Assembly: GCF_002979415.1 (NCBI RefSeq)
Contig: NZ_PCOT01000020.1
Location: 1 to 64,000 of the forward strand
Direction: 5' to 3'
Length of the DNA stretch: 64,000 bases
Source of the DNA: Microbacterium sp. MYb72
GTDB lineage: Bacteria; Actinomycetota; Actinomycetes; Actinomycetales; Microbacteriaceae
Both the position numbers and the translations under genes were made by a program. Of this stretch, positions 1-64,000 are shown piece by piece (position 1 is the stretch's first letter; every line of letters starts with the position of its first letter). The notes beneath the pieces were generated by a model that was not told the DNA's origin, searched no databases, and saw only the letters and a program-made list of their open reading frames with translations.

Positions 1-312
1 AGCGCGCGGGAGCGGGCGCGGGCCGGGGTGCGGGCGGAGGACGCGGCGCGGGCCGATGCGTGGGACGCGGTGCAGCGCGATCGGGCGCCGGTCGCGGAGC
101 GCCCCGAGCGTCCGGCGACGTTGGATGCTCCGCCGATGTTCTGCGACGAGCACATGCCTCGCGGGGCTGGGAAGGGGAAGTGCGGGCCTTGCCGGGATGC
201 ACGTCTGTACCGCGACGAGTGGATGCAGCGCCGGGTGTACGAGGACCGGCTCGCCACGTTCTACGAGCTCAGCGACGAGCCCGAGGAGGTCTGGGATGAC
301 GAACCGTTCTGA
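1..312 (+). CDS. Phage early hypothetical protein, 5' end outside window
   Basis: The reading frame is open from the first base, so the true start is probably upstream; a GTG at 28 is only a nominal start. The visible part has an Arg/Ala/Glu-rich helical N-terminus, then a Cys/His cluster (MFCDEH followed about 15 residues later by CGPC) that could bind one zinc ion, and an acidic C-terminus ending DDEPF. No family is recognised. It overlaps the next gene by 17 nt, as expected in a compact phage early operon. Confidence 0.55.
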   Translation, partial: SARERARAGVRAEDAARADAWDAVQRDRAPVAERPERPATLDAPPMFCDEHMPRGAGKGKCGPCRDARLYRDEWMQRRVYEDRLATFYELSDEPEEVWDDEPF

Positions 313-472
313 CGCCCTCGGGGACTTCATCGAGATGACCGTCACGAGGTTCACGAAGGACCAGCAGTTCCGGGTTCGCCTGATGGCGGAGGCCGATGAG
401 ACCCCGCGGGAGACCGCACGCAAGATCGCAGCCGAGGCACACGCCGCGGCACTGAGGAGGACAGCATCATGA
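296..472 (+). CDS. Small phage hypothetical protein (58 aa)
   Basis: The ATG at 296 lies inside the end of the preceding gene, and the stop overlaps the ATG of the next gene (ATGA at 469). The product is a short, charged, probably all-helical protein with no membrane segment. I do not recognise the family. Overlap coupling on both sides is the main reason to call it a gene. Confidence 0.6.
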   Translation: MTNRSDALGDFIEMTVTRFTKDQQFRVRLMAEADETPRETARKIAAEAHAAALRRTAS

Positions 473-771
473 GCAACGAAACAGTCAAGGCCACCGTCTA
501 CCTGCAGGTGCAGCCGGAGTACAGCTACTGGGCCAAGCAGCGCCGAGAGCTCGACACTCCGACCGCGATCGACGGCGCGAAGGTCGTCGGCTACACGCAG
601 AACAAGGCGCAGAAGCCGAAGCCTGGGACCGTCGAAGTGAAGATCACCGTCGAGCTTCCCAAGGGCGCATTCCTGCCCCTGCGTCCAGAGGCGATCGTCG
701 TGATCCCCGAGACGCTCACCCAGCCCCACCCAGTCACGGTCGAAGCGTCCGACGCGAACGAGGAGAACTGA
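469..771 (+). CDS. Phage early hypothetical protein (100 aa)
   Basis: A soluble protein that looks mostly beta-stranded, with alternating hydrophobic segments such as TVYLQVQPEYSYW and TVEVKITVELPKGAFLPL, and an acidic tail. It starts with a 4-nt ATGA overlap with the upstream gene and ends 2 nt before the next ATG. Function unknown. Confidence 0.75.
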   Translation: MSNETVKATVYLQVQPEYSYWAKQRRELDTPTAIDGAKVVGYTQNKAQKPKPGTVEVKITVELPKGAFLPLRPEAIVVIPETLTQPHPVTVEASDANEEN

Positions 772-773
772 CC

Positions 774-1103
774 ATGAGCACGCACACGATGACGACGGAT
801 GCCGAGGGTCGCGCGACCTTCCGATGCACGGAGCCCGCTGACGCTGCCTGTCACGTCTGGGCGGACTGCCTCAGCGAGGACGGATGCGAGTCGAACGACG
901 GCGACTGCACGCACACGCCGGTGCAGCACGACAACTGCATCTACTCCGTGTGGTGGAGCACACCCGAGGATGCGGAGTCCATGCATGTGGACGAGAACGG
1001 CGACAGCGAAGTGACGCCGAAGCCGAACATGATCGACGCGCCGATCGAGATCGAGTGGGATGAGTGCCCGCTGTGGTCGTTCGCTGGGGGAGAGGCTGCC
1101 TGA
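774..1103 (+). CDS. Cys-rich phage early hypothetical protein (109 aa)
   Basis: An acidic protein with eight cysteines and several histidines spread over the middle ([31 protein letters not shown]). This pattern suits metal binding or disulphides, but it is not a recognisable zinc finger. It overlaps the ssb start in the arrangement TGATG. Function unknown. Confidence 0.75.
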
Positions 1104-1573
1104 TGGCCGGGGAAACGAGCATCACCGTCGTCGGCAACCTGACTGCTGACCCCGAGCTGCGTTACACGCAGAACGGCCTCCCGGTGGCGAACTTCACGAT
1201 CGCGAGCACGTCGAGGAACTTCGACCGTGCTGCGAACGAGTGGAAGGACGGCGACGCGCTGTTCCTCCGTGCCTCGTGCTGGCGGGAGTTCGCCGAGCAC
1301 GTCGCGGGGTCGCTGACGAAGGGCATGCGCGTCATGGCGCAGGGCCGCCTCCGTCAGCGGACGTATCAGGACCGCGAGGGCAATCAGCGCACTGCGATCG
1401 AGCTGGAGGTCGATGAGATCGGCCCAAGCCTTCGGTACGCGACGGCGCAGGTCACCCGCACCGCCCGGACGGCCGACGCGAACGGATCAGCGGCGCAGCC
1501 GTCGAACGAGGAGCCGTGGGCAACCACGGAACCGCCAGCAGAAGGGGCATGGGGTGATGACACACCGTTCTGA
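1103..1573 (+). CDS. ssb: Single-stranded DNA-binding protein
   Basis: Binds single-stranded DNA during phage replication and recombination. The N-terminal OB fold covers roughly residues 5-110, beginning [18 protein letters not shown] and including the typical [14 protein letters not shown] and [13 protein letters not shown] segments. A disordered linker follows. The last residues, WGDDTPF, match the acidic aromatic C-terminal tip used to recruit partner proteins (DDIPF in E. coli). At 156 aa it has normal phage/bacterial SSB length. I chose the ATG at 1103 because it overlaps the upstream stop as TGATG; a further upstream in-frame start would overlap the previous gene by about 40 nt. Confidence 0.95.
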
Positions 1574-1850
1574 GGATGAGGACACCTGTCAGTGGTGCCA
1601 CGGGAAGCTGTCGATCATCGTGTCCCGCGACCCGGATGAGGAGGTCGACTGCGTCTGCACCGAGAAGCCGGAAGAGACGGATGTCGAGCGCGTGGATGCC
1701 TTCGTCAAGAGCGCCGGAATCGAGCTGATGCCTTGGCAGCGCGACGTCGCGGTGCGTGCACTCGCGGGCGAGTCGATCACGCTCGCCGGCGGTCGGCGTT
1801 CAGGGATGACGACGGTCAAGCGCATTGCGGAAGGAGTTCGACATGTCTGA
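1557..1850 (+). CDS. Zinc-knuckle protein with a truncated P-loop-like module (97 aa)
   Basis: The N-terminus has a CxxC-type cluster (CQWC, then CVC about 20 residues on). The second half reads [15 protein letters not shown] followed by [10 protein letters not shown]. This resembles the start of an ATPase core: the first segment is very close to IELLPWQRALLIRAL in the large terminase of this same prophage, and the second has the spacing of a Walker A loop (GxxxxG, then M in place of K, then TT). The protein ends shortly afterwards, so no Walker B or other ATPase motif is present. It overlaps ssb by 17 nt and the next gene by 8 nt. It could be a truncated ATPase or a partner of one; I do not assign a function. 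Confidence 0.65.
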
Positions 1851-2784
1851 GCGCTACTGCATCCGTGGGTGCGTGGTCAGCGGTGAGCATTACGCCGCCT
1901 GCGCTCACTCCGGCCCCGACTACACGGGCATGTTCCCGTGCAAGGGATGCGTGGCTATCGAGGCGCGCGATGGCGTCCTGCTCTGCGAGCGCTGCTACCG
2001 GAGTCTGCGCCGGCACCTCGAGGACGCCGCTGACATCGTCGGGCATCTGCGTTCGATCGCGGACCCGACGAAGGCTGCGGTGTTCGATCGGATCCGGGTG
2101 CAGTCGTCGTCGATCGAGATCCCGGCGCCCGTGGCTGCTGACCTCATCGATGCGTCGAACGACATCACGACGACGCTGAACATGTGGGCGAACCACGTCG
2201 CGGGGGAGGACCGGCCCGGTGCTGGCCTCCCGGCCGGTGCGATGGCGGATGCCGCGCATGATGTGGTGCAGCTCGCCGTCGATGTGATCCTCGAGGACCT
2301 CGACCGCCTGGCGAACGACTCGCATCAGGTCTACTCGCTCTGCGAGGGCGTGATGGTCGTGCATAAGGATGCCCCGGATGTGTGGACGGTCGCTGATGCC
2401 GCTGTGCGGTGGCCGCTCGAAGATTCACCGCGGTGGGCGCAGGCCGCGTGCCCGGTGTGCGACCTGATGGCCGTGAGGATCCAGCCTGGCCGTAACGGTC
2501 GCCCGTCCCGGTATCGGTGCACGACGGACGACTGCGAATGGGAGGCGAACTCGAAGGATGATGGCGGCCTATGGGCGTCGGTGTTCGCTGAGCCGGCGCC
2601 GGCCGAGGTGCGACCGCATGACCCGCGCTGGCTGACCCTCGCAGACGCTGCACGCCTTGTCGAGCGCACCACGGGCACGGTCCGCAACTGGGTGACGCAG
2701 AACCTCCTCGCCCCGCAGATGGGCCGCTACTGGCAGGACGACGTGCTCGCCGTGGCAGCACAGAAGAGGGGAGAGGCGGCATGA
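1843..2784 (+). CDS. Zinc-ribbon and helix-turn-helix phage protein (313 aa)
   Basis: The N-terminus carries a Cys/His-rich segment (residues about 6-55, with CKGC and CERC pairs). A long helical middle follows, then a second zinc ribbon around residue 215 (CPVC, later CTTDDC), and finally a MerR/excisionase-like helix-turn-helix (LTLADAARLVERTTGTVRNW) in the last 50 residues. Together these suggest a DNA-binding or replication-associated protein. I chose the ATG at 1843 over an upstream in-frame alternative because AAGGAG (1831-1836) lies 6 nt before it. It overlaps the next gene by 4 nt. Confidence 0.75.
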   Translation: MSERYCIRGCVVSGEHYAACAHSGPDYTGMFPCKGCVAIEARDGVLLCERCYRSLRRHLEDAADIVGHLRSIADPTKAAVFDRIRVQSSSIEIPAPVAADLIDASNDITTTLNMWANHVAGEDRPGAGLPAGAMADAAHDVVQLAVDVILEDLDRLANDSHQVYSLCEGVMVVHKDAPDVWTVADAAVRWPLEDSPRWAQAACPVCDLMAVRIQPGRNGRPSRYRCTTDDCEWEANSKDDGGLWASVFAEPAPAEVRPHDPRWLTLADAARLVERTTGTVRNWVTQNLLAPQMGRYWQDDVLAVAAQKRGEAA

Positions 2785-2993
2785 GTACCTGGCTGACTCT
2801 CACGGAGGCCGCGAAGCGCATCCAGGGTGATGCGGCGCTCGCGTCTGCTGAGCGCCGCATCCGCCGGTGGGTGGAGTCCGGTGACCTGAAGCCGCTCGCC
2901 GGCCGCTTCCGCGCCGCCGATGTCCTCGCCACCGAGAAGAAGATGCGGTCGCGTCGCGGCCGCCCGCGCAAGCATGCACAGATTGGGAATTAA
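2781..2993 (+). CDS. Small helix-turn-helix protein with AT-hook-like tail (70 aa)
   Basis: Residues 5-50 resemble an excisionase/MerR-type winged helix (LTLTEAAKRI, then RRIRRWVESGDLKPLAGRF). The C-terminus contains RRGRPRKHA, the GRP core with flanking Arg/Lys of an AT-hook that binds the minor groove. It is coupled by ATGA overlap to the preceding larger HTH protein. It is probably a small phage DNA-binding protein. An excisionase role is possible but not shown, since no integrase is visible nearby. Confidence 0.75.
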   Translation: MSTWLTLTEAAKRIQGDAALASAERRIRRWVESGDLKPLAGRFRAADVLATEKKMRSRRGRPRKHAQIGN

Positions 2994-2996
2994 CCA

Positions 2997-3743
2997 ATGG
3001 CTATTCACTCTGAGGGAATTAACCCGACCGACAACGAGCGGGGCGCCCAGTTCGTGACGGATGCCGACCTCGACCGGTTCGAGAGCATCGCCACGCCGAT
3101 CTACCAGAGCACCTTCGAGGCGGGGAAGGCGAGCAAGTACCTCGTCTCAACTCTCGGACAGTGGGTCATCCGACTGGTGGCAGAAGTTCGTCGGCTTCGT
3201 CGCACCGAGGTACCGGAGCCGCCGACGCGCGACGAGCGGGAGGCACTGATCGCCGCCGTGCAGCACGAACCCGACTGGGATACCGCAGAGCGGGGGAAGC
3301 CGATGCTCTGCTCGTGCGGGCAGAGCATCCCGGAGCCAGATTGGGACGCCGTCTACATGCATCGCGCCGATGCTGTGCTCGCTGCTGGCTTCCGTCGTTC
3401 CGAGGTACCGGAGCCGAGCGCCGAGACCGAAGACGAGATCGGCCCCGAGGAGTGCAAGGCGTGCGGTGAACTTAACACCGAGTGCCGGTGCGAGCTCGAC
3501 TATGAAGCATGCTGTGGGTCTCCCAGTGGTCGGCATTTCACGCACTGTCCGACGTATCGGCCGGAGCCACAGGGCGAACCGTCCGACGCACAGGTGCTCG
3601 AGACGTTCCTCGGCAAGCTCGCGGGAGACGGTGCGTACACGCTCAACTTCACCTCCGCCGAAGCGCTGCACGGCCACATCGTCTCGCTGCTCAAGCGCGA
3701 CATCGCCGCTCTGCGTGCTGCTGGGGTCGGGGGTGTGCGATGA
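2997..3743 (+). CDS. Phage hypothetical protein with internal duplication (248 aa)
   Basis: An acidic protein with a helical N-terminus (residues about 20-70), two copies of an RR(T/S)EVPEP linker, two Cys clusters (CSCGQ; CKACGELNTECRCELDYEACCG) and a helical C-terminus. The linkers bracket a segment reading VQHEPDWDTAERGKPMLC. The Cys spacing suggests a zinc-binding module. No family is recognised. It follows the small HTH gene by 3 nt and overlaps the next ATG by 4 nt. Confidence 0.75.
   Translation: MAIHSEGINPTDNERGAQFVTDADLDRFESIATPIYQSTFEAGKASKYLVSTLGQWVIRLVAEVRRLRRTEVPEPPTRDEREALIAAVQHEPDWDTAERGKPMLCSCGQSIPEPDWDAVYMHRADAVLAAGFRRSEVPEPSAETEDEIGPEECKACGELNTECRCELDYEACCGSPSGRHFTHCPTYRPEPQGEPSDAQVLETFLGKLAGDGAYTLNFTSAEALHGHIVSLLKRDIAALRAAGVGGVR
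3200..3416 (+). repeat. In-frame direct repeat inside the 248-aa phage gene
   Basis: CCGAGGTACCGGAGCCG occurs at 3205-3221 and again at 3400-3416, both preceded by CGTCGNN. The copies are 195 nt apart, a multiple of three, and encode the same linker EVPEP. This looks like a partial in-frame duplication or a recombination junction. Confidence 0.6.
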
Positions 3744-3952
3744 GCGCTCTTCGGGTGAAAGACCCGCTGGGTGCCCGGTTCGCGGTTGCGGGCAACTGGC
3801 TGTATGACGGCGACGAACCGCATCGCAGTCGGACGGTCGGAGGTACATTCCGCGTCGCCGTCCTCGCGGACTCCGCCGAGAAAGCGATCGAGGAAGTGGC
3901 CGAGATGATGCGGCGGGACATCATCGTGACTGCATTGGAGATCGTGCGATGA
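3740..3952 (+). CDS. Small phage hypothetical protein (70 aa)
   Basis: A compact alpha/beta protein: FRVAVLADSAEKAIEEVAEMM and the final helix read like a small ferredoxin-like or dodecin-sized fold. It starts with ATGA overlapping the upstream stop and ends overlapping the next ATG. Function unknown. Confidence 0.7.
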   Translation: MSALRVKDPLGARFAVAGNWLYDGDEPHRSRTVGGTFRVAVLADSAEKAIEEVAEMMRRDIIVTALEIVR

Positions 3953-4209
3953 GCAAGCACACACCGACAACCGAAGAGGTGCGCGACTACATCCGCGCGG
4001 CGGATCGTGTCACCGCGCACATGTTCGCGGCCGGCGCCGATTCCGTCGAGGCCTTCGACCACTGGCTGGCAAAGGTGCAGGCGGAAGCGTTCAGCGAGGG
4101 CGTCAACTTCATCGACGACCAGCCGGGGCCGTGGGGTGCCGGGATGGTCGCGGGACGCGCAGAGGCCGCCAGACGGCGCGCTGAGGCAGAGGGGATCGTG
4201 GACCTATGA
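3949..4209 (+). CDS. Small phage hypothetical protein (86 aa)
   Basis: A helical soluble protein with a long amphipathic N-terminal half and a final Ala/Arg/Glu-rich helix. Overlaps of 4 nt on both sides place it in the same translationally coupled early operon. No recognisable domain. Confidence 0.75.
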   Translation: MSKHTPTTEEVRDYIRAADRVTAHMFAAGADSVEAFDHWLAKVQAEAFSEGVNFIDDQPGPWGAGMVAGRAEAARRRAEAEGIVDL

Positions 4210-4667
4210 GCTACACACCGTCGATGGACGAACTGCGCGAGGCGTGGTTGACCGCTGAGTACGAGGAGCGCGGCCACGGCACTTCCGACGACGACCTACG
4301 CGCGGAGTTCGACCGGGCGCTGGCCGTTCATGATGTCGAGGTGCGGGCGTCTGTCGTCCCTGAGGTCGGGATGCCATGTGCGAGCACGAAGCCGCACGCG
4401 GCGCACGCCTGGCAGATGAGCGCGACGGGCTGGTGTCTGTGCGCTGGTGTCGTAGCCGAGGAACCGGAATGGGTTGTCCCGCAGCGGTCTTGCCCCTGCT
4501 GTGCGGGTGCAACGGTGTGCACTGGACCGTCTCCGGTCGGCCTGTGTGAACCGTGCGGCGCGGCATGGATGGAAGGTCGTTGCGAGCACGAATGTGCTGG
4601 GCGGGCGGTGCGAGACGCTCAGGGAAAGCAGGGCGCCGCGGCGAAGCTGGAAGGAGCAGATCGTTGA
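4206..4667 (+). CDS. Cys-rich phage hypothetical protein (153 aa)
   Basis: The N-terminal 50 residues are helical and acidic. The C-terminal half contains two CxxC-type pairs (CPCCAG, CEPCGAAW) and a later CEHEC, consistent with a treble-clef or zinc-ribbon module. Its stop overlaps a TTG start of the next gene. Function unknown. Confidence 0.75.
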   Translation: MSYTPSMDELREAWLTAEYEERGHGTSDDDLRAEFDRALAVHDVEVRASVVPEVGMPCASTKPHAAHAWQMSATGWCLCAGVVAEEPEWVVPQRSCPCCAGATVCTGPSPVGLCEPCGAAWMEGRCEHECAGRAVRDAQGKQGAAAKLEGADR

Positions 4668-4915
4668 CGAGGTATGCGGTGATCAGCGTCGGGTGCACGG
4701 AGTGCAACGAGACTAGTGCGCCGGCGGTGACGCTCGTGACGGCAGACTTCGCTGAGGCATCGCCGGCCGCGGCAGAGCTCGCCCCTGGTCGACAGGGGGA
4801 CGCGTTCGTGATTCGGCTCGACGATGGTGCGATCGTCGCGTATTCCGGCGGTGATTGGGGTGATGAGTGGATCGAAGAGGTAAAGCATCGGCAGATCGAC
4901 GGTGTGGCTCTATGA
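4664..4915 (+). CDS. Small phage hypothetical protein, TTG start (83 aa)
   Basis: I chose the TTG at 4664 because AAGGAG (4651-4656) is 7 nt upstream and the start overlaps the previous stop; a GTG at 4679 is the alternative. The product begins with a small CTEC motif and continues with beta-rich sequence (DAFVIRLDDGAIVAYSGGDW). Function unknown. Confidence 0.6.
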   Translation: MTRYAVISVGCTECNETSAPAVTLVTADFAEASPAAAELAPGRQGDAFVIRLDDGAIVAYSGGDWGDEWIEEVKHRQIDGVAL

Positions 4916-4922
4916 TCTGCAC

Positions 4923-5333
4923 ATGAGCCGTGAGAGCAGACAGCGAGCGGGCGCCGAGCACAAGCTCAGGCTCGAGCTCGCCAAGAAGCGGCGTGCAGTC
5001 GTGGCTGAGATCGCGCAACTGCTTGAGAAGTTCCCTTGCCCCGCCTGCAGACGGCGTTTGAAGGTGAACGAGCGATTCCGGATTCCGATCCATGAAGGGA
5101 AGGACGGCTCCCGTTGCTCGGGGTCGCTGCTCGCAATCGGGTGGTTCCCGGACGGCCTCGCCGCGGTTCCGTATGACCGGTACAACGAACCCGCGTCGGT
5201 TGACGCGAGGGCACTGCTCAGGCGGACCCTCTCGCCGGTGGCAGCGACCGAGCGTCGCTCCACGAGCGTCCTCGGCGACCGGCCCGCCCCCGGTAAGACA
5301 GTCTCAGGTGGGCTGCCGGGCTCGAAGCGATAG
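4923..5333 (+). CDS. Phage hypothetical protein with CxxC motif (136 aa)
   Basis: A basic N-terminal helix (residues 1-40) is followed by CPAC in a short ribbon-like segment and a less structured Arg/Ser-rich tail. The start is uncertain: a GTG at 4902 would add 7 residues and overlap the upstream gene, and neither start has a clear ribosome-binding site. It is the last gene of the early operon before a non-coding gap. Function unknown. Confidence 0.55.
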   Translation: MSRESRQRAGAEHKLRLELAKKRRAVVAEIAQLLEKFPCPACRRRLKVNERFRIPIHEGKDGSRCSGSLLAIGWFPDGLAAVPYDRYNEPASVDARALLRRTLSPVAATERRSTSVLGDRPAPGKTVSGGLPGSKR

Positions 5334-5664
5334 GGCGTTTCTGGCGCGCCATGGTCTACTTCTGACGAAGTTGCTGCCTCACCTGACCAAAGAAACATGT
5401 CAAACGTGTCCGGATGGTGTGTTAAGCTGTGCTTGCACCTGAACTATGACCCGAAGCCTCGCCGATCTGGCGGGGCTTTCGTCGTTCAGCTGTGGCCCCG
5501 CCACCACGCGCTCACATCCCTCTGCAGAGCGACCGCCGCCGCCATGACCTCGCGCAGCCCGTATGTAGTCGGGAGCGTAGAGCGAGCCGCACCGGGCTGG
5601 TCGCATGATGCGCACACTCGAGCGGTGATGGGCGGCGGGACGCAGTCGTTTCCGGGGAGGCGCC
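5334..5664. other. Non-coding gap between early and packaging modules
   Basis: No convincing gene is found in these 331 nt. The left part is relatively AT-rich for this genome (GACCAAAGAAACATGTC, then GTGTTAAGCTG). It also holds the hairpin annotated separately. Its position between the early genes and the HNH-terminase block is where many cos-type phages keep their packaging site, but I see no feature that proves one. Confidence 0.5.
5455..5483 (+). terminator. Probable terminator of the phage early operon
   Basis: AAGCCTCGCC and GGCGGGGCTT form a 10-bp stem with one G:U pair and a 5-nt loop (GATCT), followed by a short T-containing tail. It lies about 120 nt after the last early gene. The weak T tract leaves some doubt. 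Confidence 0.55.
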
Positions 5665-5970
5665 GTGTCGGACGTCATCCACTCCCGTGCCTACCGTGAC
5701 CTTCGCGCCACGCTGAAGGCCGAGTGGCGGGCACGCAACGCACCGTGCGCTCTCTGTGGTCAGGCGGACATCGAGTACGACGGACCGCGCAACGCACCGA
5801 ACAGCTTCGAGCTCGATCACAAGATCAGCCGGAAGCGGTGCCTCGCCATGGGGAAGCCTGAGCTGCTCCTCGATCCCACGAACTGTCAGCCATCGCACAC
5901 GCGATGCAACAGGTCGAAGCAGGCCGGTGAAGGCAAGCCCACGATGGGCGAGACGAGTGAGGAGTTCTGA
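5665..5970 (+). CDS. HNH endonuclease beside terminase
   Basis: A 101-aa HNH nuclease. Visible motifs are CALCGQ (first Cys pair), FELDHKISRKR (catalytic His of the HNH/treble clef), DPTNCQPSHTRCN (Asn and the second Cys pair) and NRSK. In HK97-type cos phages the HNH protein next to terminase assists cohesive-end cleavage by the large subunit. The start is GTG with GGGGAGG just upstream. It overlaps the next ATG by 1 nt. Confidence 0.9.
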   Translation: MSDVIHSRAYRDLRATLKAEWRARNAPCALCGQADIEYDGPRNAPNSFELDHKISRKRCLAMGKPELLLDPTNCQPSHTRCNRSKQAGEGKPTMGETSEEF

Positions 5971-6248
5971 TGGACAGCATGCGCAAGATCGCGATCACCG
6001 ACGGTCCTCTGAAGGGCAAGACCGTCGAGGTGCACGTCAACGAGGTCACGTTCACCACGCACGCCGGGTACGGCCATTACGAGGTGACGAAGGACGGCGC
6101 GACGTGGCACCGCAAGCAGGCCGCCTCGGGCACGGAGACGGCTGCACCGAAGGCCCCGCGCAAGCCTGCACGCAAGGCGCCCGCGAAGCCCACGGCGCCG
6201 GCCTCGACCGTCGCTCCCGTCGAGCAGCCTGAGTCGAAGGCCGAGTGA
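5970..6248 (+). CDS. Small phage protein with Ala/Pro/Lys-rich tail (92 aa)
   Basis: Residues 1-50 form a probable beta domain (KIAITDGPLKGKTVEVHVNEVTFTTH). The rest is a low-complexity basic Ala/Pro/Lys tail (KAPRKPARKAPAKP). Starts and ends overlap the neighbours. Function unknown; similar basic tails occur on phage accessory structural or DNA-binding proteins. Confidence 0.75.
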   Translation: MDSMRKIAITDGPLKGKTVEVHVNEVTFTTHAGYGHYEVTKDGATWHRKQAASGTETAAPKAPRKPARKAPAKPTAPASTVAPVEQPESKAE

Positions 6249-6424
6249 TGGCTGCCATCGTCTCGACCATCGAGGGCAAGGTGCTCATTCAGGTGGGGGA
6301 CAGTGAACCGGTCGAGGTCGGCACTGTCGAGATTCCCATCCCCGTGAGCACGAAGCACCAGCCCGCCAAGCGCGGACGCGAGGTCGGAACGGCTCACGTC
6401 GAGATCCAAGCGTTCACGGACTGA
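6248..6424 (+). CDS. Small beta-rich phage protein (58 aa)
   Basis: The ATG at 6248 overlaps the previous TGA. The sequence MAAIVSTIEGKVLIQVGDSE followed by PVEVGTVEIPIPV alternates hydrophobic and polar residues and looks like a small beta-barrel or hairpin protein. Continuous coding after an overlapping start supports it, although it is short. Function unknown. Confidence 0.65.
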   Translation: MAAIVSTIEGKVLIQVGDSEPVEVGTVEIPIPVSTKHQPAKRGREVGTAHVEIQAFTD

Positions 6425-6434
6425 GGAGGCGCAA

Positions 6435-6503
6435 GTGCTCGATCGGTATGTGGCTGCAGGCATGGTCGAAGAGGGTAGGGGCGTCCCAATCTCTGCAGAC
6501 TGA
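6435..6503 (+). CDS. Possible 22-codon open frame with good ribosome-binding site
   Basis: A GTG at 6435 is preceded at 5 nt by GAGGAGG (6423-6429) and opens 22 codons ending at 6503. Without homologues it may be chance, or it may serve to carry ribosomes toward the terminase genes. Listed only because the ribosome-binding site is otherwise unexplained. Confidence 0.25.
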   Translation: MLDRYVAAGMVEEGRGVPISAD

Positions 6504-6586
6504 CGACCGAGGCCACTTCTCCGGCAGTGATCTCTCTCCCCCCGCACCGTGAGGAGGGGGTCGCGCGCGATAAAGGAGTACCCCCG

Positions 6587-7138
6587 ATGCGAGTGATCGT
6601 GATGGCCGGCACGAAAGCGTCCGGATTGATGGAGGCGAAGAACCTCGACATCGACCCGGTCGCCATCGTGACGCCGCGCTCACCGGATGCTGCGCGAGGC
6701 ATCGTCGCTGACCGCATCATGGAGGCCTCGTCGCTGACGCCTGAGATGCGCGAGAAGCTGATTGACGGCGTGACGCCCTCCATCGTCACGACTACCACTG
6801 GCATCGACATGGTCGCGGCGACCGAGAAATCGCTCGACGCCGCGTCGAAGACCCTGACCGACATGGATGCCGGCGCTATCGAAGCGCTGCGGGCGCTCGC
6901 GCGGAAGATCGATGCCTGGGATCAGATCGTCGACTGGGCGCTCGAAGACGCTGCCGAGACGAAGGGCGCGCGACCAGCAGTGCCGCAGAACGACAACGTC
7001 TCGATCTCGGCGTACCTGAAGTACTGCGATCAGCTCGGCCTCACTCCGACCGGCCGGAAGGCGCTCGGGGTGAAGGACGGGGGCGAAGGTGGCAAGAAAG
7101 CCAAGCTCCACGCGCTCCGCGGCGGCAAGTCGGCGTAG
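6587..7138 (+). CDS. terS: Terminase small subunit
   Basis: DNA-recognition subunit of the packaging motor (183 aa). The C-terminal part (SISAYLKYCDQLGLTPTGRK, then ALGVKDG) resembles P27-type small terminases, where a helical segment precedes a short basic end. The middle is helical. I chose the ATG at 6587 because AAAGGAG lies 8 nt upstream; a start at 6527 lacks this. It overlaps the large subunit by 50 nt, which supports paired function. Confidence 0.8.
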   Translation: MRVIVMAGTKASGLMEAKNLDIDPVAIVTPRSPDAARGIVADRIMEASSLTPEMREKLIDGVTPSIVTTTTGIDMVAATEKSLDAASKTLTDMDAGAIEALRALARKIDAWDQIVDWALEDAAETKGARPAVPQNDNVSISAYLKYCDQLGLTPTGRKALGVKDGGEGGKKAKLHALRGGKSA

Positions 7139-8795
7139 CGCGACCAAGGGCCCGGGTGCGGCGTACCTGAAGGCCGTCGGTGGGCCGACGCGCTCGGAGT
7201 CATTCCGCACCCGCGTCGGATGCACCGAGCCGCGCATCTGCACGCCGCCTCTGCGTGAGCTCACCCCGGCGACGTCGAAGGGCTTCGCCTGCATCGAGTT
7301 CGCCGAGGAAATCCTCGAGATCGAACTGCTGCCATGGCAACGCGCGCTGCTGATCCGCGCGCTCGAACTGAACCCCGACGGCACCTACCGTTTCAAAACC
7401 ATCCTGCTGCTCGTCGCCCGCCAGAACGGCAAGTCGACGCTGATGCAGGTGCTCGCCCTGTGGCGCATGTTCGCCGAGGGTGCACCGCTCGTCATCGGCA
7501 CAGCACAGTCACTCGACATCGCCGAGGAACAGTGGGCGGGCGCGGTCGAGATCGCCGAGGGAATCCCCGAGCTCGCCGAACTCATCCAGCACGTCGACCG
7601 CACCAACGGGAAGAAGGCGCTGCGCCTCGACTCCGGCGAGCGGTACAAAGTCGCCGCGGCATCACGTCGCGGCGGCCGCGGCCTCTCCGGAGACCTCGTG
7701 CTGCTCGACGAACTGCGTGAACATCAGAACTGGCAGGCGTGGGGCGCGGTCACCAAGACCACCATGGCGCGAAGGCTCGCGCAGATCTGGGCCGCATCCA
7801 ACGCCGGCGATATGGCCTCCGTCGTTCTCCGTCGCCTCCGCTCGCTCGCGCACCGCGCGCTTGGCTGGCCTGACGGCAAAGACGGCATGGACGACCTCGA
7901 CAAGCTCGGGGACACACAGGACGAGACGACCGAGGTCGACGACTCGCTCGGCATCTTCGAGTGGTCGTCGGCGCCCGGCCGCGACGTGTGGGATCGCGAA
8001 GGCTGGGCCGAGGCGAATCCCTCGCTCGGCTACACGATCGACCTGCGCTCGATCGCCGCCGCGGCCTCGACGGACCCCGAGTGGGTGTTCCGCACCGAGG
8101 TCATGTGCCAGTTCGTGAACATGCTCGGAACCGGACCGTTCCCGACCGGCTCATGGGCGGCCACACTTGACGCGAAGAACTACCGCATCGAGCGCGACGT
8201 CACCCGCGACCCCGACCGGCCCGCGTGCTACGGCATCGACATGTCGCACGACCGCACGATGGTTTACATCGCGCTCGCCTTCTGGGACACCGAGGGTCGG
8301 ATCCGCGGCGAGATCGTCGCGCAGCGCGCCGGCCCCGACTGGGTGCTGCCGTGGCTGCTCTCCCCGGCGAGGAAGATCGCACCGGATCGCGTCGCATTCC
8401 AGCGACGCGGCGCACCGATCTCGTCGATGTGGGGCGAGTTCGAGGACGCCGGCATCGCGGTCACGCCGTGGGGCGAGGACAAGCTCGCCGGATGGCACGG
8501 CGCCGTGTACGACATGATCCGCAAGGCCGCGACCGACGAGTCGCCGAAAGACGAGACCGAGGACGAGTTCCGCGATCGCGTGCGCATCTCGCACGGCGCA
8601 CAGCCCGTGCTCGATATCGCCGCTTCGACCGCGCAGATCAAGCCTGTGGGTGACGGCTGGGTCATCGACCGCAAGGCATCCCCGGCGGATGCCTCGCCGC
8701 TGCTGGCGTTCATCGCCGCGGTCGGCCTGCTGCAGACCAACCCGGCGCCGCCTTCGGCATCGGCCTACGAGAGCAACGACCTCATGGTCGTCTGA
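7089..8795 (+). CDS. terL: Terminase large subunit
   Basis: ATPase and nuclease that drives genome packaging (568 aa, normal length). The adenine-binding segment LLPWQRALLIRAL (about 80-92) precedes the Walker A VARQNGKST (about 109-117) and Walker B DLVLLDE (about 202-208). The RNase H-like nuclease domain begins near residue 380 with YGIDMSHDR, whose Asp is the expected first metal ligand. The start is GTG, inside the small-subunit gene. Confidence 0.95.
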   Translation: MARKPSSTRSAAASRRSATKGPGAAYLKAVGGPTRSESFRTRVGCTEPRICTPPLRELTPATSKGFACIEFAEEILEIELLPWQRALLIRALELNPDGTYRFKTILLLVARQNGKSTLMQVLALWRMFAEGAPLVIGTAQSLDIAEEQWAGAVEIAEGIPELAELIQHVDRTNGKKALRLDSGERYKVAAASRRGGRGLSGDLVLLDELREHQNWQAWGAVTKTTMARRLAQIWAASNAGDMASVVLRRLRSLAHRALGWPDGKDGMDDLDKLGDTQDETTEVDDSLGIFEWSSAPGRDVWDREGWAEANPSLGYTIDLRSIAAAASTDPEWVFRTEVMCQFVNMLGTGPFPTGSWAATLDAKNYRIERDVTRDPDRPACYGIDMSHDRTMVYIALAFWDTEGRIRGEIVAQRAGPDWVLPWLLSPARKIAPDRVAFQRRGAPISSMWGEFEDAGIAVTPWGEDKLAGWHGAVYDMIRKAATDESPKDETEDEFRDRVRISHGAQPVLDIAASTAQIKPVGDGWVIDRKASPADASPLLAFIAAVGLLQTNPAPPSASAYESNDLMVV

Positions 8796-8809
8796 CGAGA
8801 GGTGCTGAC

Positions 8810-9019
8810 ATGGGTGCATTCCGCAAGGTGCTTCTGCTCCGAACCGTGATCGTGAACCTCACGAACGGGGCATCCATCTCGGGCGTGCTGTACCGCGATC
8901 CGGGGAACCTGATCGTCCTGAAGAACGCGACCTACTTCGAGCAGGGCACGGAGCCGGCGTCTCTCGATGGCGACACCGTCATCGACCGCGCACAGGTGTT
9001 GTTCGTGCAGGCACCGTAG
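8810..9019 (+). CDS. Sm-like small protein between terminase and portal (69 aa)
   Basis: A small all-beta protein. VIVNLTNGASISGVLYRDPGNLIVLKNATY matches the pattern of an Sm1 motif (strand, N/D-G, x-G, then a second strand), and VIDRAQVLFVQ resembles the shorter Sm2 strand. I infer a five-stranded Sm/SH3-like barrel. It lies 14 nt after terL and 13 nt before the portal gene, so a structural or packaging role is more likely than RNA binding. No experimental role is known to me. Confidence 0.75.
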   Translation: MGAFRKVLLLRTVIVNLTNGASISGVLYRDPGNLIVLKNATYFEQGTEPASLDGDTVIDRAQVLFVQAP

Positions 9020-9032
9020 GGGAGGGCACACG

Positions 9033-11171
9033 ATGGTTTTCGCCGTCTCCGAGGGCAAGCTCCTCGCCGTTCAGAAGCCGAGCTATCAGGCGCCGACCGC
9101 GCTGCGTATCAGCGATGACCTCTCGCAGGACTACTCGTCGATCTATCGCCAGCAGCCGTCGGTCCGAACGGTGGTCGACTTTCTCGCCCGCAACGTCGCG
9201 CAGCTCTCGCTGCACACGTTCCGCCGCCTGGATGACTCCGACCGTGCGCGCGTGACGGATCACCCGTTCGCGCAGATGATGCGCACGCCGAACCCCTACA
9301 CCACGGGCTACCGCCTGATCTTCTCCCTCATCGCCGACCGGGGCATCTACGATCGTGCGCTCTGGGTGAAGGTGTTCCAGGACGGCAAGTCGATGCTGGT
9401 CCGGATCCCGCCGCGTCTGTGGACGATCAAGGACGACGACAACTGGCTCGCGCCGACGGAGTTCATCGTCAAGGGCAACAAGGGCAAGACCACGCTGGCG
9501 GCGAAGGACGTCGTCTACTTCCGCGGGTACAACCCCGAGGACGAGCGTTACGGGCTCTCACCGATCGAGTCACTGCGCCGCGTGCTCTCCGAGGAGTACG
9601 CCGCAGGCCAGATGCGCGAGCAGGCGATGCGCAACGGCGCCCGGATTGGCGGATACATCCAGCGCCCTGCCGGCGCTCCCGAGTGGTCAGACCCCGCGCG
9701 GCAGCGCTTCGCCACCGGATGGCGCTCGCAGTACGCCGGCCAGACTGCGACTGAGGGTGGCGGTACCCCCGTGCTCGAGGACGGCATGACGTTCGTCGCC
9801 GCTGGTCACTCCGCGAAGGACATGCAGTACATCGAGGCACGCAAGCTCTCCCGCGAGGAGGCGGCCGCGGCGTACTTCATCCCGCCGCCCATGGTCGGAA
9901 TCCTCGATCACGCGACGTTCGGCAATATCGAAGAGCAGCACAAGATGCTCTACCAGGACACCCTGGGGCCGATCCTGCAGGAGGTTCAGCAGGAGATCGC
10001 GCTGCAGATCCTCCCGGACTTCGACGACGCTGACGACCTCTACAACGAGTTCAACATGCTTGAGAAGCTGCGCGGATCGTTCGAGGAGCAGGCATCGCAG
10101 ATGCAGTCCTCGGTCGGCGCCCCGTTCCTCACTCGGAACGAGGCGCGCGCGAAGCTGAACCTGCCACGCATCGAAGGTGCTGACGAACTCGTCGTGCCGC
10201 TGAACGTGCTCGTCGGCGGCCTCGCCTCTCCCACCGATCAGGTATCGGCGGGATCCGGTGGAGGCTCGCTGCCCGAGCTCGAGGCGACGACCTCCGATGC
10301 GCTCACCGCAGACGAGATTCAGACCCTCGTGAACGCGGCGGCCACGCTGATTCGTTCGGGCTTCGACCCGGTCGAGGCGCTCATCGCCGTCGGCCTGGAT
10401 CCGATCAAGCACCTCGGCCTGCTGCCCGTCACCGTTCAGCGGCCGCAGGAGCCGGAGAACGTCGACCAGGAAGCGGTCGACGACCTCAAGGGGCGGGTGG
10501 TGCGGGTCAAGTCCCGACCGTCTGCAGCCCAGGTTGCGAAGTCGGCGCAGGTGCTCACGGAGTTCTTCGACAGGCAGGAACGCTCCGTACGTTCCGCGCT
10601 CGGCGCTAAGGACGCGGACTGGTGGGACGGCGAGCGGTGGGATCGAGAACTCGGCGGGGCCCTGCTGGCGCTCTCGTCCTCGATCACCACGGCCGTCGCC
10701 CGCAAGCAGCTCGAACGTCTCGGCGTCGACCCTGACGAGTACGACGTCGATCGGACGATGGCGTGGATGCGGAAGGTCGCATCCGCAAACGCATCGAGTA
10801 TCAACGCCGCCACCGAGGCCGCCGTCACCGCGGCGATCGCGAGCGACGAGGACACGCCGGCCGCGGTCGCACACGTCTTCGACGTCGCGAAGTCCGCGCG
10901 AGCGCAACAGGGCGGGCTCACGCTCGCGACCTCGCTCGCCGGATTCGCCTCAGTCGAAGCCGTGCAGCAGGTGCGAGGCACCCGATCCGCGACGAAGACG
11001 TGGATCGTCACATCCAGCAACCCCCGAGCATCGCACGCCGCGATGGCCGGACAGACGGTTCCCATCGATTCCACGTTCACGAACGGCGCCAAGTGGCCGG
11101 GCGACAGCTCAGCACTCGACGTCGACGAGGTCGCCGGCTGTTCCTGCGACGTCGAGATCAACTTCGAGTAG
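9033..11171 (+). CDS. Portal protein fused to a MuF-like domain
   Basis: Forms the dodecameric portal through which DNA enters the capsid. Residues about 40-410 follow the HK97 portal pattern (VRTVVDFLARNVAQL; DERYGLSPIESLRRVLSEEY; FIPPPMVGILDHATFGNIEEQ). The C-terminal third is long and helical and ends with a MuF-type segment: KTWIVTSSNPRASHAAMAGQ, then FTNGAKWPGD and CSCDVE. MuF domains are minor head proteins, so this 712-aa product combines both functions. I chose the ATG at 9033, just after the upstream gene, with GGGGAGGG nearby. The protease gene follows after 12 nt. Confidence 0.93.
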   Translation: MVFAVSEGKLLAVQKPSYQAPTALRISDDLSQDYSSIYRQQPSVRTVVDFLARNVAQLSLHTFRRLDDSDRARVTDHPFAQMMRTPNPYTTGYRLIFSLIADRGIYDRALWVKVFQDGKSMLVRIPPRLWTIKDDDNWLAPTEFIVKGNKGKTTLAAKDVVYFRGYNPEDERYGLSPIESLRRVLSEEYAAGQMREQAMRNGARIGGYIQRPAGAPEWSDPARQRFATGWRSQYAGQTATEGGGTPVLEDGMTFVAAGHSAKDMQYIEARKLSREEAAAAYFIPPPMVGILDHATFGNIEEQHKMLYQDTLGPILQEVQQEIALQILPDFDDADDLYNEFNMLEKLRGSFEEQASQMQSSVGAPFLTRNEARAKLNLPRIEGADELVVPLNVLVGGLASPTDQVSAGSGGGSLPELEATTSDALTADEIQTLVNAAATLIRSGFDPVEALIAVGLDPIKHLGLLPVTVQRPQEPENVDQEAVDDLKGRVVRVKSRPSAAQVAKSAQVLTEFFDRQERSVRSALGAKDADWWDGERWDRELGGALLALSSSITTAVARKQLERLGVDPDEYDVDRTMAWMRKVASANASSINAATEAAVTAAIASDEDTPAAVAHVFDVAKSARAQQGGLTLATSLAGFASVEAVQQVRGTRSATKTWIVTSSNPRASHAAMAGQTVPIDSTFTNGAKWPGDSSALDVDEVAGCSCDVEINFE

Positions 11172-11183
11172 GAGGGTCCCGCG

Positions 11184-11939
11184 ATGGATCTGAAGATCTG
11201 CACCGTCAAGGTCAAGGCGATCGGCGACGAAACCGCCGACGGGACTTTCCAGGCCTATGCCTCCGTGTTCGACAACGTCGACAGTTACGGCGACGTGGTC
11301 CGCAAGGGCGCGTTCGAGCGCACGCTCGCCGAGTGGGCCGAGAAGGAGGAGAAGCTGCCGCTGCTGTGGGGGCACGACTTCTACGACCCCTTCTCGAACA
11401 TCGGGCACATCGAGGAAGCGAAGGAAGACGAGCACGGCCTCTGGGTAGAAGGCGTCCTCGACCTCGAGAACCCGAAGGCCGCGCAGGTGTACCGCCTCAT
11501 CAAGGGCGGCCGCGTCGCGCAGATGTCGTTCGCCTTCGACACCGAGTCCTCGCGACGAGGCACGGTCGACGGCATCGACGTGAACGAGCTACTCGACCTG
11601 ACCCTCTACGAGGTGTCCGTCGTGCCGCTCGGTGCGAACGCCGAGACAGAGATCCTCGCAGTGAAGCACGGGCTGAAGGCCGGCCGGGTGCTCTCCGCGA
11701 AGAACGAGACCGCGCTGCGCTCCGCGCTGGAACAGATCCAGTCCGGAGTGACAGCGGTGAAGGACGTGCTCGCCGCAGTCGGCGAGTCCGAAGACGAAGG
11801 CAAGGCCCGCGGAAGCGAACCGGCCAAGACGACCGAAGAGCCCGATGGGGTCAAGGCCGTCGAGGAGCCCACGCGCACGCCGTCCGCCCTGACGCGTCTG
11901 CAGCTCGAGCTCGCGCAGGGCGAGTTCGAAACCATCTAG
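11184..11939 (+). CDS. HK97-type prohead protease
   Basis: Serine protease (S78/herpes assemblin-like fold) that cleaves the scaffold part of the capsid protein during head maturation. The catalytic His is in LLWGHD (H64) and the catalytic Ser in QMSFAF (S115). The N-terminus AYASVFDNVDSYGDVVRKGAF is typical. The protease core is about 170 aa; the remaining roughly 80 residues are acidic and helical and may act as scaffold. The capsid gene lies 21 nt downstream. Confidence 0.93.
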   Translation: MDLKICTVKVKAIGDETADGTFQAYASVFDNVDSYGDVVRKGAFERTLAEWAEKEEKLPLLWGHDFYDPFSNIGHIEEAKEDEHGLWVEGVLDLENPKAAQVYRLIKGGRVAQMSFAFDTESSRRGTVDGIDVNELLDLTLYEVSVVPLGANAETEILAVKHGLKAGRVLSAKNETALRSALEQIQSGVTAVKDVLAAVGESEDEGKARGSEPAKTTEEPDGVKAVEEPTRTPSALTRLQLELAQGEFETI

Positions 11940-11960
11940 TCCTGAAAGGGGACAACGCAC

Positions 11961-13265
11961 ATGAGTGCAGCAATCAAGGAGCGGATGGGCGCAGCGCTGA
12001 AGACCGCGCGCGACATCTCGGAGCTGGCGGAGCGCGAAGGTCGCGACCTCACGCCGGAGGAGAACGAGAAGGCCACTGCGGCTCTTCTCGACTACAAGGC
12101 GGCGAAGAAGGACTTCGAGCGCACGCAGTCGACCGAGGCGCTGAAGTCGGCGCTCTCGGAGATCGGCGTCGACCTCGGCCTCGAGCCCGCCGGACAGAAG
12201 GCAACGCCTGACGCGTTCCGTCAGCCCTCGAAGCTGAAGAGCATCGGTCAGATGTTCGCTGAGTCGGCCGAGTACAAGTCGATGATGGGCCAGTTCGCGG
12301 ACGGCCGCATCAACGAGAAGGCTCGCGTGCAGTCGGCGCCGATGGGCGTGAAGGCGCTCGTCACCGGCGCATCCGACACCTCGGGCGGCGCGTTCGTCAA
12401 CACCGACATCCAGAACATCCTCGAGATGCTCGGACGTCGCGAGCTGACCGTGCGCGATCTGATCTCGGTCCGCCAGACCGAGTCGGACACCGTCGAATAC
12501 GTGCGTCAGACCACGCAGCTCTCGAGCGCCGCACCGGTGCCCGAGGCGACGTCCGCCGCAGCACCCACCGCACCCGGGACTGCCGGCGCGCTCGTTCTCA
12601 ACGCCGGTGGCGGGTACAAGCCCGAGGGCTCGATGGCCTTCGAGAAGGTCACCGCGACGGTCAAGACGATCGCCGAGTGGGTGCCGGCCACGAAGCGCGG
12701 CCTCGCCGACGCGTCGCAGCTGCGCGGCCTCATCGACGACGAGCTCCGCGCCGATCTGGCGGAGGAGGAAGAGGACCAGATCCTCAACGGATCCGGCTCG
12801 GGTGAGAACCTGACCGGCATCCTGCAGACCTCCGGCATCCAGACCCAGGCGTGGACGGACGACCTCCTCACCACGATCCGCAAGGCGAAGACGAAGACCC
12901 GCACCGTGGGCCGCGTCGCCGCGAACGGCATCGTGCTGAACCCGGAGGACGCCGAGCGTCTCGACCTGCTGCGGCCCACGGGCGGGGACGGCCAGTTCTA
13001 CGGGCCCGGCCCGTTCGCTGGCGCGGGCGTCCACACGGTCTGGGGTCTGCCGATCGTCGAGTCCGAGGCCATCGCCGCCGGCACCGGCCTCGTGGGCGAC
13101 TACACCAAGGCGGTCCTCTGGGACCGTGAGCAGGCGTCCATCACCGCCACCGACTCACACGCGGACTTCTTCATCCGCAACCTCGTCGCCATCCTCGGCG
13201 AGGAGCGTGTCGCGTTCGGTGTCACCCGTCCGAAGGCGTTCGTCTCGGTCGACCTGACCGCGTAG
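11961..13265 (+). CDS. Major capsid protein (HK97 fold)
   Basis: The 434-aa product starts with about 100 residues of helical delta-domain (SELAEREGRDLTPEENEKA) expected to be removed by the upstream protease. The HK97-fold core follows (GGAFVNTDIQNILEMLGRR; WVPATKRGLADASQLRGLID; ANGIVLNPEDAERLDLLR; WGLPIVESEAIAAGT). Length and order fit the family. A ribosome-binding site, AAAGGGGA, precedes the ATG. Confidence 0.95.
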   Translation: MSAAIKERMGAALKTARDISELAEREGRDLTPEENEKATAALLDYKAAKKDFERTQSTEALKSALSEIGVDLGLEPAGQKATPDAFRQPSKLKSIGQMFAESAEYKSMMGQFADGRINEKARVQSAPMGVKALVTGASDTSGGAFVNTDIQNILEMLGRRELTVRDLISVRQTESDTVEYVRQTTQLSSAAPVPEATSAAAPTAPGTAGALVLNAGGGYKPEGSMAFEKVTATVKTIAEWVPATKRGLADASQLRGLIDDELRADLAEEEEDQILNGSGSGENLTGILQTSGIQTQAWTDDLLTTIRKAKTKTRTVGRVAANGIVLNPEDAERLDLLRPTGGDGQFYGPGPFAGAGVHTVWGLPIVESEAIAAGTGLVGDYTKAVLWDREQASITATDSHADFFIRNLVAILGEERVAFGVTRPKAFVSVDLTA

Positions 13266-13281
13266 CCGAGAGGGGATCACC

Positions 13282-13677
13282 GTGGCGAAATGCAAAGTCT
13301 GCGGCGCACCGCATCGCGCGTGTGGGCCGCAGACCACGGTGATCCCCGTCGACTCGAACGTGACCCGATCTTCAGGAGGAGACATGGGACTGCAGGCATA
13401 CGAAGTCGTCACCGAAGGACGACACCCGCAAAAGACCACGCTGATGCTGTCCGACGAGGACGCGAAGCGACTGGGCGTGTTCGACCAGAAGTCGAAGACG
13501 ACCGAGTCGACGGGCGCCCCCAAGAAGGCGGCAGCGAAGACAAGCACGCCGCGCAAGGCGCGCACGCCTCGCAACAAGGCTGCGAAGCCCGCAGCCGACA
13601 AGGCCGCCGAGGTGGCACCCGTGACGCCGCCTGCGGGCAGCGTCGAAGACGCGTCCGACCCGGACGCAAGCGAGTAG
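13282..13677 (+). CDS. Zinc-knuckle and basic-tail phage protein with two possible starts
   Basis: From the GTG at 13282 the product is 131 aa, beginning CKVCGAPHRACG, a likely zinc knuckle. From the ATG at 13384, which has a stronger AGGAGG 4 nt upstream, it is 97 aa and lacks the knuckle. Both forms share MGLQAYEVVTEGRHPQKTTL and a long Lys/Ala/Pro-rich tail. It sits between capsid and connector genes, where many actinophages have a small head protein. Function unknown. Confidence 0.7.
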   Translation: MAKCKVCGAPHRACGPQTTVIPVDSNVTRSSGGDMGLQAYEVVTEGRHPQKTTLMLSDEDAKRLGVFDQKSKTTESTGAPKKAAAKTSTPRKARTPRNKAAKPAADKAAEVAPVTPPAGSVEDASDPDASE

Positions 13678-13683
13678 CAGGGG

Positions 13684-14223
13684 GTGGCGGGGATGGCGCT
13701 TCAGACCGAGTCGTTCGCGACAGCGCAGGAAATGGCTGATCGGTCGCAGGGCGCGATCCCCGTCAACCACCCCTTCCTCGAGAAGGAACTCAAGGCCGCA
13801 ACCGCGACCATCCGGAATGCGTGCGGATGGCACATCGCGAAGGTCGAGACCCTCACGTTCGAGCGCGTCGGCCCGTACGCGGAACACATCTGGCTGCCCG
13901 CGATGGCGATCGCATCCATCACCGCCGCGACCATCGACGGCACCGTGCTCGCCGTGGACTCCATCGAGTTCGACAAGATGACCGGCTGGACGAACCTCTG
14001 CGGTCGTCGCCGGTCCGTGACTTTCACCGCAGGCTTCGCCGAGGTACCAGCGGATCTCGTGACGCTGACGCTCGAGCTCGCCGCCGGTGCGCTCGGCTCG
14101 CCGACCGGAATCACGCGCGAGCAGGCGGGCGGCGTGTCCGTCACCTACGCCCGCAGCTCCGGTGCACTGCAATCGGCCGACCAGGACCGGCTCGCCGCCT
14201 ACAAGATCGGATGGCTGCCGTGA
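13684..14223 (+). CDS. Head-tail connector protein
   Basis: A 179-aa protein in the adaptor position directly after the capsid. It has the features of gp6-like adaptors: an N-terminal helix (NHPFLEKELKAATATIRNAC), a beta core (SVTFTAGFAEVPADLVTLTLEL) and a C-terminal tail ending YKIGWLP. It should bind the portal ring. Start is GTG at 13684 or ATG at 13693; neither is clearly better. It overlaps the next gene by 4 nt. Confidence 0.8.
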   Translation: MAGMALQTESFATAQEMADRSQGAIPVNHPFLEKELKAATATIRNACGWHIAKVETLTFERVGPYAEHIWLPAMAIASITAATIDGTVLAVDSIEFDKMTGWTNLCGRRRSVTFTAGFAEVPADLVTLTLELAAGALGSPTGITREQAGGVSVTYARSSGALQSADQDRLAAYKIGWLP

Positions 14224-14561
14224 TCAGCGGCATCGTCGCCCGGCACGCCGTCGTGCGCGAACGACCGCAGATGGTCGACAACGGCAGAGGCGGCGTCGAG
14301 GCAGACTTCACCGACGCGACGCCCGTCGACCTGCCCGGATGGGCGCTCGACGCCGGCAACACAGTCGCCGACCTTCAGAACCGCGACGGCGCCGCGATCC
14401 GGTGGACCGCTCGCGGCCCGTTCGACGCCGACGTCGAACGCCACGACCGCATCACCGTTTTCGGTGAGCGCTGCAAGATCGACGGCGCCGTGGTGCGACA
14501 GCCCGGCCCGTCGCCGCGCACCTCGCACACGATCCTGTCGCTCGTCTCTTGGGAGGGCTGA
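14220..14561 (+). CDS. Head-tail stopper or head completion protein
   Basis: The 113-aa beta-rich product (RITVFGERCKIDGAVVRQPG, then HTILSLVSWEG) sits in the head-closure position of HK97-like phages. I chose the GTG at 14220 because it overlaps the upstream stop (GTGA); an ATG at 14211 is also possible. The role is inferred from gene order and fold impression. Confidence 0.7.
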   Translation: MISGIVARHAVVRERPQMVDNGRGGVEADFTDATPVDLPGWALDAGNTVADLQNRDGAAIRWTARGPFDADVERHDRITVFGERCKIDGAVVRQPGPSPRTSHTILSLVSWEG

Positions 14562-14812
14562 TGGCTGCCAAAGGCATGCGCATCAAGGTCAACCGCGACG
14601 CGATCCGAAAGCTTCTCGCATCGCAGGAAGTCGCCGACAACCTCACCCCTCGCGGTGAGCGCATCGCGGCCGCCGCCGGTGAAGGCTTCGAGGCGACGAC
14701 TTCGAAGAACCGCGACCGCGTGGTCGTGTTCGTGACCGCGACCACGACGGAGGCGAAGCGCGCGGAAGCTGAGGATCGTGCTCTGACTCGCAGCATCGGC
14801 GCCGGGAGGTGA
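14561..14812 (+). CDS. Small neck or minor tail protein (83 aa)
   Basis: MRIKVNRDAIRKLLASQEVA resembles the N-terminal helix of HK97 gp10-like neck/tail-completion proteins. A helix and a beta hairpin (DRVVVFVTATTTEAK) follow. Shorter than typical gp10 proteins. It is joined to its neighbours by TGATG and GTGA overlaps. The role rests on position. Confidence 0.7.
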   Translation: MAAKGMRIKVNRDAIRKLLASQEVADNLTPRGERIAAAAGEGFEATTSKNRDRVVVFVTATTTEAKRAEAEDRALTRSIGAGR

Positions 14813-15246
14813 CCGTGGAACTCCTGATCCCCGAAGACGTCGAGGTGCGTGCGCTCGCGGAACTCTCCACCATGCTCCCGCTCCACGGCTTCCCCGAGGT
14901 CACGACCGCGAACCGGCGGCTCGGCACGAAGATCCCCACCACGAACCCCAAACCCGACGTCTTCGGCCGCCTCATCGCTGCAGGCGGGACGACACGTGAC
15001 CTCGTCACAGACTCGCCGGCGCTCAGTCTCGAAGGCTACTCAGTGAAGGAGCAGGAAGCGCGCGACCTGTGCGCGCTCATGCTGGCGATCATCGAGGCTG
15101 CCGTCCGGGCCGGTTCGCTCGGCGGCGCGACCATCTACCGATCCCGGACAGCGTCTCTTCCGCAGAGCTTGCCAAACCCGCTGGTGCCGGATCACTTTCG
15201 GTTCACCGCTCTGATCTCCGTCGACCTGCGCAGGGTCACGGCCTGA
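14809..15246 (+). CDS. Tail terminator-like protein
   Basis: A 145-aa protein with an N-terminal region ending in TTANRRLGTKIPTTNPKPDVF and a C-terminal beta region finishing HFRFTALISVDLRRV. This is the usual pattern of tail completion/terminator proteins, which cap the tail tube. It lies directly before the major tail protein. GTG start at 14809, or a second GTG at 14815. Confidence 0.7.
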   Translation: MTVELLIPEDVEVRALAELSTMLPLHGFPEVTTANRRLGTKIPTTNPKPDVFGRLIAAGGTTRDLVTDSPALSLEGYSVKEQEARDLCALMLAIIEAAVRAGSLGGATIYRSRTASLPQSLPNPLVPDHFRFTALISVDLRRVTA

Positions 15247-15310
15247 GTTCCCACTCGCGCACCGCTCCGACCGGGGCGGTGCTCATCCATGCCTGAAAGG
15301 GGCAACTGCG

Positions 15311-15892
15311 ATGTCAGTGAACAGCAAGAAGGTGTTCGTCGGTGCGCCCGATCAGGCGACGACCGGCGCGATCCTCACGGGTCCGGAGACGGACGTCATC
15401 CCCGAGACGATCGATGACTTCGTCTACACCGGCCTGAAGGACTCCGGCTACGTCGGCGAAGACGGCGTGACAGTCACGCCGACCGAGTCGACTGAGTCGA
15501 TCAAGGATTGGTCTCTGAAGACGATCCGCAAGATCCTCACCGAGTTCGACGCGACGCTCGCCTGGGCGCACCTCGAACTCTCCGAGGAAGCGCTCAAGAA
15601 CTACATGGGCGACGACAACGTCGAGGTCACTGCGGCGACCGCGTCGAAGGGCACGCTCACCCGCGCGGCGATCGCCGGCGAGGCCCGCCCGATCAAGGCC
15701 TGGTACATCAAGGTCAAGGACGGCGACCGTCGCGCACTGATCTTCGTACCCCACGGGCAGGTCACCGAGCGCGGCGAGATCTCGCTGCTCGCCTCCGCGG
15801 CGATCACCCTCCCGGTGACGCTCACGACGTACCCGGACGCCGCCGGCAAGAACGTCTACATCTTCCTGGACGACGGCGTCGTCTCGGCCTGA
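15311..15892 (+). CDS. Major tail tube protein
   Basis: The 193-aa protein is largely beta (YVGEDGVTVTPTESTESIKD; GEISLLASAAITLPVTLTTYP) with the acidic, Thr-rich composition of siphovirus tail tube proteins. It lies between the terminator protein and the assembly chaperones. A good ribosome-binding site (AAAGGGG) precedes the ATG. Confidence 0.85.
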   Translation: MSVNSKKVFVGAPDQATTGAILTGPETDVIPETIDDFVYTGLKDSGYVGEDGVTVTPTESTESIKDWSLKTIRKILTEFDATLAWAHLELSEEALKNYMGDDNVEVTAATASKGTLTRAAIAGEARPIKAWYIKVKDGDRRALIFVPHGQVTERGEISLLASAAITLPVTLTTYPDAAGKNVYIFLDDGVVSA

Positions 15893-15975
15893 CCTGTCAG
15901 ACCGTCGCGGCCGGGCGCCGGGAACCCGTTCGGTCGCGACGCACCAACCCTCCGGTTCCCAGAAAGCAGGTTCCC

Positions 15976-16239
15976 ATGTTGGAGAAGTTCCATTACACGA
16001 TCGGTGAGACCGAGATCACGCTGCCTCGCTTCGAGGACATCGAGGTCGGTGTCATCCGCAAGATCCGCAAGCTGGGTCAGGTCGACCAGATTCTGACTCT
16101 CATCGAGAGTTACCTCGACGAGGTGCAGCTCGAGGCGTTCGACACCCTGACCCGTGAGGGACTCGAGGAGTTCGCAACGGCCTGGCGCACGGGATCGAGC
16201 GTGACGCTGGGGGAATCCTCGGCCTCCTCGAACTCGTAG
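15976..16239 (+). CDS. Tail assembly chaperone, short form (G)
   Basis: The unshifted 87-aa product (MLEKFHYTIGETEITLPRFE, then DIEVGVIRKIRKLGQVDQIL). Such G proteins bind the tape measure protein during tail assembly. The frame ends at a TAG just after the slippery site. It begins 83 nt after the major tail protein gene. Confidence 0.85.
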   Translation: MLEKFHYTIGETEITLPRFEDIEVGVIRKIRKLGQVDQILTLIESYLDEVQLEAFDTLTREGLEEFATAWRTGSSVTLGESSASSNS

Positions 16240-16601
16240 AAGAGCACCAGGAGGCCGTCGAGTTCGAGCTGATCACCGCCGGCCTCCGCTGGCGCGACAT
16301 CGGCTCTGAATCCCTCACCTGGCGCGATCTGTTCGTGCTCGTGCGGCGGTGGCAGAAGCTCCCCGGCAACGCGCTGGGCGCCGCCGTCCACGGGCACGAA
16401 GTCCCGTCGTGGATAGAGCAAGTGCTCGCCGTGCTCGTCGACCAGGTGCAGGCGACGAACTTCCTCCTGCGACGCGGCAAGGGCGCGCGCCCGAAGCGTC
16501 TCACCCGGTGGTGGGAGAAGCGCAAACAGCAGAAGTTCGGACGCGACCCGATCCCGATCTCCCAGTTCAACGACTGGTGGGAGTCCGCCGGAAAGCGCTG
16601 A
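15976..16601 (+). CDS. Tail assembly chaperone, -1 frameshift form (GT)
   Basis: Translation that slips back one base at the run of five G (16209-16213, in the context CTG GGG GAA) continues into the -1 frame as GILGLLELVEEHQEAVEFEL and reads to 16601, giving about 208 aa. The T part has the usual motifs: LRWRDIGSESLTWRDLFVLV, then an Arg/Lys-rich stretch and FNDWWESAGK. The second frame has no good start of its own until an ATG at 16335, which would cut off conserved sequence. P-site re-pairing is perfect (GGG to GGG); A-site re-pairing is imperfect. Confidence 0.85.
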
Positions 16602-16617
16602 CCCGAGGAGGTTCACC

Positions 16618-18762
16618 ATGGGCTCTGCTGAGGGTGTCGAGCTCGCTACCGTCTGGCTCCGCATGGTGCCCACGATGGAGGGCGCTACTGAGAACGTCAC
16701 GAAGGCGCTACTGCCTGGCGAGAATGCAGCGGGGGAGTCCGGTAAGCGTGCGGGCTCTGAGTGGGCCGCGAAGGCGAAGGGCGCGATCGGTGTCGCCGCC
16801 GTGGGCGCCGCGATCGTCGGCACCTTCAAGGGTCTCTACGAGGTCGGTTCCATATTCGACGACGTGACCGACACCATCCGTGTCGGCACGGGCGCGCAGG
16901 GCGAAGCGCTCGACGGCCTCGTCCAGGTGGCGAAGAACGTCGGCGCAAACGTGCCCGCCTCGTTCGACAAGATCGGGTCGACCGTCGCCGACCTGAACAC
17001 CCGACTCGGCCTGAGCGGCGAGACTCTCACCACCGTCTCGGCGCAGTACCTCGAGGCGGGCCGGATTCTCGGCGAAGAAGTCGATATCAACGCGACGTCG
17101 GCCGCGTTCAATGCCTTCAAGATCGAGGGCGAAGGCGTCTCGTCCGCGATGGACACCCTCTTTCAGGTGTCGCAGGCGACGGGCGTCGGCATCAACCAGC
17201 TTGCCTCCGGTGCACAGGCCGCGGCGCCCGCGCTGCAGAACCTCGGCTTCTCGTTCGAGGAGTCGGTGTCGCTGCTCGGTTCGCTCGACAAGGCGGGTCT
17301 GAACTCGCAGCAGGTCACAGCCTCCCTCTCCAAGGGGCTCGTCACGCTCGCGAAGGCGGGCGAGGAGCCGCAGGCCGCGTTCCAGCGCGTCACCGGTGAG
17401 ATGCAGTCGTTCGTCGACAAGGGCGAGACCGCCGCGGCGCTGGACCTCGCGTCGCAGATCTTCGGTACGCGTGGCGCCGCACAGTTCGTCGGCGCGCTGC
17501 AGTCCGGCGTCGTCAACCTCGACGACCTGCAGGCGTCGGTCGGCGCGACCGGCGACACCATCCTGGGCGTCGCCGACGAGACCGCCGACTTCTCCGAACA
17601 GTGGATGGTCTTCAAGAACCGGGCGCTCACCGCGCTCGAGCCGGTCGGCACGGCGATCTTCAACGGGCTCGGCTCCGCAATGAAGTTCGTCAACAGCCTC
17701 TTCGATGACATGCCCGACCTCGGCTCCGCGTTCGGCCCGATCATCGCCACCTTCGGCGAGGTCGCGTCGGTTATCTGGGAGGCGCTCGCACCGGCGTTCG
17801 CGCAGATCTGGCAAGCGATCAGCCCGTTGCTGCCCGTGCTGCTGGATCTGTGGATGTCGGTCTCTCCGGTCATGCTGATCTTCCAGGCGCTCGAGCCGAT
17901 GCTGCCGATGCTCGCGTCGCTGTTCGGTCAGCTCGCCTCGGTCATCGGGCAGGCTCTCGGAGCTGCGCTCCCGCCGATCGTGTCGCTGATGACCACCCTC
18001 GGGGGCATCCTCGGGACGCTGTTCGAGGCACTCATCCCCGTGGTGACGACACTCGTTTCGGCACTGTTCCCGATCATCGAGGCTCTTATCCCCGTGGTCG
18101 TCGGCCTGCTCGCCGCGTTCGCTCCGCTCATCGGCGCACTCGTAGAAGCGCTCGCACCGATCCTCACCTCGGTCGCCGAGATCGTCGGCATGATCCTCGT
18201 CCCGGTGTTCAACCTGATCGCGACCGTCATCACTGCCCTCGCGGGTGTCATCACCTGGCTCGTGAACACGATCATCGTGCCGCTGTTCAACGGGTTCGTG
18301 ATCCCGGTCGTGAAGGAAGTCGGCCGGATCTTCACGGACGTCTTCAGCGGCCTGGGCAGCTTCTTCGAGGGCATCTGGGCGGGCATCCGGAACACCTTCA
18401 AGGGGTTCATCAACTTCATCATCGACGGGATCAACGGGTTCATCGGCGGCCTCAACGAGGTCGGGAACTTCGTCTCCGATGTGACCGGCGGAACGATCGA
18501 CTTCTCGATCGGCAAGATCCCTCGTCTCGCCGACGGGGCGACGATCCTCCCGCGCTCGGGTGGCACTCTCGCGGTGCTCGCCGAAGCAGGTCGACCGGAA
18601 TCCGTGGTCGACACGGGGCTGATGAACCAGGCGCTCGAAGAGGGCATCTCCGGAAACCAGCCTGCTGGCGTGACGCAGCACATAACGCTCAAGACCAACG
18701 ACCCGCGTCTCGCGATTCGGCAGTTGGGGCGTGAGGCGCAGAGAGGGCTCGCGGCATCATGA
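16618..18762 (+). CDS. Tape measure protein
   Basis: Sets tail length and is extruded during DNA delivery. At 714 aa it is short for the family, predicting a short tail. The N-terminal half carries the phage minor-tail/TP901-type region (DDVTDTIRVGTGAQGEALDG; LSKGLVTLAKAGEEPQAAFQ). The middle holds several long hydrophobic segments (residues about 360-560), and the C-terminus has GTLAVLAEAGRPESVVDTGL, common in tape measure proteins. The next gene overlaps by 4 nt. Confidence 0.92.
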   Translation: MGSAEGVELATVWLRMVPTMEGATENVTKALLPGENAAGESGKRAGSEWAAKAKGAIGVAAVGAAIVGTFKGLYEVGSIFDDVTDTIRVGTGAQGEALDGLVQVAKNVGANVPASFDKIGSTVADLNTRLGLSGETLTTVSAQYLEAGRILGEEVDINATSAAFNAFKIEGEGVSSAMDTLFQVSQATGVGINQLASGAQAAAPALQNLGFSFEESVSLLGSLDKAGLNSQQVTASLSKGLVTLAKAGEEPQAAFQRVTGEMQSFVDKGETAAALDLASQIFGTRGAAQFVGALQSGVVNLDDLQASVGATGDTILGVADETADFSEQWMVFKNRALTALEPVGTAIFNGLGSAMKFVNSLFDDMPDLGSAFGPIIATFGEVASVIWEALAPAFAQIWQAISPLLPVLLDLWMSVSPVMLIFQALEPMLPMLASLFGQLASVIGQALGAALPPIVSLMTTLGGILGTLFEALIPVVTTLVSALFPIIEALIPVVVGLLAAFAPLIGALVEALAPILTSVAEIVGMILVPVFNLIATVITALAGVITWLVNTIIVPLFNGFVIPVVKEVGRIFTDVFSGLGSFFEGIWAGIRNTFKGFINFIIDGINGFIGGLNEVGNFVSDVTGGTIDFSIGKIPRLADGATILPRSGGTLAVLAEAGRPESVVDTGLMNQALEEGISGNQPAGVTQHITLKTNDPRLAIRQLGREAQRGLAAS

Positions 18763-19595
18763 CGACACTGCAGGTCGGACCGATCACCTTCGCCGAGACC
18801 GGCTCGACCGGATGGGTCTTCTCAGACCTCATCGACTGGTTCGGCCTCACCGACAACAAGGAGGAGGCGGAGGAGCGTCCGCAGGGCCACGGTGCGTTCG
18901 CCACGGCGAAGGCACTGCGCACCTCCCGGGCGATCAGCTTCAACGCCTCCTACCTCGGCAGCACTGAGGAGGAGATCGAGGACGCGTACGACACCCTCGC
19001 CGCCGTCGGTGCGGAGGGTCCCGTCGACGCGATCGTCACGACGTCGAGGGGGCGATCGGGTCGCCGGGTGAATGTGCAGGTGTCGAGTGCGGCCGATCAT
19101 CACGGTCGCTCTACGGGTAAGGCTGCGGTCGACATGATCGCGGCGGACCCGCGCCGGTATCAGGTGGATGCCGACGTGCCGTGGATCTGGGCATCTCCGC
19201 CGACTGCTGGTGCCGGTCTTGTCTGGCCGGCCGTATGGCCGCTCATCTGGCCAGGCGGCGGAACCTCTGGGCGTATCACGCTCACGAACTCAGGCAAGGC
19301 CCCGTCTGCGCCGATGTTCCGACTCCTCGGCGGCTTCTCGTCAGCGCTCATCACGACCGTCGAGACGGGTGCCCGCATCGGCCTCGATCGCCTCGTTCCG
19401 TCTGGTTCATTCGTCGACATCGACACGGAGCAGCACCGCGCGACGATCGACGACCAGTCGGACGTTTCCCGGTGGCTGCGCTGGCGCGAGTGGGCGCTCA
19501 TCCCCGCAGGCGAATCCCGCTCCTACCAGTTCGACGTCAGTGCCCCCGTGGGCACACCAATGCTCGGAGGGCGGGTGCTTGCAGCATGGTGGTGA
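18759..19595 (+). CDS. Distal tail-type minor tail protein
   Basis: The 278-aa protein directly after the tape measure occupies the Dit position. Its N-terminal half is beta with ARTS-like loops, and its C-terminal part (SGRITLTNSGKAPSAPMFRL; WALIPAGESRSYQFDVSA) resembles the galectin-like domain of phage distal tail proteins. It overlaps the following minor tail gene by 10 nt. Confidence 0.85.
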   Translation: MTTLQVGPITFAETGSTGWVFSDLIDWFGLTDNKEEAEERPQGHGAFATAKALRTSRAISFNASYLGSTEEEIEDAYDTLAAVGAEGPVDAIVTTSRGRSGRRVNVQVSSAADHHGRSTGKAAVDMIAADPRRYQVDADVPWIWASPPTAGAGLVWPAVWPLIWPGGGTSGRITLTNSGKAPSAPMFRLLGGFSSALITTVETGARIGLDRLVPSGSFVDIDTEQHRATIDDQSDVSRWLRWREWALIPAGESRSYQFDVSAPVGTPMLGGRVLAAWW

Positions 19596-20716
19596 GGTGC
19601 TACATCTTCGAGACGCGTGGCGGCGCTCTCCTGCAGGAGGTCGAACCATCTGACCTGCAGTGGTCCGAGAACGCGAACCAGGCCGAGACGGTCGACGTGA
19701 CGTTCAATCTGAAATCAGAGGCCGAAGGATCCCGCGACTGGCGCAACCTCGGCACCCCCTGGAAGCACTCCATCGCCGTCGACACGAACGGACGCCTCGA
19801 GGGTGGGCCTATCCTTCCGCACGACTTCGCTGACGCGAACGGCTCACTGAAGCTCACGGCACGGGGCGGGCGCATCATCTTCACCCGCCGATCGATCCTG
19901 CCTCCGGTAGCGCTCACTCAGTCGCTGGTGCTGCCCTCCGGCGAGCCCGACACGTCACTCGACTCTCGTTGGACGGGACTCGACTACGGCACCATCGCGA
20001 AGCGCATCGGGCAGCAGGCATGCGAGTGGCCTGGCGGCGACCTTCCTATCGTCTGGCCGACTGACCGTGCGGGGCACCGTGAGAAGGGCTACGACGCGAT
20101 CGAGCGGAAGAAGATCGACGCGGCGTGGTCGGATCTGTCGGCGCTCGAGCATGGCCCCGATATTCGTATGCGCCTCGAGTGGGATGGGCCCGACCGGTTC
20201 CGATGGGTGTTCGAGACCGGCACCGAAGAACAGCCGCGACTCCAAGGTCCGGATGTCTTCGAGTGGGAGATCGGCGACGCGGGACTCACTGTCCAGCTTG
20301 ACCCGTCTCGCATGGGCTCGCTCGCGTGGACCGAGGGCGGTCGGTCCGATGACACGACGCTCGTGCGGTCGATGTTCGACTCGACGCTCATCGACAACGG
20401 GTTCCCGCTGCTCGAGATCGAAACCGACGCGTCCTCGAACATCGTCGACCCGGCGACCGCGGACTCGTGGAACGCGGAGACACTTCGCACCGCGAAGAAG
20501 CCGTGGGAGTTCTGGTCGTTTAACGTGCGCGCCGATCAGGCACCGTTCCCGTATGAGTACGGACCCGGCTCCCTAGTCAAGGTCATCGTCACCGAGGACA
20601 CCCCGGTGACCGGCGGCTATGTGCCCCCGGGCACCTACACGCGCCGGATCGCTGGCCTCTCTGGCGCGATCTCCGACTGGATCACCGTCACCTGTGGCGA
20701 GGTCTACGACGACTGA
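19586..20716 (+). CDS. Tail-associated (Tal/Gp37-like) minor tail protein
   Basis: A 376-aa protein in the tail hub position after the distal tail protein. It is beta-rich, with SDLQWSENANQAETVDVTFN near the start and a C-terminal region (GSLVKVIVTEDTPVTGGYVP; RRIAGLSGAISDWITVTCG) seen in baseplate hub proteins. No lytic domain is visible. The ATG at 19586 lies within the end of the upstream gene. Confidence 0.8.
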   Translation: MVVRCYIFETRGGALLQEVEPSDLQWSENANQAETVDVTFNLKSEAEGSRDWRNLGTPWKHSIAVDTNGRLEGGPILPHDFADANGSLKLTARGGRIIFTRRSILPPVALTQSLVLPSGEPDTSLDSRWTGLDYGTIAKRIGQQACEWPGGDLPIVWPTDRAGHREKGYDAIERKKIDAAWSDLSALEHGPDIRMRLEWDGPDRFRWVFETGTEEQPRLQGPDVFEWEIGDAGLTVQLDPSRMGSLAWTEGGRSDDTTLVRSMFDSTLIDNGFPLLEIETDASSNIVDPATADSWNAETLRTAKKPWEFWSFNVRADQAPFPYEYGPGSLVKVIVTEDTPVTGGYVPPGTYTRRIAGLSGAISDWITVTCGEVYDD

Positions 20717-20724
20717 GGAGCAAT

Positions 20725-21264
20725 ATGGCCGACCCCACACCCGCACCCGGCGGCGACCTCGGTCCGATCCTCGAAAGGTTCCGCCGCCTGGAGCGCGACG
20801 TTGCAGATCTCAAGACTGCCACCGGCACGCAGCGGGCGCTCGCGGTGCGCCGTCTGCCCTTCCAGGATTTCCGGGTAGGGCAGACAGCAGGCATCGGTCT
20901 CAGCGCCGGGTGGAACACGTACGCCACCATCACCCTGGCCGTACCCGAGGACCGGACGCGGCTGCAGGTGCTCGGCATCGGTACCGCCGCAGTCCTCGAC
21001 CAGACCAGCGGCGGTCTCACAACGAGCTACGGACGGATCCTGATCGATGGTTCCGCTTCGCGGGAGTTTCCCGCCGCGAAGGATGCTGGCGCCACCCTCG
21101 TCAACAACGTGATCACAGCCACCAGTGCCGCCGTGATCGACGTCACCGGCAAAGCGTCGGTCACCGTCGCCTTCCAGCTCCAACCCCTCAACCCGGCGGC
21201 GTATCCCGCGCACGCTCAGAACTTCGCGCAGCTCGCCGTCATCGGCAGCTTCACCATCGCCTGA
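20725..21264 (+). CDS. Minor tail protein (179 aa)
   Basis: A short coiled segment at the N-terminus (LERFRRLERDVADLKTATG) is followed by a beta-rich domain with alternating Thr/Val strands. Such an arrangement is common in trimeric tail-tip or fibre-base proteins. Function inferred from position between hub and receptor-region genes. Confidence 0.7.
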   Translation: MADPTPAPGGDLGPILERFRRLERDVADLKTATGTQRALAVRRLPFQDFRVGQTAGIGLSAGWNTYATITLAVPEDRTRLQVLGIGTAAVLDQTSGGLTTSYGRILIDGSASREFPAAKDAGATLVNNVITATSAAVIDVTGKASVTVAFQLQPLNPAAYPAHAQNFAQLAVIGSFTIA

Positions 21265-21275
21265 GGAGGCTCCCC

Positions 21276-22307
21276 GTGGTACTGACTCGATCATTCCCCA
21301 CGCAGCACCCTTCGGGGCTGCCGATCACCGACACCCGTCGCGTCGCAGCTGCCCTCGTCGCGCGCAACGCGGACGGCACTCCGCGAGCCGGAGTCTTCCC
21401 CGCGAACGCGAATCCTCTTGTCACGGGCCGAGCCTCCATGGGCTACGACGTCGCCCCGTTCCTTGCGGCCACGTCGCGGATCAACAACGGCGTGGAGCTC
21501 ATCGCAAACGATGCGGTCACGGTCGTCGCCACGACGGCCGCACCGGCATCGAACTCTCGCATCGACGTCATCTGGGTTCGATCGCAGTTCGTGCAGCACG
21601 CGGACGCGAACAACGACGTCGTCTTCGGAGTGACACAGGGCACCCCTGCAGGGATTCCGGCGAAGCCAGCGATCCCGCAGGGGGCGCTCGAGCTCGCCAC
21701 GGCGGAGATCACGTCCACGACTACGACCACCGCGACAGCCGTCATCACCCAGACGCACACCTATACGGCGGCTGCAGGAGCCGCGGTGCAGATGCGCAAT
21801 CGTGTCGAGCTGGATGCCTGGGCGGCGCCCGTGGGGGCCACCGCCCGGACCTTGGACACGGACCTCGAGTGGGTCCGACGGTCGTCACCGTCGCTTGGCT
21901 GGTACCTCGCACCAGGGCAACGCCTCGCCTACATGGCTTCTGCGGTCACGAACGGCAACGCAAACACCATCATCGGCACCGTCGCGAAGACCATCCCCCT
22001 GCCGATCGGGCAGCGGGTGAAGATCTACTGCAAACCGGTCAGTATGTACGTCGCGGCCGCCGCCGGCATCGTGTACTACTCGATCCGCGCCACCAACGCC
22101 GCCGCCGACATCTCGCCGTCGACCGTCTCGCCGAAGAAGACCACGTCACGGGGGATGCACCCCGGCTCCAGTGGCGTCACCTCCGTTCCGGGCACGGCCA
22201 TGGAGATGGTGACAACGCAGGCGCAGCCAGTCTCGGCTGCGCTGTTCAACGAGTTCGGTGTGACGTACGACGTGGACGGGCAAGAGCTTTGGATCGAGGC
22301 CGCCTGA
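21276..22307 (+). CDS. Minor tail protein, possible host-contact protein (343 aa)
   Basis: GTG start with GAGGAGG upstream. The protein is beta-rich with a Thr-rich stretch (TSTTTTTATAVI) in the middle and a distinct C-terminal domain (VSMYVAAAAGIVYYSIRATN). It is the last structural gene before lysis, where receptor-binding proteins often lie, so it is a candidate for host specificity. This is inference from order. Confidence 0.7.
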   Translation: MVLTRSFPTQHPSGLPITDTRRVAAALVARNADGTPRAGVFPANANPLVTGRASMGYDVAPFLAATSRINNGVELIANDAVTVVATTAAPASNSRIDVIWVRSQFVQHADANNDVVFGVTQGTPAGIPAKPAIPQGALELATAEITSTTTTTATAVITQTHTYTAAAGAAVQMRNRVELDAWAAPVGATARTLDTDLEWVRRSSPSLGWYLAPGQRLAYMASAVTNGNANTIIGTVAKTIPLPIGQRVKIYCKPVSMYVAAAAGIVYYSIRATNAAADISPSTVSPKKTTSRGMHPGSSGVTSVPGTAMEMVTTQAQPVSAALFNEFGVTYDVDGQELWIEAA

Positions 22308-23146
22308 TGAGCACCCTGCGTTTCGCCGGCTCGGCGTACAACTCAGCCGCAGGTACCCGAGATGCGTTCGGGCGTCTCTCCGACGATCTTGTCGCCGAGG
22401 GGCTGCCCGCGATGGTCGTCCTGGACGGCGACCGCGAGAAGGCCGACCAACTGCGCATCTGGTACCAGCGGATGACACTCAACCCGGGCGGCCGCAAGGT
22501 CTACGGCACTGCGTGGTGGAACGGGCAGAAGTGGTACCGCATCCACCCCGACGCCGTCGGCGTCCCGGACACGAGCAACCACGAGAAGCGACGCGCGGAC
22601 GATCTCGCGTGGCCGTACAACTCGGACACCGCCGCGCACCGCCGAGCCCAGGTGCTCGCGAAGCGACACAACATCACCTGCGAAGGCATGGGCTTTCGCG
22701 AGTGGTGGCACTGGACCTTCTGGGGTCCGCTCGGCACCATCGGCGCACCCGCCGGCGGGACCGGATCAACCACAGCACCACCCCCTATCCAGTCCGAGGA
22801 GGACGACATGGCTGTACTCGTGACCGGTGGCGGTCAGAATCTCATCGTCGGCGGGAAGCTCATTCCGCTGACCCCCGCGGACGTCGGAGCCGTCAAGGGT
22901 GCCCAGGTGCTGGAGGTCACCCCGAACACGCACTACAACATCATCCAGGCGTTCGCGCGTGACACCGCGAACTCGGCCCTCCCGGTGCTCGTGTACGTGC
23001 ACGACGGGGACGGCACCGTGTACGCGCTCAGCGACGGGAAGCTCCGAGCCCTCGTCGACCCCACAACCCTCGCCGCGCTGCACGCGCAGGGCGCCGCATC
23101 GGTGACCCTCTCGAAGGCCGAGGTCGACAACCTCATCAAGAGCTGA
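22307..23146 (+). CDS. Endolysin, M15-family peptidase
   Basis: Cleaves peptidoglycan stem peptides at lysis. Residues 1-145 form a VanY/M15-type zinc peptidase: DTSNHEKRRADDLAWP supplies H92 and D98/D99, and EWWHW supplies E132 and H135. A Gly/Thr/Pro linker (about 147-165) leads to a C-terminal domain of roughly 110 residues (AVLVTGGGQNLIVGGKLIPL) likely to bind the cell wall. The ATG overlaps the preceding stop (TGATG). Confidence 0.88.
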   Translation: MSTLRFAGSAYNSAAGTRDAFGRLSDDLVAEGLPAMVVLDGDREKADQLRIWYQRMTLNPGGRKVYGTAWWNGQKWYRIHPDAVGVPDTSNHEKRRADDLAWPYNSDTAAHRRAQVLAKRHNITCEGMGFREWWHWTFWGPLGTIGAPAGGTGSTTAPPPIQSEEDDMAVLVTGGGQNLIVGGKLIPLTPADVGAVKGAQVLEVTPNTHYNIIQAFARDTANSALPVLVYVHDGDGTVYALSDGKLRALVDPTTLAALHAQGAASVTLSKAEVDNLIKS

Positions 23147-23637
23147 TGCAGACAGAGCGAGTGTCGGATACTCACCCTCGGCACGTGCACAAGACCATCC
23201 CGTCATGGGTGATCGTCGCTGTTGGCGTCATCGCCACGGGCGCCGCGCTGATCTGGTCATCCGGGCTGCGCGACGACGCCGGCGAGGCGCTGCTCGACGA
23301 GCCGACCGCGAAGGTGCTGGTGGCGCTCCTTGGAGCAGCCGCCACGATTCTCGGACTCGTGTTGCAGCGCGCCGGCGATATTCGCCACCAGGTGAAGAAC
23401 AGTCACGGCACAAACCTGCGAGACGACATCGACAAGCTTGACGCACGTATCCGAGGAGTTGAGGAGACCGCTGGGCATGCCGTGCGCGCCGCGCGTAAGG
23501 CGTCGGACGACACGGTCCAGCTTCGCGAGGATGTGCAGGCCGGGCGACTTGAAACCGGGGAGGTCCGCGCCGACGTGCGCGGCCTCCGCAAGGACATCGG
23601 TCGACTGACCGACGCCATCAACAACAAGGAGAACTGA
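23146..23637 (+). CDS. Holin-like DUF2746 membrane protein
   Basis: Two predicted membrane helices (about residues 20-38, WVIVAVGVIATGAALIWS; and 56-73, KVLVALLGAAATILGLVL) precede a long charged coiled-coil (residues 88-163). This is the layout of DUF2746 proteins found beside actinophage endolysins. Likely a holin or holin regulator. ATG overlaps the endolysin stop. Confidence 0.75.
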   Translation: MQTERVSDTHPRHVHKTIPSWVIVAVGVIATGAALIWSSGLRDDAGEALLDEPTAKVLVALLGAAATILGLVLQRAGDIRHQVKNSHGTNLRDDIDKLDARIRGVEETAGHAVRAARKASDDTVQLREDVQAGRLETGEVRADVRGLRKDIGRLTDAINNKEN

Positions 23638-23972
23638 TGGATATCACTCTGCCCAGCATCCCTGCCGGCGTGCTCGTGCTGCTCGGCCTGATCGCCCCCT
23701 ATGCGATCGCCGCGCTCAACGGCGCTCTACCGTTCGTGCGCACGCCGTCGCAGAGGAAGGCGGTCGCGATCGTCGTCGCGATCGTTCTCGCCGTGGTCGT
23801 GCTCGCGTTCTACTTCGCCTACACCGGCGATGTGATCCCGGAATGGCCCGTCCTCGTGCTGCTCGCGATCGTCGTCGTGCAGGCTTCCTACGCGCTCATC
23901 GCCAAGAGCACGGCCAGTGCGGTCGAGAAGCGGTTCGAGCCCGGCGAGACGCTGCGCCGCGACCGCCGCTGA
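23637..23972 (+). CDS. Holin (three membrane segments)
   Basis: A 111-aa protein with three hydrophobic stretches (about residues 10-28, 43-63 and 69-88) and a charged C-terminal tail (EKRFEPGETLRRDRR), typical of a class I holin. It is the last gene of the late operon, overlaps the previous one by 1 nt, and is followed directly by a strong terminator. Confidence 0.75.
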   Translation: MDITLPSIPAGVLVLLGLIAPYAIAALNGALPFVRTPSQRKAVAIVVAIVLAVVVLAFYFAYTGDVIPEWPVLVLLAIVVVQASYALIAKSTASAVEKRFEPGETLRRDRR

Positions 23973-23983
23973 GCGCGTGCCAT

Positions 23984-24023
23984 AGAAAACCCCCACCCGG
24001 CTTCGGCTGGGTGGGGGTTTTCT
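23984..24023 (+). terminator. Bidirectional terminator ending the phage late operon
   Basis: AGAAAACCCCCACCC and its exact complement GGGTGGGGGTTTTCT form a 15-bp stem with a GGCTTCGGCT-type top, and A and T runs lie on both sides. It separates the rightward holin gene from the leftward Ltp-like gene and should stop both transcripts. Confidence 0.92.
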
Positions 24024-24039
24024 GTCGTTCGATGGGAGG

Positions 24040-24891
24040 TCAGTACCCGACAGCGGCGAGACCGAACTCAATCTCGGCAGGTTGGAAGCCTTCGAACGCG
24101 AGCTGGTCAGAGAGGCTCTGCCGAGAGAAGGACGACATGTCCATGTAGGACTGTGCTTTCTGCGCGCACTCGGCGTTCCAGTCGGCGCCGGCATTGTCTG
24201 CGCCGAACGTCGCGTCCTCGGTGCTGAAGCCCTCGAATTCGAGCTGGTGGATCAGCCCCGATCGGGAGAAGCCGGAGAAGCTCAGATAACTCTGCGCTTT
24301 GCCGATCGCGTTCTGCTGGCCGAGGGTGAGCTTCGGCTTCTCTTCCACGACTATCGAGATCGCTGCGCCGTTGGTCGCGGCGGAACCTGCGGTGCGGCTC
24401 GTCGAGACGACGAGTGCGGTCGGATCCACGAATGTGGAAAGCGCCGGGGGGGTGAGTCCGGCCTCGGTGAGCACGACGATCGCGTCCGAGACGGGGATCC
24501 CGACGACGTCGGGGACAACGATGCTCGGGGCTGCTTCTTCTTCGGCGGCGGGTTCAGCGGCCGTCGTCGGTTGGGGGTCCGCTGCGGGTGCGTCGTCCTT
24601 GTTGCCGAGTCCGAGCGCGCTGCCGATACTGCCAACGAGGATCACGCCGGCGGCGATGGATCCGCCGATGATCCACTTCTTCTTCGCGGGCATCTTCGCC
24701 TTGGTGGTGGCTTCAGCTTCGGTCGGTGTTGCGGCGTCGTCGGGGACGGCTGCGGCCGTCGGGTAGGCATCGGTGGCGACGTCGGACGGAGCGGGCTCCG
24801 GTTCGAGCCACTGCGTGCCATCCCAGTAGCGCTGCTCGTTGTTGGCGTGCGGTGCCGGGTACCAACCGGCGGCGGGGGTCGGGTCTGACAT
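24040..24891 (-). CDS. Ltp-type surface protein with DUF2510 and PASTA domains (likely superinfection exclusion)
   Basis: A 283-aa protein. Residues 9-28 are a DUF2510 motif (GWYPAP, then YWDGTQW); 73-93 form a membrane helix after a basic KKKW; 123-183 resemble a PASTA domain (VPDVVGIPVSDAIVVLTEAG). Two tandem repeats at 190-235 and 238-283 (NAIGKAQSYLSFSGFSR with QLEFEGF, and ECAQKAQSYMDMSSFSR with QLAFEGF) match the helical repeats of host surface-exposed Ltp lipoproteins. Ltp of phage TP-J34 blocks DNA injection by related phages. Here the lipobox is replaced by a membrane anchor, and PASTA would hold the repeats at the wall. Reverse orientation after the holin is typical of a lysogenic-conversion gene. 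The ATG at 24891 has GAGAGGAA upstream. Confidence 0.85.
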   Translation of the reverse strand: MSDPTPAAGWYPAPHANNEQRYWDGTQWLEPEPAPSDVATDAYPTAAAVPDDAATPTEAEATTKAKMPAKKKWIIGGSIAAGVILVGSIGSALGLGNKDDAPAADPQPTTAAEPAAEEEAAPSIVVPDVVGIPVSDAIVVLTEAGLTPPALSTFVDPTALVVSTSRTAGSAATNGAAISIVVEEKPKLTLGQQNAIGKAQSYLSFSGFSRSGLIHQLEFEGFSTEDATFGADNAGADWNAECAQKAQSYMDMSSFSRQSLSDQLAFEGFQPAEIEFGLAAVGY

Positions 24892-24947
24892 GAGGGTTCC
24901 TCTCGGCTGTGCGGTCGGCCCCCCAGAAAGACTCACAGGCCGAATGA

Positions 24948-24971
24948 TCCGAATGCTATCGGCAGTTCGGA
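24948..24971 (-). promoter_or_regulatory. Dyad overlapping a possible promoter of the Ltp-like gene
   Basis: TCCGAA and TTCGGA form a perfect inverted repeat separated by 12 nt. On the minus strand TAGCAT (24958-24953) inside it could be a -10 box about 60 nt before the Ltp start. No good -35 box is seen. Possibly an operator. Confidence 0.35.
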
Positions 24972-25107
24972 CATTCAGTGGAGGAACGTTATGAATCGGT
25001 TTCGGCCGAGGCGAGCTCCACGGCGTTGCCCCACACCCAACAGCGGAACGTCTGCCCGTCGGGCGCGGAACTCGATCCCGGCGGCGAGCGGCGTGGAGCG
25101 GACGAGC

Positions 25108-25251
25108 TTAGATCGTCATCGGTTGCTCACGCACGTCCATCTCGCGATCGGTGAGCGATTGCAACGGGCCGTGCTTCGCGGCGTCGAGGATCGATCGCGC
25201 CTGCGATTGCATGTCGCGGTACGCGGAGAGCGTCGCCCCAGGGTTCCCCAT
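25108..25251 (-). CDS. Small unknown prophage gene next to attR (47 aa)
   Basis: The minus-strand ATG at 25251 is preceded by GGAGGAAGGA and, about 33 nt further up, by a TAGAAT -10 box (25290-25285). The product is a soluble, charged helical protein (ATLSAYRDMQSQARSILDAA; LTDREMDVREQ). Downstream, another minus-strand frame ending at 24989 reads SAPDGQTFRCWVWGNAVELA without a usable start; it may be a decayed gene. No family recognised. Confidence 0.42.
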   Translation of the reverse strand: MGNPGATLSAYRDMQSQARSILDAAKHGPLQSLTDREMDVREQPMTI

Positions 25252-25401
25252 TGCCGGTGATCCTTCCTCCGGCCGAGAGGTTCGATTCTACGTCGCGACG
25301 TCCGACATCGCTGTCGGTGGTCGTCCCGCCGCGGATGCCGTCGCTGCGCGTCGCGTGCGGGATCGAGCTGCGGCCCGCGCTTGCGTGAGGTCGGCGCGGT
25401 T

Positions 25402-25465
25402 TGCCCACGTTCTGCCCACGGTTGCTCACACCTGAGCGCGGTTATCGGTGGGTGACGGTGGGTGA
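25402..25465. repeat. Clustered short repeats beside attR (possible integrase arm sites)
   Basis: TGCCCACG occurs at 25402-25409 and 25413-25420, and CGGTGGGTGA occurs in tandem at 25446-25455 and 25456-25465. The two pairs are roughly complementary in orientation (CCCAC versus GTGGG). Clustered arm-type repeats flank the core site of many tyrosine-integrase phages. No integrase is present in this window to test this. Confidence 0.4.
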
Positions 25466-25510
25466 TTGTGCCCGTCTTTCCGCGGGTGCCGCAGATATGC
25501 GGGCCGCAAA

Positions 25511-25537
25511 GTAGAGTTCGAGTCCCGTAGTCGGCTC
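25511..25537 (+). other. attR: Prophage right attachment site: displaced tRNA 3' end
   Basis: TTCGAGTCCCGTAGTCGGCT reads as the T-loop, the T-stem 3' half (CCCGT), the acceptor 3' half (AGTCGGC) and discriminator T of a tRNA, but the bases to the left cannot pair with it and no tRNA 5' half exists here. This is what a phage that integrated into a tRNA leaves at its distal end. The acceptor AGTCGGC with T73 suggests tRNA-Thr. Coding style also changes from phage genes to chromosomal genes at this point. Confidence 0.6.
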
Positions 25538-25605
25538 AGTTCACGGGGATCGCAACACGGCGTCACAGCGGAAATAACCGCCGCCCATCGCCGGTTGTGC
25601 CGAGC

Positions 25606-26559
25606 ATGACCCGCATCGGAAACAGTGACCTCGACGTCTTCCCCCTCTCGCTCGGCGGCAACGTGTTCGGCTGGACCGCCGACCGCGACGCCTCCTTCGC
25701 CGTCCTCGACGCCTTCGCGGAGGGCGGCGGCGACTTCATCGACACCGCCGACGCGTACAGCGCCTGGGTGCCGGGCAACAGCGGCGGCGAGAGCGAGACG
25801 ATCATCGGCGAGTGGCTCGCCTCCCGCAAGCCGGAGGGCGTCGTCGTCGCCACGAAGGTGAGTCAGCACCCCGACTTCCGCGGGCTCTCGGCCGCGAACG
25901 TCCGCAACGCCGCCGAAGCCTCGCTGGGCCGCCTGGGCGTCGACGCGATCGACCTGTACTACGCGCACTTCGACGACGAGACCGTTCCGCTCGAGGAGAC
26001 GGTGGGAGCCTTCGGGCAGCTCGTCGCCGACGGGCTCGTGCGTCACGTCGCCGTGTCGAACTACTCGGCCGAGCGCATCCGCGAGTGGGTGGAGATCGCG
26101 CAGCGCACCGGCGTCGCCCTCCCCGTCGCGGTGCAGCCGCACTACAACCTCGTGCACCGCAACGACGTCGAGGAGACCATCATCCCGGTGGCGGAGGAGT
26201 TCGGTCTCGGACTCGTCCCGTACTACTCCCTGGCGAGCGGATTCCTCACGGGCAAGTACCGCTCGACGGATGCCGACGGCCAGGGGTCGCCGCGTGCCAC
26301 GGGCGCCGCGAAGTACGCGACCGAGGCAGGTCTGCGCATCATCGACGCGCTGGAGGAGATCGGGAACGCGCACGGCGCCTCGATCGCGGCGACGTCTCTC
26401 GCGTGGCTGCGGGCGCAGCCCACGGTCGCGGCCCCGATCGCGAGCGCGAGCAGGGTGGAGCAGGTCGCCGATCTGCTCGCCGGCGCGCGGCTCGAGCTCG
26501 CCGCCGACGAGGTGGGGCTCCTGAACCGCGTCTCGGAGTGGACGCCCGCGCGCGCCTAG
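25606..26559 (+). CDS. Aldo/keto reductase
   Basis: NADPH-dependent oxidoreductase with a TIM-barrel fold (317 aa). The catalytic tetrad is visible: Asp and Tyr in DTADAYSAW, Lys in VVVATKV and His in LYYAHFDD. The cofactor region near the C-terminus (PIASASRVEQVADLL) is also typical. Substrate unknown. I chose the ATG at 25606; a GTG three codons upstream is possible. It is the first chromosomal gene after attR, and its stop overlaps the stop of the convergent response regulator. Confidence 0.9.
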   Translation: MTRIGNSDLDVFPLSLGGNVFGWTADRDASFAVLDAFAEGGGDFIDTADAYSAWVPGNSGGESETIIGEWLASRKPEGVVVATKVSQHPDFRGLSAANVRNAAEASLGRLGVDAIDLYYAHFDDETVPLEETVGAFGQLVADGLVRHVAVSNYSAERIREWVEIAQRTGVALPVAVQPHYNLVHRNDVEETIIPVAEEFGLGLVPYYSLASGFLTGKYRSTDADGQGSPRATGAAKYATEAGLRIIDALEEIGNAHGASIAATSLAWLRAQPTVAAPIASASRVEQVADLLAGARLELAADEVGLLNRVSEWTPARA

Positions 26560-27251
26560 CTGCTTGGCGCCTCGGCATCGCCTCCGATGCCGAGGCGGTG
26601 GGCGAGGATCACCGCGTGGATCCGATCGCGTGCCCCGAGCTTCGACAGCACGCGGCTGACATGCGTCTTCACGGTGGACTCGCTCACGAAGAGCGCATCG
26701 GCGATCTCGGCGTTGCTGAGCCCCCGCGCGATCGCGAGGAAGACGTCGTTCTCACGATCGGTGAGGGCGCGGAGCAGCTCGGCATCCTCCGCATGCGGTT
26801 CCTCGCTCTTCGACGCGCCCAGCTGCGGGGAGACGTGGTCGAGCAGCATCCGCGTGACCCGGGGCGACAGCGCCGCGTCTCCGCGGTGCACCGCGCGGAC
26901 GGCGGCGATCATCTCGTGGCGCTGGGCGTCCTTCAGCAGGAAACCGCTGGCTCCGGCGCGGATCGCCCCGAAGGCGTACTCGTCGAGGTCGAACGTGGTG
27001 AGCACCAGCACGCGGGTGCCGGGATGATCGCGCACGATGGCCTCGGTCGCCGCGATGCCGTCGAGGCCCGGCATCCGGATGTCCATGAGGACGACGTCGG
27101 GCCGGAGCGCGGCGGTCTGGGCGATCGCCGTGCGGCCGTCGCCGGCCTCTCCGATCACGACGAGGTCGCTCTCTGCCTCGATCACCATGCGGAATCCGAG
27201 CCGGATCAGCTCCTGGTCATCGACGAGGAGCACGCTGATCTGCTCTGTCAT
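26556..27251 (-). CDS. NarL/LuxR-family response regulator
   Basis: The 231-aa protein has an N-terminal receiver domain (phosphoacceptor D57 in VVLMDIRMPG, acidic pair DD at 11-12, Lys in GFLLKDA) and a C-terminal LuxR helix-turn-helix (LTDRENDVFLAIARGLSNAE and STVKTHVSRVLSKL). It is the partner of the overlapping sensor kinase (4-nt overlap), and together they probably control the adjacent ABC transporter. The start is MTEQ at 27251, with AGGAAG upstream. Confidence 0.92.
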   Translation of the reverse strand: MTEQISVLLVDDQELIRLGFRMVIEAESDLVVIGEAGDGRTAIAQTAALRPDVVLMDIRMPGLDGIAATEAIVRDHPGTRVLVLTTFDLDEYAFGAIRAGASGFLLKDAQRHEMIAAVRAVHRGDAALSPRVTRMLLDHVSPQLGASKSEEPHAEDAELLRALTDRENDVFLAIARGLSNAEIADALFVSESTVKTHVSRVLSKLGARDRIHAVILAHRLGIGGDAEAPSS

Positions 27252-28510
27252 CACTTCCTCTTCTCCGAATCGTCCGCTGTCCTGGTGTCGAGGGGAATCG
27301 TCGCGCGCAGCCGCCACCGGGAGCCCTCCGCGCGACCGTAGTCGATGCGGCCCTGCACGTGCGCGACCCGCTCGGCCAGCCCCCTGAGCCCGAACCCCGA
27401 CGGCGCGGTGGAGGGCACGGCTCCGTCGTTGACGATCTCGATCGTCACGTCGTCGGCGGAGTTCTCGACCCGCACGGCGATCGTCTTGGCCGTAGGGGCG
27501 TGTCTCATCGCGTTCGTCACGCCCTCCTGCACGATGCGGGAGACCGCGTGCTCGATCGCGGGGCTCAGCTCCGCGCTCCCGGAGGTGGAGAGGGTGACGG
27601 GGAAACCCGCCCGCTGCGCGTTCACCACCGTGTCGTGCGGAGCAGGCGCCGTGATGGGCGCCAGCGGCAGCGGAGCGTCATCGTCGCGCAGCACGCCGAG
27701 CATCGAGCGCATCTCGCCCAGGGCGGAGCGGGCGGTGTCGGCGGCGGCGGTCGCCGCGGCGCGGGCGCGGGCGGCATCCGGCGTGGCCGCGGCTCCCTCC
27801 GAGAGGGCGACGATCACGGTGAGCGAGTGCGAGACGATGTCGTGCATCTCCCGGGCGATCCGTGCCCGCTCGGCGGCCGCAGCCAGCTGAGCCTGCTGGT
27901 CTCGTTCGATGAGCAGCTGCCGTGAGCGGTCGATGATCGCAGCGACGTAGCGTTTGCGGCCACCAACGTTGATGCCGATGAGCGTGCCGATGAGGGCGAC
28001 CACCAGGTTTCCGATCAGCGCGTTCAGGGCGGTCTGGAGCGAGATCGCTCCGACCCCCGCCAGCCCTCCGGCGACGACGGCCAGCCCGGCCAGCCCGTAC
28101 CCGAGTCCCGCCCAGGCGGCGCGGGTCGACACGTACACGGCGAGGGAGTACGCCGCCACCGTGACCATGGGCGTCCCCCCGGGAGCACCGAGGAAGAGGA
28201 AGAGCACCTCGGCGGCGAACGCCGCGGCGAACGCGACGATCGGATGCCGGCGCCGGAAGAGCAGCGTGACGCAGGCGACGAGGACCGAGAGCGGGATCAG
28301 CACCGCGATGACGATCCCGAACGGCTCGGGGAGATCGGGGGAGGAGTCTCGGCTGGGAACGATCGAGACCAGCAGACAGAACAGGGCGATCAGCACATCC
28401 GCGAAGAGTGGGTGCCGTGCCCAGAAGCGGCGGAACAGCCCGGGAGGACGCGGCAGCCGCAGCCCGTCGTCCTCGCGGACGTCGGCGCTGCGGCTGCGCG
28501 TCTTCTTCAC
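27251..28510 (-). CDS. Sensor histidine kinase (DesK/LiaS-like, HisKA_3)
   Basis: A 419-aa membrane kinase. About four to six transmembrane helices lie between residues 35 and 185. The dimerisation box REMHDIVSHSLTV carries the phosphoacceptor H223, and the C-terminal ATPase has N (VTNAMRHAP) and G (GFGLRGLAERV) boxes. With few extracellular residues it probably senses a membrane signal, as do intramembrane-sensing kinases beside ABC transporters. The permease gene ends 9 nt upstream, so transporter and regulator are likely one operon. Confidence 0.92.
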   Translation of the reverse strand: MKKTRSRSADVREDDGLRLPRPPGLFRRFWARHPLFADVLIALFCLLVSIVPSRDSSPDLPEPFGIVIAVLIPLSVLVACVTLLFRRRHPIVAFAAAFAAEVLFLFLGAPGGTPMVTVAAYSLAVYVSTRAAWAGLGYGLAGLAVVAGGLAGVGAISLQTALNALIGNLVVALIGTLIGINVGGRKRYVAAIIDRSRQLLIERDQQAQLAAAAERARIAREMHDIVSHSLTVIVALSEGAAATPDAARARAAATAAADTARSALGEMRSMLGVLRDDDAPLPLAPITAPAPHDTVVNAQRAGFPVTLSTSGSAELSPAIEHAVSRIVQEGVTNAMRHAPTAKTIAVRVENSADDVTIEIVNDGAVPSTAPSGFGLRGLAERVAHVQGRIDYGRAEGSRWRLRATIPLDTRTADDSEKRK

Positions 28511-28519
28511 GGAGCGACT

Positions 28520-29332
28520 CTACGCGTCGCGAGTGCGCAGCACCGCCCAGGCGCCGAGCATGCCAGCGACCACCCAGCCGGCCAGCGTCAGGTAGGGCAC
28601 AGGTCCCTCGAGCGTGGCGCCGTCGGGGAGGATCGCGCTCTGCGCGGCCGCGACGGGCAGGTAGGTCGCGGCATCCATCACCCACTTCCACGTCTCGCCG
28701 GCGAAGGCGAAGAAGTTCGCCACGATCGGCAGCACGAACAGCAGACCGACCGTCGCCGCGATGGCGCCTGCGCCGGAGCGCAGGATGAATCCGAACGCCA
28801 CGCCGATCAGGGCGAACACAGCCATGGCGAGCGACGAGACCAGGATCGGCAGGAGCGAGGCGGATGCGTCGGACCAGTCGATGCTCTGCTCACGACCGGA
28901 GACCACGAGCGACACCGCGAGCGCAGCGGCGCCGAAGATGATCAGCGACGACACGAACAGGAACGCGGCGAGCACGGTGGCCTTCGCGGCGAGGACGGAG
29001 CCGCGCACGGGGTTGGCGGTCAGCGTAGAGCGGATCATGCCGGTGGAGTACTCGCCGGTGACCGAGATCGCGCCGAGGATGCCCGCGAGGAGCATCGTGA
29101 ACTGGATCGGCATGACCACGGCGTTGATGGGGTCGAAGCCCGGAACGTCGATGGCCTGGGCGATGAGCATCGCGATGCCGATCGTGAGGACGGCGGTGAT
29201 CGCGATCGACCACCAGGTCGAACGGACGGTCGCGAGCTTGATCCACTCGCCCTTCAGTGCGCGGAGGAACGTCAGGCGCTGGCCGGAGCTCGTGCGGACG
29301 GGAGCCGCAGGAGCGGCCTGGACGGCGGTCAT
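28520..29332 (-). CDS. ABC transporter permease (ABC-2 type)
   Basis: A 270-aa membrane protein with about six helices. The pattern WIKLATVRSTWW at the N-terminus, then GAISVTGEYSTGMIRSTLTA and a Val/Leu-rich C-terminal half, is characteristic of ABC-2 permeases paired with BcrA-like ATPases. Substrate unknown; antibiotic or lipid export is common in this arrangement. The ATPase stop overlaps its ATG by 4 nt. Confidence 0.9.
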   Translation of the reverse strand: MTAVQAAPAAPVRTSSGQRLTFLRALKGEWIKLATVRSTWWSIAITAVLTIGIAMLIAQAIDVPGFDPINAVVMPIQFTMLLAGILGAISVTGEYSTGMIRSTLTANPVRGSVLAAKATVLAAFLFVSSLIIFGAAALAVSLVVSGREQSIDWSDASASLLPILVSSLAMAVFALIGVAFGFILRSGAGAIAATVGLLFVLPIVANFFAFAGETWKWVMDAATYLPVAAAQSAILPDGATLEGPVPYLTLAGWVVAGMLGAWAVLRTRDA

Positions 29333-30240
29333 GAGATCTCCTTGGTGCGGTACTCGACGGAATCGCCGGTGAGCGCCAGGTAGGCGTCCTCCAGCGAACC
29401 GGTGGTCGGGGTGAGCTCGTGCAGCGGGATGCCGCGATCGGCGGCGAGGTCGCCGATGCGGGATGCCGGGAGCCCGACGATGTCGAGGAGACCGGGCTCG
29501 GTGGTCACGATCTCGACCGCGGGACCGGCGACGGCCGCGGCGAGGTCGGCTGCGCGGGGGGTGCGCACGCGCACGGTGTTGGTCGTCCATGCGCGCACCA
29601 GCTCGGCGAGCGGAGCGTCGGCGAGGACCTGTCCTCGTCCCATGACGATGACGTGGTCGGCGGTCTGCGCCATCTCGCTCATGAGGTGGCTCGACAGCAG
29701 CACGGTGCGCCCCTCGGAGGCGGCATGGCGGACGAACTGACGCACCCAGCGCACACCCTCGGGGTCGAGGCCGTTGACGGGCTCGTCGAGGATCAGGGTG
29801 TGCGGGTCGCCGAGCAGAGCCGAGGCGATGCCGAGCCGCTGTCCCATGCCGAGCGAGAACCCGCCCGCACGCTTGCGGGCGACGGGGCCGATGCCGGCGA
29901 GATCGATGACCTCGTCGACCCGGGAGGAGGGGATGCCGTGCGTCGCGGCCATCGCCCGCAGGTGGTTCCGCGCCGTGCGTCCGGTGTGGACGGCCTTCGC
30001 ATCGAGGAGCACGCCGACCTCGGTCAGCGGCGCCTTCAGCTTGCGGTACTCGCGCCCGGCGATCGTCGCGCGGCCCGACGTCGGCTGGTCGAGACCGACG
30101 ATCATGCGCATGGTGGTGGACTTGCCCGCGCCGTTCGGCCCGAGGAAGCCGGTGACGCTTCCCGGCTTGACCGTGAACGACACGTCCTGGACGGCGGTCT
30201 TGTCTCCGAACCTCTTCGTGAGGCCTTCAGCTGTGATCAT
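29329..30240 (-). CDS. ABC transporter ATP-binding protein
   Basis: A 303-aa ATPase: Walker A GPNGAGKST (34-42), a Q-loop region near VGLDQPTSG, signature SLGMGQRLGIA (a variant of LSGGQ), Walker B TLILDEPVNGLD and an H-loop in LLSSHLMSEM. The roughly 80-residue C-terminal extension is usual for BcrA/DrrA-type exporters. It is the first gene of the leftward four-gene operon ATPase-permease-kinase-regulator. I chose MITAEGL at 30240; an earlier ATG would add eight unconserved residues. Confidence 0.93.
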   Translation of the reverse strand: MITAEGLTKRFGDKTAVQDVSFTVKPGSVTGFLGPNGAGKSTTMRMIVGLDQPTSGRATIAGREYRKLKAPLTEVGVLLDAKAVHTGRTARNHLRAMAATHGIPSSRVDEVIDLAGIGPVARKRAGGFSLGMGQRLGIASALLGDPHTLILDEPVNGLDPEGVRWVRQFVRHAASEGRTVLLSSHLMSEMAQTADHVIVMGRGQVLADAPLAELVRAWTTNTVRVRTPRAADLAAAVAGPAVEIVTTEPGLLDIVGLPASRIGDLAADRGIPLHELTPTTGSLEDAYLALTGDSVEYRTKEIS

Positions 30241-30323
30241 GCCCTCCACGCTAGGCGGCGGCATCTCGACCTCGCGTCCTCCTCAGGTACCGTTCTCGGC
30301 GGCGGCATCCCCCGTGCGACGGA

Positions 30324-32117
30324 CTACGGATCGACGATGTCGAAGGTCATGTCCTCGGGATCAGGGCCCCACGGACCGAAGATCACGTCAGGGTCGTAGA
30401 CATCGGCCGCATGCTCCTCTGGAGGCCCCCAGAAGCCGTCGGCGTCCAGGGCGCGGAAGGTGAACCAGTACCAGCCGACCGCATTCATGCGCAGCCGCTT
30501 GACCGCGTGCCCTGTCGCGTCGAGTGCGAAGACCGCCGTGTGCCCCTCCATCGTCGAGACGTAGATCCGTCCGTTCGCGGGACCCGTGGCCGAGATCACG
30601 ATCCCGGTGGTGCTGGCCTCCTCGACCAGCATGTCCTCCATTCCCGTGAGCTCTTCGAACCCGGCCACGACGATGGGCAGCACGGTGAAGCTGCCCGTCG
30701 TGGCCGGCGACTGGTTCTCGGCGTCGAAGGACCAGGCGCGGTAGTCGTATGTCCCGGCGGCGAGCTGGAGGGCACGGGGCTCGAACGTCCAGGCGCCGTC
30801 CGCGGCGACGGCAGGTGTGTACCGCCGACCGTCGACCTCGACGGCGACGGCGGACCCGGGCGTCGCCGTGCCCGCCAGCGTCGGCGGAAGGTAGCCCGAG
30901 TACCCGGACGGAGTGGTGACGCCGGGTGTCAGCGCGGATGTCGGCTCCTCCGCCGGTCCGGGGGTCGTGCCGGGCGCGGTCTGCGGGCGATCGGGAGCCG
31001 TCGGCAGATCGGCGTCCGGATCGTTGACGAGATCGACGGAATCGATGGAGGGGTCGGCGTTGCGGCGTCCGAGGGTCGGGGCGTGAGGTCCCGTCGTCGG
31101 AGCCGACGACGGGAGCGCATCCGTCCCCCCGGACCGCGGCCCGGCGGTCTGCGGGGCGGTGACCACCGGACGCGAAGAGGTCGCGTCGATCGCCGAGGGC
31201 GCCGCCTCCACGGGGGCGCCCACCAGGATCGCCGCGAGGAGCAGTCCGCCGATCGAGAACGCGCCCACTCCGCCGGCGAGGAGGCTGGCCACCCCGAAGC
31301 CCGTCGACGCCGTGATGAGCGCTGCCGCTGCCGCCGTGCCGGGGGCCAGCGCGGAGCCCGACGGGATCGCGACGCCGAGGGCGCCGAAGCCGACGGCGGA
31401 GAGCGTGACGCCCTGCAGGCGGCGGGCATCGCTGCGCAGGCTCAGCAGCAGCTCGCCGCATCGGACGCACGAGTCCACGTGGGCGGAGATCTCGGCCGTG
31501 AGGTCGGCATCGTCGGGCTCGGTGAGATGGCGGGGGAGGAGCCGCGCGACGTGATCGGGATCATCGCGCAGCAACGCGGGGACCTGCTTCGTGAGCCACT
31601 GGAACCTCAGCCCCGATCGCGCCCTGCGATGGAGTGCGGACACGGCGTTCGGTCTGATCCCGAGCTCCTTGGCGATCTCGGGACGTGCGACGTCGGCGAC
31701 CTCCGCCAGCCACAGCACGCGCTGCCAGCGCTCCGGCAGCTCCTGGAAAGCACCGAGGAGCTCGTTGGCGTCGGCTTCGCGCTCGACCAGGCTCAGGGCG
31801 TCGCGGAAGTCGATGCGATCGGCGTCGGCCGTATCGTCGACGCGGTACGCCTCCGTGCGCCATCGGATCGCGATGTTGCGGATGACCGCCTTCAGATACG
31901 ACCGGAACGCGAACTCCGGACCCTTGTCGGTGGTCGTGACCTGCTGATAGATCGCGAGGAACGCCTCCGAAACGAGGTCCTCGGCACGAGAGGGGAGCAG
32001 CCGCGACGCCTGCCGCAGGGCGGCGCCGATGTGCCGCTCCCACAGCACGACGTACGCATCGCGATCACCGTCGCGCAGGGCGCGGAGCAACTCGGCGTCG
32101 CCACGAGAATCTTCCAC
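30324..32117 (-). CDS. ECF-like sigma factor fused to anti-sigma zinc motif, membrane segments and Ig-like domains
   Basis: The 597-aa protein starts as an RNA polymerase sigma factor: region 2 at about residues 12-90 (EDLVSEAFLAIYQQV; SYLKAVIRNIAIRWR) and region 4 at about 125-175 (LPERWQRVLWLAEVADVARP; HTH in IAKELGIRPNAVSALHRRA). Residues 213-220 read HVDSCVRC, the HX3CX2C motif of zinc anti-sigma domains. A long hydrophobic block (about 236-302) could span the membrane up to three times. The rest is a Pro/Thr-rich linker and two beta domains (LPPTLAGTATPGSAVAVEVD; GIVISATGPANGRIYVSTME). It would be a sigma factor tethered to the membrane with an external sensor. GTG start with GGGAGGG 5 nt upstream. 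Confidence 0.85.
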   Translation of the reverse strand: MEDSRGDAELLRALRDGDRDAYVVLWERHIGAALRQASRLLPSRAEDLVSEAFLAIYQQVTTTDKGPEFAFRSYLKAVIRNIAIRWRTEAYRVDDTADADRIDFRDALSLVEREADANELLGAFQELPERWQRVLWLAEVADVARPEIAKELGIRPNAVSALHRRARSGLRFQWLTKQVPALLRDDPDHVARLLPRHLTEPDDADLTAEISAHVDSCVRCGELLLSLRSDARRLQGVTLSAVGFGALGVAIPSGSALAPGTAAAAALITASTGFGVASLLAGGVGAFSIGGLLLAAILVGAPVEAAPSAIDATSSRPVVTAPQTAGPRSGGTDALPSSAPTTGPHAPTLGRRNADPSIDSVDLVNDPDADLPTAPDRPQTAPGTTPGPAEEPTSALTPGVTTPSGYSGYLPPTLAGTATPGSAVAVEVDGRRYTPAVAADGAWTFEPRALQLAAGTYDYRAWSFDAENQSPATTGSFTVLPIVVAGFEELTGMEDMLVEEASTTGIVISATGPANGRIYVSTMEGHTAVFALDATGHAVKRLRMNAVGWYWFTFRALDADGFWGPPEEHAADVYDPDVIFGPWGPDPEDMTFDIVDP

Positions 32118-32388
32118 GCTTTCCCTCCCAGAAAACGCACGCTCATTCCCCCGACGAGCAGACGATCGATCGCTCGCGCCGGGTGGGCGACGGGCGGTCG
32201 ATTGGACTTCTCCTCATGATAGGAGTCGCGTGCGTCGGTGCAGCCCCACCGGACGCCCCACGCGTCCGCCGAACGACGTCGGCCGGGGGAAGGGCTGCAC
32301 CCTGGGCACCGCGGGGGGAGGGCTCCCGTGATCGATTCCCATAGGGAAGGAGCGGAGGAGGGCGGAAAGGTGACGCGCCGGTCCGCCG
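32118..32388. other. Leader region of the fused sigma factor gene
   Basis: No gene is seen. Reading leftward, a CTCCT-N6-AGGAG dyad (32210-32225) overlaps a TATCAT -10-like hexamer about 100 nt before the sigma start. A convincing -35 box is missing, so an alternative sigma or autoregulation is possible. Confidence 0.35.
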
Positions 32389-33105
32389 CTATCCGGCGGC
32401 GGTCGCCGGACTCGATCGCACGGCGCGGTCGGACTCGGCGACGAGGTATCCCTCGGCCCAGGCGATGCGCGCAAGCTCCAGCTTGGATCGCGCAGGACGC
32501 CCGATCACCGTGTACTTGTCCCGCACGCGCTTCAGGTACTTTCTGGCGGTGTCGTGCCGCACGCCGATGCGCTCCGCCACCTCCGCGATCGTGAGGCCCG
32601 AGGCGTACAGCGCCAGCGCCCGCTCCTCCTGCCTGCTCAGTCGAAGAGTCTGATCCGCGCCGTGGATCGTCGCCTGAGCGCGTGCGGTGATCATCGTCCC
32701 CCCGGCCAGCGCGGCGTCGGCGGCGAGCAGGAACTCGTCCTCCCCGTCCGAGGTCGACACCACGGCGTCGATGCCGAGTTCGACCAGCCTGCGCGCGGCG
32801 CTGCGGTTGCGCAGAGCAGAGAGCACGAGCACGCGCATGCCGGCGTCGCGCAGCGCGGCGATGAGGTCGAGATCGCGCGGCGGATCGACGTCGGTCGGCA
32901 GATCCAGCACGAGCAGATGCGGCCACCGCGTCCGATCCGTGCGCTTGAGCCAGGCCATGAACATCGGGAGCGTCGCGCCCGTATGCACCACCTCGAGCTT
33001 CAGATCGTTCGCCAGCAGCTGCGCCGCGCGCGTGCGCTGCAGCACCGACTCCTCCACCACCGCGGCGCGGCGCACTCGCCGCGCGTCGACACGGTCGTTC
33101 CGCAT
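32389..33105 (-). CDS. LuxR-type transcriptional regulator with degenerate receiver domain
   Basis: A 238-aa protein. Residues about 14-125 follow the receiver fold (HLLVLDLPTDVDPPRDLDLI; MRVLVLSALRNRSAARRLVE), but the acidic pocket is poorly conserved, so phosphorylation is doubtful. The C-terminus has a LuxR-type helix-turn-helix (LSRQEERALALYASGLTIAE; VRHDTARKYLKRVRDKY). No cognate kinase is adjacent. Its position beside the fused sigma factor, in the same direction, hints at a shared role. The ATG at 33105 has GGGGAGG 6 nt upstream. Confidence 0.85.
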   Translation of the reverse strand: MRNDRVDARRVRRAAVVEESVLQRTRAAQLLANDLKLEVVHTGATLPMFMAWLKRTDRTRWPHLLVLDLPTDVDPPRDLDLIAALRDAGMRVLVLSALRNRSAARRLVELGIDAVVSTSDGEDEFLLAADAALAGGTMITARAQATIHGADQTLRLSRQEERALALYASGLTIAEVAERIGVRHDTARKYLKRVRDKYTVIGRPARSKLELARIAWAEGYLVAESDRAVRSSPATAAG

Positions 33106-33221
33106 CGATACCTCCCCTGGTAGCGGGAGCATCCGTTCGGCAGGGCTCGGGTGACCTGCTGGGGACCGGATCCGGATGCTCCCTTACAGGGAAGGTGCAC
33201 GTTCGGCGTGAAAAGTGACGC

Positions 33222-33252
33222 GGGGGTCATGCCTGACCCCCAAAAGGGGTCA
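33222..33252. terminator. Nested hairpins after the MmcQ-like gene
   Basis: GGGGGTCA-TGCC-TGACCCCC is a perfect 8-bp hairpin, and the right arm can instead pair with GGGGTCA (33246-33252) across a CAAAA loop. Only one form can exist at a time. It lies just after the stop of the leftward gene and may terminate it, but the T tract is weak. Confidence 0.45.
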
Positions 33253-33261
33253 CGGACACTG

Positions 33262-33645
33262 TCAGGCGGGCGGTCGACCGAAGATCGCCGGGTCGACCGG
33301 ACGCTGCGCTCGCGGCAGCTTCTCGACCACGAGGAGGTACGACTCCGTCACCAGCTCGGAGATGAGATCCGCCTCCAGCGATGGCCCGGGCAGCAGCGTG
33401 ATCCAGTGCTTCTTGTTCATGTGGTAGCCCGGGACGATGTCGGCGAACGTCTCCCGCAGGGCCACCGCATCATCGGGGTGAGATTTCAGCGTCACCCGCC
33501 CCGTGCCGTCGAGCGGGGTCAGCAGGAACACCCTGCCGCGGACCTTGAACACGTCCCACTCCGGGCCGAACGGGTTCTCCCGCTCCGACCCGGGGAGCTC
33601 CTCGGCACGCGCGGACGCCAGGGCGATCAGTTCTGCGGCATCCAT
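33262..33645 (-). CDS. MmcQ/YjbR-family protein
   Basis: A 127-aa protein of the CyaY-like fold family: PFGPEWDVFKVRGRVFLLT, then VTLKSHPDDAVALRE and the hallmark GYHMNKKHWITL, normally followed by a DNA-binding-like C-terminus. The biochemical role is not established for the family. It ends 1 nt from the start region of the SRAP gene, so the two are likely co-transcribed. Confidence 0.88.
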   Translation of the reverse strand: MDAAELIALASARAEELPGSERENPFGPEWDVFKVRGRVFLLTPLDGTGRVTLKSHPDDAVALRETFADIVPGYHMNKKHWITLLPGPSLEADLISELVTESYLLVVEKLPRAQRPVDPAIFGRPPA

Positions 33646-33646
33646 G

Positions 33647-34303
33647 TCAGAAGAGCCGGTCCGTGCCCTTGTCGTCGGCACGGGGCACCGCGACGACCCG
33701 CTCATCGAGGGATGCCGCCGCCAGCAGCGCCTCATCGATGAGCTCGCGGTCGCCCTGCGCGCGCAGCCAGTCCTGAGCGAACGAGGTGGGGATGAGCACG
33801 GGCATCCGGTCGTGGATGCCGACCAGGTGCGCGGGTGCAGGGCGCATGACGATCGAATAGCACGTGTACCACTCGCCGTCGTCGGTGCGACCGCGCTGTG
33901 TGACGGCGGCCATGCCGAAGAGCCCGCCGCCGTCGAGCCCGAACTCGTGCCAGACCCGTTCGGGCTTCTTGAGCTCGTACCATCCCGTCGCCGGAACGAG
34001 CGCGCGCGAGCGCAGGCTGCCGGGGCGCTCCTGGAGCCGTTCCGACCGCGTGTTGATGGACGGGAACCTCGCGGGCTGGCCGTCGACCAGGAAGCCCCAC
34101 CACGCCGGTTCGACGGCCGTCGAGCCGTCGTCGTCGAGGAGGATCGGATTGAGGTTGCGGAGGTTCCTCCCGGTGGGGCGCACGGTCTCGCCGGCGTTGC
34201 GGTCGGCCCAGGTGCGCAGAGCATCGAGCACCGCCTGCTCGGCGGAGTCGAGCAGATCGTCGCTGTCGGTGAAACGGGGGTCAAGGCCGTAGCTCGCGCA
34301 CAT
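33647..34303 (-). CDS. yedK: SOS response-associated peptidase (SRAP/HMCES family)
   Basis: Protects abasic sites in single-stranded DNA by forming a thiazolidine link through its N-terminal Cys. All key residues are present: C2 (MCASYG), N84 in INTRSE, E110 in GWYEL and H164 in GIHDRMPV. Full family length (218 aa). The start is fixed because Cys must be residue 2 after Met removal. Confidence 0.93.
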   Translation of the reverse strand: MCASYGLDPRFTDSDDLLDSAEQAVLDALRTWADRNAGETVRPTGRNLRNLNPILLDDDGSTAVEPAWWGFLVDGQPARFPSINTRSERLQERPGSLRSRALVPATGWYELKKPERVWHEFGLDGGGLFGMAAVTQRGRTDDGEWYTCYSIVMRPAPAHLVGIHDRMPVLIPTSFAQDWLRAQGDRELIDEALLAAASLDERVVAVPRADDKGTDRLF

Positions 34304-34353
34304 GCTGCCAGAGTAGACCCGGCCCCCGACACGGGCTCGGGTAGGGTCGACAG

Positions 34354-35295
34354 GTGATCGAGAAGCGCTCCCTGCCCGCTCCGCTTGCACTCGGCGGAGC
34401 GGTCGCGATCGGCGTGATGACGGCCGTCCAGGCGCGCGTCAACGGCGTGCTCGGCGTCGAGGTGGACAACGGGATCGTCGCCGGATTCATCTCGTTCTCC
34501 GTCGGACTCCTCGTGCTCGTCGTCGTCATCCCGTGCATCCCGTCGGCCCGCCGTGGCGCGGTGCGGCTGTGGACGGGCGTCCGCGGAGGCACGATCCCGT
34601 TCTGGATGCTGCTCGGCGGTGCCTGCGGCGCGCTCACCGTCTCCACCCAGGGCATCACCGCCGGAGTCCTCGGCGTCTCGCTCTTCACCGTGGGCGTCGT
34701 CGCGGGGCAGACGCTGCACGGCCTGGTGCTCGACCGCATCGGATTCGGCCCGGCCGGTGTCGTGGCGGTGACCCCAGGGCGGGTCCTCGGAGGGGCGCTG
34801 GCCCTCGCCGCCGTCGGCATCTCGCTCTCCGGCGACGTGCTCTCCACCGCGCCGCTGTGGATGCTCCTCCTGCCGTTCGCGACAGGGGTCGGCATCGCCT
34901 GGCAGGCAGCGACCAACGGCAGGCTCGCGCAGCGCGTGCAATCGCCGATCACGGCGACGCTGATGAGCTTCATCGCCGGGACCGTCGCCCTCGCGCTCGC
35001 CGCGGGCGTCAGCATCGCCGTCAGGGGGATGCCGCAGCCGCCGCCCGCCGAGCCGTGGCTGTACCTCGGCGGATTCCTCGGCTTCGCCTACATCCTGCTC
35101 GGGGCCTTCATCGTCGCGCACACCGGGGTGCTCCTGATGGGGCTCGGCTCCGTGCTCGGTCAGCTCACGGCATCCGTCGTCATCGATCTGATCTGGCCGG
35201 TGGAGGCGGGTCCCGTTCTCTGGCAGCTCGCGGCGATGGTCGTCGTCGCCGTCGGATCGGTCGTCGTGGCCGTGCCGCGTCGGCGCGCGCGCTGA
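34354..35295 (+). CDS. YdcZ-like (DUF606) DMT-family membrane protein, tandem duplication
   Basis: The 313-aa protein has about ten transmembrane helices in two homologous halves, each with the pattern (A/G)-x-Q-A-x-x-N-(G/R) (AVQARVNGVLG in the first half, AWQAATNGRLA in the second). DUF606 members are small exporters; this is a fused pair. Substrate unknown. Divergent from the SRAP gene, GTG start. Confidence 0.88.
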   Translation: MIEKRSLPAPLALGGAVAIGVMTAVQARVNGVLGVEVDNGIVAGFISFSVGLLVLVVVIPCIPSARRGAVRLWTGVRGGTIPFWMLLGGACGALTVSTQGITAGVLGVSLFTVGVVAGQTLHGLVLDRIGFGPAGVVAVTPGRVLGGALALAAVGISLSGDVLSTAPLWMLLLPFATGVGIAWQAATNGRLAQRVQSPITATLMSFIAGTVALALAAGVSIAVRGMPQPPPAEPWLYLGGFLGFAYILLGAFIVAHTGVLLMGLGSVLGQLTASVVIDLIWPVEAGPVLWQLAAMVVVAVGSVVVAVPRRRAR

Positions 35296-35850
35296 CTACT
35301 TCTTCTTGTCCTTCTTCTTCGGCATCCGCGTCACGAGCTTGCGCGCGTCGACGGGCTTGCGCCGACCGGGACGCTTGCCCGCCGGTTTGCCGCCGACGTA
35401 GAGCCAGCCGAGCAGCTCCTCGTCCTTGCCGAGACCGTGCGCCTTGGCGACGGCCTTGGAGCGCGTGTAGTGGCCGGTGCGCCACAGGACGCCCCACCCC
35501 GCCTCGTCCAGCAGCAGGCTCAGCGTGTGGGCCACACCGGACGCCACGGACTCCTGCTCCCACCGCGGCACCTTGTCGCTCTTGCGGTAGCTGGCGACCA
35601 CGGCGATCAGCAGCGGCGCGCGCAGCGGCTTGGACGACGGCGACTTGTCGCCCTCGGCCTTCGCGATCGCCGCACCCAGCACCTCGCGGTCGGCGCCGCG
35701 GAGTTCGATCAGACGCCACGGGCGCAGCGACGAGTGGTCGGCGACGCGCCCGGCGGCCGCCACGAGCTGCAGCAGCTCCTCGCGGTTGGGCGCGAGCTCG
35801 GTGACCTTGGACCAGGACTGACGGGAGCGGACCGCCTCCAGCGCGCTCAC
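35296..35850 (-). CDS. Nitroreductase-family protein
   Basis: A 184-aa FMN-binding fold. EAVRSRQSWSKVTELAPNRE at the N-terminus, the RPWRLIEL segment and the VASGVAHTLSLLLDEAGWGV helix are typical of nitroreductases and flavin reductases. The C-terminal 30 residues are strikingly basic (KRPGRRKPVDARK, ending KKKDKKK), which is unusual and could promote membrane or nucleic-acid association. GTG start overlapping the msrB stop by 4 nt. Confidence 0.88.
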   Translation of the reverse strand: MSALEAVRSRQSWSKVTELAPNREELLQLVAAAGRVADHSSLRPWRLIELRGADREVLGAAIAKAEGDKSPSSKPLRAPLLIAVVASYRKSDKVPRWEQESVASGVAHTLSLLLDEAGWGVLWRTGHYTRSKAVAKAHGLGKDEELLGWLYVGGKPAGKRPGRRKPVDARKLVTRMPKKKDKKK

Positions 35851-36251
35851 TCGGCGTCCGGGGTGAAGTTCAGGGCGATCGAGTTCATGCAGTAGCGGTC
35901 GCCGGTGGGCGTTCCGAACCCGTCGGGGAAGACATGCCCGAGGTGCGAGCCGCAGTGCGCGCAGCGCACCTCCGTGCGGACCATGCCGAGCGTCGTGTCC
36001 TCGATGAGCTCGACGGCCTCCGGACGGATGGACTCGTAGAAGCTCGGCCACCCGCAACCGGAGTCGAACTTCGTGCCGCTCTTGAACAGCTCCGCACCGC
36101 ACGCACCGCACGTGTAGAGGCCAGCGCGCTTCTCGTCCAGCAGCTCGCCGGTCCAGGCGCGCTCGGTCGCCGCTTGACGCAGCACGGCGTACTGATCCGC
36201 GCCGAGCTCGTCGCGCCACTCTTCTTCTGTCTTGTCCACGCTGTACGCCAT
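35847..36251 (-). CDS. msrB: Peptide methionine (R)-S-oxide reductase
   Basis: Reduces methionine-R-sulfoxide in proteins. The catalytic Cys is C121 (DRYCMNS). The structural zinc site is intact: C48 and C51 (CGAC), C97 and C100 (CAHC). Motifs GCGWPSFYE and GHVFPDGFG are conserved. Length 134 aa is normal. It is translationally coupled to the nitroreductase gene. Confidence 0.96.
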   Translation of the reverse strand: MAYSVDKTEEEWRDELGADQYAVLRQAATERAWTGELLDEKRAGLYTCGACGAELFKSGTKFDSGCGWPSFYESIRPEAVELIEDTTLGMVRTEVRCAHCGSHLGHVFPDGFGTPTGDRYCMNSIALNFTPDAE

Positions 36252-36307
36252 GCCTCCATTCTCGCGCGTCCGGCTGTGAACGGGGTCCGTCGCGACAGAA
36301 TGGACGG

Positions 36308-37300
36308 ATGACGGATGCCGTGCAGGAGCGCTACGCCCGATTCGCCGAGCAGGAGGCGCCAGGTCGGAGCGATCTCTACGCCGAGTGGGCGTTCGGGGTC
36401 GCCGGCGACGCGGCGGTGCGAGACGTGCTGTCGCGCATACCCGAGAACCGTCGCCAGCCGCCGCTGGTCTTCGCCGTCACGCGGATGCTCGGCGCGGATC
36501 TGACCGCGTACGGCGCCTGGCGGGGGTTCGTGCTCGCGCATGCCGAGGAGATCGTCGCGGAGTGCACGGCGAGACGGCTCCAGACCAACGAGCCCCTCCG
36601 CCTCGCACCGCTGCTCCCCGTGCTCAGCGAGATCGAGGGCCCCATCGCGCTGCTCGAGATCGGCGCTTCGGCAGGGCTCTGCCTGTATCCCGACCGGTAC
36701 TCCTATCGGTTCGTCGACGAGGAGGGGATGCCGCGGCGATCGCTCGACCCGGTGGACGGCCCGTCGGCCGTCGTGCTGGAGAGCGTGGTCGACGGTGCGA
36801 TTCCACCCCTGCGGCTGCCGGAGGTCGTGTGGCGCGCCGGCATCGACCTCGCGCCCCTCGACGCGTCCGACGACCGCGATCGCCGCTGGCTGCAGGGCCT
36901 CGTCTGGCCAGGGGAGGAGGGGCGCGAGCAGCGCGTCACGGCGGCGCTCGACATCGCCGCATCCGACCCTCCCCACCTCATCGCCGGCGACGCCCTGGAG
37001 CGGATCGACGCGCTCGCCGCGGAGGCGCCGGACGGTGCGACGCTCGTCATCACCACCCCCGGCGTGCTGGTGCACATCCCCCGGGAGCAGAGGCTCGCGC
37101 TCGTCGAGGCCATCCGCGCGCTCCCGGCCAGGTGGATCACCATCGATCCGCCGGCTCTCCTCGATGTCTGGGAGCCCCCCGTCCACGACGGATCCTGGAG
37201 CGGTTTCGTCGTCGCGCTGGACGGCAGGGTGCGGGCCGCGGCTGATCCGCTCGGACGATGGTGGGAGTGGCGCGGCGGCGATGGCGTCGCGGCGATCTAA
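36308..37300 (+). CDS. DUF2332 family protein
   Basis: A 330-aa protein matching DUF2332 of actinobacteria and relatives: RYARFAEQEAPGRSDLYAEW, TNEPLRLAPLLPVL, and LLEIGASAGLCLYPDRYSY, the last resembling the glycine-rich loop of a methyltransferase-like fold. Its function is not known. It is divergent from msrB. Confidence 0.9.
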   Translation: MTDAVQERYARFAEQEAPGRSDLYAEWAFGVAGDAAVRDVLSRIPENRRQPPLVFAVTRMLGADLTAYGAWRGFVLAHAEEIVAECTARRLQTNEPLRLAPLLPVLSEIEGPIALLEIGASAGLCLYPDRYSYRFVDEEGMPRRSLDPVDGPSAVVLESVVDGAIPPLRLPEVVWRAGIDLAPLDASDDRDRRWLQGLVWPGEEGREQRVTAALDIAASDPPHLIAGDALERIDALAAEAPDGATLVITTPGVLVHIPREQRLALVEAIRALPARWITIDPPALLDVWEPPVHDGSWSGFVVALDGRVRAAADPLGRWWEWRGGDGVAAI

Positions 37301-37309
37301 CCTGTTCTC

Positions 37310-37567
37310 ATGCTGGGAGAGATGACCGAGCGCGATCGCGCGATCCTCGCGTTGGAGACCGTGTGGCCACGGCACAGCGGCGCGAAGGAAGAAGTGATCC
37401 GCGCGCAGCTCGGCATGAGCTCGGCGCGCTACTACCAGCTGCTCGGTCGACTGATCGACTCCGACGCCGCGATGGCGTACGATCCGATGCTCGTCGGCAG
37501 GCTCCGTCGGATCAGGGAGTCCCGTGCGCTGCAGCGCTCGGCCAGGACTCCCGGCTTCGTCGGCTGA
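37310..37567 (+). CDS. DUF3263 family protein
   Basis: An 85-aa actinobacterial protein. ERDRAILALETVWPRHSGAK, then LGMSSARYYQLLGRL, reads like a winged-helix DNA-binding domain. An ATG at 37322 is an alternative start. DUF3263 commonly precedes a LytR_C-domain gene in actinobacteria, as here. Confidence 0.9.
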   Translation: MLGEMTERDRAILALETVWPRHSGAKEEVIRAQLGMSSARYYQLLGRLIDSDAAMAYDPMLVGRLRRIRESRALQRSARTPGFVG

Positions 37568-37632
37568 GTCCGCGGTTTCGGACGCCGCCCCCGTCGTGAT
37601 GCGGACGCACAGGCGGGTGCCGCTAGCATCGA

Positions 37633-38214
37633 GTGGTGTCCAAGCCCACTCGTGACCGATTCGACGACGTCCCCCACTCCGCAGGACGTGTAGGAGCGCA
37701 TCGCGCCGAAGCCCCCGGCATGAACGGCTGGGTCGTGCTGCTCTGGTCGTTCGTGGCCGCGCTGGTGCTGATCATCGCGGGCATCTTCGGCTCGCTCGTC
37801 GTCATGGGCCGCATCACGCTCTTCCCCGAGGCCGTGCCGTCGTCGACGCCGACGCCGGTCGAGACCGGCGTCGTCGACACCGCCTACTCGGTGATGATCC
37901 TGAACGCGACTCCGGAGGAGGGCCTCGAGGCTCAGATCCGGGCGAAGCTCATCGACAGCGGATGGACAGCCGACAAGGTCTCCGCCACCGAGAGCGCCAG
38001 CAAGGACTTCGCCACGACGACCGTGTACTACGTCGACGACGCGGACGAGCTCGCGGCCATCGGGCTCGCCAACCTCATCGGCGGAGCGGATGTGCAGAAG
38101 AGCGACTTCTACGCCTCCATGAACGAGACCGGGGGCAAGCAGCTGACCGTCGTCATCGGCCTCGACCGCTCGTCCTCCGCCCCGGCCACCACGGAGGAGA
38201 CTCCGGCCCCCTGA
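37633..38214 (+). CDS. LytR C-terminal domain membrane protein
   Basis: A 193-aa protein with one membrane helix (about residues 32-58, WVVLLWSFVAALVLIIAGIF) and an extracytoplasmic LytR_C domain (SVMILNATPEEGLEAQIRAK; TTTVYYVDDADELAAIGLAN). LytR_C occurs on cell-wall attachment proteins; this form lacks the LCP enzymatic domain. Start is GTG (33 or 36). It lies before groEL in the same order seen in other actinobacteria. Confidence 0.88.
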   Translation: MVSKPTRDRFDDVPHSAGRVGAHRAEAPGMNGWVVLLWSFVAALVLIIAGIFGSLVVMGRITLFPEAVPSSTPTPVETGVVDTAYSVMILNATPEEGLEAQIRAKLIDSGWTADKVSATESASKDFATTTVYYVDDADELAAIGLANLIGGADVQKSDFYASMNETGGKQLTVVIGLDRSSSAPATTEETPAP

Positions 38215-38241
38215 TCGGTCGGCGGCGCACCCTCCTCGCGG

Positions 38242-38268
38242 CTTGCACTCGAAGGTGTCGAGTGCCAG
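38242..38268 (+). promoter_or_regulatory. groEL promoter overlapped by a degenerate CIRCE
   Basis: CTTGCACTC-N9-GAGTGCCAG is an imperfect CIRCE. Its left arm contains the -35 box TTGCAC (38243-38248), and 17 nt later comes the -10 box CAGAAT (38266-38271). Repressor bound here would cover the promoter. Confidence 0.8.
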
Positions 38269-38275
38269 AATGGCG

Positions 38276-38302
38276 TTAGCACTCTCTCACTCTGAGTGCT
38301 AA
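38276..38302 (+). promoter_or_regulatory. Perfect CIRCE operator (HrcA site)
   Basis: TTAGCACTC-N9-GAGTGCTAA at 38276-38302 matches the CIRCE consensus without mismatch. HrcA binding represses groEL until heat stress. It lies 36 nt before the groEL ATG, just downstream of the promoter. Confidence 0.95.
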
Positions 38303-39958
<1,656 letters not shown>

Positions 39959-39978
39959 TCCACACCAGCCGCACTGAC

Positions 39979-40010
39979 AGAAACGCCCCGGCCTCGGCCG
40001 GGGCGTTTCT
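39979..40010 (+). terminator. groEL terminator
   Basis: AGAAACGCCCCGGCC and its complement form a 15-bp stem with a 2-nt top and A/T runs on both sides, 20 nt after the groEL stop. Confidence 0.93.
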
Positions 40011-40022
40011 GCATTCCAGGGG

Positions 40023-40106
40023 GTGTCGAAACAGACGTGTCGGAACTGGCGTGTCTGAACCGATGTGTCGGAACGGGCGCGTCTGAACTGGCGTGACTGA
40101 ACCTCC
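40023..40106. repeat. Six tandem 14-bp repeats
   Basis: Six consecutive 14-nt units begin at 40023, 40037, 40051, 40065, 40079 and 40093. Examples are GTGTCGGAACTGGC, GTGTCTGAACCGAT and GCGTCTGAACTGGC; the common core is GTGTC(G/T)GAAC. The units are diverged, not identical. They sit between the groEL terminator and the 3' end of the WXG100 gene and do not code for anything recognisable. Confidence 0.8.
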
Positions 40107-40136
40107 ACACGGGAACAGGCAGGGAGGCAGGTCGCC

Positions 40137-40424
40137 TCAGCGGAACAGGCCGGCCGAGTACTGGTCGGCATCCGCGTACTGCGTCGCGGCGCCGCCCAGC
40201 CGGCTGCCGATCGCGTCGAGGGTCTCTTCGACGTGACGGGCGGCGCCGTGCCACTCCTCAGCGCAGCCCTGGAAGGCGTTGGACGCGGTGCCGATCCAGG
40301 ACGACTGCAGTTGAGCGAGTTGCGCCATCAGGGTCGCTGACTCGCTCCGCAGACGCTCCATGGTGGCTCGTGCGGCAGCCTCTGCCGCGCGGACGGCCTC
40401 GGTGTCGACGGTGAAGACGGACAT
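40137..40424 (-). CDS. WXG100-family protein
   Basis: A 95-aa helical hairpin with the central WIG (WXG) turn in LQSSWIGTASNAF and a C-terminal YADAD, matching the YxxxD/E secretion signal. WXG100 proteins are substrates of type VII secretion. No EccC or other ESX component, and no second WXG partner, lies nearby, so it would act as a homodimer or use a system elsewhere. GAGAGGAGAAC precedes the ATG. Confidence 0.88.
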   Translation of the reverse strand: MSVFTVDTEAVRAAEAAARATMERLRSESATLMAQLAQLQSSWIGTASNAFQGCAEEWHGAARHVEETLDAIGSRLGGAATQYADADQYSAGLFR

Positions 40425-40549
40425 GGGTTCTCCTCTCGTTGGAGTCTCCGACGCTACGAGAGGCGGGGCGAGGGCAGTCGTCCTGGTCTCGCCCTTCCAC
40501 GGGTCCTGTGCGCAACCCACAAGGTCACACCTTTGTGCAGGAGCACTGC

Positions 40550-42250
40550 TCAGAGGTCGAGCGGCTCCAGAGGCTGCGTGTCCTCCAGCAGGTGCTCGGG
40601 TGTCGCACGCGAGGGGGCGAGGGGGAACGTGACGGTGAAGGTCGCGCCGCCACCCGGCGTCTCGGACACCGCGACACTGCCGTGCAGTGCCTTCACGATC
40701 GAGGCGACGATGGCCAGGCCCAGACCGGAGCCGCCCGTCTCCCGCGCTCGCGAGGTGTCGGCACGCCAGAAGCGCTCGAAGATCTGCTCGCGGATCTGCG
40801 GAGGGATGCCCTCGCCGTGGTCGACGATGGCGATGGAGCCCGTTCCGAGCATCCGATCGGCATCCACGACGATCTCGATCGGGCTGTCCTCGGAGGAGAA
40901 CCGGCGGGCGTTGCCGAGGAGGTTCGCCACGACCTGGCGGACCTTGTTCTCCTCTCCCAGGATGATCGGGGGCGTGCGCACGGGCACGTCAGCCACCTCG
41001 GTGAAGTCGATCGCCGGCATCTGCTCGGTCGTGGTGCGGGGGCGACGGCGCAGCCGCGCGAGAGTGGCGCGCGAGAGACCACGGGGTGCGGGCTGCTGCG
41101 CGGCGGGCGTCACGGGGATGCTCCGGGTCGGCGTGCTCAGCCGCGCCTTCAGAGTCTCGTCGACGACGGTGATCGTGCGACCGGGGGCCGCCGCCCGCAC
41201 ATCGAGAGCGGCGTCACGGGCGATCGGACGGAGGTCGAGGGGCACGATCTCGAGCTCGCGCTCGTCGTCGAGTCGGGCGAGGGCGAGGAGGTCCTCGACG
41301 AGCACGCCCATCCGGATCGCCTCCTTCTCGATACGCTCCATGGCCCGAGCCGTGTCCTCCTCGCCCTTGATCGCGCCCATCCGGTAGAGCTCCGCGTAAC
41401 CGCGCACGCTCACCAGCGGCGTGCGCAGCTCATGGCTGGCGTCTCCGATGAAGCGACGCATGTGCTGCACCGTGCGGTCGCGCTGAGCGAGGGAATGATC
41501 GGCCCTGTCGAGCATCGCGTTGATGGCGGCGTTGAGCCGGCCGACCTCGGTCGTGGGCTCGAGGTCGGTGAGGCGCTGGCTGAAGTTGCCGGCCGCGATC
41601 GACATCGCTGTGGACTCGACCTGACTGAGGCGCCGGAACGTCAGGGTCACGAGTCCGCGGATGAGGAGGGCGGCGATCACGATCGTGATCAGGGCGACGG
41701 TGATGTAGATGCCGAAGAACTGACTGATGATGCGGTCGGCGGCCGACAGCGGCATCGCCACGAGCTGGATGCGGACGGCGCCGCCCGAGACCGGCACGTT
41801 CGCGACGGCGGCATGGAAGCTCGTCCCCTTCGTGCCGTCCAACGGGAAGGTGACATCGCCCTTCGCGAGCGCCTCCTGCAGCGAGTAGCTCGACGGGAAG
41901 ATCGGCGAACCGCTGGACGTCGTCGTGTTGCCGGTCGTGCCCCGGAGGACTCCCTCGCCGTCGTACACGGCGAGGAAGAAGTCCCGGGGCGTCTCCTGTG
42001 ACTGGGTGTACGTCGTCACCCCGTCGTCGGTGGTCATCACCTCGAAGTAGCGTGAGACGAGATCCGACGAGGCGAGCGACGGAAGCTGGGAGTCGATGTT
42101 GCCGATCAGCGTGCCCCGCAGGATCGGCACCGTCCCGAGCCCTGCGACGAGCAGGCCGAGGGCGAGGACGGCCACCGTGACGCCGGTGACCTTGGCGCGC
42201 AGGCTGATCGCCCGCCACCAGCGGGTCACCGCGTCAGGCTTCCTCGCCAT
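40550..42250 (-). CDS. Sensor histidine kinase (HisKA, HAMP)
   Basis: A 566-aa kinase: two membrane helices (about residues 20-44 and 170-195) around an extracytoplasmic sensor, then HAMP (RRLSQVESTAMSIAAGNFSQ), HisKA with FIGDASHELRTPL carrying the phosphoacceptor His, and an ATPase domain (NLLGNARRFS; DHGEGIPP; GSGLGLAI). An insertion of about 60 residues rich in Arg/Pro/Thr separates HisKA from the ATPase. I chose the ATG at 42250 because GGAGG lies 5 nt upstream. It follows its regulator by 39 nt. Confidence 0.93.
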   Translation of the reverse strand: MARKPDAVTRWWRAISLRAKVTGVTVAVLALGLLVAGLGTVPILRGTLIGNIDSQLPSLASSDLVSRYFEVMTTDDGVTTYTQSQETPRDFFLAVYDGEGVLRGTTGNTTTSSGSPIFPSSYSLQEALAKGDVTFPLDGTKGTSFHAAVANVPVSGGAVRIQLVAMPLSAADRIISQFFGIYITVALITIVIAALLIRGLVTLTFRRLSQVESTAMSIAAGNFSQRLTDLEPTTEVGRLNAAINAMLDRADHSLAQRDRTVQHMRRFIGDASHELRTPLVSVRGYAELYRMGAIKGEEDTARAMERIEKEAIRMGVLVEDLLALARLDDERELEIVPLDLRPIARDAALDVRAAAPGRTITVVDETLKARLSTPTRSIPVTPAAQQPAPRGLSRATLARLRRRPRTTTEQMPAIDFTEVADVPVRTPPIILGEENKVRQVVANLLGNARRFSSEDSPIEIVVDADRMLGTGSIAIVDHGEGIPPQIREQIFERFWRADTSRARETGGSGLGLAIVASIVKALHGSVAVSETPGGGATFTVTFPLAPSRATPEHLLEDTQPLEPLDL

Positions 42251-42289
42251 GCGGTCCTCCACGGGTGGCGTCATCGAGCGGTCGGCTGC

Positions 42290-42976
42290 TTACTTGCCGA
42301 CCTTGAGCATGTAGCCGAAGCCGCGCTTGGTCTGGATGAGCGACTCCTCGGTGTGCGGGTCGATCTTGCGGCGGAGGTACGAGATGTAGCTCTCCACGAT
42401 GCCGGCGTCGCCGTTGAAGTCGTACTCCCAGACGTGGTCCAGGATCTGCGCCTTCGACAGCACGCGGTTGGGGTTGAGCATGAGGTAGCGCAGCAGCTTG
42501 AACTCGGTGGGGCTCAGCTCGATCGACTCCTTGCCCACCTGCACGTCGTGCGTGTCCTGGTCCATCGAGAGCTCACCGGCGCGGATGATCGACTCCTCAT
42601 CGGCCTGCATGGTGCGGCGGAGGATGGCCTGTGCGCGGGCGACGATCTCGTCGAGGCTGAACGGCTTGGTGACGTAGTCGTCGCCGCCGGCGTTGAGGCC
42701 CTCGATCTTGTCCTCGGTGCCGTCCTTCGCCGTGAGGAAGAGGATCGGCGCGGTGAAACCCGCGCCGCGCAGCCTCTTGGTGACGCTGAACCCGTTCATG
42801 TCGGGCAGCATCACGTCGAGGATGATGAGGTCGGGCTCCTCTTCCAGCACCGCCGAGATGGTGGCGGCGCCGTTGGCGACCGTCTTCACCAGGAACCCGG
42901 CGAAGCTGAGGCCGGTGGAGAGGAGGTCGCGGATGTTCGGCTCGTCGTCGACGACCAGGATGCGCGGTGCTGTCAT
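42290..42976 (-). CDS. OmpR-family response regulator
   Basis: A 228-aa regulator with receiver (phosphoacceptor Asp in LIILDVMLPDMNGF; Lys in DDYVTKPFS) and C-terminal winged helix (LSPTEFKLLRYLMLNPNRVL; YISYLRRKIDPHTEESLIQT). It resembles the actinobacterial TcrA/TrcR/CseB group. First gene of the two-component operon. Confidence 0.95.
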   Translation of the reverse strand: MTAPRILVVDDEPNIRDLLSTGLSFAGFLVKTVANGAATISAVLEEEPDLIILDVMLPDMNGFSVTKRLRGAGFTAPILFLTAKDGTEDKIEGLNAGGDDYVTKPFSLDEIVARAQAILRRTMQADEESIIRAGELSMDQDTHDVQVGKESIELSPTEFKLLRYLMLNPNRVLSKAQILDHVWEYDFNGDAGIVESYISYLRRKIDPHTEESLIQTKRGFGYMLKVGK

Positions 42977-43056
42977 GTCCCCATTATGGTGACTCGGGCG
43001 ATGCTCTGCCTGATTATCCGCCGGAGCGGCGGGTCAGGGGTGCGGCGAGGGGCCGA

Positions 43057-44697
43057 TCAGGCGGCGATGGCGTCCGCATCCATGATCGTGTAGCTGTACC
43101 CCTGCTCGGCGAGGAATCGCTGCCTGTTCTGGGCGTAGTCCTGATCGATCGTGTCTCGGGCGACGAGCGTGTAGAAGCTCGCCGTGTGGCCGGACTGCTT
43201 GGGACGCAGCAGGCGCCCGAGTCGCTGGGCCTCCTCCTGGCGGGAGCCGAACGAGCCGGACACCTGGATGGCGACCGACGCCTCAGGCAGATCGATCGAG
43301 AAGTTCGCGACCTTCGACACGACGAGCAGCTGGATCTCGCCGACGCGGAACTGCCGGTACAGCTCCTCGCGTTCGTCGATCGGCGTCGCGCCGGTGATCT
43401 GCGGGGCGTTCAGCGCCTCCGACAGCGTGTCGAGCTGGTCGAGGTACTGGCCGATCACGAGGATCTGCTCGCCGGGGTGCTTGGCGATCAGCTCGCGCAC
43501 CGCCTCGATCTTCGCCGGGGCGGATGCCGCCAGCCGGTACCGCTCGTCGTCGGTAGCCGCGGCGTACTCCAGCCGGTCGCTCGGCGGCAGGTCCACGCGC
43601 ACCTCGTAGCAGACGGCCGGGGAGATGAAGCCCTGCGCCTCGATCTGCTTCCAGGGCGCGTCGAAGCGCTTGGGGCCGATCAGGCTGAAGACGTCGCCCT
43701 CGCGCCCGTCCTCCCGGACGAGCGTGGCGGTGAGGCCGATGCGACGGCGAGCCTGGAGGTCGGCGGTGAGCTTGAAGACCGGGGCGGGCAGGAGGTGCAC
43801 CTCGTCGTAGACGATGAGGCCCCAGTCGAGCGCGTCCAGCAGCGCGAGGTGCGCGTACTGCCCCTTCCTCTTGGCCGTGAGGATCTGGTAGGTCGCGATG
43901 GTGACGGGCTTGACCTCCTTGGCCTGGCCCGAGTACTCGCCGATCTCCTCCGGTGTGAGGCTCGTGCGCTTGAGGAGCTCGTCGCGCCACTGGCGGGCGG
44001 ATACGGTGTTGGTCACCAGGATGAGCGTGGTCGTCTTGGTCGCGGCCATCGCCCCGGCGCCGACGATCGTCTTCCCCGCGCCGCAGGGGAGGACCACGAC
44101 GCCGGAGCCGTCCTTGGAGAAGGCGTCGACGGCATCCTGCTGGTAGGGGCGGATCTGCCACCCGTCCTCGGCGAGGTCGATCTCGTGCGGGGTGCCGGGG
44201 GTGTAGCCGGCGAGGTCCTCGGCCGGCCAGCCGATCTTCAGCAGCTCCTGCTTGATCTGTCCGCGTGCCCAGGCGTCGACGACGAAGGTGTCTGGTGCCG
44301 GGTGGCCGATCAGCAGCGGCTGGATGCGCTTGTTGCCCGCCACCTGGGTGAGCACGGCAGGGTCGGAGGAGCGCAGGATGAGCGTGCCCTCCTCGTCGCG
44401 CTCGATGACGAGACGGCCGTAGCGGTTCACGGTCTCGCGCAGATCGACGGCGACCGACGGCGGCACGGGGAACCGCGACCAGCGATCGAGCGTCTCGAGC
44501 ATGTCCTCGGCGGTGTGCCCGGCGGCGCGGGCGTTCCAGAGGCCGAGCCTGGTGATCCGGTAGGTGTGGATGTGCTCCGGGGCGCGCTCCAGCTCGGCGA
44601 AGATCGCCAGCTCGTGTCGGGCGCTCTCGGCATCCGCGTGGGCGACCTCGAGCAGGACGGTGCGATCGCTCTGGACGATCAGGGGGCCATCAGACAT
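43057..44697 (-). CDS. XPB/UvsW-type DNA helicase
   Basis: A 546-aa SF2 helicase: Q-motif region near WQIRPYQQDAVDAF, Walker A PCGAGKT, DEVH box (IVYDEVHLLPAP), motif III GLTATL, and a C-terminal RecA domain with the R-x-GR finger (EEAQRLGRLLRPK). The first 170 residues carry the XPB damage-recognition-like domain. Actinobacterial XPB unwinds DNA in repair. Its partner gene lies just upstream. Confidence 0.93.
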   Translation of the reverse strand: MSDGPLIVQSDRTVLLEVAHADAESARHELAIFAELERAPEHIHTYRITRLGLWNARAAGHTAEDMLETLDRWSRFPVPPSVAVDLRETVNRYGRLVIERDEEGTLILRSSDPAVLTQVAGNKRIQPLLIGHPAPDTFVVDAWARGQIKQELLKIGWPAEDLAGYTPGTPHEIDLAEDGWQIRPYQQDAVDAFSKDGSGVVVLPCGAGKTIVGAGAMAATKTTTLILVTNTVSARQWRDELLKRTSLTPEEIGEYSGQAKEVKPVTIATYQILTAKRKGQYAHLALLDALDWGLIVYDEVHLLPAPVFKLTADLQARRRIGLTATLVREDGREGDVFSLIGPKRFDAPWKQIEAQGFISPAVCYEVRVDLPPSDRLEYAAATDDERYRLAASAPAKIEAVRELIAKHPGEQILVIGQYLDQLDTLSEALNAPQITGATPIDEREELYRQFRVGEIQLLVVSKVANFSIDLPEASVAIQVSGSFGSRQEEAQRLGRLLRPKQSGHTASFYTLVARDTIDQDYAQNRQRFLAEQGYSYTIMDADAIAA

Positions 44698-44725
44698 AGC
44701 TGACCAGTTTACCGCCCGTCATCGC

Positions 44726-46429
44726 TCAGGGGGCCACGACGGTCGCGGAGCGGATGCTGGACACGGGGAGCGTGCGCTCCACGTCGGCAGCCCGATCGCG
44801 TCCCCGCAGGCGGCCGCCTCCGAGGCCCGTGGCCTCCAGGAGGAGATCCCTGGTCGAGCCGTCCGGCATGCCGACGGTCACCTGGAGCACCGCTCTGGCC
44901 CGCACGGCGGCCTCCAGCTCGCGATCCAGCCATGCGGCATCCGCGTCAGGGCCCTGTCGGGTCCGCAGCGCGGCGATGAGGATCGAATGGTCCGGCCGCT
45001 CCGGCGTCGAGGCCTCGACGAGCGGATAGCGGTCGCCGGTGAGCACGGTCCCGTGCTCGTCGACCGGGGTCGCGGGGTAGCGGGCATCGGTGAGCGCCCA
45101 GTAGACGGTGTCTCGCCCGACGCGTGTGGTGAGTGAGTCGACGTGCTTCGCGAGGGCGAGCGGTCGCAGGCCCTGATCGATCGCCATCGCCTGGATGAGG
45201 GTCTGGTCGTCGCTCTCGATCCGGGTGCGGCCCGTCTCGGGATCCGTCGACACCCTGACCAGACCGTGGCGCTGTGCCGTCTGTGCCACGAGGTAGCGCA
45301 GCGGCTGCGGGATGCCGGTGAGCGAGAGGTCTTCGAGGAAGCCGATGATCGACTCCTCCGTCTCGCCGCTGACGAGGGCCCGAGCGATGGACTCGCCGGT
45401 GAACCGGTAGGAGGAGGCCTGCGCGGCGGACTCGCGGGCCGCGATGGCACGCAGCCTCACGTCGAGCGCGGGGGCGAGCGGGCCGGGTGAGATGGCCGTG
45501 AGGTCGTTCTGCAGGAAGATGCGGTCGACCTCGGCCGGAAGCAGCTCGGCGAGTGCGGTCGCGTCGGGGGCGAGGCCGGCGCGCACGGGCTCGGCCCACA
45601 CCGGCTCGGTGCCGTCGTCGGCGATCAGCCCGAGCAGCCGGGCGCGCTCGCCCAATGCGGCGCTGCGCTCGGGCCAGCCGGCGTCCCAGGGATGCGCGAA
45701 CGTCCACGACGCCGGAGGTAGGTACCCGCCTGCAGGGGTGTGGATGCCGCGGGGCAGCGTGCTCAGGAAGCCCGAGACCAGGTCGCTCCAGCGGGCGGCC
45801 GCCGACGAGCGCAGCCACTCCTCTGCGGTCGTGGTGGTGCGAAGTCGCCTGTCGTCCGCCAGAGCCAGCCGCGCATCGACCGCCAGGGCGACCAGGGGGT
45901 CGACGGCGTCGGCGGGGATGCCGTTCTCCGCCAGCTGCTTCCTCTCACCCGCGCTGATGCCCCCGCCCGAGAGGAGCCCGAGGGGGTTCTCTCTCGCCAG
46001 GAGCAGCAGATCGGCGACGGCGGCGACGGTCGTGAAGGCGCGCTCGGCGGCATGCGCGGACGCGGCCTGATCGGATGGTGAGAGTGCTGTCTCGGGTACC
46101 GGAGCGGGAGCGGGGCGGTCCAGGACGGCGGAGGCGACCGGGGCGAACGGCGTGCCGTCAGGGCGAAGCAGCGCGAGGGCGGTCAGGGGCTCGCGCTCGG
46201 CGCCCGCGTCTCCGCCGTGCGCCGCGTGCGCGAGGGCGGAGGCCTCCGCGGCGGTCAGCTGCGGCAGGATGCGCGAGAGCGATCCTGCGTCGAGCAGCGC
46301 CTCGGCGGCGTCGAAGAAGTCCTGCCAGCCGGCATCCGTCCGCACGCCGCGCGCACGGAACAGCGTCTCCAGCTCGTCGTCGCTCGCCGCGGCCAGCCAT
46401 TCGGCCAGTGGTCGGGCGTGCGCGCTCAT
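44726..46429 (-). CDS. Helicase-associated (XPB/Ssl2-like) protein
   Basis: The 567-aa protein is widespread in actinobacteria directly before the XPB helicase gene. It has a helical N-terminus (LAEWLAAASDDELETLFRAR), a Leu/Ala-rich winged-helix middle and the helicase C-terminal-like XPB N-domain (VDRIFLQNDLTAISPGPLAP; LTRVSTDPETG-like segment with DQTLIQAMAIDQGLRPLALA). It has no ATPase motif, so it probably acts as a DNA-binding partner of the helicase. The helicase ATG is 28 nt downstream. Confidence 0.88.
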   Translation of the reverse strand: MSAHARPLAEWLAAASDDELETLFRARGVRTDAGWQDFFDAAEALLDAGSLSRILPQLTAAEASALAHAAHGGDAGAEREPLTALALLRPDGTPFAPVASAVLDRPAPAPVPETALSPSDQAASAHAAERAFTTVAAVADLLLLARENPLGLLSGGGISAGERKQLAENGIPADAVDPLVALAVDARLALADDRRLRTTTTAEEWLRSSAAARWSDLVSGFLSTLPRGIHTPAGGYLPPASWTFAHPWDAGWPERSAALGERARLLGLIADDGTEPVWAEPVRAGLAPDATALAELLPAEVDRIFLQNDLTAISPGPLAPALDVRLRAIAARESAAQASSYRFTGESIARALVSGETEESIIGFLEDLSLTGIPQPLRYLVAQTAQRHGLVRVSTDPETGRTRIESDDQTLIQAMAIDQGLRPLALAKHVDSLTTRVGRDTVYWALTDARYPATPVDEHGTVLTGDRYPLVEASTPERPDHSILIAALRTRQGPDADAAWLDRELEAAVRARAVLQVTVGMPDGSTRDLLLEATGLGGGRLRGRDRAADVERTLPVSSIRSATVVAP

Positions 46430-46436
46430 GTCCGCC

Positions 46437-46706
46437 TCAGGGCCGCGATGCCGCGCGACCCTTCCGGATGAAGCTCATCACCAGCAGGACGATGATCAGC
46501 ACGAACGCGACCGGGAGGCCCCAGTAGGGGATCGCGGCGATGAACGGCCAGGCGCCGCCGCCGAAGTCGTCTTGCTTCATGCCGACCGCCGTGCCGATGA
46601 TGATGGCGAAGAAGCAGATCACGGATGCCGCGGCGATGCCCAGCGCGGTGAACGCCAGGAGGCGATCGACCGGGCGGACCTCGGGTTCGGGATTCTGCGC
46701 GCTCAT
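46437..46706 (-). CDS. Small membrane protein (89 aa)
   Basis: Two membrane helices (about residues 15-38 and 57-80) flank a polar loop containing MKQDDFGGGAWPF. Similar actinobacterial proteins are often annotated as transporter subunits without support. Located 7 nt before the helicase-associated gene, so probably co-transcribed with the helicase pair. Function unknown. Confidence 0.75.
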   Translation of the reverse strand: MSAQNPEPEVRPVDRLLAFTALGIAAASVICFFAIIIGTAVGMKQDDFGGGAWPFIAAIPYWGLPVAFVLIIVLLVMSFIRKGRAASRP

Positions 46707-46797
46707 CCTTCTCAGCCTACTGCGTCGCCGACCGGTAGGCTTGAGGGGGCCGCCCGAGGGCGTGCCTTCTTTCCGTACGATTCAGCGAGGTTTCCCC

Positions 46798-47178
46798 ATG
46801 CCCACCGGCAAGGTCAGGTTCTACGACGAAGACAAGGGTTTCGGCTTCATCGCCTCCGATGACGGCCAGGACGTCTTCCTGCACGCATCATCCATGCCCG
46901 CGGGCACGGTCGTGAAGGCGGGTGCTCGCGTGGAGTTCGGGGTCGCCGACGGCAAGCGCGGACTCCAGGCTCTCTCCGTGCGCGTGCTCGAGGCTCCGCC
47001 GAGTCTCGCCAAGGCGAAGCGCAAGCCCGCCGACGACATGGCCATCATCATCGAGGACCTCGTGAAGCTGCTCGACGGCATGGGCGGAGACCTCCGCCGT
47101 GGCCGCTACCCCTCCTCCTCGCACGGGCGCAAGATCGCCGCCGTGCTCCGCAAGGTCGCTGATGACCTCGAAGCCTGA
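46798..47178 (+). CDS. Cold-shock domain protein with C-terminal extension
   Basis: A 126-aa RNA/DNA-binding protein. Residues 1-65 are a cold-shock domain with RNP1 (KGFGFIAS) and RNP2 (DVFLHAS). The last 60 residues form a helical domain (AIIIEDLVKLLDGMGGDLRR), as in actinobacterial CspB-type proteins with an appended domain. Its 3' end overlaps the next gene by 17 nt. An ATG inside an upstream frame was rejected because the domain begins here. Confidence 0.93.
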   Translation: MPTGKVRFYDEDKGFGFIASDDGQDVFLHASSMPAGTVVKAGARVEFGVADGKRGLQALSVRVLEAPPSLAKAKRKPADDMAIIIEDLVKLLDGMGGDLRRGRYPSSSHGRKIAAVLRKVADDLEA

Positions 47179-47953
47179 CGCCGACCAGCGTCTCCTCGAC
47201 GCCCACGATCTCGCGCTGAACGCTCTGCGCGAGATCACTCCGGCGTCGTCCATCGGGCCCGCAGCGGGCTACCTTCCCGAAGAGGACGGCTCGGTGTCGC
47301 TGCGGTTCGAGAACCGTCTTCCCGGATACCCCGGCTGGTACTGGACCGTCACGGTCGACCGGGTCGACGACGAAGAGCCCACCGTGCTCGAGGTGGAACT
47401 GCTCCCCGGTGACGGCGCGCTGCTCGCGCCGGAATGGGTGCCGTGGGCCGAGCGCCTCGCCGAGTACCGCGCGCACCAGGTCGAACTCGCCGAGCAGGCC
47501 GCCGCTGCGGCGGTCGACGCGGATGGCGACATCGTCGACGCCGAGGAGCTCGAGGACGCCGACGACGAGGATGCTGACGATGACATCGACGACATCGATG
47601 AGGACGAGCTGATCGAGGAGACGCGTGTCCTGCACGCGGGCGACCTCGACGGCGTCGACATCGACGAGCTCGACGACTCCGTCGAGTCCGACGAGTCCGA
47701 CGATGACGACGAGTCCGACGATGACGAGTCCGACGACGATGACGAAGATGACGACGACGATGAGTCGGACGACGACGATGACGATGACGACGATGAGTCG
47801 GATGACGACGATGACGACGATGAGTCAGATGACGACGACGAAGATGACGTCGAGTCGGACGACGACGATGACGAGTCGGATGACGATGACGAAGACGAGT
47901 CTGACGACGATGTGACCGACTCCGAGGGCCGAGGGTCCGACGAAGAGGAGTGA
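47162..47953 (+). CDS. DUF3027 protein with extreme Asp/Ser tail
   Basis: The 263-aa protein begins with a DUF3027 domain (residues about 5-110): DAHDLALNALREITPASSIG, RLPGYPGWYWTVTVDRV, TVLEVELLPGDGALLAPEWV. From residue 119 it is acidic, and 173-250 consist almost only of Asp, Ser and Glu in ESDDDD-type repeats. The DNA is correspondingly repetitive (GAC/GAT/TCG codons). DUF3027 often follows the cold-shock gene in actinobacteria. The tail could bind cations or basic partners; role unknown. Confidence 0.88.
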   Translation: MTSKPDADQRLLDAHDLALNALREITPASSIGPAAGYLPEEDGSVSLRFENRLPGYPGWYWTVTVDRVDDEEPTVLEVELLPGDGALLAPEWVPWAERLAEYRAHQVELAEQAAAAAVDADGDIVDAEELEDADDEDADDDIDDIDEDELIEETRVLHAGDLDGVDIDELDDSVESDESDDDDESDDDESDDDDEDDDDDESDDDDDDDDDESDDDDDDDESDDDDEDDVESDDDDDESDDDDEDESDDDVTDSEGRGSDEEE

Positions 47954-47972
47954 TCTCCGTCAGGAGCATGTA

Positions 47973-48010
47973 GAAGGGGGCCGCGTGAACACGCGGCCCC
48001 CTTCTTCTTT
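47973..48010 (+). terminator. Terminator between csp-DUF3027 and serC
   Basis: GAAGGGGGCCGCGT and ACGCGGCCCCCTTC make a 14-bp stem with loop GAAC, followed by TTCTTT. It can serve both convergent transcripts. Confidence 0.92.
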
Positions 48011-48025
48011 CGTCTCAGGCGGCGC

Positions 48026-49147
<1,122 letters not shown>

Positions 49148-49206
49148 CTAGGGTGCGCGCTCTCCGGGGTTTCGCCGCATGACGCCTCGATGTCCCCGCG
49201 GGAATG

Positions 49207-49218
49207 TAGGCTTGCCTA
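49207..49218. promoter_or_regulatory. Dyad in the serC-dtxR intergenic region
   Basis: TAGGCTTGCCTA is a short dyad (TAGGC/GCCTA) 20 nt before the DtxR-type start. It shares the TAGGC/GCCTA arms with iron-box-like operators but is shorter than the 19-bp consensus, so autoregulation is only a suggestion. Confidence 0.35.
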
Positions 49219-49237
49219 AGAAGACCCGGAGGGCCAG

Positions 49238-49939
49238 ATGACGGACTTGATCGACACCACGGAGATGTATCTCCGCACCATCCTCGAACTCGAGGAGGAG
49301 AACATCGTGCCGCTGCGCGCTCGCATCTCCGAGCGTCTGGGGCACTCGGGCCCCACGGTCTCGCAGACGGTCGGGCGCATGGAGCGCGACGGTCTCGTCG
49401 TCGTCTCCGAGGACCGCACCCTCGAGCTCACCGAATCCGGACGCCGCAAGGCGGTCGACGTGATGCGCAAGCACCGTCTCGCCGAGCGCCTGCTCTCCGA
49501 CGTGATCGGCCTCGACTGGGCCTACGTGCACGAAGAAGCCTGCCGCTGGGAGCACGTGATGAGCGAGCAGGTCGAGCGCCGCCTGGTCGAGCTGCTCGGC
49601 CACCCGACGGAGTCGCCGTACGGCAACCCGATCCCCGGACTGGACCAGCTCGGAGACGTCCCCGCCCGCACGTTCGACGAGGGCGTGATCGGTCTCGTGC
49701 AGAAGCTCAACGCGGCAGGGGAGCCCATCAAGGGCACGGTGCGTCGTCTCGCCGAGCCTGCTCAGGTCGACCCCGAGCTCCTCGAGCAGCTCAGGGATGC
49801 GGGCGTCGTGCCCGGTGCCGAGGGCGACTACCGCTTCAACGAGGGCTACGTGCTGATCCAGATGGACGGCAAGGACGAGGGGCTCGAGCTCCCCGTCGAG
49901 CTCGCGTCGCACATCTTCCTCGTCGGCGAGCCCAGCTGA
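49238..49939 (+). CDS. DtxR-family metal-dependent regulator
   Basis: The 233-aa repressor has an N-terminal winged helix (TTEMYLRTILELEEENIVPL; LGHSGPTVSQTVGRMERDGL), a metal-binding dimerisation domain (HRLAERLLSDVIGLDWAYVH; EACRWEHVMSE with the Cys/His/Glu ligands) and a C-terminal SH3-like region. This is the IdeR/DtxR iron group. It probably controls iron uptake or storage genes elsewhere. Confidence 0.94.
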   Translation: MTDLIDTTEMYLRTILELEEENIVPLRARISERLGHSGPTVSQTVGRMERDGLVVVSEDRTLELTESGRRKAVDVMRKHRLAERLLSDVIGLDWAYVHEEACRWEHVMSEQVERRLVELLGHPTESPYGNPIPGLDQLGDVPARTFDEGVIGLVQKLNAAGEPIKGTVRRLAEPAQVDPELLEQLRDAGVVPGAEGDYRFNEGYVLIQMDGKDEGLELPVELASHIFLVGEPS

Positions 49940-49944
49940 CCCTG

Positions 49945-50085
49945 TCGACGGATCACCGCTGACCCCGCCCGGGGGATTAACAGGTTCTCGGGGTGACACG
50001 ACCGTTATCTTCCGGTAACCTCGGACAGGTCGTCAGCGAAGAAGCCCGTTGACGGTTACCCGCGAGGATCGCCTTCCAGGCTCGT
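49945..50085 (+). promoter_or_regulatory. Probable ydaO-type c-di-AMP riboswitch
   Basis: The 257-nt leader of the M23 peptidase gene contains GGATCACCGCTGACCCC, then CGGGGGATTAACAGG, then CGGGGTGACAC, the same order and spacing as GGATCGCTGA...CGGGGGAC...GGGGCGAATC in characterised ydaO riboswitches. Further on, GGTAACC and GGTTACC can pair, and a GTCAGCGAAG segment resembles the conserved GTCAGCTAAC. Cell-wall hydrolases are the classic targets of this riboswitch in actinobacteria. Exact ends are approximate. Confidence 0.65.
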
Positions 50086-50196
50086 CGTCTTCACGGTAGG
50101 AACGCACAAAGTACCCCGAGCTACATTCGTGCCACGAGAACAGAGTGCCGACGAGCCAGCGCTACCCGAAGCGTGCAGGCGCAGGAGGATTACGTT

Positions 50197-51009
50197 TTGG
50201 CCGCAGACATCGAACCGCCCCTGAAGACAATCGAAGACCGCGCAGTCGCCCGTCGTGGCGATGCTCGCGGCCCGGCCCGCAAGGTCGTCAAGCCGCTCCG
50301 TTCGGTCGTGATCTTCGGAGCGGTCGGCGCTCTGGTGGCGGCTGTCGCCCTTCCTGCGTACGCATCGTCGAAGCCCGCCGACACCGCGGCCACCCTGCAG
50401 CAGCTCGCGGCGGAGGATGCGCAGTCGCTCGTCGTCGCGTCCGTGGCCACGTCGGCTCCTCTCGAGCACGGCAGCTTCACCGCCACCACGCCGGAAGAGA
50501 TCGCGAAGAAGAAGGCTGAGGAAGAGGCTGCTGCCCGTGCGGCGGCAGCGGCGAAGACCGCCTCGGTCGCCACAGGCGTCGATCTCAGCAAGTACGCACT
50601 GGTCTCCCCGGGATCGGGTGAGGTGCGCTATCCGCTTCCGCAGGGCTCCTACACGGTGAGCCGCACCCTCGGCGGCGCGCACAACGGGGCCGACATGTGC
50701 GCCCCCGCGATGACGCCGATCTACGCGGCGGCCGCCGGCGTCGTGCGCGTGTCCTCCGAGAACTACTACGGCTACGGCGTGGGTATCGTCATCGACAGCG
50801 TCGTGGGCGGTCAGCGTCTCGAGACCACCTACGGGCACATGACCTACGGCACTCGCCAGGTCGAGGTCGGCGCGACGGTCGCAGCCGGGCAGCTCATCGG
50901 CTTCGTCGGCAGCACGGGGCGATCGACCGCGAACCACCTGCACTTCGAGGTCAAGGTGAGCGGAACCCTGCAGGAGCCGATCGGCTGGCTCGCCGCCAAC
51001 GCCGGCTGA
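50197..51009 (+). CDS. M23 (LytM) peptidoglycan peptidase
   Basis: A secreted 270-aa protein: basic N-terminus, one membrane/signal helix (about residues 36-55), a Lys/Glu/Ala-rich linker (98-122) and a LytM domain (140-256). Zinc ligands are intact: H162 and D166 (AHNGADMC), H214 (TYGHM) and H249 in HLHFEV, with H247 as the second catalytic His. It cleaves wall cross-links. I chose the TTG at 50197 because AGGAGG lies 8 nt upstream; a GTG at 50173 would put this site inside the gene. Confidence 0.9.
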   Translation: MAADIEPPLKTIEDRAVARRGDARGPARKVVKPLRSVVIFGAVGALVAAVALPAYASSKPADTAATLQQLAAEDAQSLVVASVATSAPLEHGSFTATTPEEIAKKKAEEEAAARAAAAAKTASVATGVDLSKYALVSPGSGEVRYPLPQGSYTVSRTLGGAHNGADMCAPAMTPIYAAAAGVVRVSSENYYGYGVGIVIDSVVGGQRLETTYGHMTYGTRQVEVGATVAAGQLIGFVGSTGRSTANHLHFEVKVSGTLQEPIGWLAANAG

Positions 51010-51118
51010 TCCACGGCATCCATCGCTGACACGCCTTCGGGCGTTCACCCTCTGTTTCGCCCTGCACCCCGTGGAATGGGTTAGCCTGAACCCGTTGTCG
51101 CACTGACGGGAGAGGCTG

Positions 51119-51229
51119 ATGGAACGAATACCGAGCATCCGCACCATGGATGCCCTCGGTCGTCACGTCCTTCAGCATCGGCCGCAGGGATGCCACGGTG
51201 TTGCCGTGCGCGAAAGGCGCTGTCTGTAG
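51119..51229 (+). CDS. Possible 36-codon peptide ending in a terminator hairpin
   Basis: An ATG preceded by GGGAGAGG opens MERIPSIRTMDALGRHVLQH and 16 more residues, including CHG and a final RRCL. The stop codon is in the loop of the downstream terminator. It could be a small protein, a leader peptide or part of an sRNA. No homologue is recognised. Confidence 0.4.
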   Translation: MERIPSIRTMDALGRHVLQHRPQGCHGVAVRERRCL

Positions 51230-51243
51230 ACAGCGCCTTTTTT
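51213..51243 (+). terminator. Strong intrinsic terminator
   Basis: AAAGGCGCTGTC and GACAGCGCCTTT form a 12-bp stem with loop TGTA followed by a run of six T. It ends the short unit starting at about 51,095. Confidence 0.93.
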
Positions 51244-51327
51244 CATCCCCGCGTCCACTCGATCATCGTGCGGCTCGTGTGAGTCGAGAGTGCCGGGAAG
51301 CCGTCCCGGCGGATCGAGAGGATGATG

Positions 51328-51825
51328 ATGCGCACACTTGTCTTGAACGCCGGATACGAGCCTCTGGCCATCGTGTCCTTCAAGAGAGCCCTGGTCCTTG
51401 TCATGAACGACAAGGCCACGGTGATCGAGAGGGTGGACGACGATCCCGTCTGGGGGAGCCACGGCGTCTACGATCGACCGGCGGTCATCATCCTGTCGCG
51501 CTATGTGCGCGTCCCGCTCAGCAGGCGCGCGCCGGTGACGAGACGGGGCGTGCTGCGCCGGGACAATCACCGGTGCGGTTACTGCGGCAAGGCGGCGTCC
51601 ACGATCGACCATGTCCTCCCTCGTTCCCGCGGCGGTGCGGACTCCTGGGAGAACCTCGTCGCCTGCTGCCTGCGCTGCAACAACGTGAAGAGCAACCGCA
51701 CGCCGCAGGAGATGCACTGGGAGCTGCGGTTCACGCCGCGCCCTCCGCATGGCACGTCGTGGACGGTTCGGGGCTCCGAGCGCAGCGACCCGCGCTGGGA
51801 GCCGTACCTCGCCCTCGCCGCGTAA
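51328..51825 (+). CDS. HNH endonuclease family protein
   Basis: A 165-aa actinobacterial housekeeping HNH protein. It has the N-terminal domain MRTLVLNAGYEPLAIVSFKR and the HNH core CGYCGK, IDHVLPRSRGG, NLVACCLRCNNVKSNRTP. Unlike the phage HNH it is common in the chromosome of actinobacteria and is not beside mobile genes. Start chosen at the third of three consecutive ATGs because GAGAGG lies 6 nt upstream. Confidence 0.92.
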   Translation: MRTLVLNAGYEPLAIVSFKRALVLVMNDKATVIERVDDDPVWGSHGVYDRPAVIILSRYVRVPLSRRAPVTRRGVLRRDNHRCGYCGKAASTIDHVLPRSRGGADSWENLVACCLRCNNVKSNRTPQEMHWELRFTPRPPHGTSWTVRGSERSDPRWEPYLALAA

Positions 51826-51845
51826 AGGGTGCTCGACGGTTCCCG

Positions 51846-51851
51846 TAGAAT
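51846..51851 (+). promoter_or_regulatory. -10 box of tRNA-Arg promoter
   Basis: TAGAAT lies 8 nt before the tRNA 5' end, the spacing expected for a start near the mature end. No clear -35 box is seen. Confidence 0.5.
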
Positions 51852-51859
51852 CGTCGTAG

Positions 51860-51936
51860 GCCCTCGTAGCTCAGCAGGATAGAGCAGCCCTCTCCTAAAG
51901 GGCAGGTCGCAGGTTCGAATCCTGTCGAGGGCACCA
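51860..51936 (+). tRNA. tRNA-Arg (anticodon CCT)
   Basis: A complete cloverleaf: acceptor GCCCTCG/CGAGGGC, D-arm with AGCTCAG, anticodon stem GCCCT/AGGGC with loop CTCCTAA (anticodon CCT at 51894-51896), T-arm with GGTTCGAATCC, discriminator A and an encoded CCA. It decodes AGG. Confidence 0.97.
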
Positions 51937-51964
51937 CGACGACGCAACAAGACGGTGCAGCGCG

Positions 51965-53716
51965 TCAGCCGACCGCCGCCCGCAGGACCGCCGCGAAGGT
52001 GGCGTCGAGCACGGACCTGGCGCGGCCGGCGGCCCATCCGCTCTCCGTTCCGATGCGGTACTCGATCAGGGTGAGCGCATCGCTGTCGGTTCCGTGTCCG
52101 ATGCTGGTCTGGTGCAGCGAGAGCACGTCCACCTGGATGCCGCCGCTCGCCAGCGCGGCGACGAGGCTCTCCACGGGGCCCACCCGATCCGTGCGGTGCG
52201 CGATGTCGACGCCGTCGATGCGCAGCGCGATCTCGGTCTGCCCGTCGTCCACGCGGTAGTGCACGAGCTCCGGCGTCTCCGCCGCGCCGCGGTCGACGTA
52301 GCTCTCCGTGAACAGGGCCCAGAGCTCTTCCGGGGAGAACTCGGCTCCTGCGGCATCCGCCTGCGCCTGCACCCGGCGAGCGAAGTCGATCTGGAGTCGC
52401 CGGGGGAGCTCGACTCCGTACCCGGTCTCCAGCAGGTAGGCGATCCCGCCCTTGCCCGACTGCGAGTTCACGCGGATCACGGCGTCATAGCCGCGTCCGA
52501 GATCGGCCGGGTCGATCGGCAGGTAGGGCACGCGCCAGGCGAGATCCTTCTCGGCCACGCCCTCGTGTGCCGCGCGGGCACGGTGCTCGGCGAGGCCCTT
52601 CCTGATCGCGTCCTGATGCGTGCCGCTGAACGCCGTGTGCACGAGATCGCCGACGTAGGGATGCCGCGCGTGCACCTCGATGCCGTTGGAGTGCTCGACC
52701 GTGCGGCGGATCTCGTCGATGTCGGAGAAGTCGATCATGGGATCGACGCCCTGCGCGTGCAGGTTGAGAGCGAGAGTGGCGATGTCGACGTTGCCCGTGC
52801 GCTCACCGTTGCCGAAGATGCATCCTTCGACCCGTTGGGCGCCGGCGAGCACGGCGAGCTCGGCGCAGGCGATTCCGGTGCCGCGGTCGTTGTGCGGGTG
52901 CACCGAGAGGATGACGCCGTCGCGCCTCGCGAGGTTGCGGTGCATGTACTCGATCTGGTCGGCGTAGACGTTCGGCGAGGCGATCTCGACGGTCGCGGGC
53001 AGGTTCAGGATGACGGGTCGTTCCGGCGTCGCGTCCCAGAGCGTGGTCATGGCGTCGCAGACGTCGAGCACGTAGTCGGGCTCGGTCAGGTTGAAGACCT
53101 CGGGCGAGAACTCGAAGCGCACGTTCGAGTGGTCTCCGGCGAGTGACAGCACGTCGCGCCCGGCATCGAGGATCAGTTCTTTGAGTTCGGCACGGGATCG
53201 GCCGAGCACGACATCGCGCCAGATGGGTGCGGTCGCGGTGTAGACGTGGATGACGACAGGGTTGCGGATGCCGTCGACCGAGGCCACCGTTCGCTCGATG
53301 AGGTCGGTCCTGGCGGCGGTGAACACGACGATCGTGACGTCCTCGGGGGCCAGGTCGGTCTCGGCGAGGAGCCGGACGAAGTCGAAATCGGTCTGCGAGG
53401 CGGAGGGGTAGCCGACCTCGATCTCCTTGTAGCCCATCGCGACCATGAGCTCGAAGAAGCGACGCTTGCGGGCCGGGTCCATCGGCTCGGCGAGGGCCTG
53501 ATTTCCGTCGCGCAGGTCGACGGGCACCCACAGCGGGGCGGCGGTGAGCCGGCGCATCGGCCAGTTCCGCTCGGCGAGGGGGAGCGGGACGCGGTCGTGG
53601 ACGGAGAGGTAGCGGTGCGATGGCATCTGCGAGCCGCGTTGGCGGTTCCAGTGCGGTGCGTCGGCGGGCACCGGCCCTGATGGCGTGGACAGAGTGGGGA
53701 ACGTGCGGGAGGTCAT
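51965..53716 (-). CDS. leuA: 2-isopropylmalate synthase
   Basis: First committed enzyme of leucine synthesis (583 aa, the long actinobacterial form). The catalytic TIM barrel has [10 protein letters not shown] and the metal-binding HPHNDRGTG with [16 protein letters not shown]. The C-terminal LeuA regulatory domain ([11 protein letters not shown]-like region, [20 protein letters not shown]) binds leucine. I chose MTSRTF at 53716. Divergent from a GntR-type gene. Confidence 0.95.
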
Positions 53717-53741
53717 GCCTGAAGAACGTAGCAACTCCTCA

Positions 53742-53757
53742 GACAAGTTGACAAGTT
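53742..53757. promoter_or_regulatory. Tandem GACAAGTT repeat between leuA and GntR gene
   Basis: Two exact copies of GACAAGTT (53742-53749, 53750-53757) fill the short divergent region. The segment TTGTCAAC fits the GT-N-AC core of GntR operators. TATACT (53757-53762) next to it is a good -10 box only 6 nt before the GntR ATG. Confidence 0.5.
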
Positions 53758-53768
53758 ATACTCGGGGC

Positions 53769-54437
53769 ATGGCACAGATCCAGCGCACTCCGCTCGCCGA
53801 TCAGGCGGCGGATCTCCTTCTCGACCGCATCCGCTCCGGTGAATGGCAGCTCGGGCAGAAGCTCCCGGGAGAGACGACGCTCGCGCCCCAGCTGGGTGTG
53901 GGGCGGTCAACGGTCCGCGAGGCCATCCGTCAGCTCGCCGGGCGAGGAGTGCTCGCGACCCGTCAGGGCGCCGGCGTCTTCGTGACAGCGCTCGATGCGC
54001 CGGAGGACTGGGATGCCGTGCTGCGCCGGGCGGACATCGTCAGCGTGATCGAGGCGAGGATCGCGATCGAGTCCGAGGCGGCGTCGCTCGCGGCCTCCCG
54101 CCGCACTGCGGCGGATGTGCGTGCGATCCGGAGGGCTCTCGACCACCGCGGCGCCGCGGTCTCCAGCATCGAGGAGCACGTCGACGCCGACACGGCCTTC
54201 CACCGCACGATCATGGCGGCGGCGCACAACCCGATCCTGCTCGACCTGTTCGACGGTCTGACTCCGCGACTGCGTCAGACGATGGTCGAGATGCTGCGGA
54301 TCCGCGTGGATTTCGGGGGAGCGGAGGACCACGAGCGGCATGTCCGTCTCGCCGCCACCGTGATCGATCGCGACGCGGACGCCGCCGCCGCGGAGAGCCG
54401 CAGCCACCTGATCGCGCTGAAGGCGGCGCTCGCGTGA
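53769..54437 (+). CDS. GntR/FadR-family transcriptional regulator
   Basis: A 222-aa repressor with an N-terminal winged helix (LADQAADLLLDRIRSGEWQL; GVGRSTVREAIRQLAGRGVL) and a C-terminal FCD ligand domain (metal-binding residues in EARIAIESEAAS and HVDADTAFHRTIMAAAHNP). It overlaps the ABC ATPase gene by 4 nt and probably represses itself and that gene. The -10 to ATG distance predicts a leaderless mRNA. Confidence 0.92.
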   Translation: MAQIQRTPLADQAADLLLDRIRSGEWQLGQKLPGETTLAPQLGVGRSTVREAIRQLAGRGVLATRQGAGVFVTALDAPEDWDAVLRRADIVSVIEARIAIESEAASLAASRRTAADVRAIRRALDHRGAAVSSIEEHVDADTAFHRTIMAAAHNPILLDLFDGLTPRLRQTMVEMLRIRVDFGGAEDHERHVRLAATVIDRDADAAAAESRSHLIALKAALA

Positions 54438-55231
54438 CCGTCGACGTGCTGCGGCTCGACGGGGTGACCTTCCGACGCAACGGGAAGGAGATCCTGCACG
54501 GCATCGACCTCCGAGTCGGGGCCGGGGAGCACTGGGCGCTGCTCGGTCCGAACGGTGCGGGAAAGAGCACGATCCTCGGGTTCTGCGGGGCGCAGACCCA
54601 CCCCACTTCAGGAACGGTCGACGTTCTCGGCCGACGACTGGGGCGCGTCGACATGCAGGAGCTGCGCCGTCACATCGGCCACGTGAACCCTCGGCATCCG
54701 ATCCGCTCCGACCTGACCGTCCTCGACGTCGTGCTCACCGGGTTCACCGGCACGATCGAGAAGATGATGCGCTGGGCGCCGAGCGACGCCGAGCGCGCGC
54801 GGGCGTACGAGCTCATCGCGCTGGTCGGCCTCGACGACCGTGCGGACGCCGAGTGGCCCACGATGTCGCAGGGCGAACGCGGACGCTCGCTCATCGCGCG
54901 CGCGCTCGCGGCGTCACCCGCCCTGCTCCTGCTCGACGAGCCCACCACGGGGCTCGACGTCGCGGCGCGGGAGCAGCTGCTGGAGACGGTCGACGACCTC
55001 TCCCGCAGCGAGCCGGAGGTCGCATCGGTTCTGGTCACCCATCACCTCGAGGAGCTCCCGGAGAGCACGACGCACGCCATGGTGATCGCCGACGGCCGTG
55101 TACTGGCCGCCGGCGCCACCGCCGACGTCGTCACCTCCGAGACGATCAGCGAGGCGTTCCGGCATCCGATCGACGTCGCTCACGACGAAGGGCGCTGGAG
55201 CGCCAGGGCGCGCAAGCGCCTCGTCGTCTGA
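54434..55231 (+). CDS. ABC transporter ATP-binding protein without visible permease
   Basis: A 265-aa ATPase: Walker A GPNGAGKST, signature MSQGERGRSLIA, Walker B LLLLDEPTTGLD and H-loop THHLEEL. It resembles ModF/YlmA-like ATPases, which are often encoded alone. GTG start overlapping the GntR stop. No permease follows: the next gene is on the other strand. Confidence 0.9.
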   Translation: MTVDVLRLDGVTFRRNGKEILHGIDLRVGAGEHWALLGPNGAGKSTILGFCGAQTHPTSGTVDVLGRRLGRVDMQELRRHIGHVNPRHPIRSDLTVLDVVLTGFTGTIEKMMRWAPSDAERARAYELIALVGLDDRADAEWPTMSQGERGRSLIARALAASPALLLLDEPTTGLDVAAREQLLETVDDLSRSEPEVASVLVTHHLEELPESTTHAMVIADGRVLAAGATADVVTSETISEAFRHPIDVAHDEGRWSARARKRLVV

Positions 55232-55232
55232 T

Positions 55233-57419
55233 TCAGTCCTGCCCCCTGCGCCACAGGGCAGACGGCCACCAGATGCGTCGGCCGATGTCGTACGCCAGGG
55301 CGGGGACCAGCAGGGAGCGGACGACGAAGGTGTCGAGCAGGACGCCGAAGGCGACGATGAACGCCAGCTGCACGAGGAACAGGATCGGGATCACGGAGAG
55401 CGCGGCGAAGGTCGCTGCCAGCACGAGTCCCGCCGAGGTGATCACGCCTCCCGTGATCGAGAGTCCTCGGAGGATGCCGTCGCGGGTGCCGTGCCGTCGG
55501 GACTCCTCGCGGACCCTCGTCATCAGGAAGATGTTGTAGTCGATGCCGAGGGCGACGAGGAAGACGAATCCGAAGAGCGGAACGGCGGGGTCGGCGCCGG
55601 GGAAGCGGAAGATCCCGTCGAAGACCAGCGCGGAGACGCCGAGGGCGGTGCCGAACGAGAGCACGGTGGTGAGGATGAGCAGCACCGGAGCGAGTATCGA
55701 CCGCAGCAGCAGCATGAGGATCAGCATGATCACCACGAGCACCACCGGGATGATCAGGTTGCGATCGTGGATCGAGGCGTCATTCGTGTCCACCGACGTC
55801 GCGGTGACGCCTCCGACGAGGGCGCCAAGCGGATCGAGCTCGGTGCGCAGATCGCGCACCGTGGATGCCGCGGCATCCGAATCGGCCGCGTCGGTGAGCG
55901 TCGCCTGAAGGAGGACGTCCCCGTCGACCAGCGTCGGCGAGGGGATCGGCGTCCCCGGCGCGCCGACGGCTCCGATGCCGTCTGCGGTGACCGGCGCCGT
56001 CCCGCTCGGCGAGTCGGCCGCGGTCACCGAGACACCGTCGATGCCGTCGTTCGCGAGCAGTGCATCGGCGGCATCCTGCAGGCGATCCTCCGGCACGACC
56101 ACGTAGACGGGGCTGCCGGAGCCGCCGGGGAAGTGCTCGCCGAGGGCGGACTGGCCGTCCCGCGCCTCGGACGACCCCAGCACCAGGTCGGATTGCGGCA
56201 CACCGGTGGCGTTCAACTGCGTGAGGCCTGCGGCGCCGATGAGCAGCAGCGCGGTCGTCGCGATCCAGATCGTGCGGGGGCGCCGGCTGATCATCCGTGC
56301 GACGCCGGCCCAGAGGCCGGTCGTGGGGCGGCCGTCCTCGGCGGCGACGGCCTCAGGGTCGAACACGGGGCGGCGCGGCCAGAAGACGGCGCGACCGCAC
56401 AGCATGAGCAGGGCGGGCAGCAGGGTCAGAGCGGCGAGCATGGCGAACACGATGCCGATGGCGGCGACCGGTCCGAGAGTGCTGTTGGACTTCAGGTCGC
56501 TGAGCAGCAGGCACAGGAGTCCGGCGATCACGGTGCCGCCGGAGGCGACGATCGGCTCGAACGATCCCTTCCACGCCGCGGCGAGGGCGGCGCCCTTGTC
56601 GTGGGTGCCCCGAAGCTCCTCGCGGAATCGGGAGACCAGGAGCAGGGCGTAGTCGGTCGCCGCGCCGATGACGAGGATGAACAGGATGCCCTGGGTCTGA
56701 CCGCTCAGCAGCAGCACGCCGGTCTTCGCGAGCCACCACACCACGAGGAGCGCCACGCAGAGGGCGAACAGGCTGGTCGACAGCACGACCACGGGCAGAA
56801 GCAGCGAGCGGTACACGAGCACGAGGATGATCAGCACGGCCAGCAGAGCGACGCCGAGGAGGAGGCCGTCGATCCCGGCGAAGCCCGCGACGAGATCGGC
56901 GCTGAAGCCCGCGGGGCCGGTGATGTAGACGGTCACGCCCTCCGGAGCCGCCGAACGGAGGTGATCGGCGAGCGCGGACACGGCGTCGCCGAGTTCCGCG
57001 TCGCTGCTGATCGGGATGAAGGCCTGGGCCGCCTTCCCGTCATCGGAGGTCAGCGCGGGCGACACCTCGTCGGCGACGCCCTCCACCTCGGTCGCCGAGC
57101 TCACGGCATCCGAGATGGCCGTCACGTCTCCGTCGGACAGCGTGCCGTCGGCGACGAACACGGCGATCGCCGGGATCGAGTCGCTGTCGGTGAACTCGCC
57201 GAGCAGCTTCTGCACCTGGGTGGCATCGGCGGATTCGGGGAGGTACGCAGTGCGGTCGTTCGACGAGACCTCATCGATCTTGCCGAACAGCGGGCCGCCG
57301 AGTCCCGCGCCCGCGAGCCACACGAGGATCAGCGCTGCGGGGAGGATGGCGCGCAGCCAGGCGCGGTGCCGAGGGCGCGCGCGGCGCGCGGTGTCGGGGA
57401 CGCGGTCTGGTCGGGACAT
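55233..57419 (-). CDS. MMPL-family RND transporter
   Basis: The 728-aa protein has the two-fold RND layout: a first helix near residue 20, a periplasmic domain, then a block of helices around residues 170-340; a second periplasmic domain; and a second helix block near 520-700. Motifs GAATDYALLLVSRFREE and FLVALGIDYNIFLMTRVREE are MMPL signatures. An MMPL gene is part of the carotenoid operon of Corynebacterium glutamicum, and here it follows crtEb by 23 nt, so it likely belongs to the crt operon. Confidence 0.92.
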   Translation of the reverse strand: MSRPDRVPDTARRARPRHRAWLRAILPAALILVWLAGAGLGGPLFGKIDEVSSNDRTAYLPESADATQVQKLLGEFTDSDSIPAIAVFVADGTLSDGDVTAISDAVSSATEVEGVADEVSPALTSDDGKAAQAFIPISSDAELGDAVSALADHLRSAAPEGVTVYITGPAGFSADLVAGFAGIDGLLLGVALLAVLIILVLVYRSLLLPVVVLSTSLFALCVALLVVWWLAKTGVLLLSGQTQGILFILVIGAATDYALLLVSRFREELRGTHDKGAALAAAWKGSFEPIVASGGTVIAGLLCLLLSDLKSNSTLGPVAAIGIVFAMLAALTLLPALLMLCGRAVFWPRRPVFDPEAVAAEDGRPTTGLWAGVARMISRRPRTIWIATTALLLIGAAGLTQLNATGVPQSDLVLGSSEARDGQSALGEHFPGGSGSPVYVVVPEDRLQDAADALLANDGIDGVSVTAADSPSGTAPVTADGIGAVGAPGTPIPSPTLVDGDVLLQATLTDAADSDAAASTVRDLRTELDPLGALVGGVTATSVDTNDASIHDRNLIIPVVLVVIMLILMLLLRSILAPVLLILTTVLSFGTALGVSALVFDGIFRFPGADPAVPLFGFVFLVALGIDYNIFLMTRVREESRRHGTRDGILRGLSITGGVITSAGLVLAATFAALSVIPILFLVQLAFIVAFGVLLDTFVVRSLLVPALAYDIGRRIWWPSALWRRGQD

Positions 57420-57442
57420 CGGGTTCCTCTCGGGAGGGGCGG

Positions 57443-58333
57443 TCAGGAGTTCCAGGCGAGGATGAGGATCATCGTCGCGAGGAATCCGGCTATGTAGTTC
57501 ATGACGATGAATCGACGCCACGCCGTGTTGGTGCGTGCGGAGGTCTCATCCGTCACGCTCCACCAGGGCAGGGCGTTGACGATGTAGGGGAGGGCGAGCA
57601 CGGCGCCGAGGGGCGCCGGCCAGTGGGTGAAGAGCATGGCGATGCCCGCGACGAACCACAGGATCACCGCCATCCGCACGGTGGCGCGCGCGCCGATCAC
57701 GGTCGCGATCGACGAGATGCCGGCCGAGCGATCGGGGCCGACGTCCTGCACGGCGCCGAAGGCGTGGGCGGCGGCGCCCCAGAGGAAGAACGCGAGCAGC
57801 ACGAGAACCGTGTCGAGGGTGATGTCGGCGCCCGCGAGGGTGAGACCGACCACGGCGGGGGAGACGAAGTGGATGCTGGAGGTCGCCGAGTCGAGGAAGG
57901 GGCGCTCCTTGAACCGCAGCCCCGGAGCGGAGTAGGCGATGACGGCGAACACGCTCACCCCCAGAGCGATCCACGACACGGGCGATCCGACGACGGCGAG
58001 CCAGACCAGGAACGGGAGGTTCGTGACGACAGCGGCCCAGAGCGTCCAGCGGTGCAGCCGAGGCGGCAGCAGCGCCCCCTCGATTCCCCCCTTGCGAGGG
58101 TTCGCGAGATCGGAGGCGTAGTCGAAGACGTCGTTGATGCCGTACATGGCGAGGTTGTACGGGATGAGGAAGTACACGAAGCCCACGATCGCCGTCGCGT
58201 CGAGCTCTCTCGTCGTGAGCAGGTACGCGGCGCCGAAGGGGAAGGCGGTGTTGATCCAGCTCACCGGCCGCGATGACAGCAGCACCAGAGCGGCGTCGCG
58301 CACCGCGGAACGGGGGGATGCCGGGGCGGTCAT
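57443..58333 (-). CDS. crtEb: UbiA-type lycopene elongase/prenyltransferase
   Basis: Adds C5 prenyl units to lycopene, giving the C50 skeleton (flavuxanthin type). The 296-aa membrane protein has about eight helices and two Asp-rich motifs of UbiA enzymes: NDVFDYASD and DVGPDRSAGISS. It overlaps crtYf by 4 nt. Confidence 0.92.
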   Translation of the reverse strand: MTAPASPRSAVRDAALVLLSSRPVSWINTAFPFGAAYLLTTRELDATAIVGFVYFLIPYNLAMYGINDVFDYASDLANPRKGGIEGALLPPRLHRWTLWAAVVTNLPFLVWLAVVGSPVSWIALGVSVFAVIAYSAPGLRFKERPFLDSATSSIHFVSPAVVGLTLAGADITLDTVLVLLAFFLWGAAAHAFGAVQDVGPDRSAGISSIATVIGARATVRMAVILWFVAGIAMLFTHWPAPLGAVLALPYIVNALPWWSVTDETSARTNTAWRRFIVMNYIAGFLATMILILAWNS

Positions 58334-58662
58334 GTGCTCTCCTCCTCGGCTCGTGCCCGACGGCCCCGCAGGAACTCCCACAGGGCGGGGAGCAGGAGCG
58401 CGCCGGCGAGCGGATACGCGAAGTCCTCGACGGGGGCGAGACCCACGTTCACGCCGAGGAGCTGAGCCGCGTCGTAGTGGAAGAGCCCCGCCCCGATCAT
58501 GAGGTTGTCGAAGGCCGCCGTGAGGACGAAGAGGACGAGCGCCGTCAGGGCCATCGCGCCGACGTGGGCGCGGCGACGCCTCCCGGAGAGGAGAGTGAGC
58601 AGCGCGGCCAGCGCGGCGGCGATGCCGACGAACCAGAGCGCGAGTGACAGGTAGGCGGTCAT
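58330..58662 (-). CDS. crtYf: C50 carotenoid cyclase subunit
   Basis: A 110-aa membrane protein with three to four helices and the cyclase motif PVEDFAYPLAG. It acts as a heterodimer with CrtYe to form the epsilon rings of C50 carotenoids. Overlaps both neighbours by 4 nt. Confidence 0.9.
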   Translation of the reverse strand: MTAYLSLALWFVGIAAALAALLTLLSGRRRRAHVGAMALTALVLFVLTAAFDNLMIGAGLFHYDAAQLLGVNVGLAPVEDFAYPLAGALLLPALWEFLRGRRARAEEEST

Positions 58663-59006
58663 GACGCCTCCTCTCTTCGCGTGCTGCGCCCCCGACCGGA
58701 GAGGATCCGCGCGGCACCCGTGTAGGCGATCATGATGCACTGCACGAGGAAGAGGAGGAACACCGGCTCCTCGATCGGCATCTCCGGGGCGAGCACCAGG
58801 CCGGTCGCGATCGTCGCGTCGCCGCGCAGGAAGAGGCCGGTCGCGATCCCGGCTGCGTCCCAGGCGAGGAAGAACGCCGCGCCGACGACCGTCACGACGA
58901 GCGCGGACAGCGGATCGCGCCAGAAGAACAGCCGATAGCGCCGGTCCACCAGGACCAGGCATCCCGCCGACACGAGGAGTGCGCCGAGGTAGATCAGGCC
59001 CGTCAT
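58659..59006 (-). CDS. crtYe: C50 carotenoid cyclase subunit
   Basis: A 115-aa membrane protein. DRRYRLFFWRDPLSALVVTV and MPIEEPVFLLFLVQCIM match the CrtYe-type lycopene cyclase half with its PxE(E)P motif. Partner of CrtYf. The epsilon rather than beta type follows from the operon pattern, not from sequence alone. Confidence 0.9.
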   Translation of the reverse strand: MTGLIYLGALLVSAGCLVLVDRRYRLFFWRDPLSALVVTVVGAAFFLAWDAAGIATGLFLRGDATIATGLVLAPEMPIEEPVFLLFLVQCIMIAYTGAARILSGRGRSTRREEAS

Positions 59007-60598
59007 CGCCCGGCCTCCCTGGAGGCGGCGACCGGGTCCGTCGCCAGCGGCCCGCTGGATCGGTCGCCCCTGACCCGCTTGAGGACGATCTCCGCGCTGA
59101 TCAGGCACATCGGCACTCCGACGCCGGGTGACGTCGTGGCGCCGGCGTAGAAGAGGCCGCGGACGCGACGCGACGCGTTCCCCGCACGGAACATCGCACT
59201 CTGCGAGAGCGTGTGCGCGGGCCCGAGCATCCCTCCGCGCCAGGAGTGGAAGTCGTCGCGGAAGTCGGCGGGTCCCGTCGTCTCGCGCACCACGATGCGC
59301 TCGCGCAGGTCGTCGATTCCCGCCCAGGTGGCGACCAGGTCGATGGCGGCATCCGCGGCCCGTTCGACCGCGGCGGAACCGGTGCCGTCCGGTCCGCCGT
59401 GCCCGATCTCGACGTCCGCGGGGACGGGCACCAGGATGAAGAGGTTCTCGTGCCCCTCCGGCGCGACCTCGACGTCCGTCGCGCTCGGCCGGCAGACGTA
59501 CACGGATGCCGGAGAGGGGATCGAGGGGTGCGGGCCGAAGATCGCATCGAAGTTGGCATCCCAGTCGTCCGTGAAGAAGAGCGAGTGATGGGGGAGCTGA
59601 GGCAGTGCGCCGCGGACGCCCAGCATCACGAGCACCGCACCGGGGCCGCTCGTGCGGCGCTGCCACCATCGCTCGGGATAGGAACGCAGCGCCGGGGGCA
59701 GCAGACGGGTCTCGGTGTGGTGCAGATCGGCGGTCGAGACGACGACATCAGCGCGCTCGACGTGCTGCGCGCCGTGCTCGTCGACCCACTGCACGCCGGT
59801 GGCTCTGGCGCCCCGGCGCTCGCCGGAGGTGAGGATCGCCGTGACCTCCGCGCCCGTGCGCGTCTCCGCACCCGCCTCGGACGCCAGCGCGGCGATCCTC
59901 TCGGCGACACGGTGGAACCCGCCCTGCGGGTACAGCACGCCGTCGTCGAGATCGAGGGCGCTCATCAGGTGGTACATCGCCGGCGCGGTTCGGGGGTCGG
60001 TTCCGAGGAACACCGCCGGATACCCGAGGATCTGCCGCAGCACCGGATGCCGGAACCGACGCGCTGCGAACGACTGGAGCCGGGTCAGCAGGAGGGGGAC
60101 CAGGCGCGGCGCCGCGCTGAGCACCTCGGGGTGCGTCATCCAGGAGGCGCCCGTGAAGGGGTTGTAGAGGAAGTGCTTCTCCGCCATCGCCCCCGCGTGC
60201 ACGGCGGAGTCGAGGTAGGAGCTCAGGGCCGCCCCCGCGCCGGGCTCCATGGTCTCGAACAGGTGCATGGTCGCGGCGCGGCCCGCGGTGACGGTCACCG
60301 CGCCATCCGGGTGCGTCACAGGGTCCGTGAACACGCGATACGCGGGGTCCAGGGCGACGAGGTCGAGCTGCTCCGCGCTGCTCGTCCCCATCATCCGGAA
60401 GAAGTGCTCGAACACCTGCGGCATGAGATACCACGACGGGCCGGTGTCGAAGCGGAAGCCCTCGCGTTCCAGCGATCCGGCGCGGCCGCCGAGAGCGCCG
60501 TTCTTCTCGAGGATCAGAACCTCATGCCCGTCCTTCGCGAGCAGCGCCGCGGTGGCGAGTCCGGCGACACCCGCGCCGATGACGACGATGCGGCTCAC
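59003..60598 (-). CDS. crtI: Phytoene desaturase
   Basis: FAD-dependent desaturase converting phytoene to lycopene (531 aa). The dinucleotide fold is VVIGAGVAGLATAALLAKDG with EKNGALGGRAGS; FDTGPSWYLMPQ follows; and the C-terminal signature is YAGATTSPGVGVPMCLISAE. GTG start overlapping the crtB stop by 4 nt. A large upstream in-frame extension is not conserved and was not used. Confidence 0.95.
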   Translation of the reverse strand: MSRIVVIGAGVAGLATAALLAKDGHEVLILEKNGALGGRAGSLEREGFRFDTGPSWYLMPQVFEHFFRMMGTSSAEQLDLVALDPAYRVFTDPVTHPDGAVTVTAGRAATMHLFETMEPGAGAALSSYLDSAVHAGAMAEKHFLYNPFTGASWMTHPEVLSAAPRLVPLLLTRLQSFAARRFRHPVLRQILGYPAVFLGTDPRTAPAMYHLMSALDLDDGVLYPQGGFHRVAERIAALASEAGAETRTGAEVTAILTSGERRGARATGVQWVDEHGAQHVERADVVVSTADLHHTETRLLPPALRSYPERWWQRRTSGPGAVLVMLGVRGALPQLPHHSLFFTDDWDANFDAIFGPHPSIPSPASVYVCRPSATDVEVAPEGHENLFILVPVPADVEIGHGGPDGTGSAAVERAADAAIDLVATWAGIDDLRERIVVRETTGPADFRDDFHSWRGGMLGPAHTLSQSAMFRAGNASRRVRGLFYAGATTSPGVGVPMCLISAEIVLKRVRGDRSSGPLATDPVAASREAGR

Positions 60599-61506
60599 GA
60601 GGCGCGCTCCAGACGGGTCCGCAGCGTCGCACGGACCGCGAGCCAGATCTTGAGCGCATCGGGGACCCGCACGCGGCGCCGGTACAGCTCGGCCGTCGGC
60701 GTCGTCGCCACCCGGTCCGCGAGCGCGGCGAACAGGTCGTGGGCGCTTCGAACGGCGGAGCGGCAGTCTCGGGGCAGCAGCGGCATCACCGCGCGGGCGT
60801 CGGCGAGCTGCGCGCGCACCGTGGCGACCCACCTGTCGCGGTCCGTGTCCGTCAGGCGGTGCTCTCCTGCGAGGTAGCCGCGATGAAGGCGCGTGGTGTC
60901 ATCGGCGAGGTCCCGCAGGAAGTTGACGTTCTGGAACGCGGCGCCGAGCTGCCGTGCGCCGTGCTCGAGTGCCGCGAGCTCCTGCTCCGTCCGCGACTCA
61001 GCCCGGAGGAAGATCCGCAGGCACATCAGCCCCACGACCTCCGCGGAGCCGTACACGTAGCGTTCGTGAGCCCCCGCGTCGTAGGCGACCAGGGCATCGG
61101 AGCCGGAGTCGGCGGCGATGTCGGCGGCCATCGACTCGAAGAACGGCCGGGTGAGATCCTCGCCGATGCCGGACGCCCGCGCGGTGCGGGCGAAGGCATG
61201 GAGCACGAGGTTGGTGCTGTAGCCGTCGCGCAGGGCGCGGTGGGTCTCGTCGACGTAGGACGACAGCGCGGCGCGCTGCCCCTCGGCATCGAGCCCCGCC
61301 TCCGCGGCGACCCCGTCGACGATCTCATCCGCCACGCGCACCATGGCGTACACGTTGCGCACGTGCCGACGGTGGCGCGTGCCGAGGAGCCGCGTCGCCA
61401 GGCCGAACGACGAGGAGTACGCCGTGATGACGTCGGCGGACGTCGCCTCCGCCGCTCGGGTGAACCTGTCGAGGGAGCTCACCTCGACGGCGTCGCCGCG
61501 GGTCAT
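60595..61506 (-). CDS. crtB: Phytoene synthase
   Basis: Joins two geranylgeranyl diphosphates (303 aa). YSSSFGLATRLLG at the N-terminus and two Asp-rich sites, VRVADEIVDG and NFLRDLADDTTRL, bind the Mg-diphosphate groups. Part of the overlap-coupled crt operon. Confidence 0.95.
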   Translation of the reverse strand: MTRGDAVEVSSLDRFTRAAEATSADVITAYSSSFGLATRLLGTRHRRHVRNVYAMVRVADEIVDGVAAEAGLDAEGQRAALSSYVDETHRALRDGYSTNLVLHAFARTARASGIGEDLTRPFFESMAADIAADSGSDALVAYDAGAHERYVYGSAEVVGLMCLRIFLRAESRTEQELAALEHGARQLGAAFQNVNFLRDLADDTTRLHRGYLAGEHRLTDTDRDRWVATVRAQLADARAVMPLLPRDCRSAVRSAHDLFAALADRVATTPTAELYRRRVRVPDALKIWLAVRATLRTRLERAS

Positions 61507-62588
61507 GACCGTCTCCCCTCGACGCGGTCGACGAGGTGTGCGACGCGATCGACCGCGGTCGGCGGCAGCGCTCCCGATCGCTCCGCGGTCGACAGGAGCG
61601 CGCGAGCCGTCGCGATCTCCTCGTCCACCAGCCGCTGCACGAACTCCTCGGCGCCGCAGGCACGGAGGAGGTCGCGCACGTCCGCCTCCTCACCCGGCTG
61701 AAGATCGGGGGAGCCGAAGAGCGGAGCGATGCGCGGCCATGTGCTCGTCGTGCGCGCGAAGGCGATGATCGCGGTCACCTTGCCCTCGCGGAGGTCGGAG
61801 CGCGGGTCCTTGCCGTGCTCGGCCGCCTCTCCGAAGACCGAGAGCAGATCGTCCTGCAGCTGATACGCCAGACCGAGGGGGCGACCGATGTCGACGAGTG
61901 CGGCCTCGGCATCCTCCGATGCGCCGGCCAGGATGGCGCCGCAGCGCAGGGGGAGCTCGAAGGAGTACGCCGCCGTCTTGTCGGCCGTCATCGCGAGGAT
62001 GGTCTCGAGGTCGGGCGGGATGATCCCGTCGGCGAGGCCGACGTCGCGGTGCTCGCCCGCGACGGTCTCGGTGACGGTGCGGTCGATCACGTCCAGCAGG
62101 CGGTCCCGCACGCGGGAGGCGAGGTCGGCTCTGGCCGCGCCGAGGAGAGCGGATGCGAGGAGCAGGTCCCCCATCAGGAGGGCGCTGCTCCGGGCCCAGT
62201 GCAGTCGTGCCTCTTCGTCGATCCGCGGGTGCGCCTCGGTGCTGAGCGCGCCGATGAGGTTGGTCGTTCCCCGCCGGAGGACGTCGCCGTCGATGATGTC
62301 GTCGTGCAGGAGGAACGCGAAGTGGATCTGCTCGACCAGCGCGGCGATCTCCAGCACGGTCGGCGGCAGCGGATCGGACTCGGCGTCATCGGAGAGCGCG
62401 TGATGGATCTCGACGAGGAGCCGTGGGCGCAGCAGCTTTCCGCCCACCGCCTTCTCGGCGGTGAGCTCCCACAGGCGGGAGAACTCCGGTCCGTAGCGTC
62501 GGGCATCGGGCATGCGCTGGTCGAGCTGGCGGCGCAGTGCCTCTTCGATGGGGATCCGGAGGTCGGCCCCCAGGGCGAGGGCGTTCAT
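61503..62588 (-). CDS. crtE: Geranylgeranyl diphosphate synthase
   Basis: Trans-prenyltransferase making C20 GGPP (361 aa). First Asp-rich motif LLHDDIIDGD, second YQLQDDLLSVFG, with GGKLLRPRL near the start. It feeds phytoene synthase directly; GGPP may also be the signal for the divergent MarR regulator, as in C. glutamicum. Confidence 0.95.
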   Translation of the reverse strand: MNALALGADLRIPIEEALRRQLDQRMPDARRYGPEFSRLWELTAEKAVGGKLLRPRLLVEIHHALSDDAESDPLPPTVLEIAALVEQIHFAFLLHDDIIDGDVLRRGTTNLIGALSTEAHPRIDEEARLHWARSSALLMGDLLLASALLGAARADLASRVRDRLLDVIDRTVTETVAGEHRDVGLADGIIPPDLETILAMTADKTAAYSFELPLRCGAILAGASEDAEAALVDIGRPLGLAYQLQDDLLSVFGEAAEHGKDPRSDLREGKVTAIIAFARTTSTWPRIAPLFGSPDLQPGEEADVRDLLRACGAEEFVQRLVDEEIATARALLSTAERSGALPPTAVDRVAHLVDRVEGRRS

Positions 62589-63124
62589 GAGGCGCCGATC
62601 GGCCGGAGCAGCGGAAGGTGACCGAGCTGCGGCAGCTGCTCCCGCAGCCACGGGCTGAAAGCGAACGGCGCCGACGCGACGGCAGTGGCGAGAGCAGCGG
62701 GATCGACCCATGCCCATTCCATGACCTCGGCCGGATCCGGGGACACGGTGCCGTCGATCGTCGCGACATGCACGGGGCAGATCTCGTTCTCGACGATGCC
62801 GCTCGCGTCGACCGCACGGTAGCGGTACTCGGGCAGAGCGAGCTCGACGGCGGAGAGTCCGATTCCGAGCTCTGCGAGAGCGTGTCGGTGCACGGCATCC
62901 GACATGTCCTCCTGCGGTTGGGGGTGACCGCAGAAGCTGTTGGTCCACACGCCGGGCCACGTGCGCTTCGTGAGGGCGCGCCGGGTGACGAGGAGGTGGC
63001 CCGCATCGTCGAAGACGTAGCAGGAGAAGGCCAGGTGGAGGGGAGTGTCGGTGCTGTGCACGCTCTCCTTCGGCATCGTGCCGATGGGGGAGCCGTCTTC
63101 AGCGAGAAGCGTGACCTCGACCAT
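62585..63124 (-). CDS. idi: Isopentenyl-diphosphate isomerase (type I)
   Basis: Interconverts IPP and DMAPP (179 aa). The catalytic Cys is in TNSFCGHP and the catalytic Glu in VENEICPVHV; the Nudix-like core carries the metal ligands. I chose MVEV at 63124 with GAGGAGG close upstream; MRRTMVEV, four codons earlier, is possible. It is the first gene of the crt operon. Confidence 0.93.
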   Translation of the reverse strand: MVEVTLLAEDGSPIGTMPKESVHSTDTPLHLAFSCYVFDDAGHLLVTRRALTKRTWPGVWTNSFCGHPQPQEDMSDAVHRHALAELGIGLSAVELALPEYRYRAVDASGIVENEICPVHVATIDGTVSPDPAEVMEWAWVDPAALATAVASAPFAFSPWLREQLPQLGHLPLLRPIGAS

Positions 63125-63195
63125 CGTCCTCCTCATTTCGCTAGCTTGGCTAATAGTCAACTTAGCATGAAGTAATTCGTGTGTAACATGATCGC
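63125..63195. promoter_or_regulatory. Divergent crt operon-MarR promoter region
   Basis: The 71-nt region is AT-rich. On the plus strand TTAGCA (63162-63167) and TAACAT (63184-63189) with 16 nt between them form a promoter whose start would be at the ATG, so the MarR mRNA would be leaderless. GCTAA-N8-TTAGC (about 63149-63166) is a likely operator. On the minus strand TTGACT is a possible -35 box for idi. Confidence 0.5.
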
Positions 63196-63870
63196 ATGGA
63201 CACCGGACCTGATGCCAGCCCGTTGACCGGGGGCACGACGGAGCCCGGTTCCTCCGCCGAGCGGACGTCTCCCGACGGTCTGACGCACGCCGCCATCTAC
63301 GACGTGGAGGCCAGCGATCCGCGCAGCGCGCTGATCGATCGCACCGGCGTGTCTCCGGAGGATCTCCGGCAGATCGCCGTGCTCATGGGTGCGCTGGGTG
63401 ACCTCCGCGATGCGGAGCAGAAGCTCTCCCTCGCGTCTCGGCGCTTCATGCGACTCAATGAGACCGACATGCGCGCGCTGCACTACCTCATCGTGTGCGC
63501 GAACAGGGGAGTCATCGCGACCCCCTCAGGCATCGCCGGGCACCTCGGCATCTCGACCGCGTCGACGACGAAGCTGCTCGACAGGCTGGAGAAGAGCGGG
63601 CACATCGTTCGCGCGCCGCATCCGACGGATCGGCGGGCGCTGGCGATATCGATCACGGCGGAGACCCGCCATGCGGCCATGGAGACCGTGGGTCGGCAGC
63701 AGTCCAAGCGGTTCTATGCGGCCGCGCGGTTATCGGCCGCGGAGCGTGACGTCGTGATCCGCTTCCTCGTCGACATGACCGACGAGATCACCCTCAGGGA
63801 TGAGCCCTGGGCGCAGAAAGGCGCCGAGGAGCCCTCCCGAGATCGGGGAGACTCCTCGGCGCCGGTGTGA
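63196..63870 (+). CDS. MarR-family regulator (CrtR-like)
   Basis: The 224-aa protein has an about 55-residue polar N-terminal extension, then a MarR winged helix (NETDMRALHYLIVCANRGVI; GISTASTTKLLDRLEKSGHI; TDRRALAISIT). In C. glutamicum the divergent MarR protein CrtR represses the crt operon and is released by GGPP; gene order here is the same, so I infer the same role. The C-terminal tail overlaps a hairpin. Confidence 0.88.
   Translation: MDTGPDASPLTGGTTEPGSSAERTSPDGLTHAAIYDVEASDPRSALIDRTGVSPEDLRQIAVLMGALGDLRDAEQKLSLASRRFMRLNETDMRALHYLIVCANRGVIATPSGIAGHLGISTASTTKLLDRLEKSGHIVRAPHPTDRRALAISITAETRHAAMETVGRQQSKRFYAAARLSAAERDVVIRFLVDMTDEITLRDEPWAQKGAEEPSRDRGDSSAPV
63820..63863 (-). terminator. 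Terminator for lsr2 lying inside the MarR gene end
   Basis: GGCGCCGAGGAG and CTCCTCGGCGCC form a perfect 12-bp stem extended by inner pairing of CTCCC with GGGAG. On the minus strand it is followed by TTTC, so it suits leftward lsr2 transcripts; it lies within the last codons of the MarR gene. Confidence 0.6.
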
Positions 63871-63871
63871 C

Positions 63872-64000
63872 TCAGTGAGCCGCGTTGTAGGCCTCGATGA
63901 CAGGAGCGGGGATGCGACCGCGCTCGGAGAGGGTGTAGCCGTTGTCGTTCGCCCAGGCGCGGATGGCCGCGACCTCGGGGTTGCGCGCGGGGCGCTTGCG
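63872..64000 (-). CDS. lsr2: Lsr2 nucleoid-associated protein, C-terminal part
   Basis: The 42 visible residues end [16 protein letters not shown] and contain [14 protein letters not shown]. This is the C-terminal DNA-binding domain of Lsr2, whose R-G-R motif inserts into the AT minor groove. The N-terminal dimerisation part lies beyond the window. Lsr2 silences AT-rich acquired DNA in actinobacteria. Confidence 0.92.

Follow-up and report, generated by a model that had tools for sequence, protein, structure and literature searches.

A membrane-anchored Ltp-domain protein at the right end of a Microbacterium prophage, probably serving superinfection exclusion, and its largely chromosomal family

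The window (the whole stretch of 64,000 nucleotides that was analysed, which is the beginning of contig C13 of Microbacterium sp. MYb72) carries a gene, here called ltp (24040..24891, minus strand, ATG start), that encodes a protein of 283 aa at the right end of a prophage. Sequence comparison confirmed that this protein consists of a DUF2510 motif, one membrane helix, one PASTA domain and two Ltp repeats. It is considered probable that it is a membrane-anchored variant of Ltp, acting in lysogenic conversion from the attR end and excluding other phages. As judged from the genomes searched, the ltp family is largely chromosomal in Microbacterium, and partly located beside restriction systems.

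Domain architecture and fold

The repeats had been assigned to the Ltp family in an earlier note made from the letters alone, which proposed a profile search as a means of disproving the assignment; this search returned Lipoprotein_Ltp (PF07553) over two stretches, with 81.3 bits (5.5e-23) against a cut-off of 23.2. The two repeats occupy residues about 192-280 (24052..24318, minus strand). The DUF2510 motif covers residues 8-30 (24802..24870, minus strand; 34.8 bits, cut-off 24) and is predicted to be cytoplasmic, and the PASTA domain, at Pfam residues 125-183 (24343..24519, minus strand), scored 23.8 bits, barely above its cut-off of 23.2. PHROG families labelled "superinfection exclusion" matched the protein at 7e-43 and 2e-25, and matches to NCBIfam were all under the cut-offs. 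PADLOC gave one weak match (PD-T4-6, 3.6e-4, residues 49-187), which we take to reflect the PASTA part.

Among solved structures the sole sequence match was TP-J34 Ltp (4EQQ, E 9e-9). The AlphaFold model, based on an alignment of ten sequences, contains a PASTA-like strand-helix-strands unit (pLDDT blocks 80-93) and two three-helix units corresponding to the Ltp repeats (pLDDT blocks 85-96), residues 34-118 including the helix being below 50. Foldseek placed 4EQQ first (5.5e-6), followed by the PASTA domains of PBP1 (1.7e-2) and PknB (5.8e-2); of eight fold matches below 0.001 among viral models, five were named "Host cell surface-exposed lipoprotein" and one, from a Gordonia phage, "Lipoprotein". 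The Ltp repeat region (residues 190-283) has a net charge of -8 and was negatively charged in all 33 relatives measured, as reported for the acidic repeats of Ltp (PMC3952083, PMC5137146). The linker is acidic as well (net -6).

Membrane anchor and topology

No lipobox was found in the 283-aa protein, whose sole cysteine is residue 242, and by this criterion it was classed as an Ltp-domain protein, not as an Ltp lipoprotein. The best 19-residue hydropathy of the single helix (residues 73-93; 24613..24675, minus strand; low AlphaFold confidence) is 1.88, slightly under the protein maximum of 1.92 reached by a stretch inside PASTA, so that the membrane call depends on position and flanking lysines. 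Since three lysines precede the helix, the N-terminus is predicted inside, which would put PASTA and the Ltp repeats outside. The domain string read in the earlier note was recovered by Pfam, by the model and by the helix after KKK. Its wall-anchored design was not borne out in this form, since the anchor supported by the sequence is the membrane helix; wall or peptidoglycan binding by the single PASTA domain is at most presumed.

Position in the prophage

The prophage context claimed in the earlier note was substantiated by PHROG matches to large terminase (7089..8795, plus strand), portal, major head, tape measure (16618..18762, plus strand) and minor tail proteins, together with an attachment site. 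The attR core, delimited by comparison with relatives, is a 20-base copy of the 3' end of tRNA-Thr(tgt) at 25517..25536. Other copies in the genome lie at C3:57-76, where the core ends an intact tRNA-Thr at the contig edge, and at C51:2-21, at the contig start, followed by genes for an integrase and a repressor-like protein. From the core shared with C3 and C51 we infer that 25536 is the right-hand limit of the prophage, a siphovirus, and that C51 contains the opposite end. The ltp gene is the last intact gene found ahead of this right end.

The earlier note described a leftward gene standing alone after a holin terminator. The minus strand and an inverted repeat agree with this (18 nt, 94%, 4 nt between the arms; 23984..24023), the latter lying between the convergent putative holin gene and ltp as a possible terminator common to both, although it was absent from the output of the terminator scan. 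The gene is not strictly alone, a degraded small ORF split across two frames being located upstream (24989..25251, minus strand). This ORF is a relative of a 108-aa ORF that is intact upstream of ltp in a viral contig (L044:110-436) and also occurs upstream in G117 (L078); the 108-aa ORF was matched neither by Pfam nor by PADLOC, and tblastn detected no Ltp repeat in eight further Microbacterium stretches containing it. A promoter scan for ltp found no promoter-like site.

A 279-aa gene in lysis position (window 22307-23146, plus strand), with no PHROG match, could be a peptidase-type endolysin, judged by eye. At the tRNA-Thr site of M. maritypicum MF109 (L036 5000-11200), three copies of the attachment core, a truncated ltp copy and repeated pieces resembling window 25.0-25.5 kb were observed, which are probably the remains of serial integration.

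Viral-contig homologues and selection

The earlier note had suggested looking for the same domain string in other prophages, and two viral contigs do carry it, their Ltp proteins being 88 and 89% identical to that of the window. In both contigs, as in the window prophage, ltp adjoins the putative holin gene or a relative of it. Whole-gene dN/dS was 0.09 and 0.12 for the window against the two homologues and 0.07-0.12 across the three pairs. By region, the three pairs gave 0.00-0.02 for residues 1-33 (DUF2510; 21 synonymous sites only), 0.03-0.04 each for PASTA and Ltp, and 0.25-0.31 for the linker and helix. These alignments show purifying selection on the folded modules, with dN/dS below 0.05 in all three; PASTA and DUF2510, constrained about like the Ltp repeats, are therefore probably more than space-fillers.

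The earlier note had also suggested looking for co-occurrence with tape measure types. Co-variation of the Ltp protein with its own tape measure was rejected: compared with the tape measure protein of the window, that of one viral contig has 98% identity and that of the other only 24% over 377 aa (714 vs 1111 aa in length). The Ltp protein, kept at nearly the same identity in both, is thus not tied to its own tape measure, as expected if other phages are the target. The tape measure of the prophage itself lacks a positive C-terminus, which neither supports nor excludes another target.

Distribution and phylogeny of the family

Among 198 Microbacterium genomes, 104 had some match, many of them to the DUF2510 end alone. 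Matches at E 1e-15 or better that extended into the Ltp region were counted as Ltp places, of which there were at least 39, window included, with up to 12 candidates scored per genome. In the 32 genus proteins scanned (window and one fragment included), Ltp was found in 32, PASTA in 27 (matches at E 0.01) and DUF2510 in 25. A search of 398 Microbacteriaceae genomes at 1e-15 gave matches in 25, 22 of them outside Microbacterium; the 22 proteins from the latter had Ltp in all cases, TM2 in 9, DUF2510 in 5 and PASTA in 1. All 80 viral relatives had Ltp, with PASTA in 3, DUF2510 in 2 (the two viral contigs described above), choline-binding repeats in 2 and an Ig-like domain in 1. Given these differing anchor domains across the genus, family and viral sets, the Ltp repeats are, at the level of sequence, the core of the family and the anchors exchangeable, and the four-part string appears mainly to be a Microbacterium design within the sequences searched.

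The surroundings of 33 of these places were read, leaving out G003:C118, G093, G063, G057, G156 and G015. They comprise 10 restriction loci, G169:C12, 3 prophages and 19 others. The prophage places are the window itself, G074, where a tail protein matches PF10145, and G084, assigned by visual recognition of tail-like genes and by a match of 28% to the tape measure of the window. In both G074 (L085) and G084 (L107), the Ltp gene adjoins a Val-Cys-Gly-Val tRNA cluster, which is a probable further attachment site. In 18 of the 33 surroundings no defence or phage gene was recognised, most neighbours being judged by eye and not by profiles. In G179, a gene with a PADLOC HEC-05 match (5e-30) lies a few kb from the Ltp gene. 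From the other Microbacteriaceae, 20 stretches from the 22 genomes were read by eye, and no defence or phage gene was recognised in 15; the caller had missed the Ltp gene in L153, L155, L157, L161 and L166, of which L155 was re-read. The chromosomal copies in L034, L040, L080 and L033 adjoin other DUF2510 proteins, one of which is related in all four.

In a tree of 36 proteins, rooted at midpoint, the window protein groups with its two viral-contig homologues (100/99) inside a set of nine (100/99), the other six of which come from loci without recognised phage genes. This nesting fits capture of a chromosomal ltp gene by a phage lineage, which is considered the most likely direction. The proteins of the restriction loci require two changes on the best tree, one origin being also allowed. 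The design is not specific to prophages, a point on which the reading of the earlier note was too narrow: its origin as a prophage-only invention was rejected in view of this tree and of the far greater frequency of PASTA and DUF2510 in the genus proteins than in the viral relatives, prophages accounting for 3 of the 33 surroundings.

Linkage to restriction and other defence loci

In L081 (G028), ltp is flanked by the hsdS and hsdR genes of a type I system. Its HsdM, HsdS and HsdR were identified by PADLOC and Pfam, and the other loci by BLAST against these. The L081 HsdR query returned 17 genes in the 198 Microbacterium genomes at 1e-60, of which 11 form one group (identity 64% or more; G175 has only the hsdR end). 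An ltp gene neighbours 10 of these 11 (G028, G067, G175, G013, G102, G003, G163, G169, G138 and G023), at 1.1-5.7 kb start to start, the exception being G070, where a type IV-like restriction gene occupies the slot. A tblastn search over 18.5 kb found no Ltp repeat in G070 or at the six other hsdR loci (49-52%). An hsdM gene was recognised in eight of the ten stretches, but not in G067 nor on the 4.8-kb contig of G003, and in the assemblies of G003 and G023 the Ltp reading frame is broken in its front part.

Random placement would give 0.06 hsdR-ltp pairs (Poisson 2e-19), a value that assumes independent positions, violated by related loci, and that serves only to exclude chance placement. The ten loci are related by descent and not independent; across eight loci, HsdR identity is positively correlated with Ltp identity (Mantel r 0.60, p 0.008), as expected for a jointly inherited module. 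PF02384 methylase genes (1e-30) were present in 76 of the 198 genomes; a counted Ltp place is found no more than 10 kb from eight of these genes, which all belong to the same hsdR group, and about 12 kb from one further gene, in G116. The window genome had no PF02384 match at 1e-30 and no L081 HsdR match at 1e-60, and its ltp, unlike that of the ten relatives, is located in a prophage with no hsdR neighbour.

Two further contexts were recorded. In G169:C12, ltp is flanked by genes resembling ThsA (1e-24) and MkoA (2e-19). In another genus (G227, L155), hsdM, hsdS, hsdR and a PADLOC Orf5-type gene (Orf5 5e-125; type IV restriction models 4e-32; GmrSD-like by our reading) are followed by an Ltp protein with another anchor, namely a TM2-like start before three Ltp repeats, counted by eye; this hsdR resembles the first only in a helicase stretch (24% over 209 aa). 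Such linkage supports, through guilt by association between neighbouring genes, an anti-phage role of the Ltp repeats.

Comparison with known Ltp proteins

TP-J34 Ltp (4EQQ; PF07553) has in common with the 283-aa protein two acidic C-terminal three-helix repeats behind a spacer, and is prophage-encoded. It differs in being a lipoprotein with a Ser-rich spacer, and is described as functioning lipid-anchored (PMC3952083); lipid and spacer are replaced in the 283-aa protein by the helix with DUF2510 inside and PASTA outside. Ltp reportedly prevents DNA injection, a form without the lipid anchor acting against more phages, and Ltp exclusion has been characterised in phages that infect streptococci and lactococci. 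In two recent surveys of defence in S. thermophilus, Ltp is mentioned as prophage-encoded (PMC11514479, PMC12322248).

The premise of the earlier note that Ltp proteins are lipoproteins proved too broad. CbpL of Streptococcus pneumoniae has a C-terminal Ltp domain and is wall-attached, without a lipobox and not a lipoprotein; its choline-binding and Excalibur modules follow a leader peptide, no PASTA or DUF2510 is described in the available sections, and it is studied there for, and contributes to, host interaction rather than phage exclusion (PMC5137146). Corynebacterium phage phi16 gp34 (APQ42537.1), whose gene adjoins the integrase gene and which is annotated "putative super infection exclusion protein", shows by eye the same N-terminal tail, KKK, one helix, linker and two Ltp-like repeats, but is 180 aa long, without DUF2510, PASTA or lipobox by eye. 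Among the 80 viral relatives, the lipobox pattern, which is loose and was applied with start codons unchecked, fits 27.

Other actinophages also encode Ltp repeats. The best eleven records of Gordonia phage proteins are 52-59% identical; those of Kwekel, Tangerine and Sour (169-187 aa) have no PASTA or DUF2510 by eye, and a lipobox-like Cys is present in Kwekel and Sour and absent from Tangerine. A protein of P. freudenreichii phages PFR1 and PFR2 is given as 44-47% identical to Ltp over about 140 aa, a clear match, and C. acnes phage gp41 is proposed, on weak similarity, as Ltp-like (PMC11480721). A PF07553 gene of Gordonia phage GTE6 was deemed unexpected for a lytic phage (PMC4524720).

In the open-licence literature, no paper naming DUF2510 was found, nor any dealing jointly with superinfection exclusion, type I restriction and PASTA; the only match for phage, PASTA domain and superinfection was unrelated by title and abstract, and no title on the DUF2510-helix-PASTA-Ltp architecture was among the matches listed. 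A wall-attached, non-lipoprotein Ltp protein is already known from CbpL.

Proposed function and alternatives

In the proposed mechanism, one helix would hold the protein in the cytoplasmic membrane with its N-terminus and DUF2510 inside, and the disordered acidic linker and PASTA would carry the two acidic Ltp repeats outward into the wall, the helix substituting for the lipid, and PASTA for part of the spacer, of TP-J34 Ltp. By analogy with TP-J34 Ltp, when a second phage injects its DNA the repeats would bind something released from its tail, most likely the tape measure protein; DNA passage would be stopped and the lysogen would thereby exclude other phages. The gene would most likely have been taken from the chromosomal Microbacterium family, some members of which are found in defence loci. 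The scheme presumes that the gene is expressed in the lysogen, that injection is blocked and that the tape measure protein is the target. Counted in favour of exclusion were the PF07553, 4EQQ and PHROG matches, the acidic repeats, the conservation beside the putative holin gene, the type I restriction-modification loci, G169:C12, L155 and the prophage copies of G074 and G084. Counted against it were the missing lipid anchor of the characterised Ltp, the 18 Microbacterium and 15 other loci without a recognised defence or phage gene, the absence of a promoter-like site in the scan, the descent-related hsdR loci, with interrupted frames in G003 and G023 and a partial hsdR in G175, and the role in host interaction described for CbpL (PMC5137146).

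Several of these points would fit a general envelope protein whose Ltp repeats attach to some constituent of the wall or surface and which serves adhesion, wall upkeep or stress, being for the phage a fitness gene and not an exclusion gene. Its neighbours at the loci just mentioned, judged by eye, are metabolic, housekeeping or unrecognised, and CbpL contributes to host interaction. This reading is somewhat unlikely given that relatives accompany restriction or other defence genes in several unrelated settings, and given the patchy presence across Microbacterium and the conservation in phages with differing tape measures. PASTA, found by Foldseek as well, is familiar from wall-sensing kinases and PBPs, which also suits such a protein.

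Extending exclusion to the chromosomal copies, one may imagine an actinobacterial envelope defence protein forming an outer layer that slows or blocks DNA entry, the type I enzyme cutting what enters and DUF2510 linking entry to a cytoplasmic partner, with phages having captured the outer layer for superinfection exclusion; this broader scheme is unlikely.

It is very unlikely that the protein is a transmembrane sensor, in which the outside Ltp and PASTA parts detect a tail or wall damage and DUF2510 signals to a partner inside, excluding phages by signalling instead of plugging. The predicted inside DUF2510 is constrained at least like the Ltp repeats (over few sites), is frequent in the genus relatives and has neighbouring DUF2510 proteins at several loci. 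However, the inside part is exchangeable, TM2 being more frequent than DUF2510 in the other Microbacteriaceae; there is no known partner, and TP-J34 Ltp functions lipid-anchored (PMC3952083). That ltp is carried along or decaying at the end of the prophage, without any function today, is highly improbable: the adjacent small ORF is broken and the copy that M. maritypicum MF109 has at this tRNA-Thr site is truncated, but decay was rejected by the ORF being intact in the window and both viral contigs and by the whole-gene dN/dS of 0.07-0.12.

A membrane-anchored Ltp form with a wall-type domain is found as a chromosomal gene of an actinobacterial genus, beside hsdR in one group, and a differently anchored relative adjoins an unrelated restriction system in another genus. 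The largely chromosomal nature of the family in Microbacterium, and the ltp neighbour of 10 of the 11 hsdR genes of one type I group, are new here. If the function is true, entry exclusion would also be part of chromosomal defence loci and not a prophage trait only.

Other cargo at the restriction loci

The gap before hsdR (L096, L105, L115) also holds other cargo, namely a type IV-like gene (G070, G023) and a PDC-S14 gene (G169). PADLOC gave no match for two neighbours of the G011 copy of ltp or for one of the G025 copy. In G011 (L098 5258-8720), whose flanks match the G169 restriction locus, two large genes adjoin ltp in replacement of the hsd genes, and these are possibly new defence genes.
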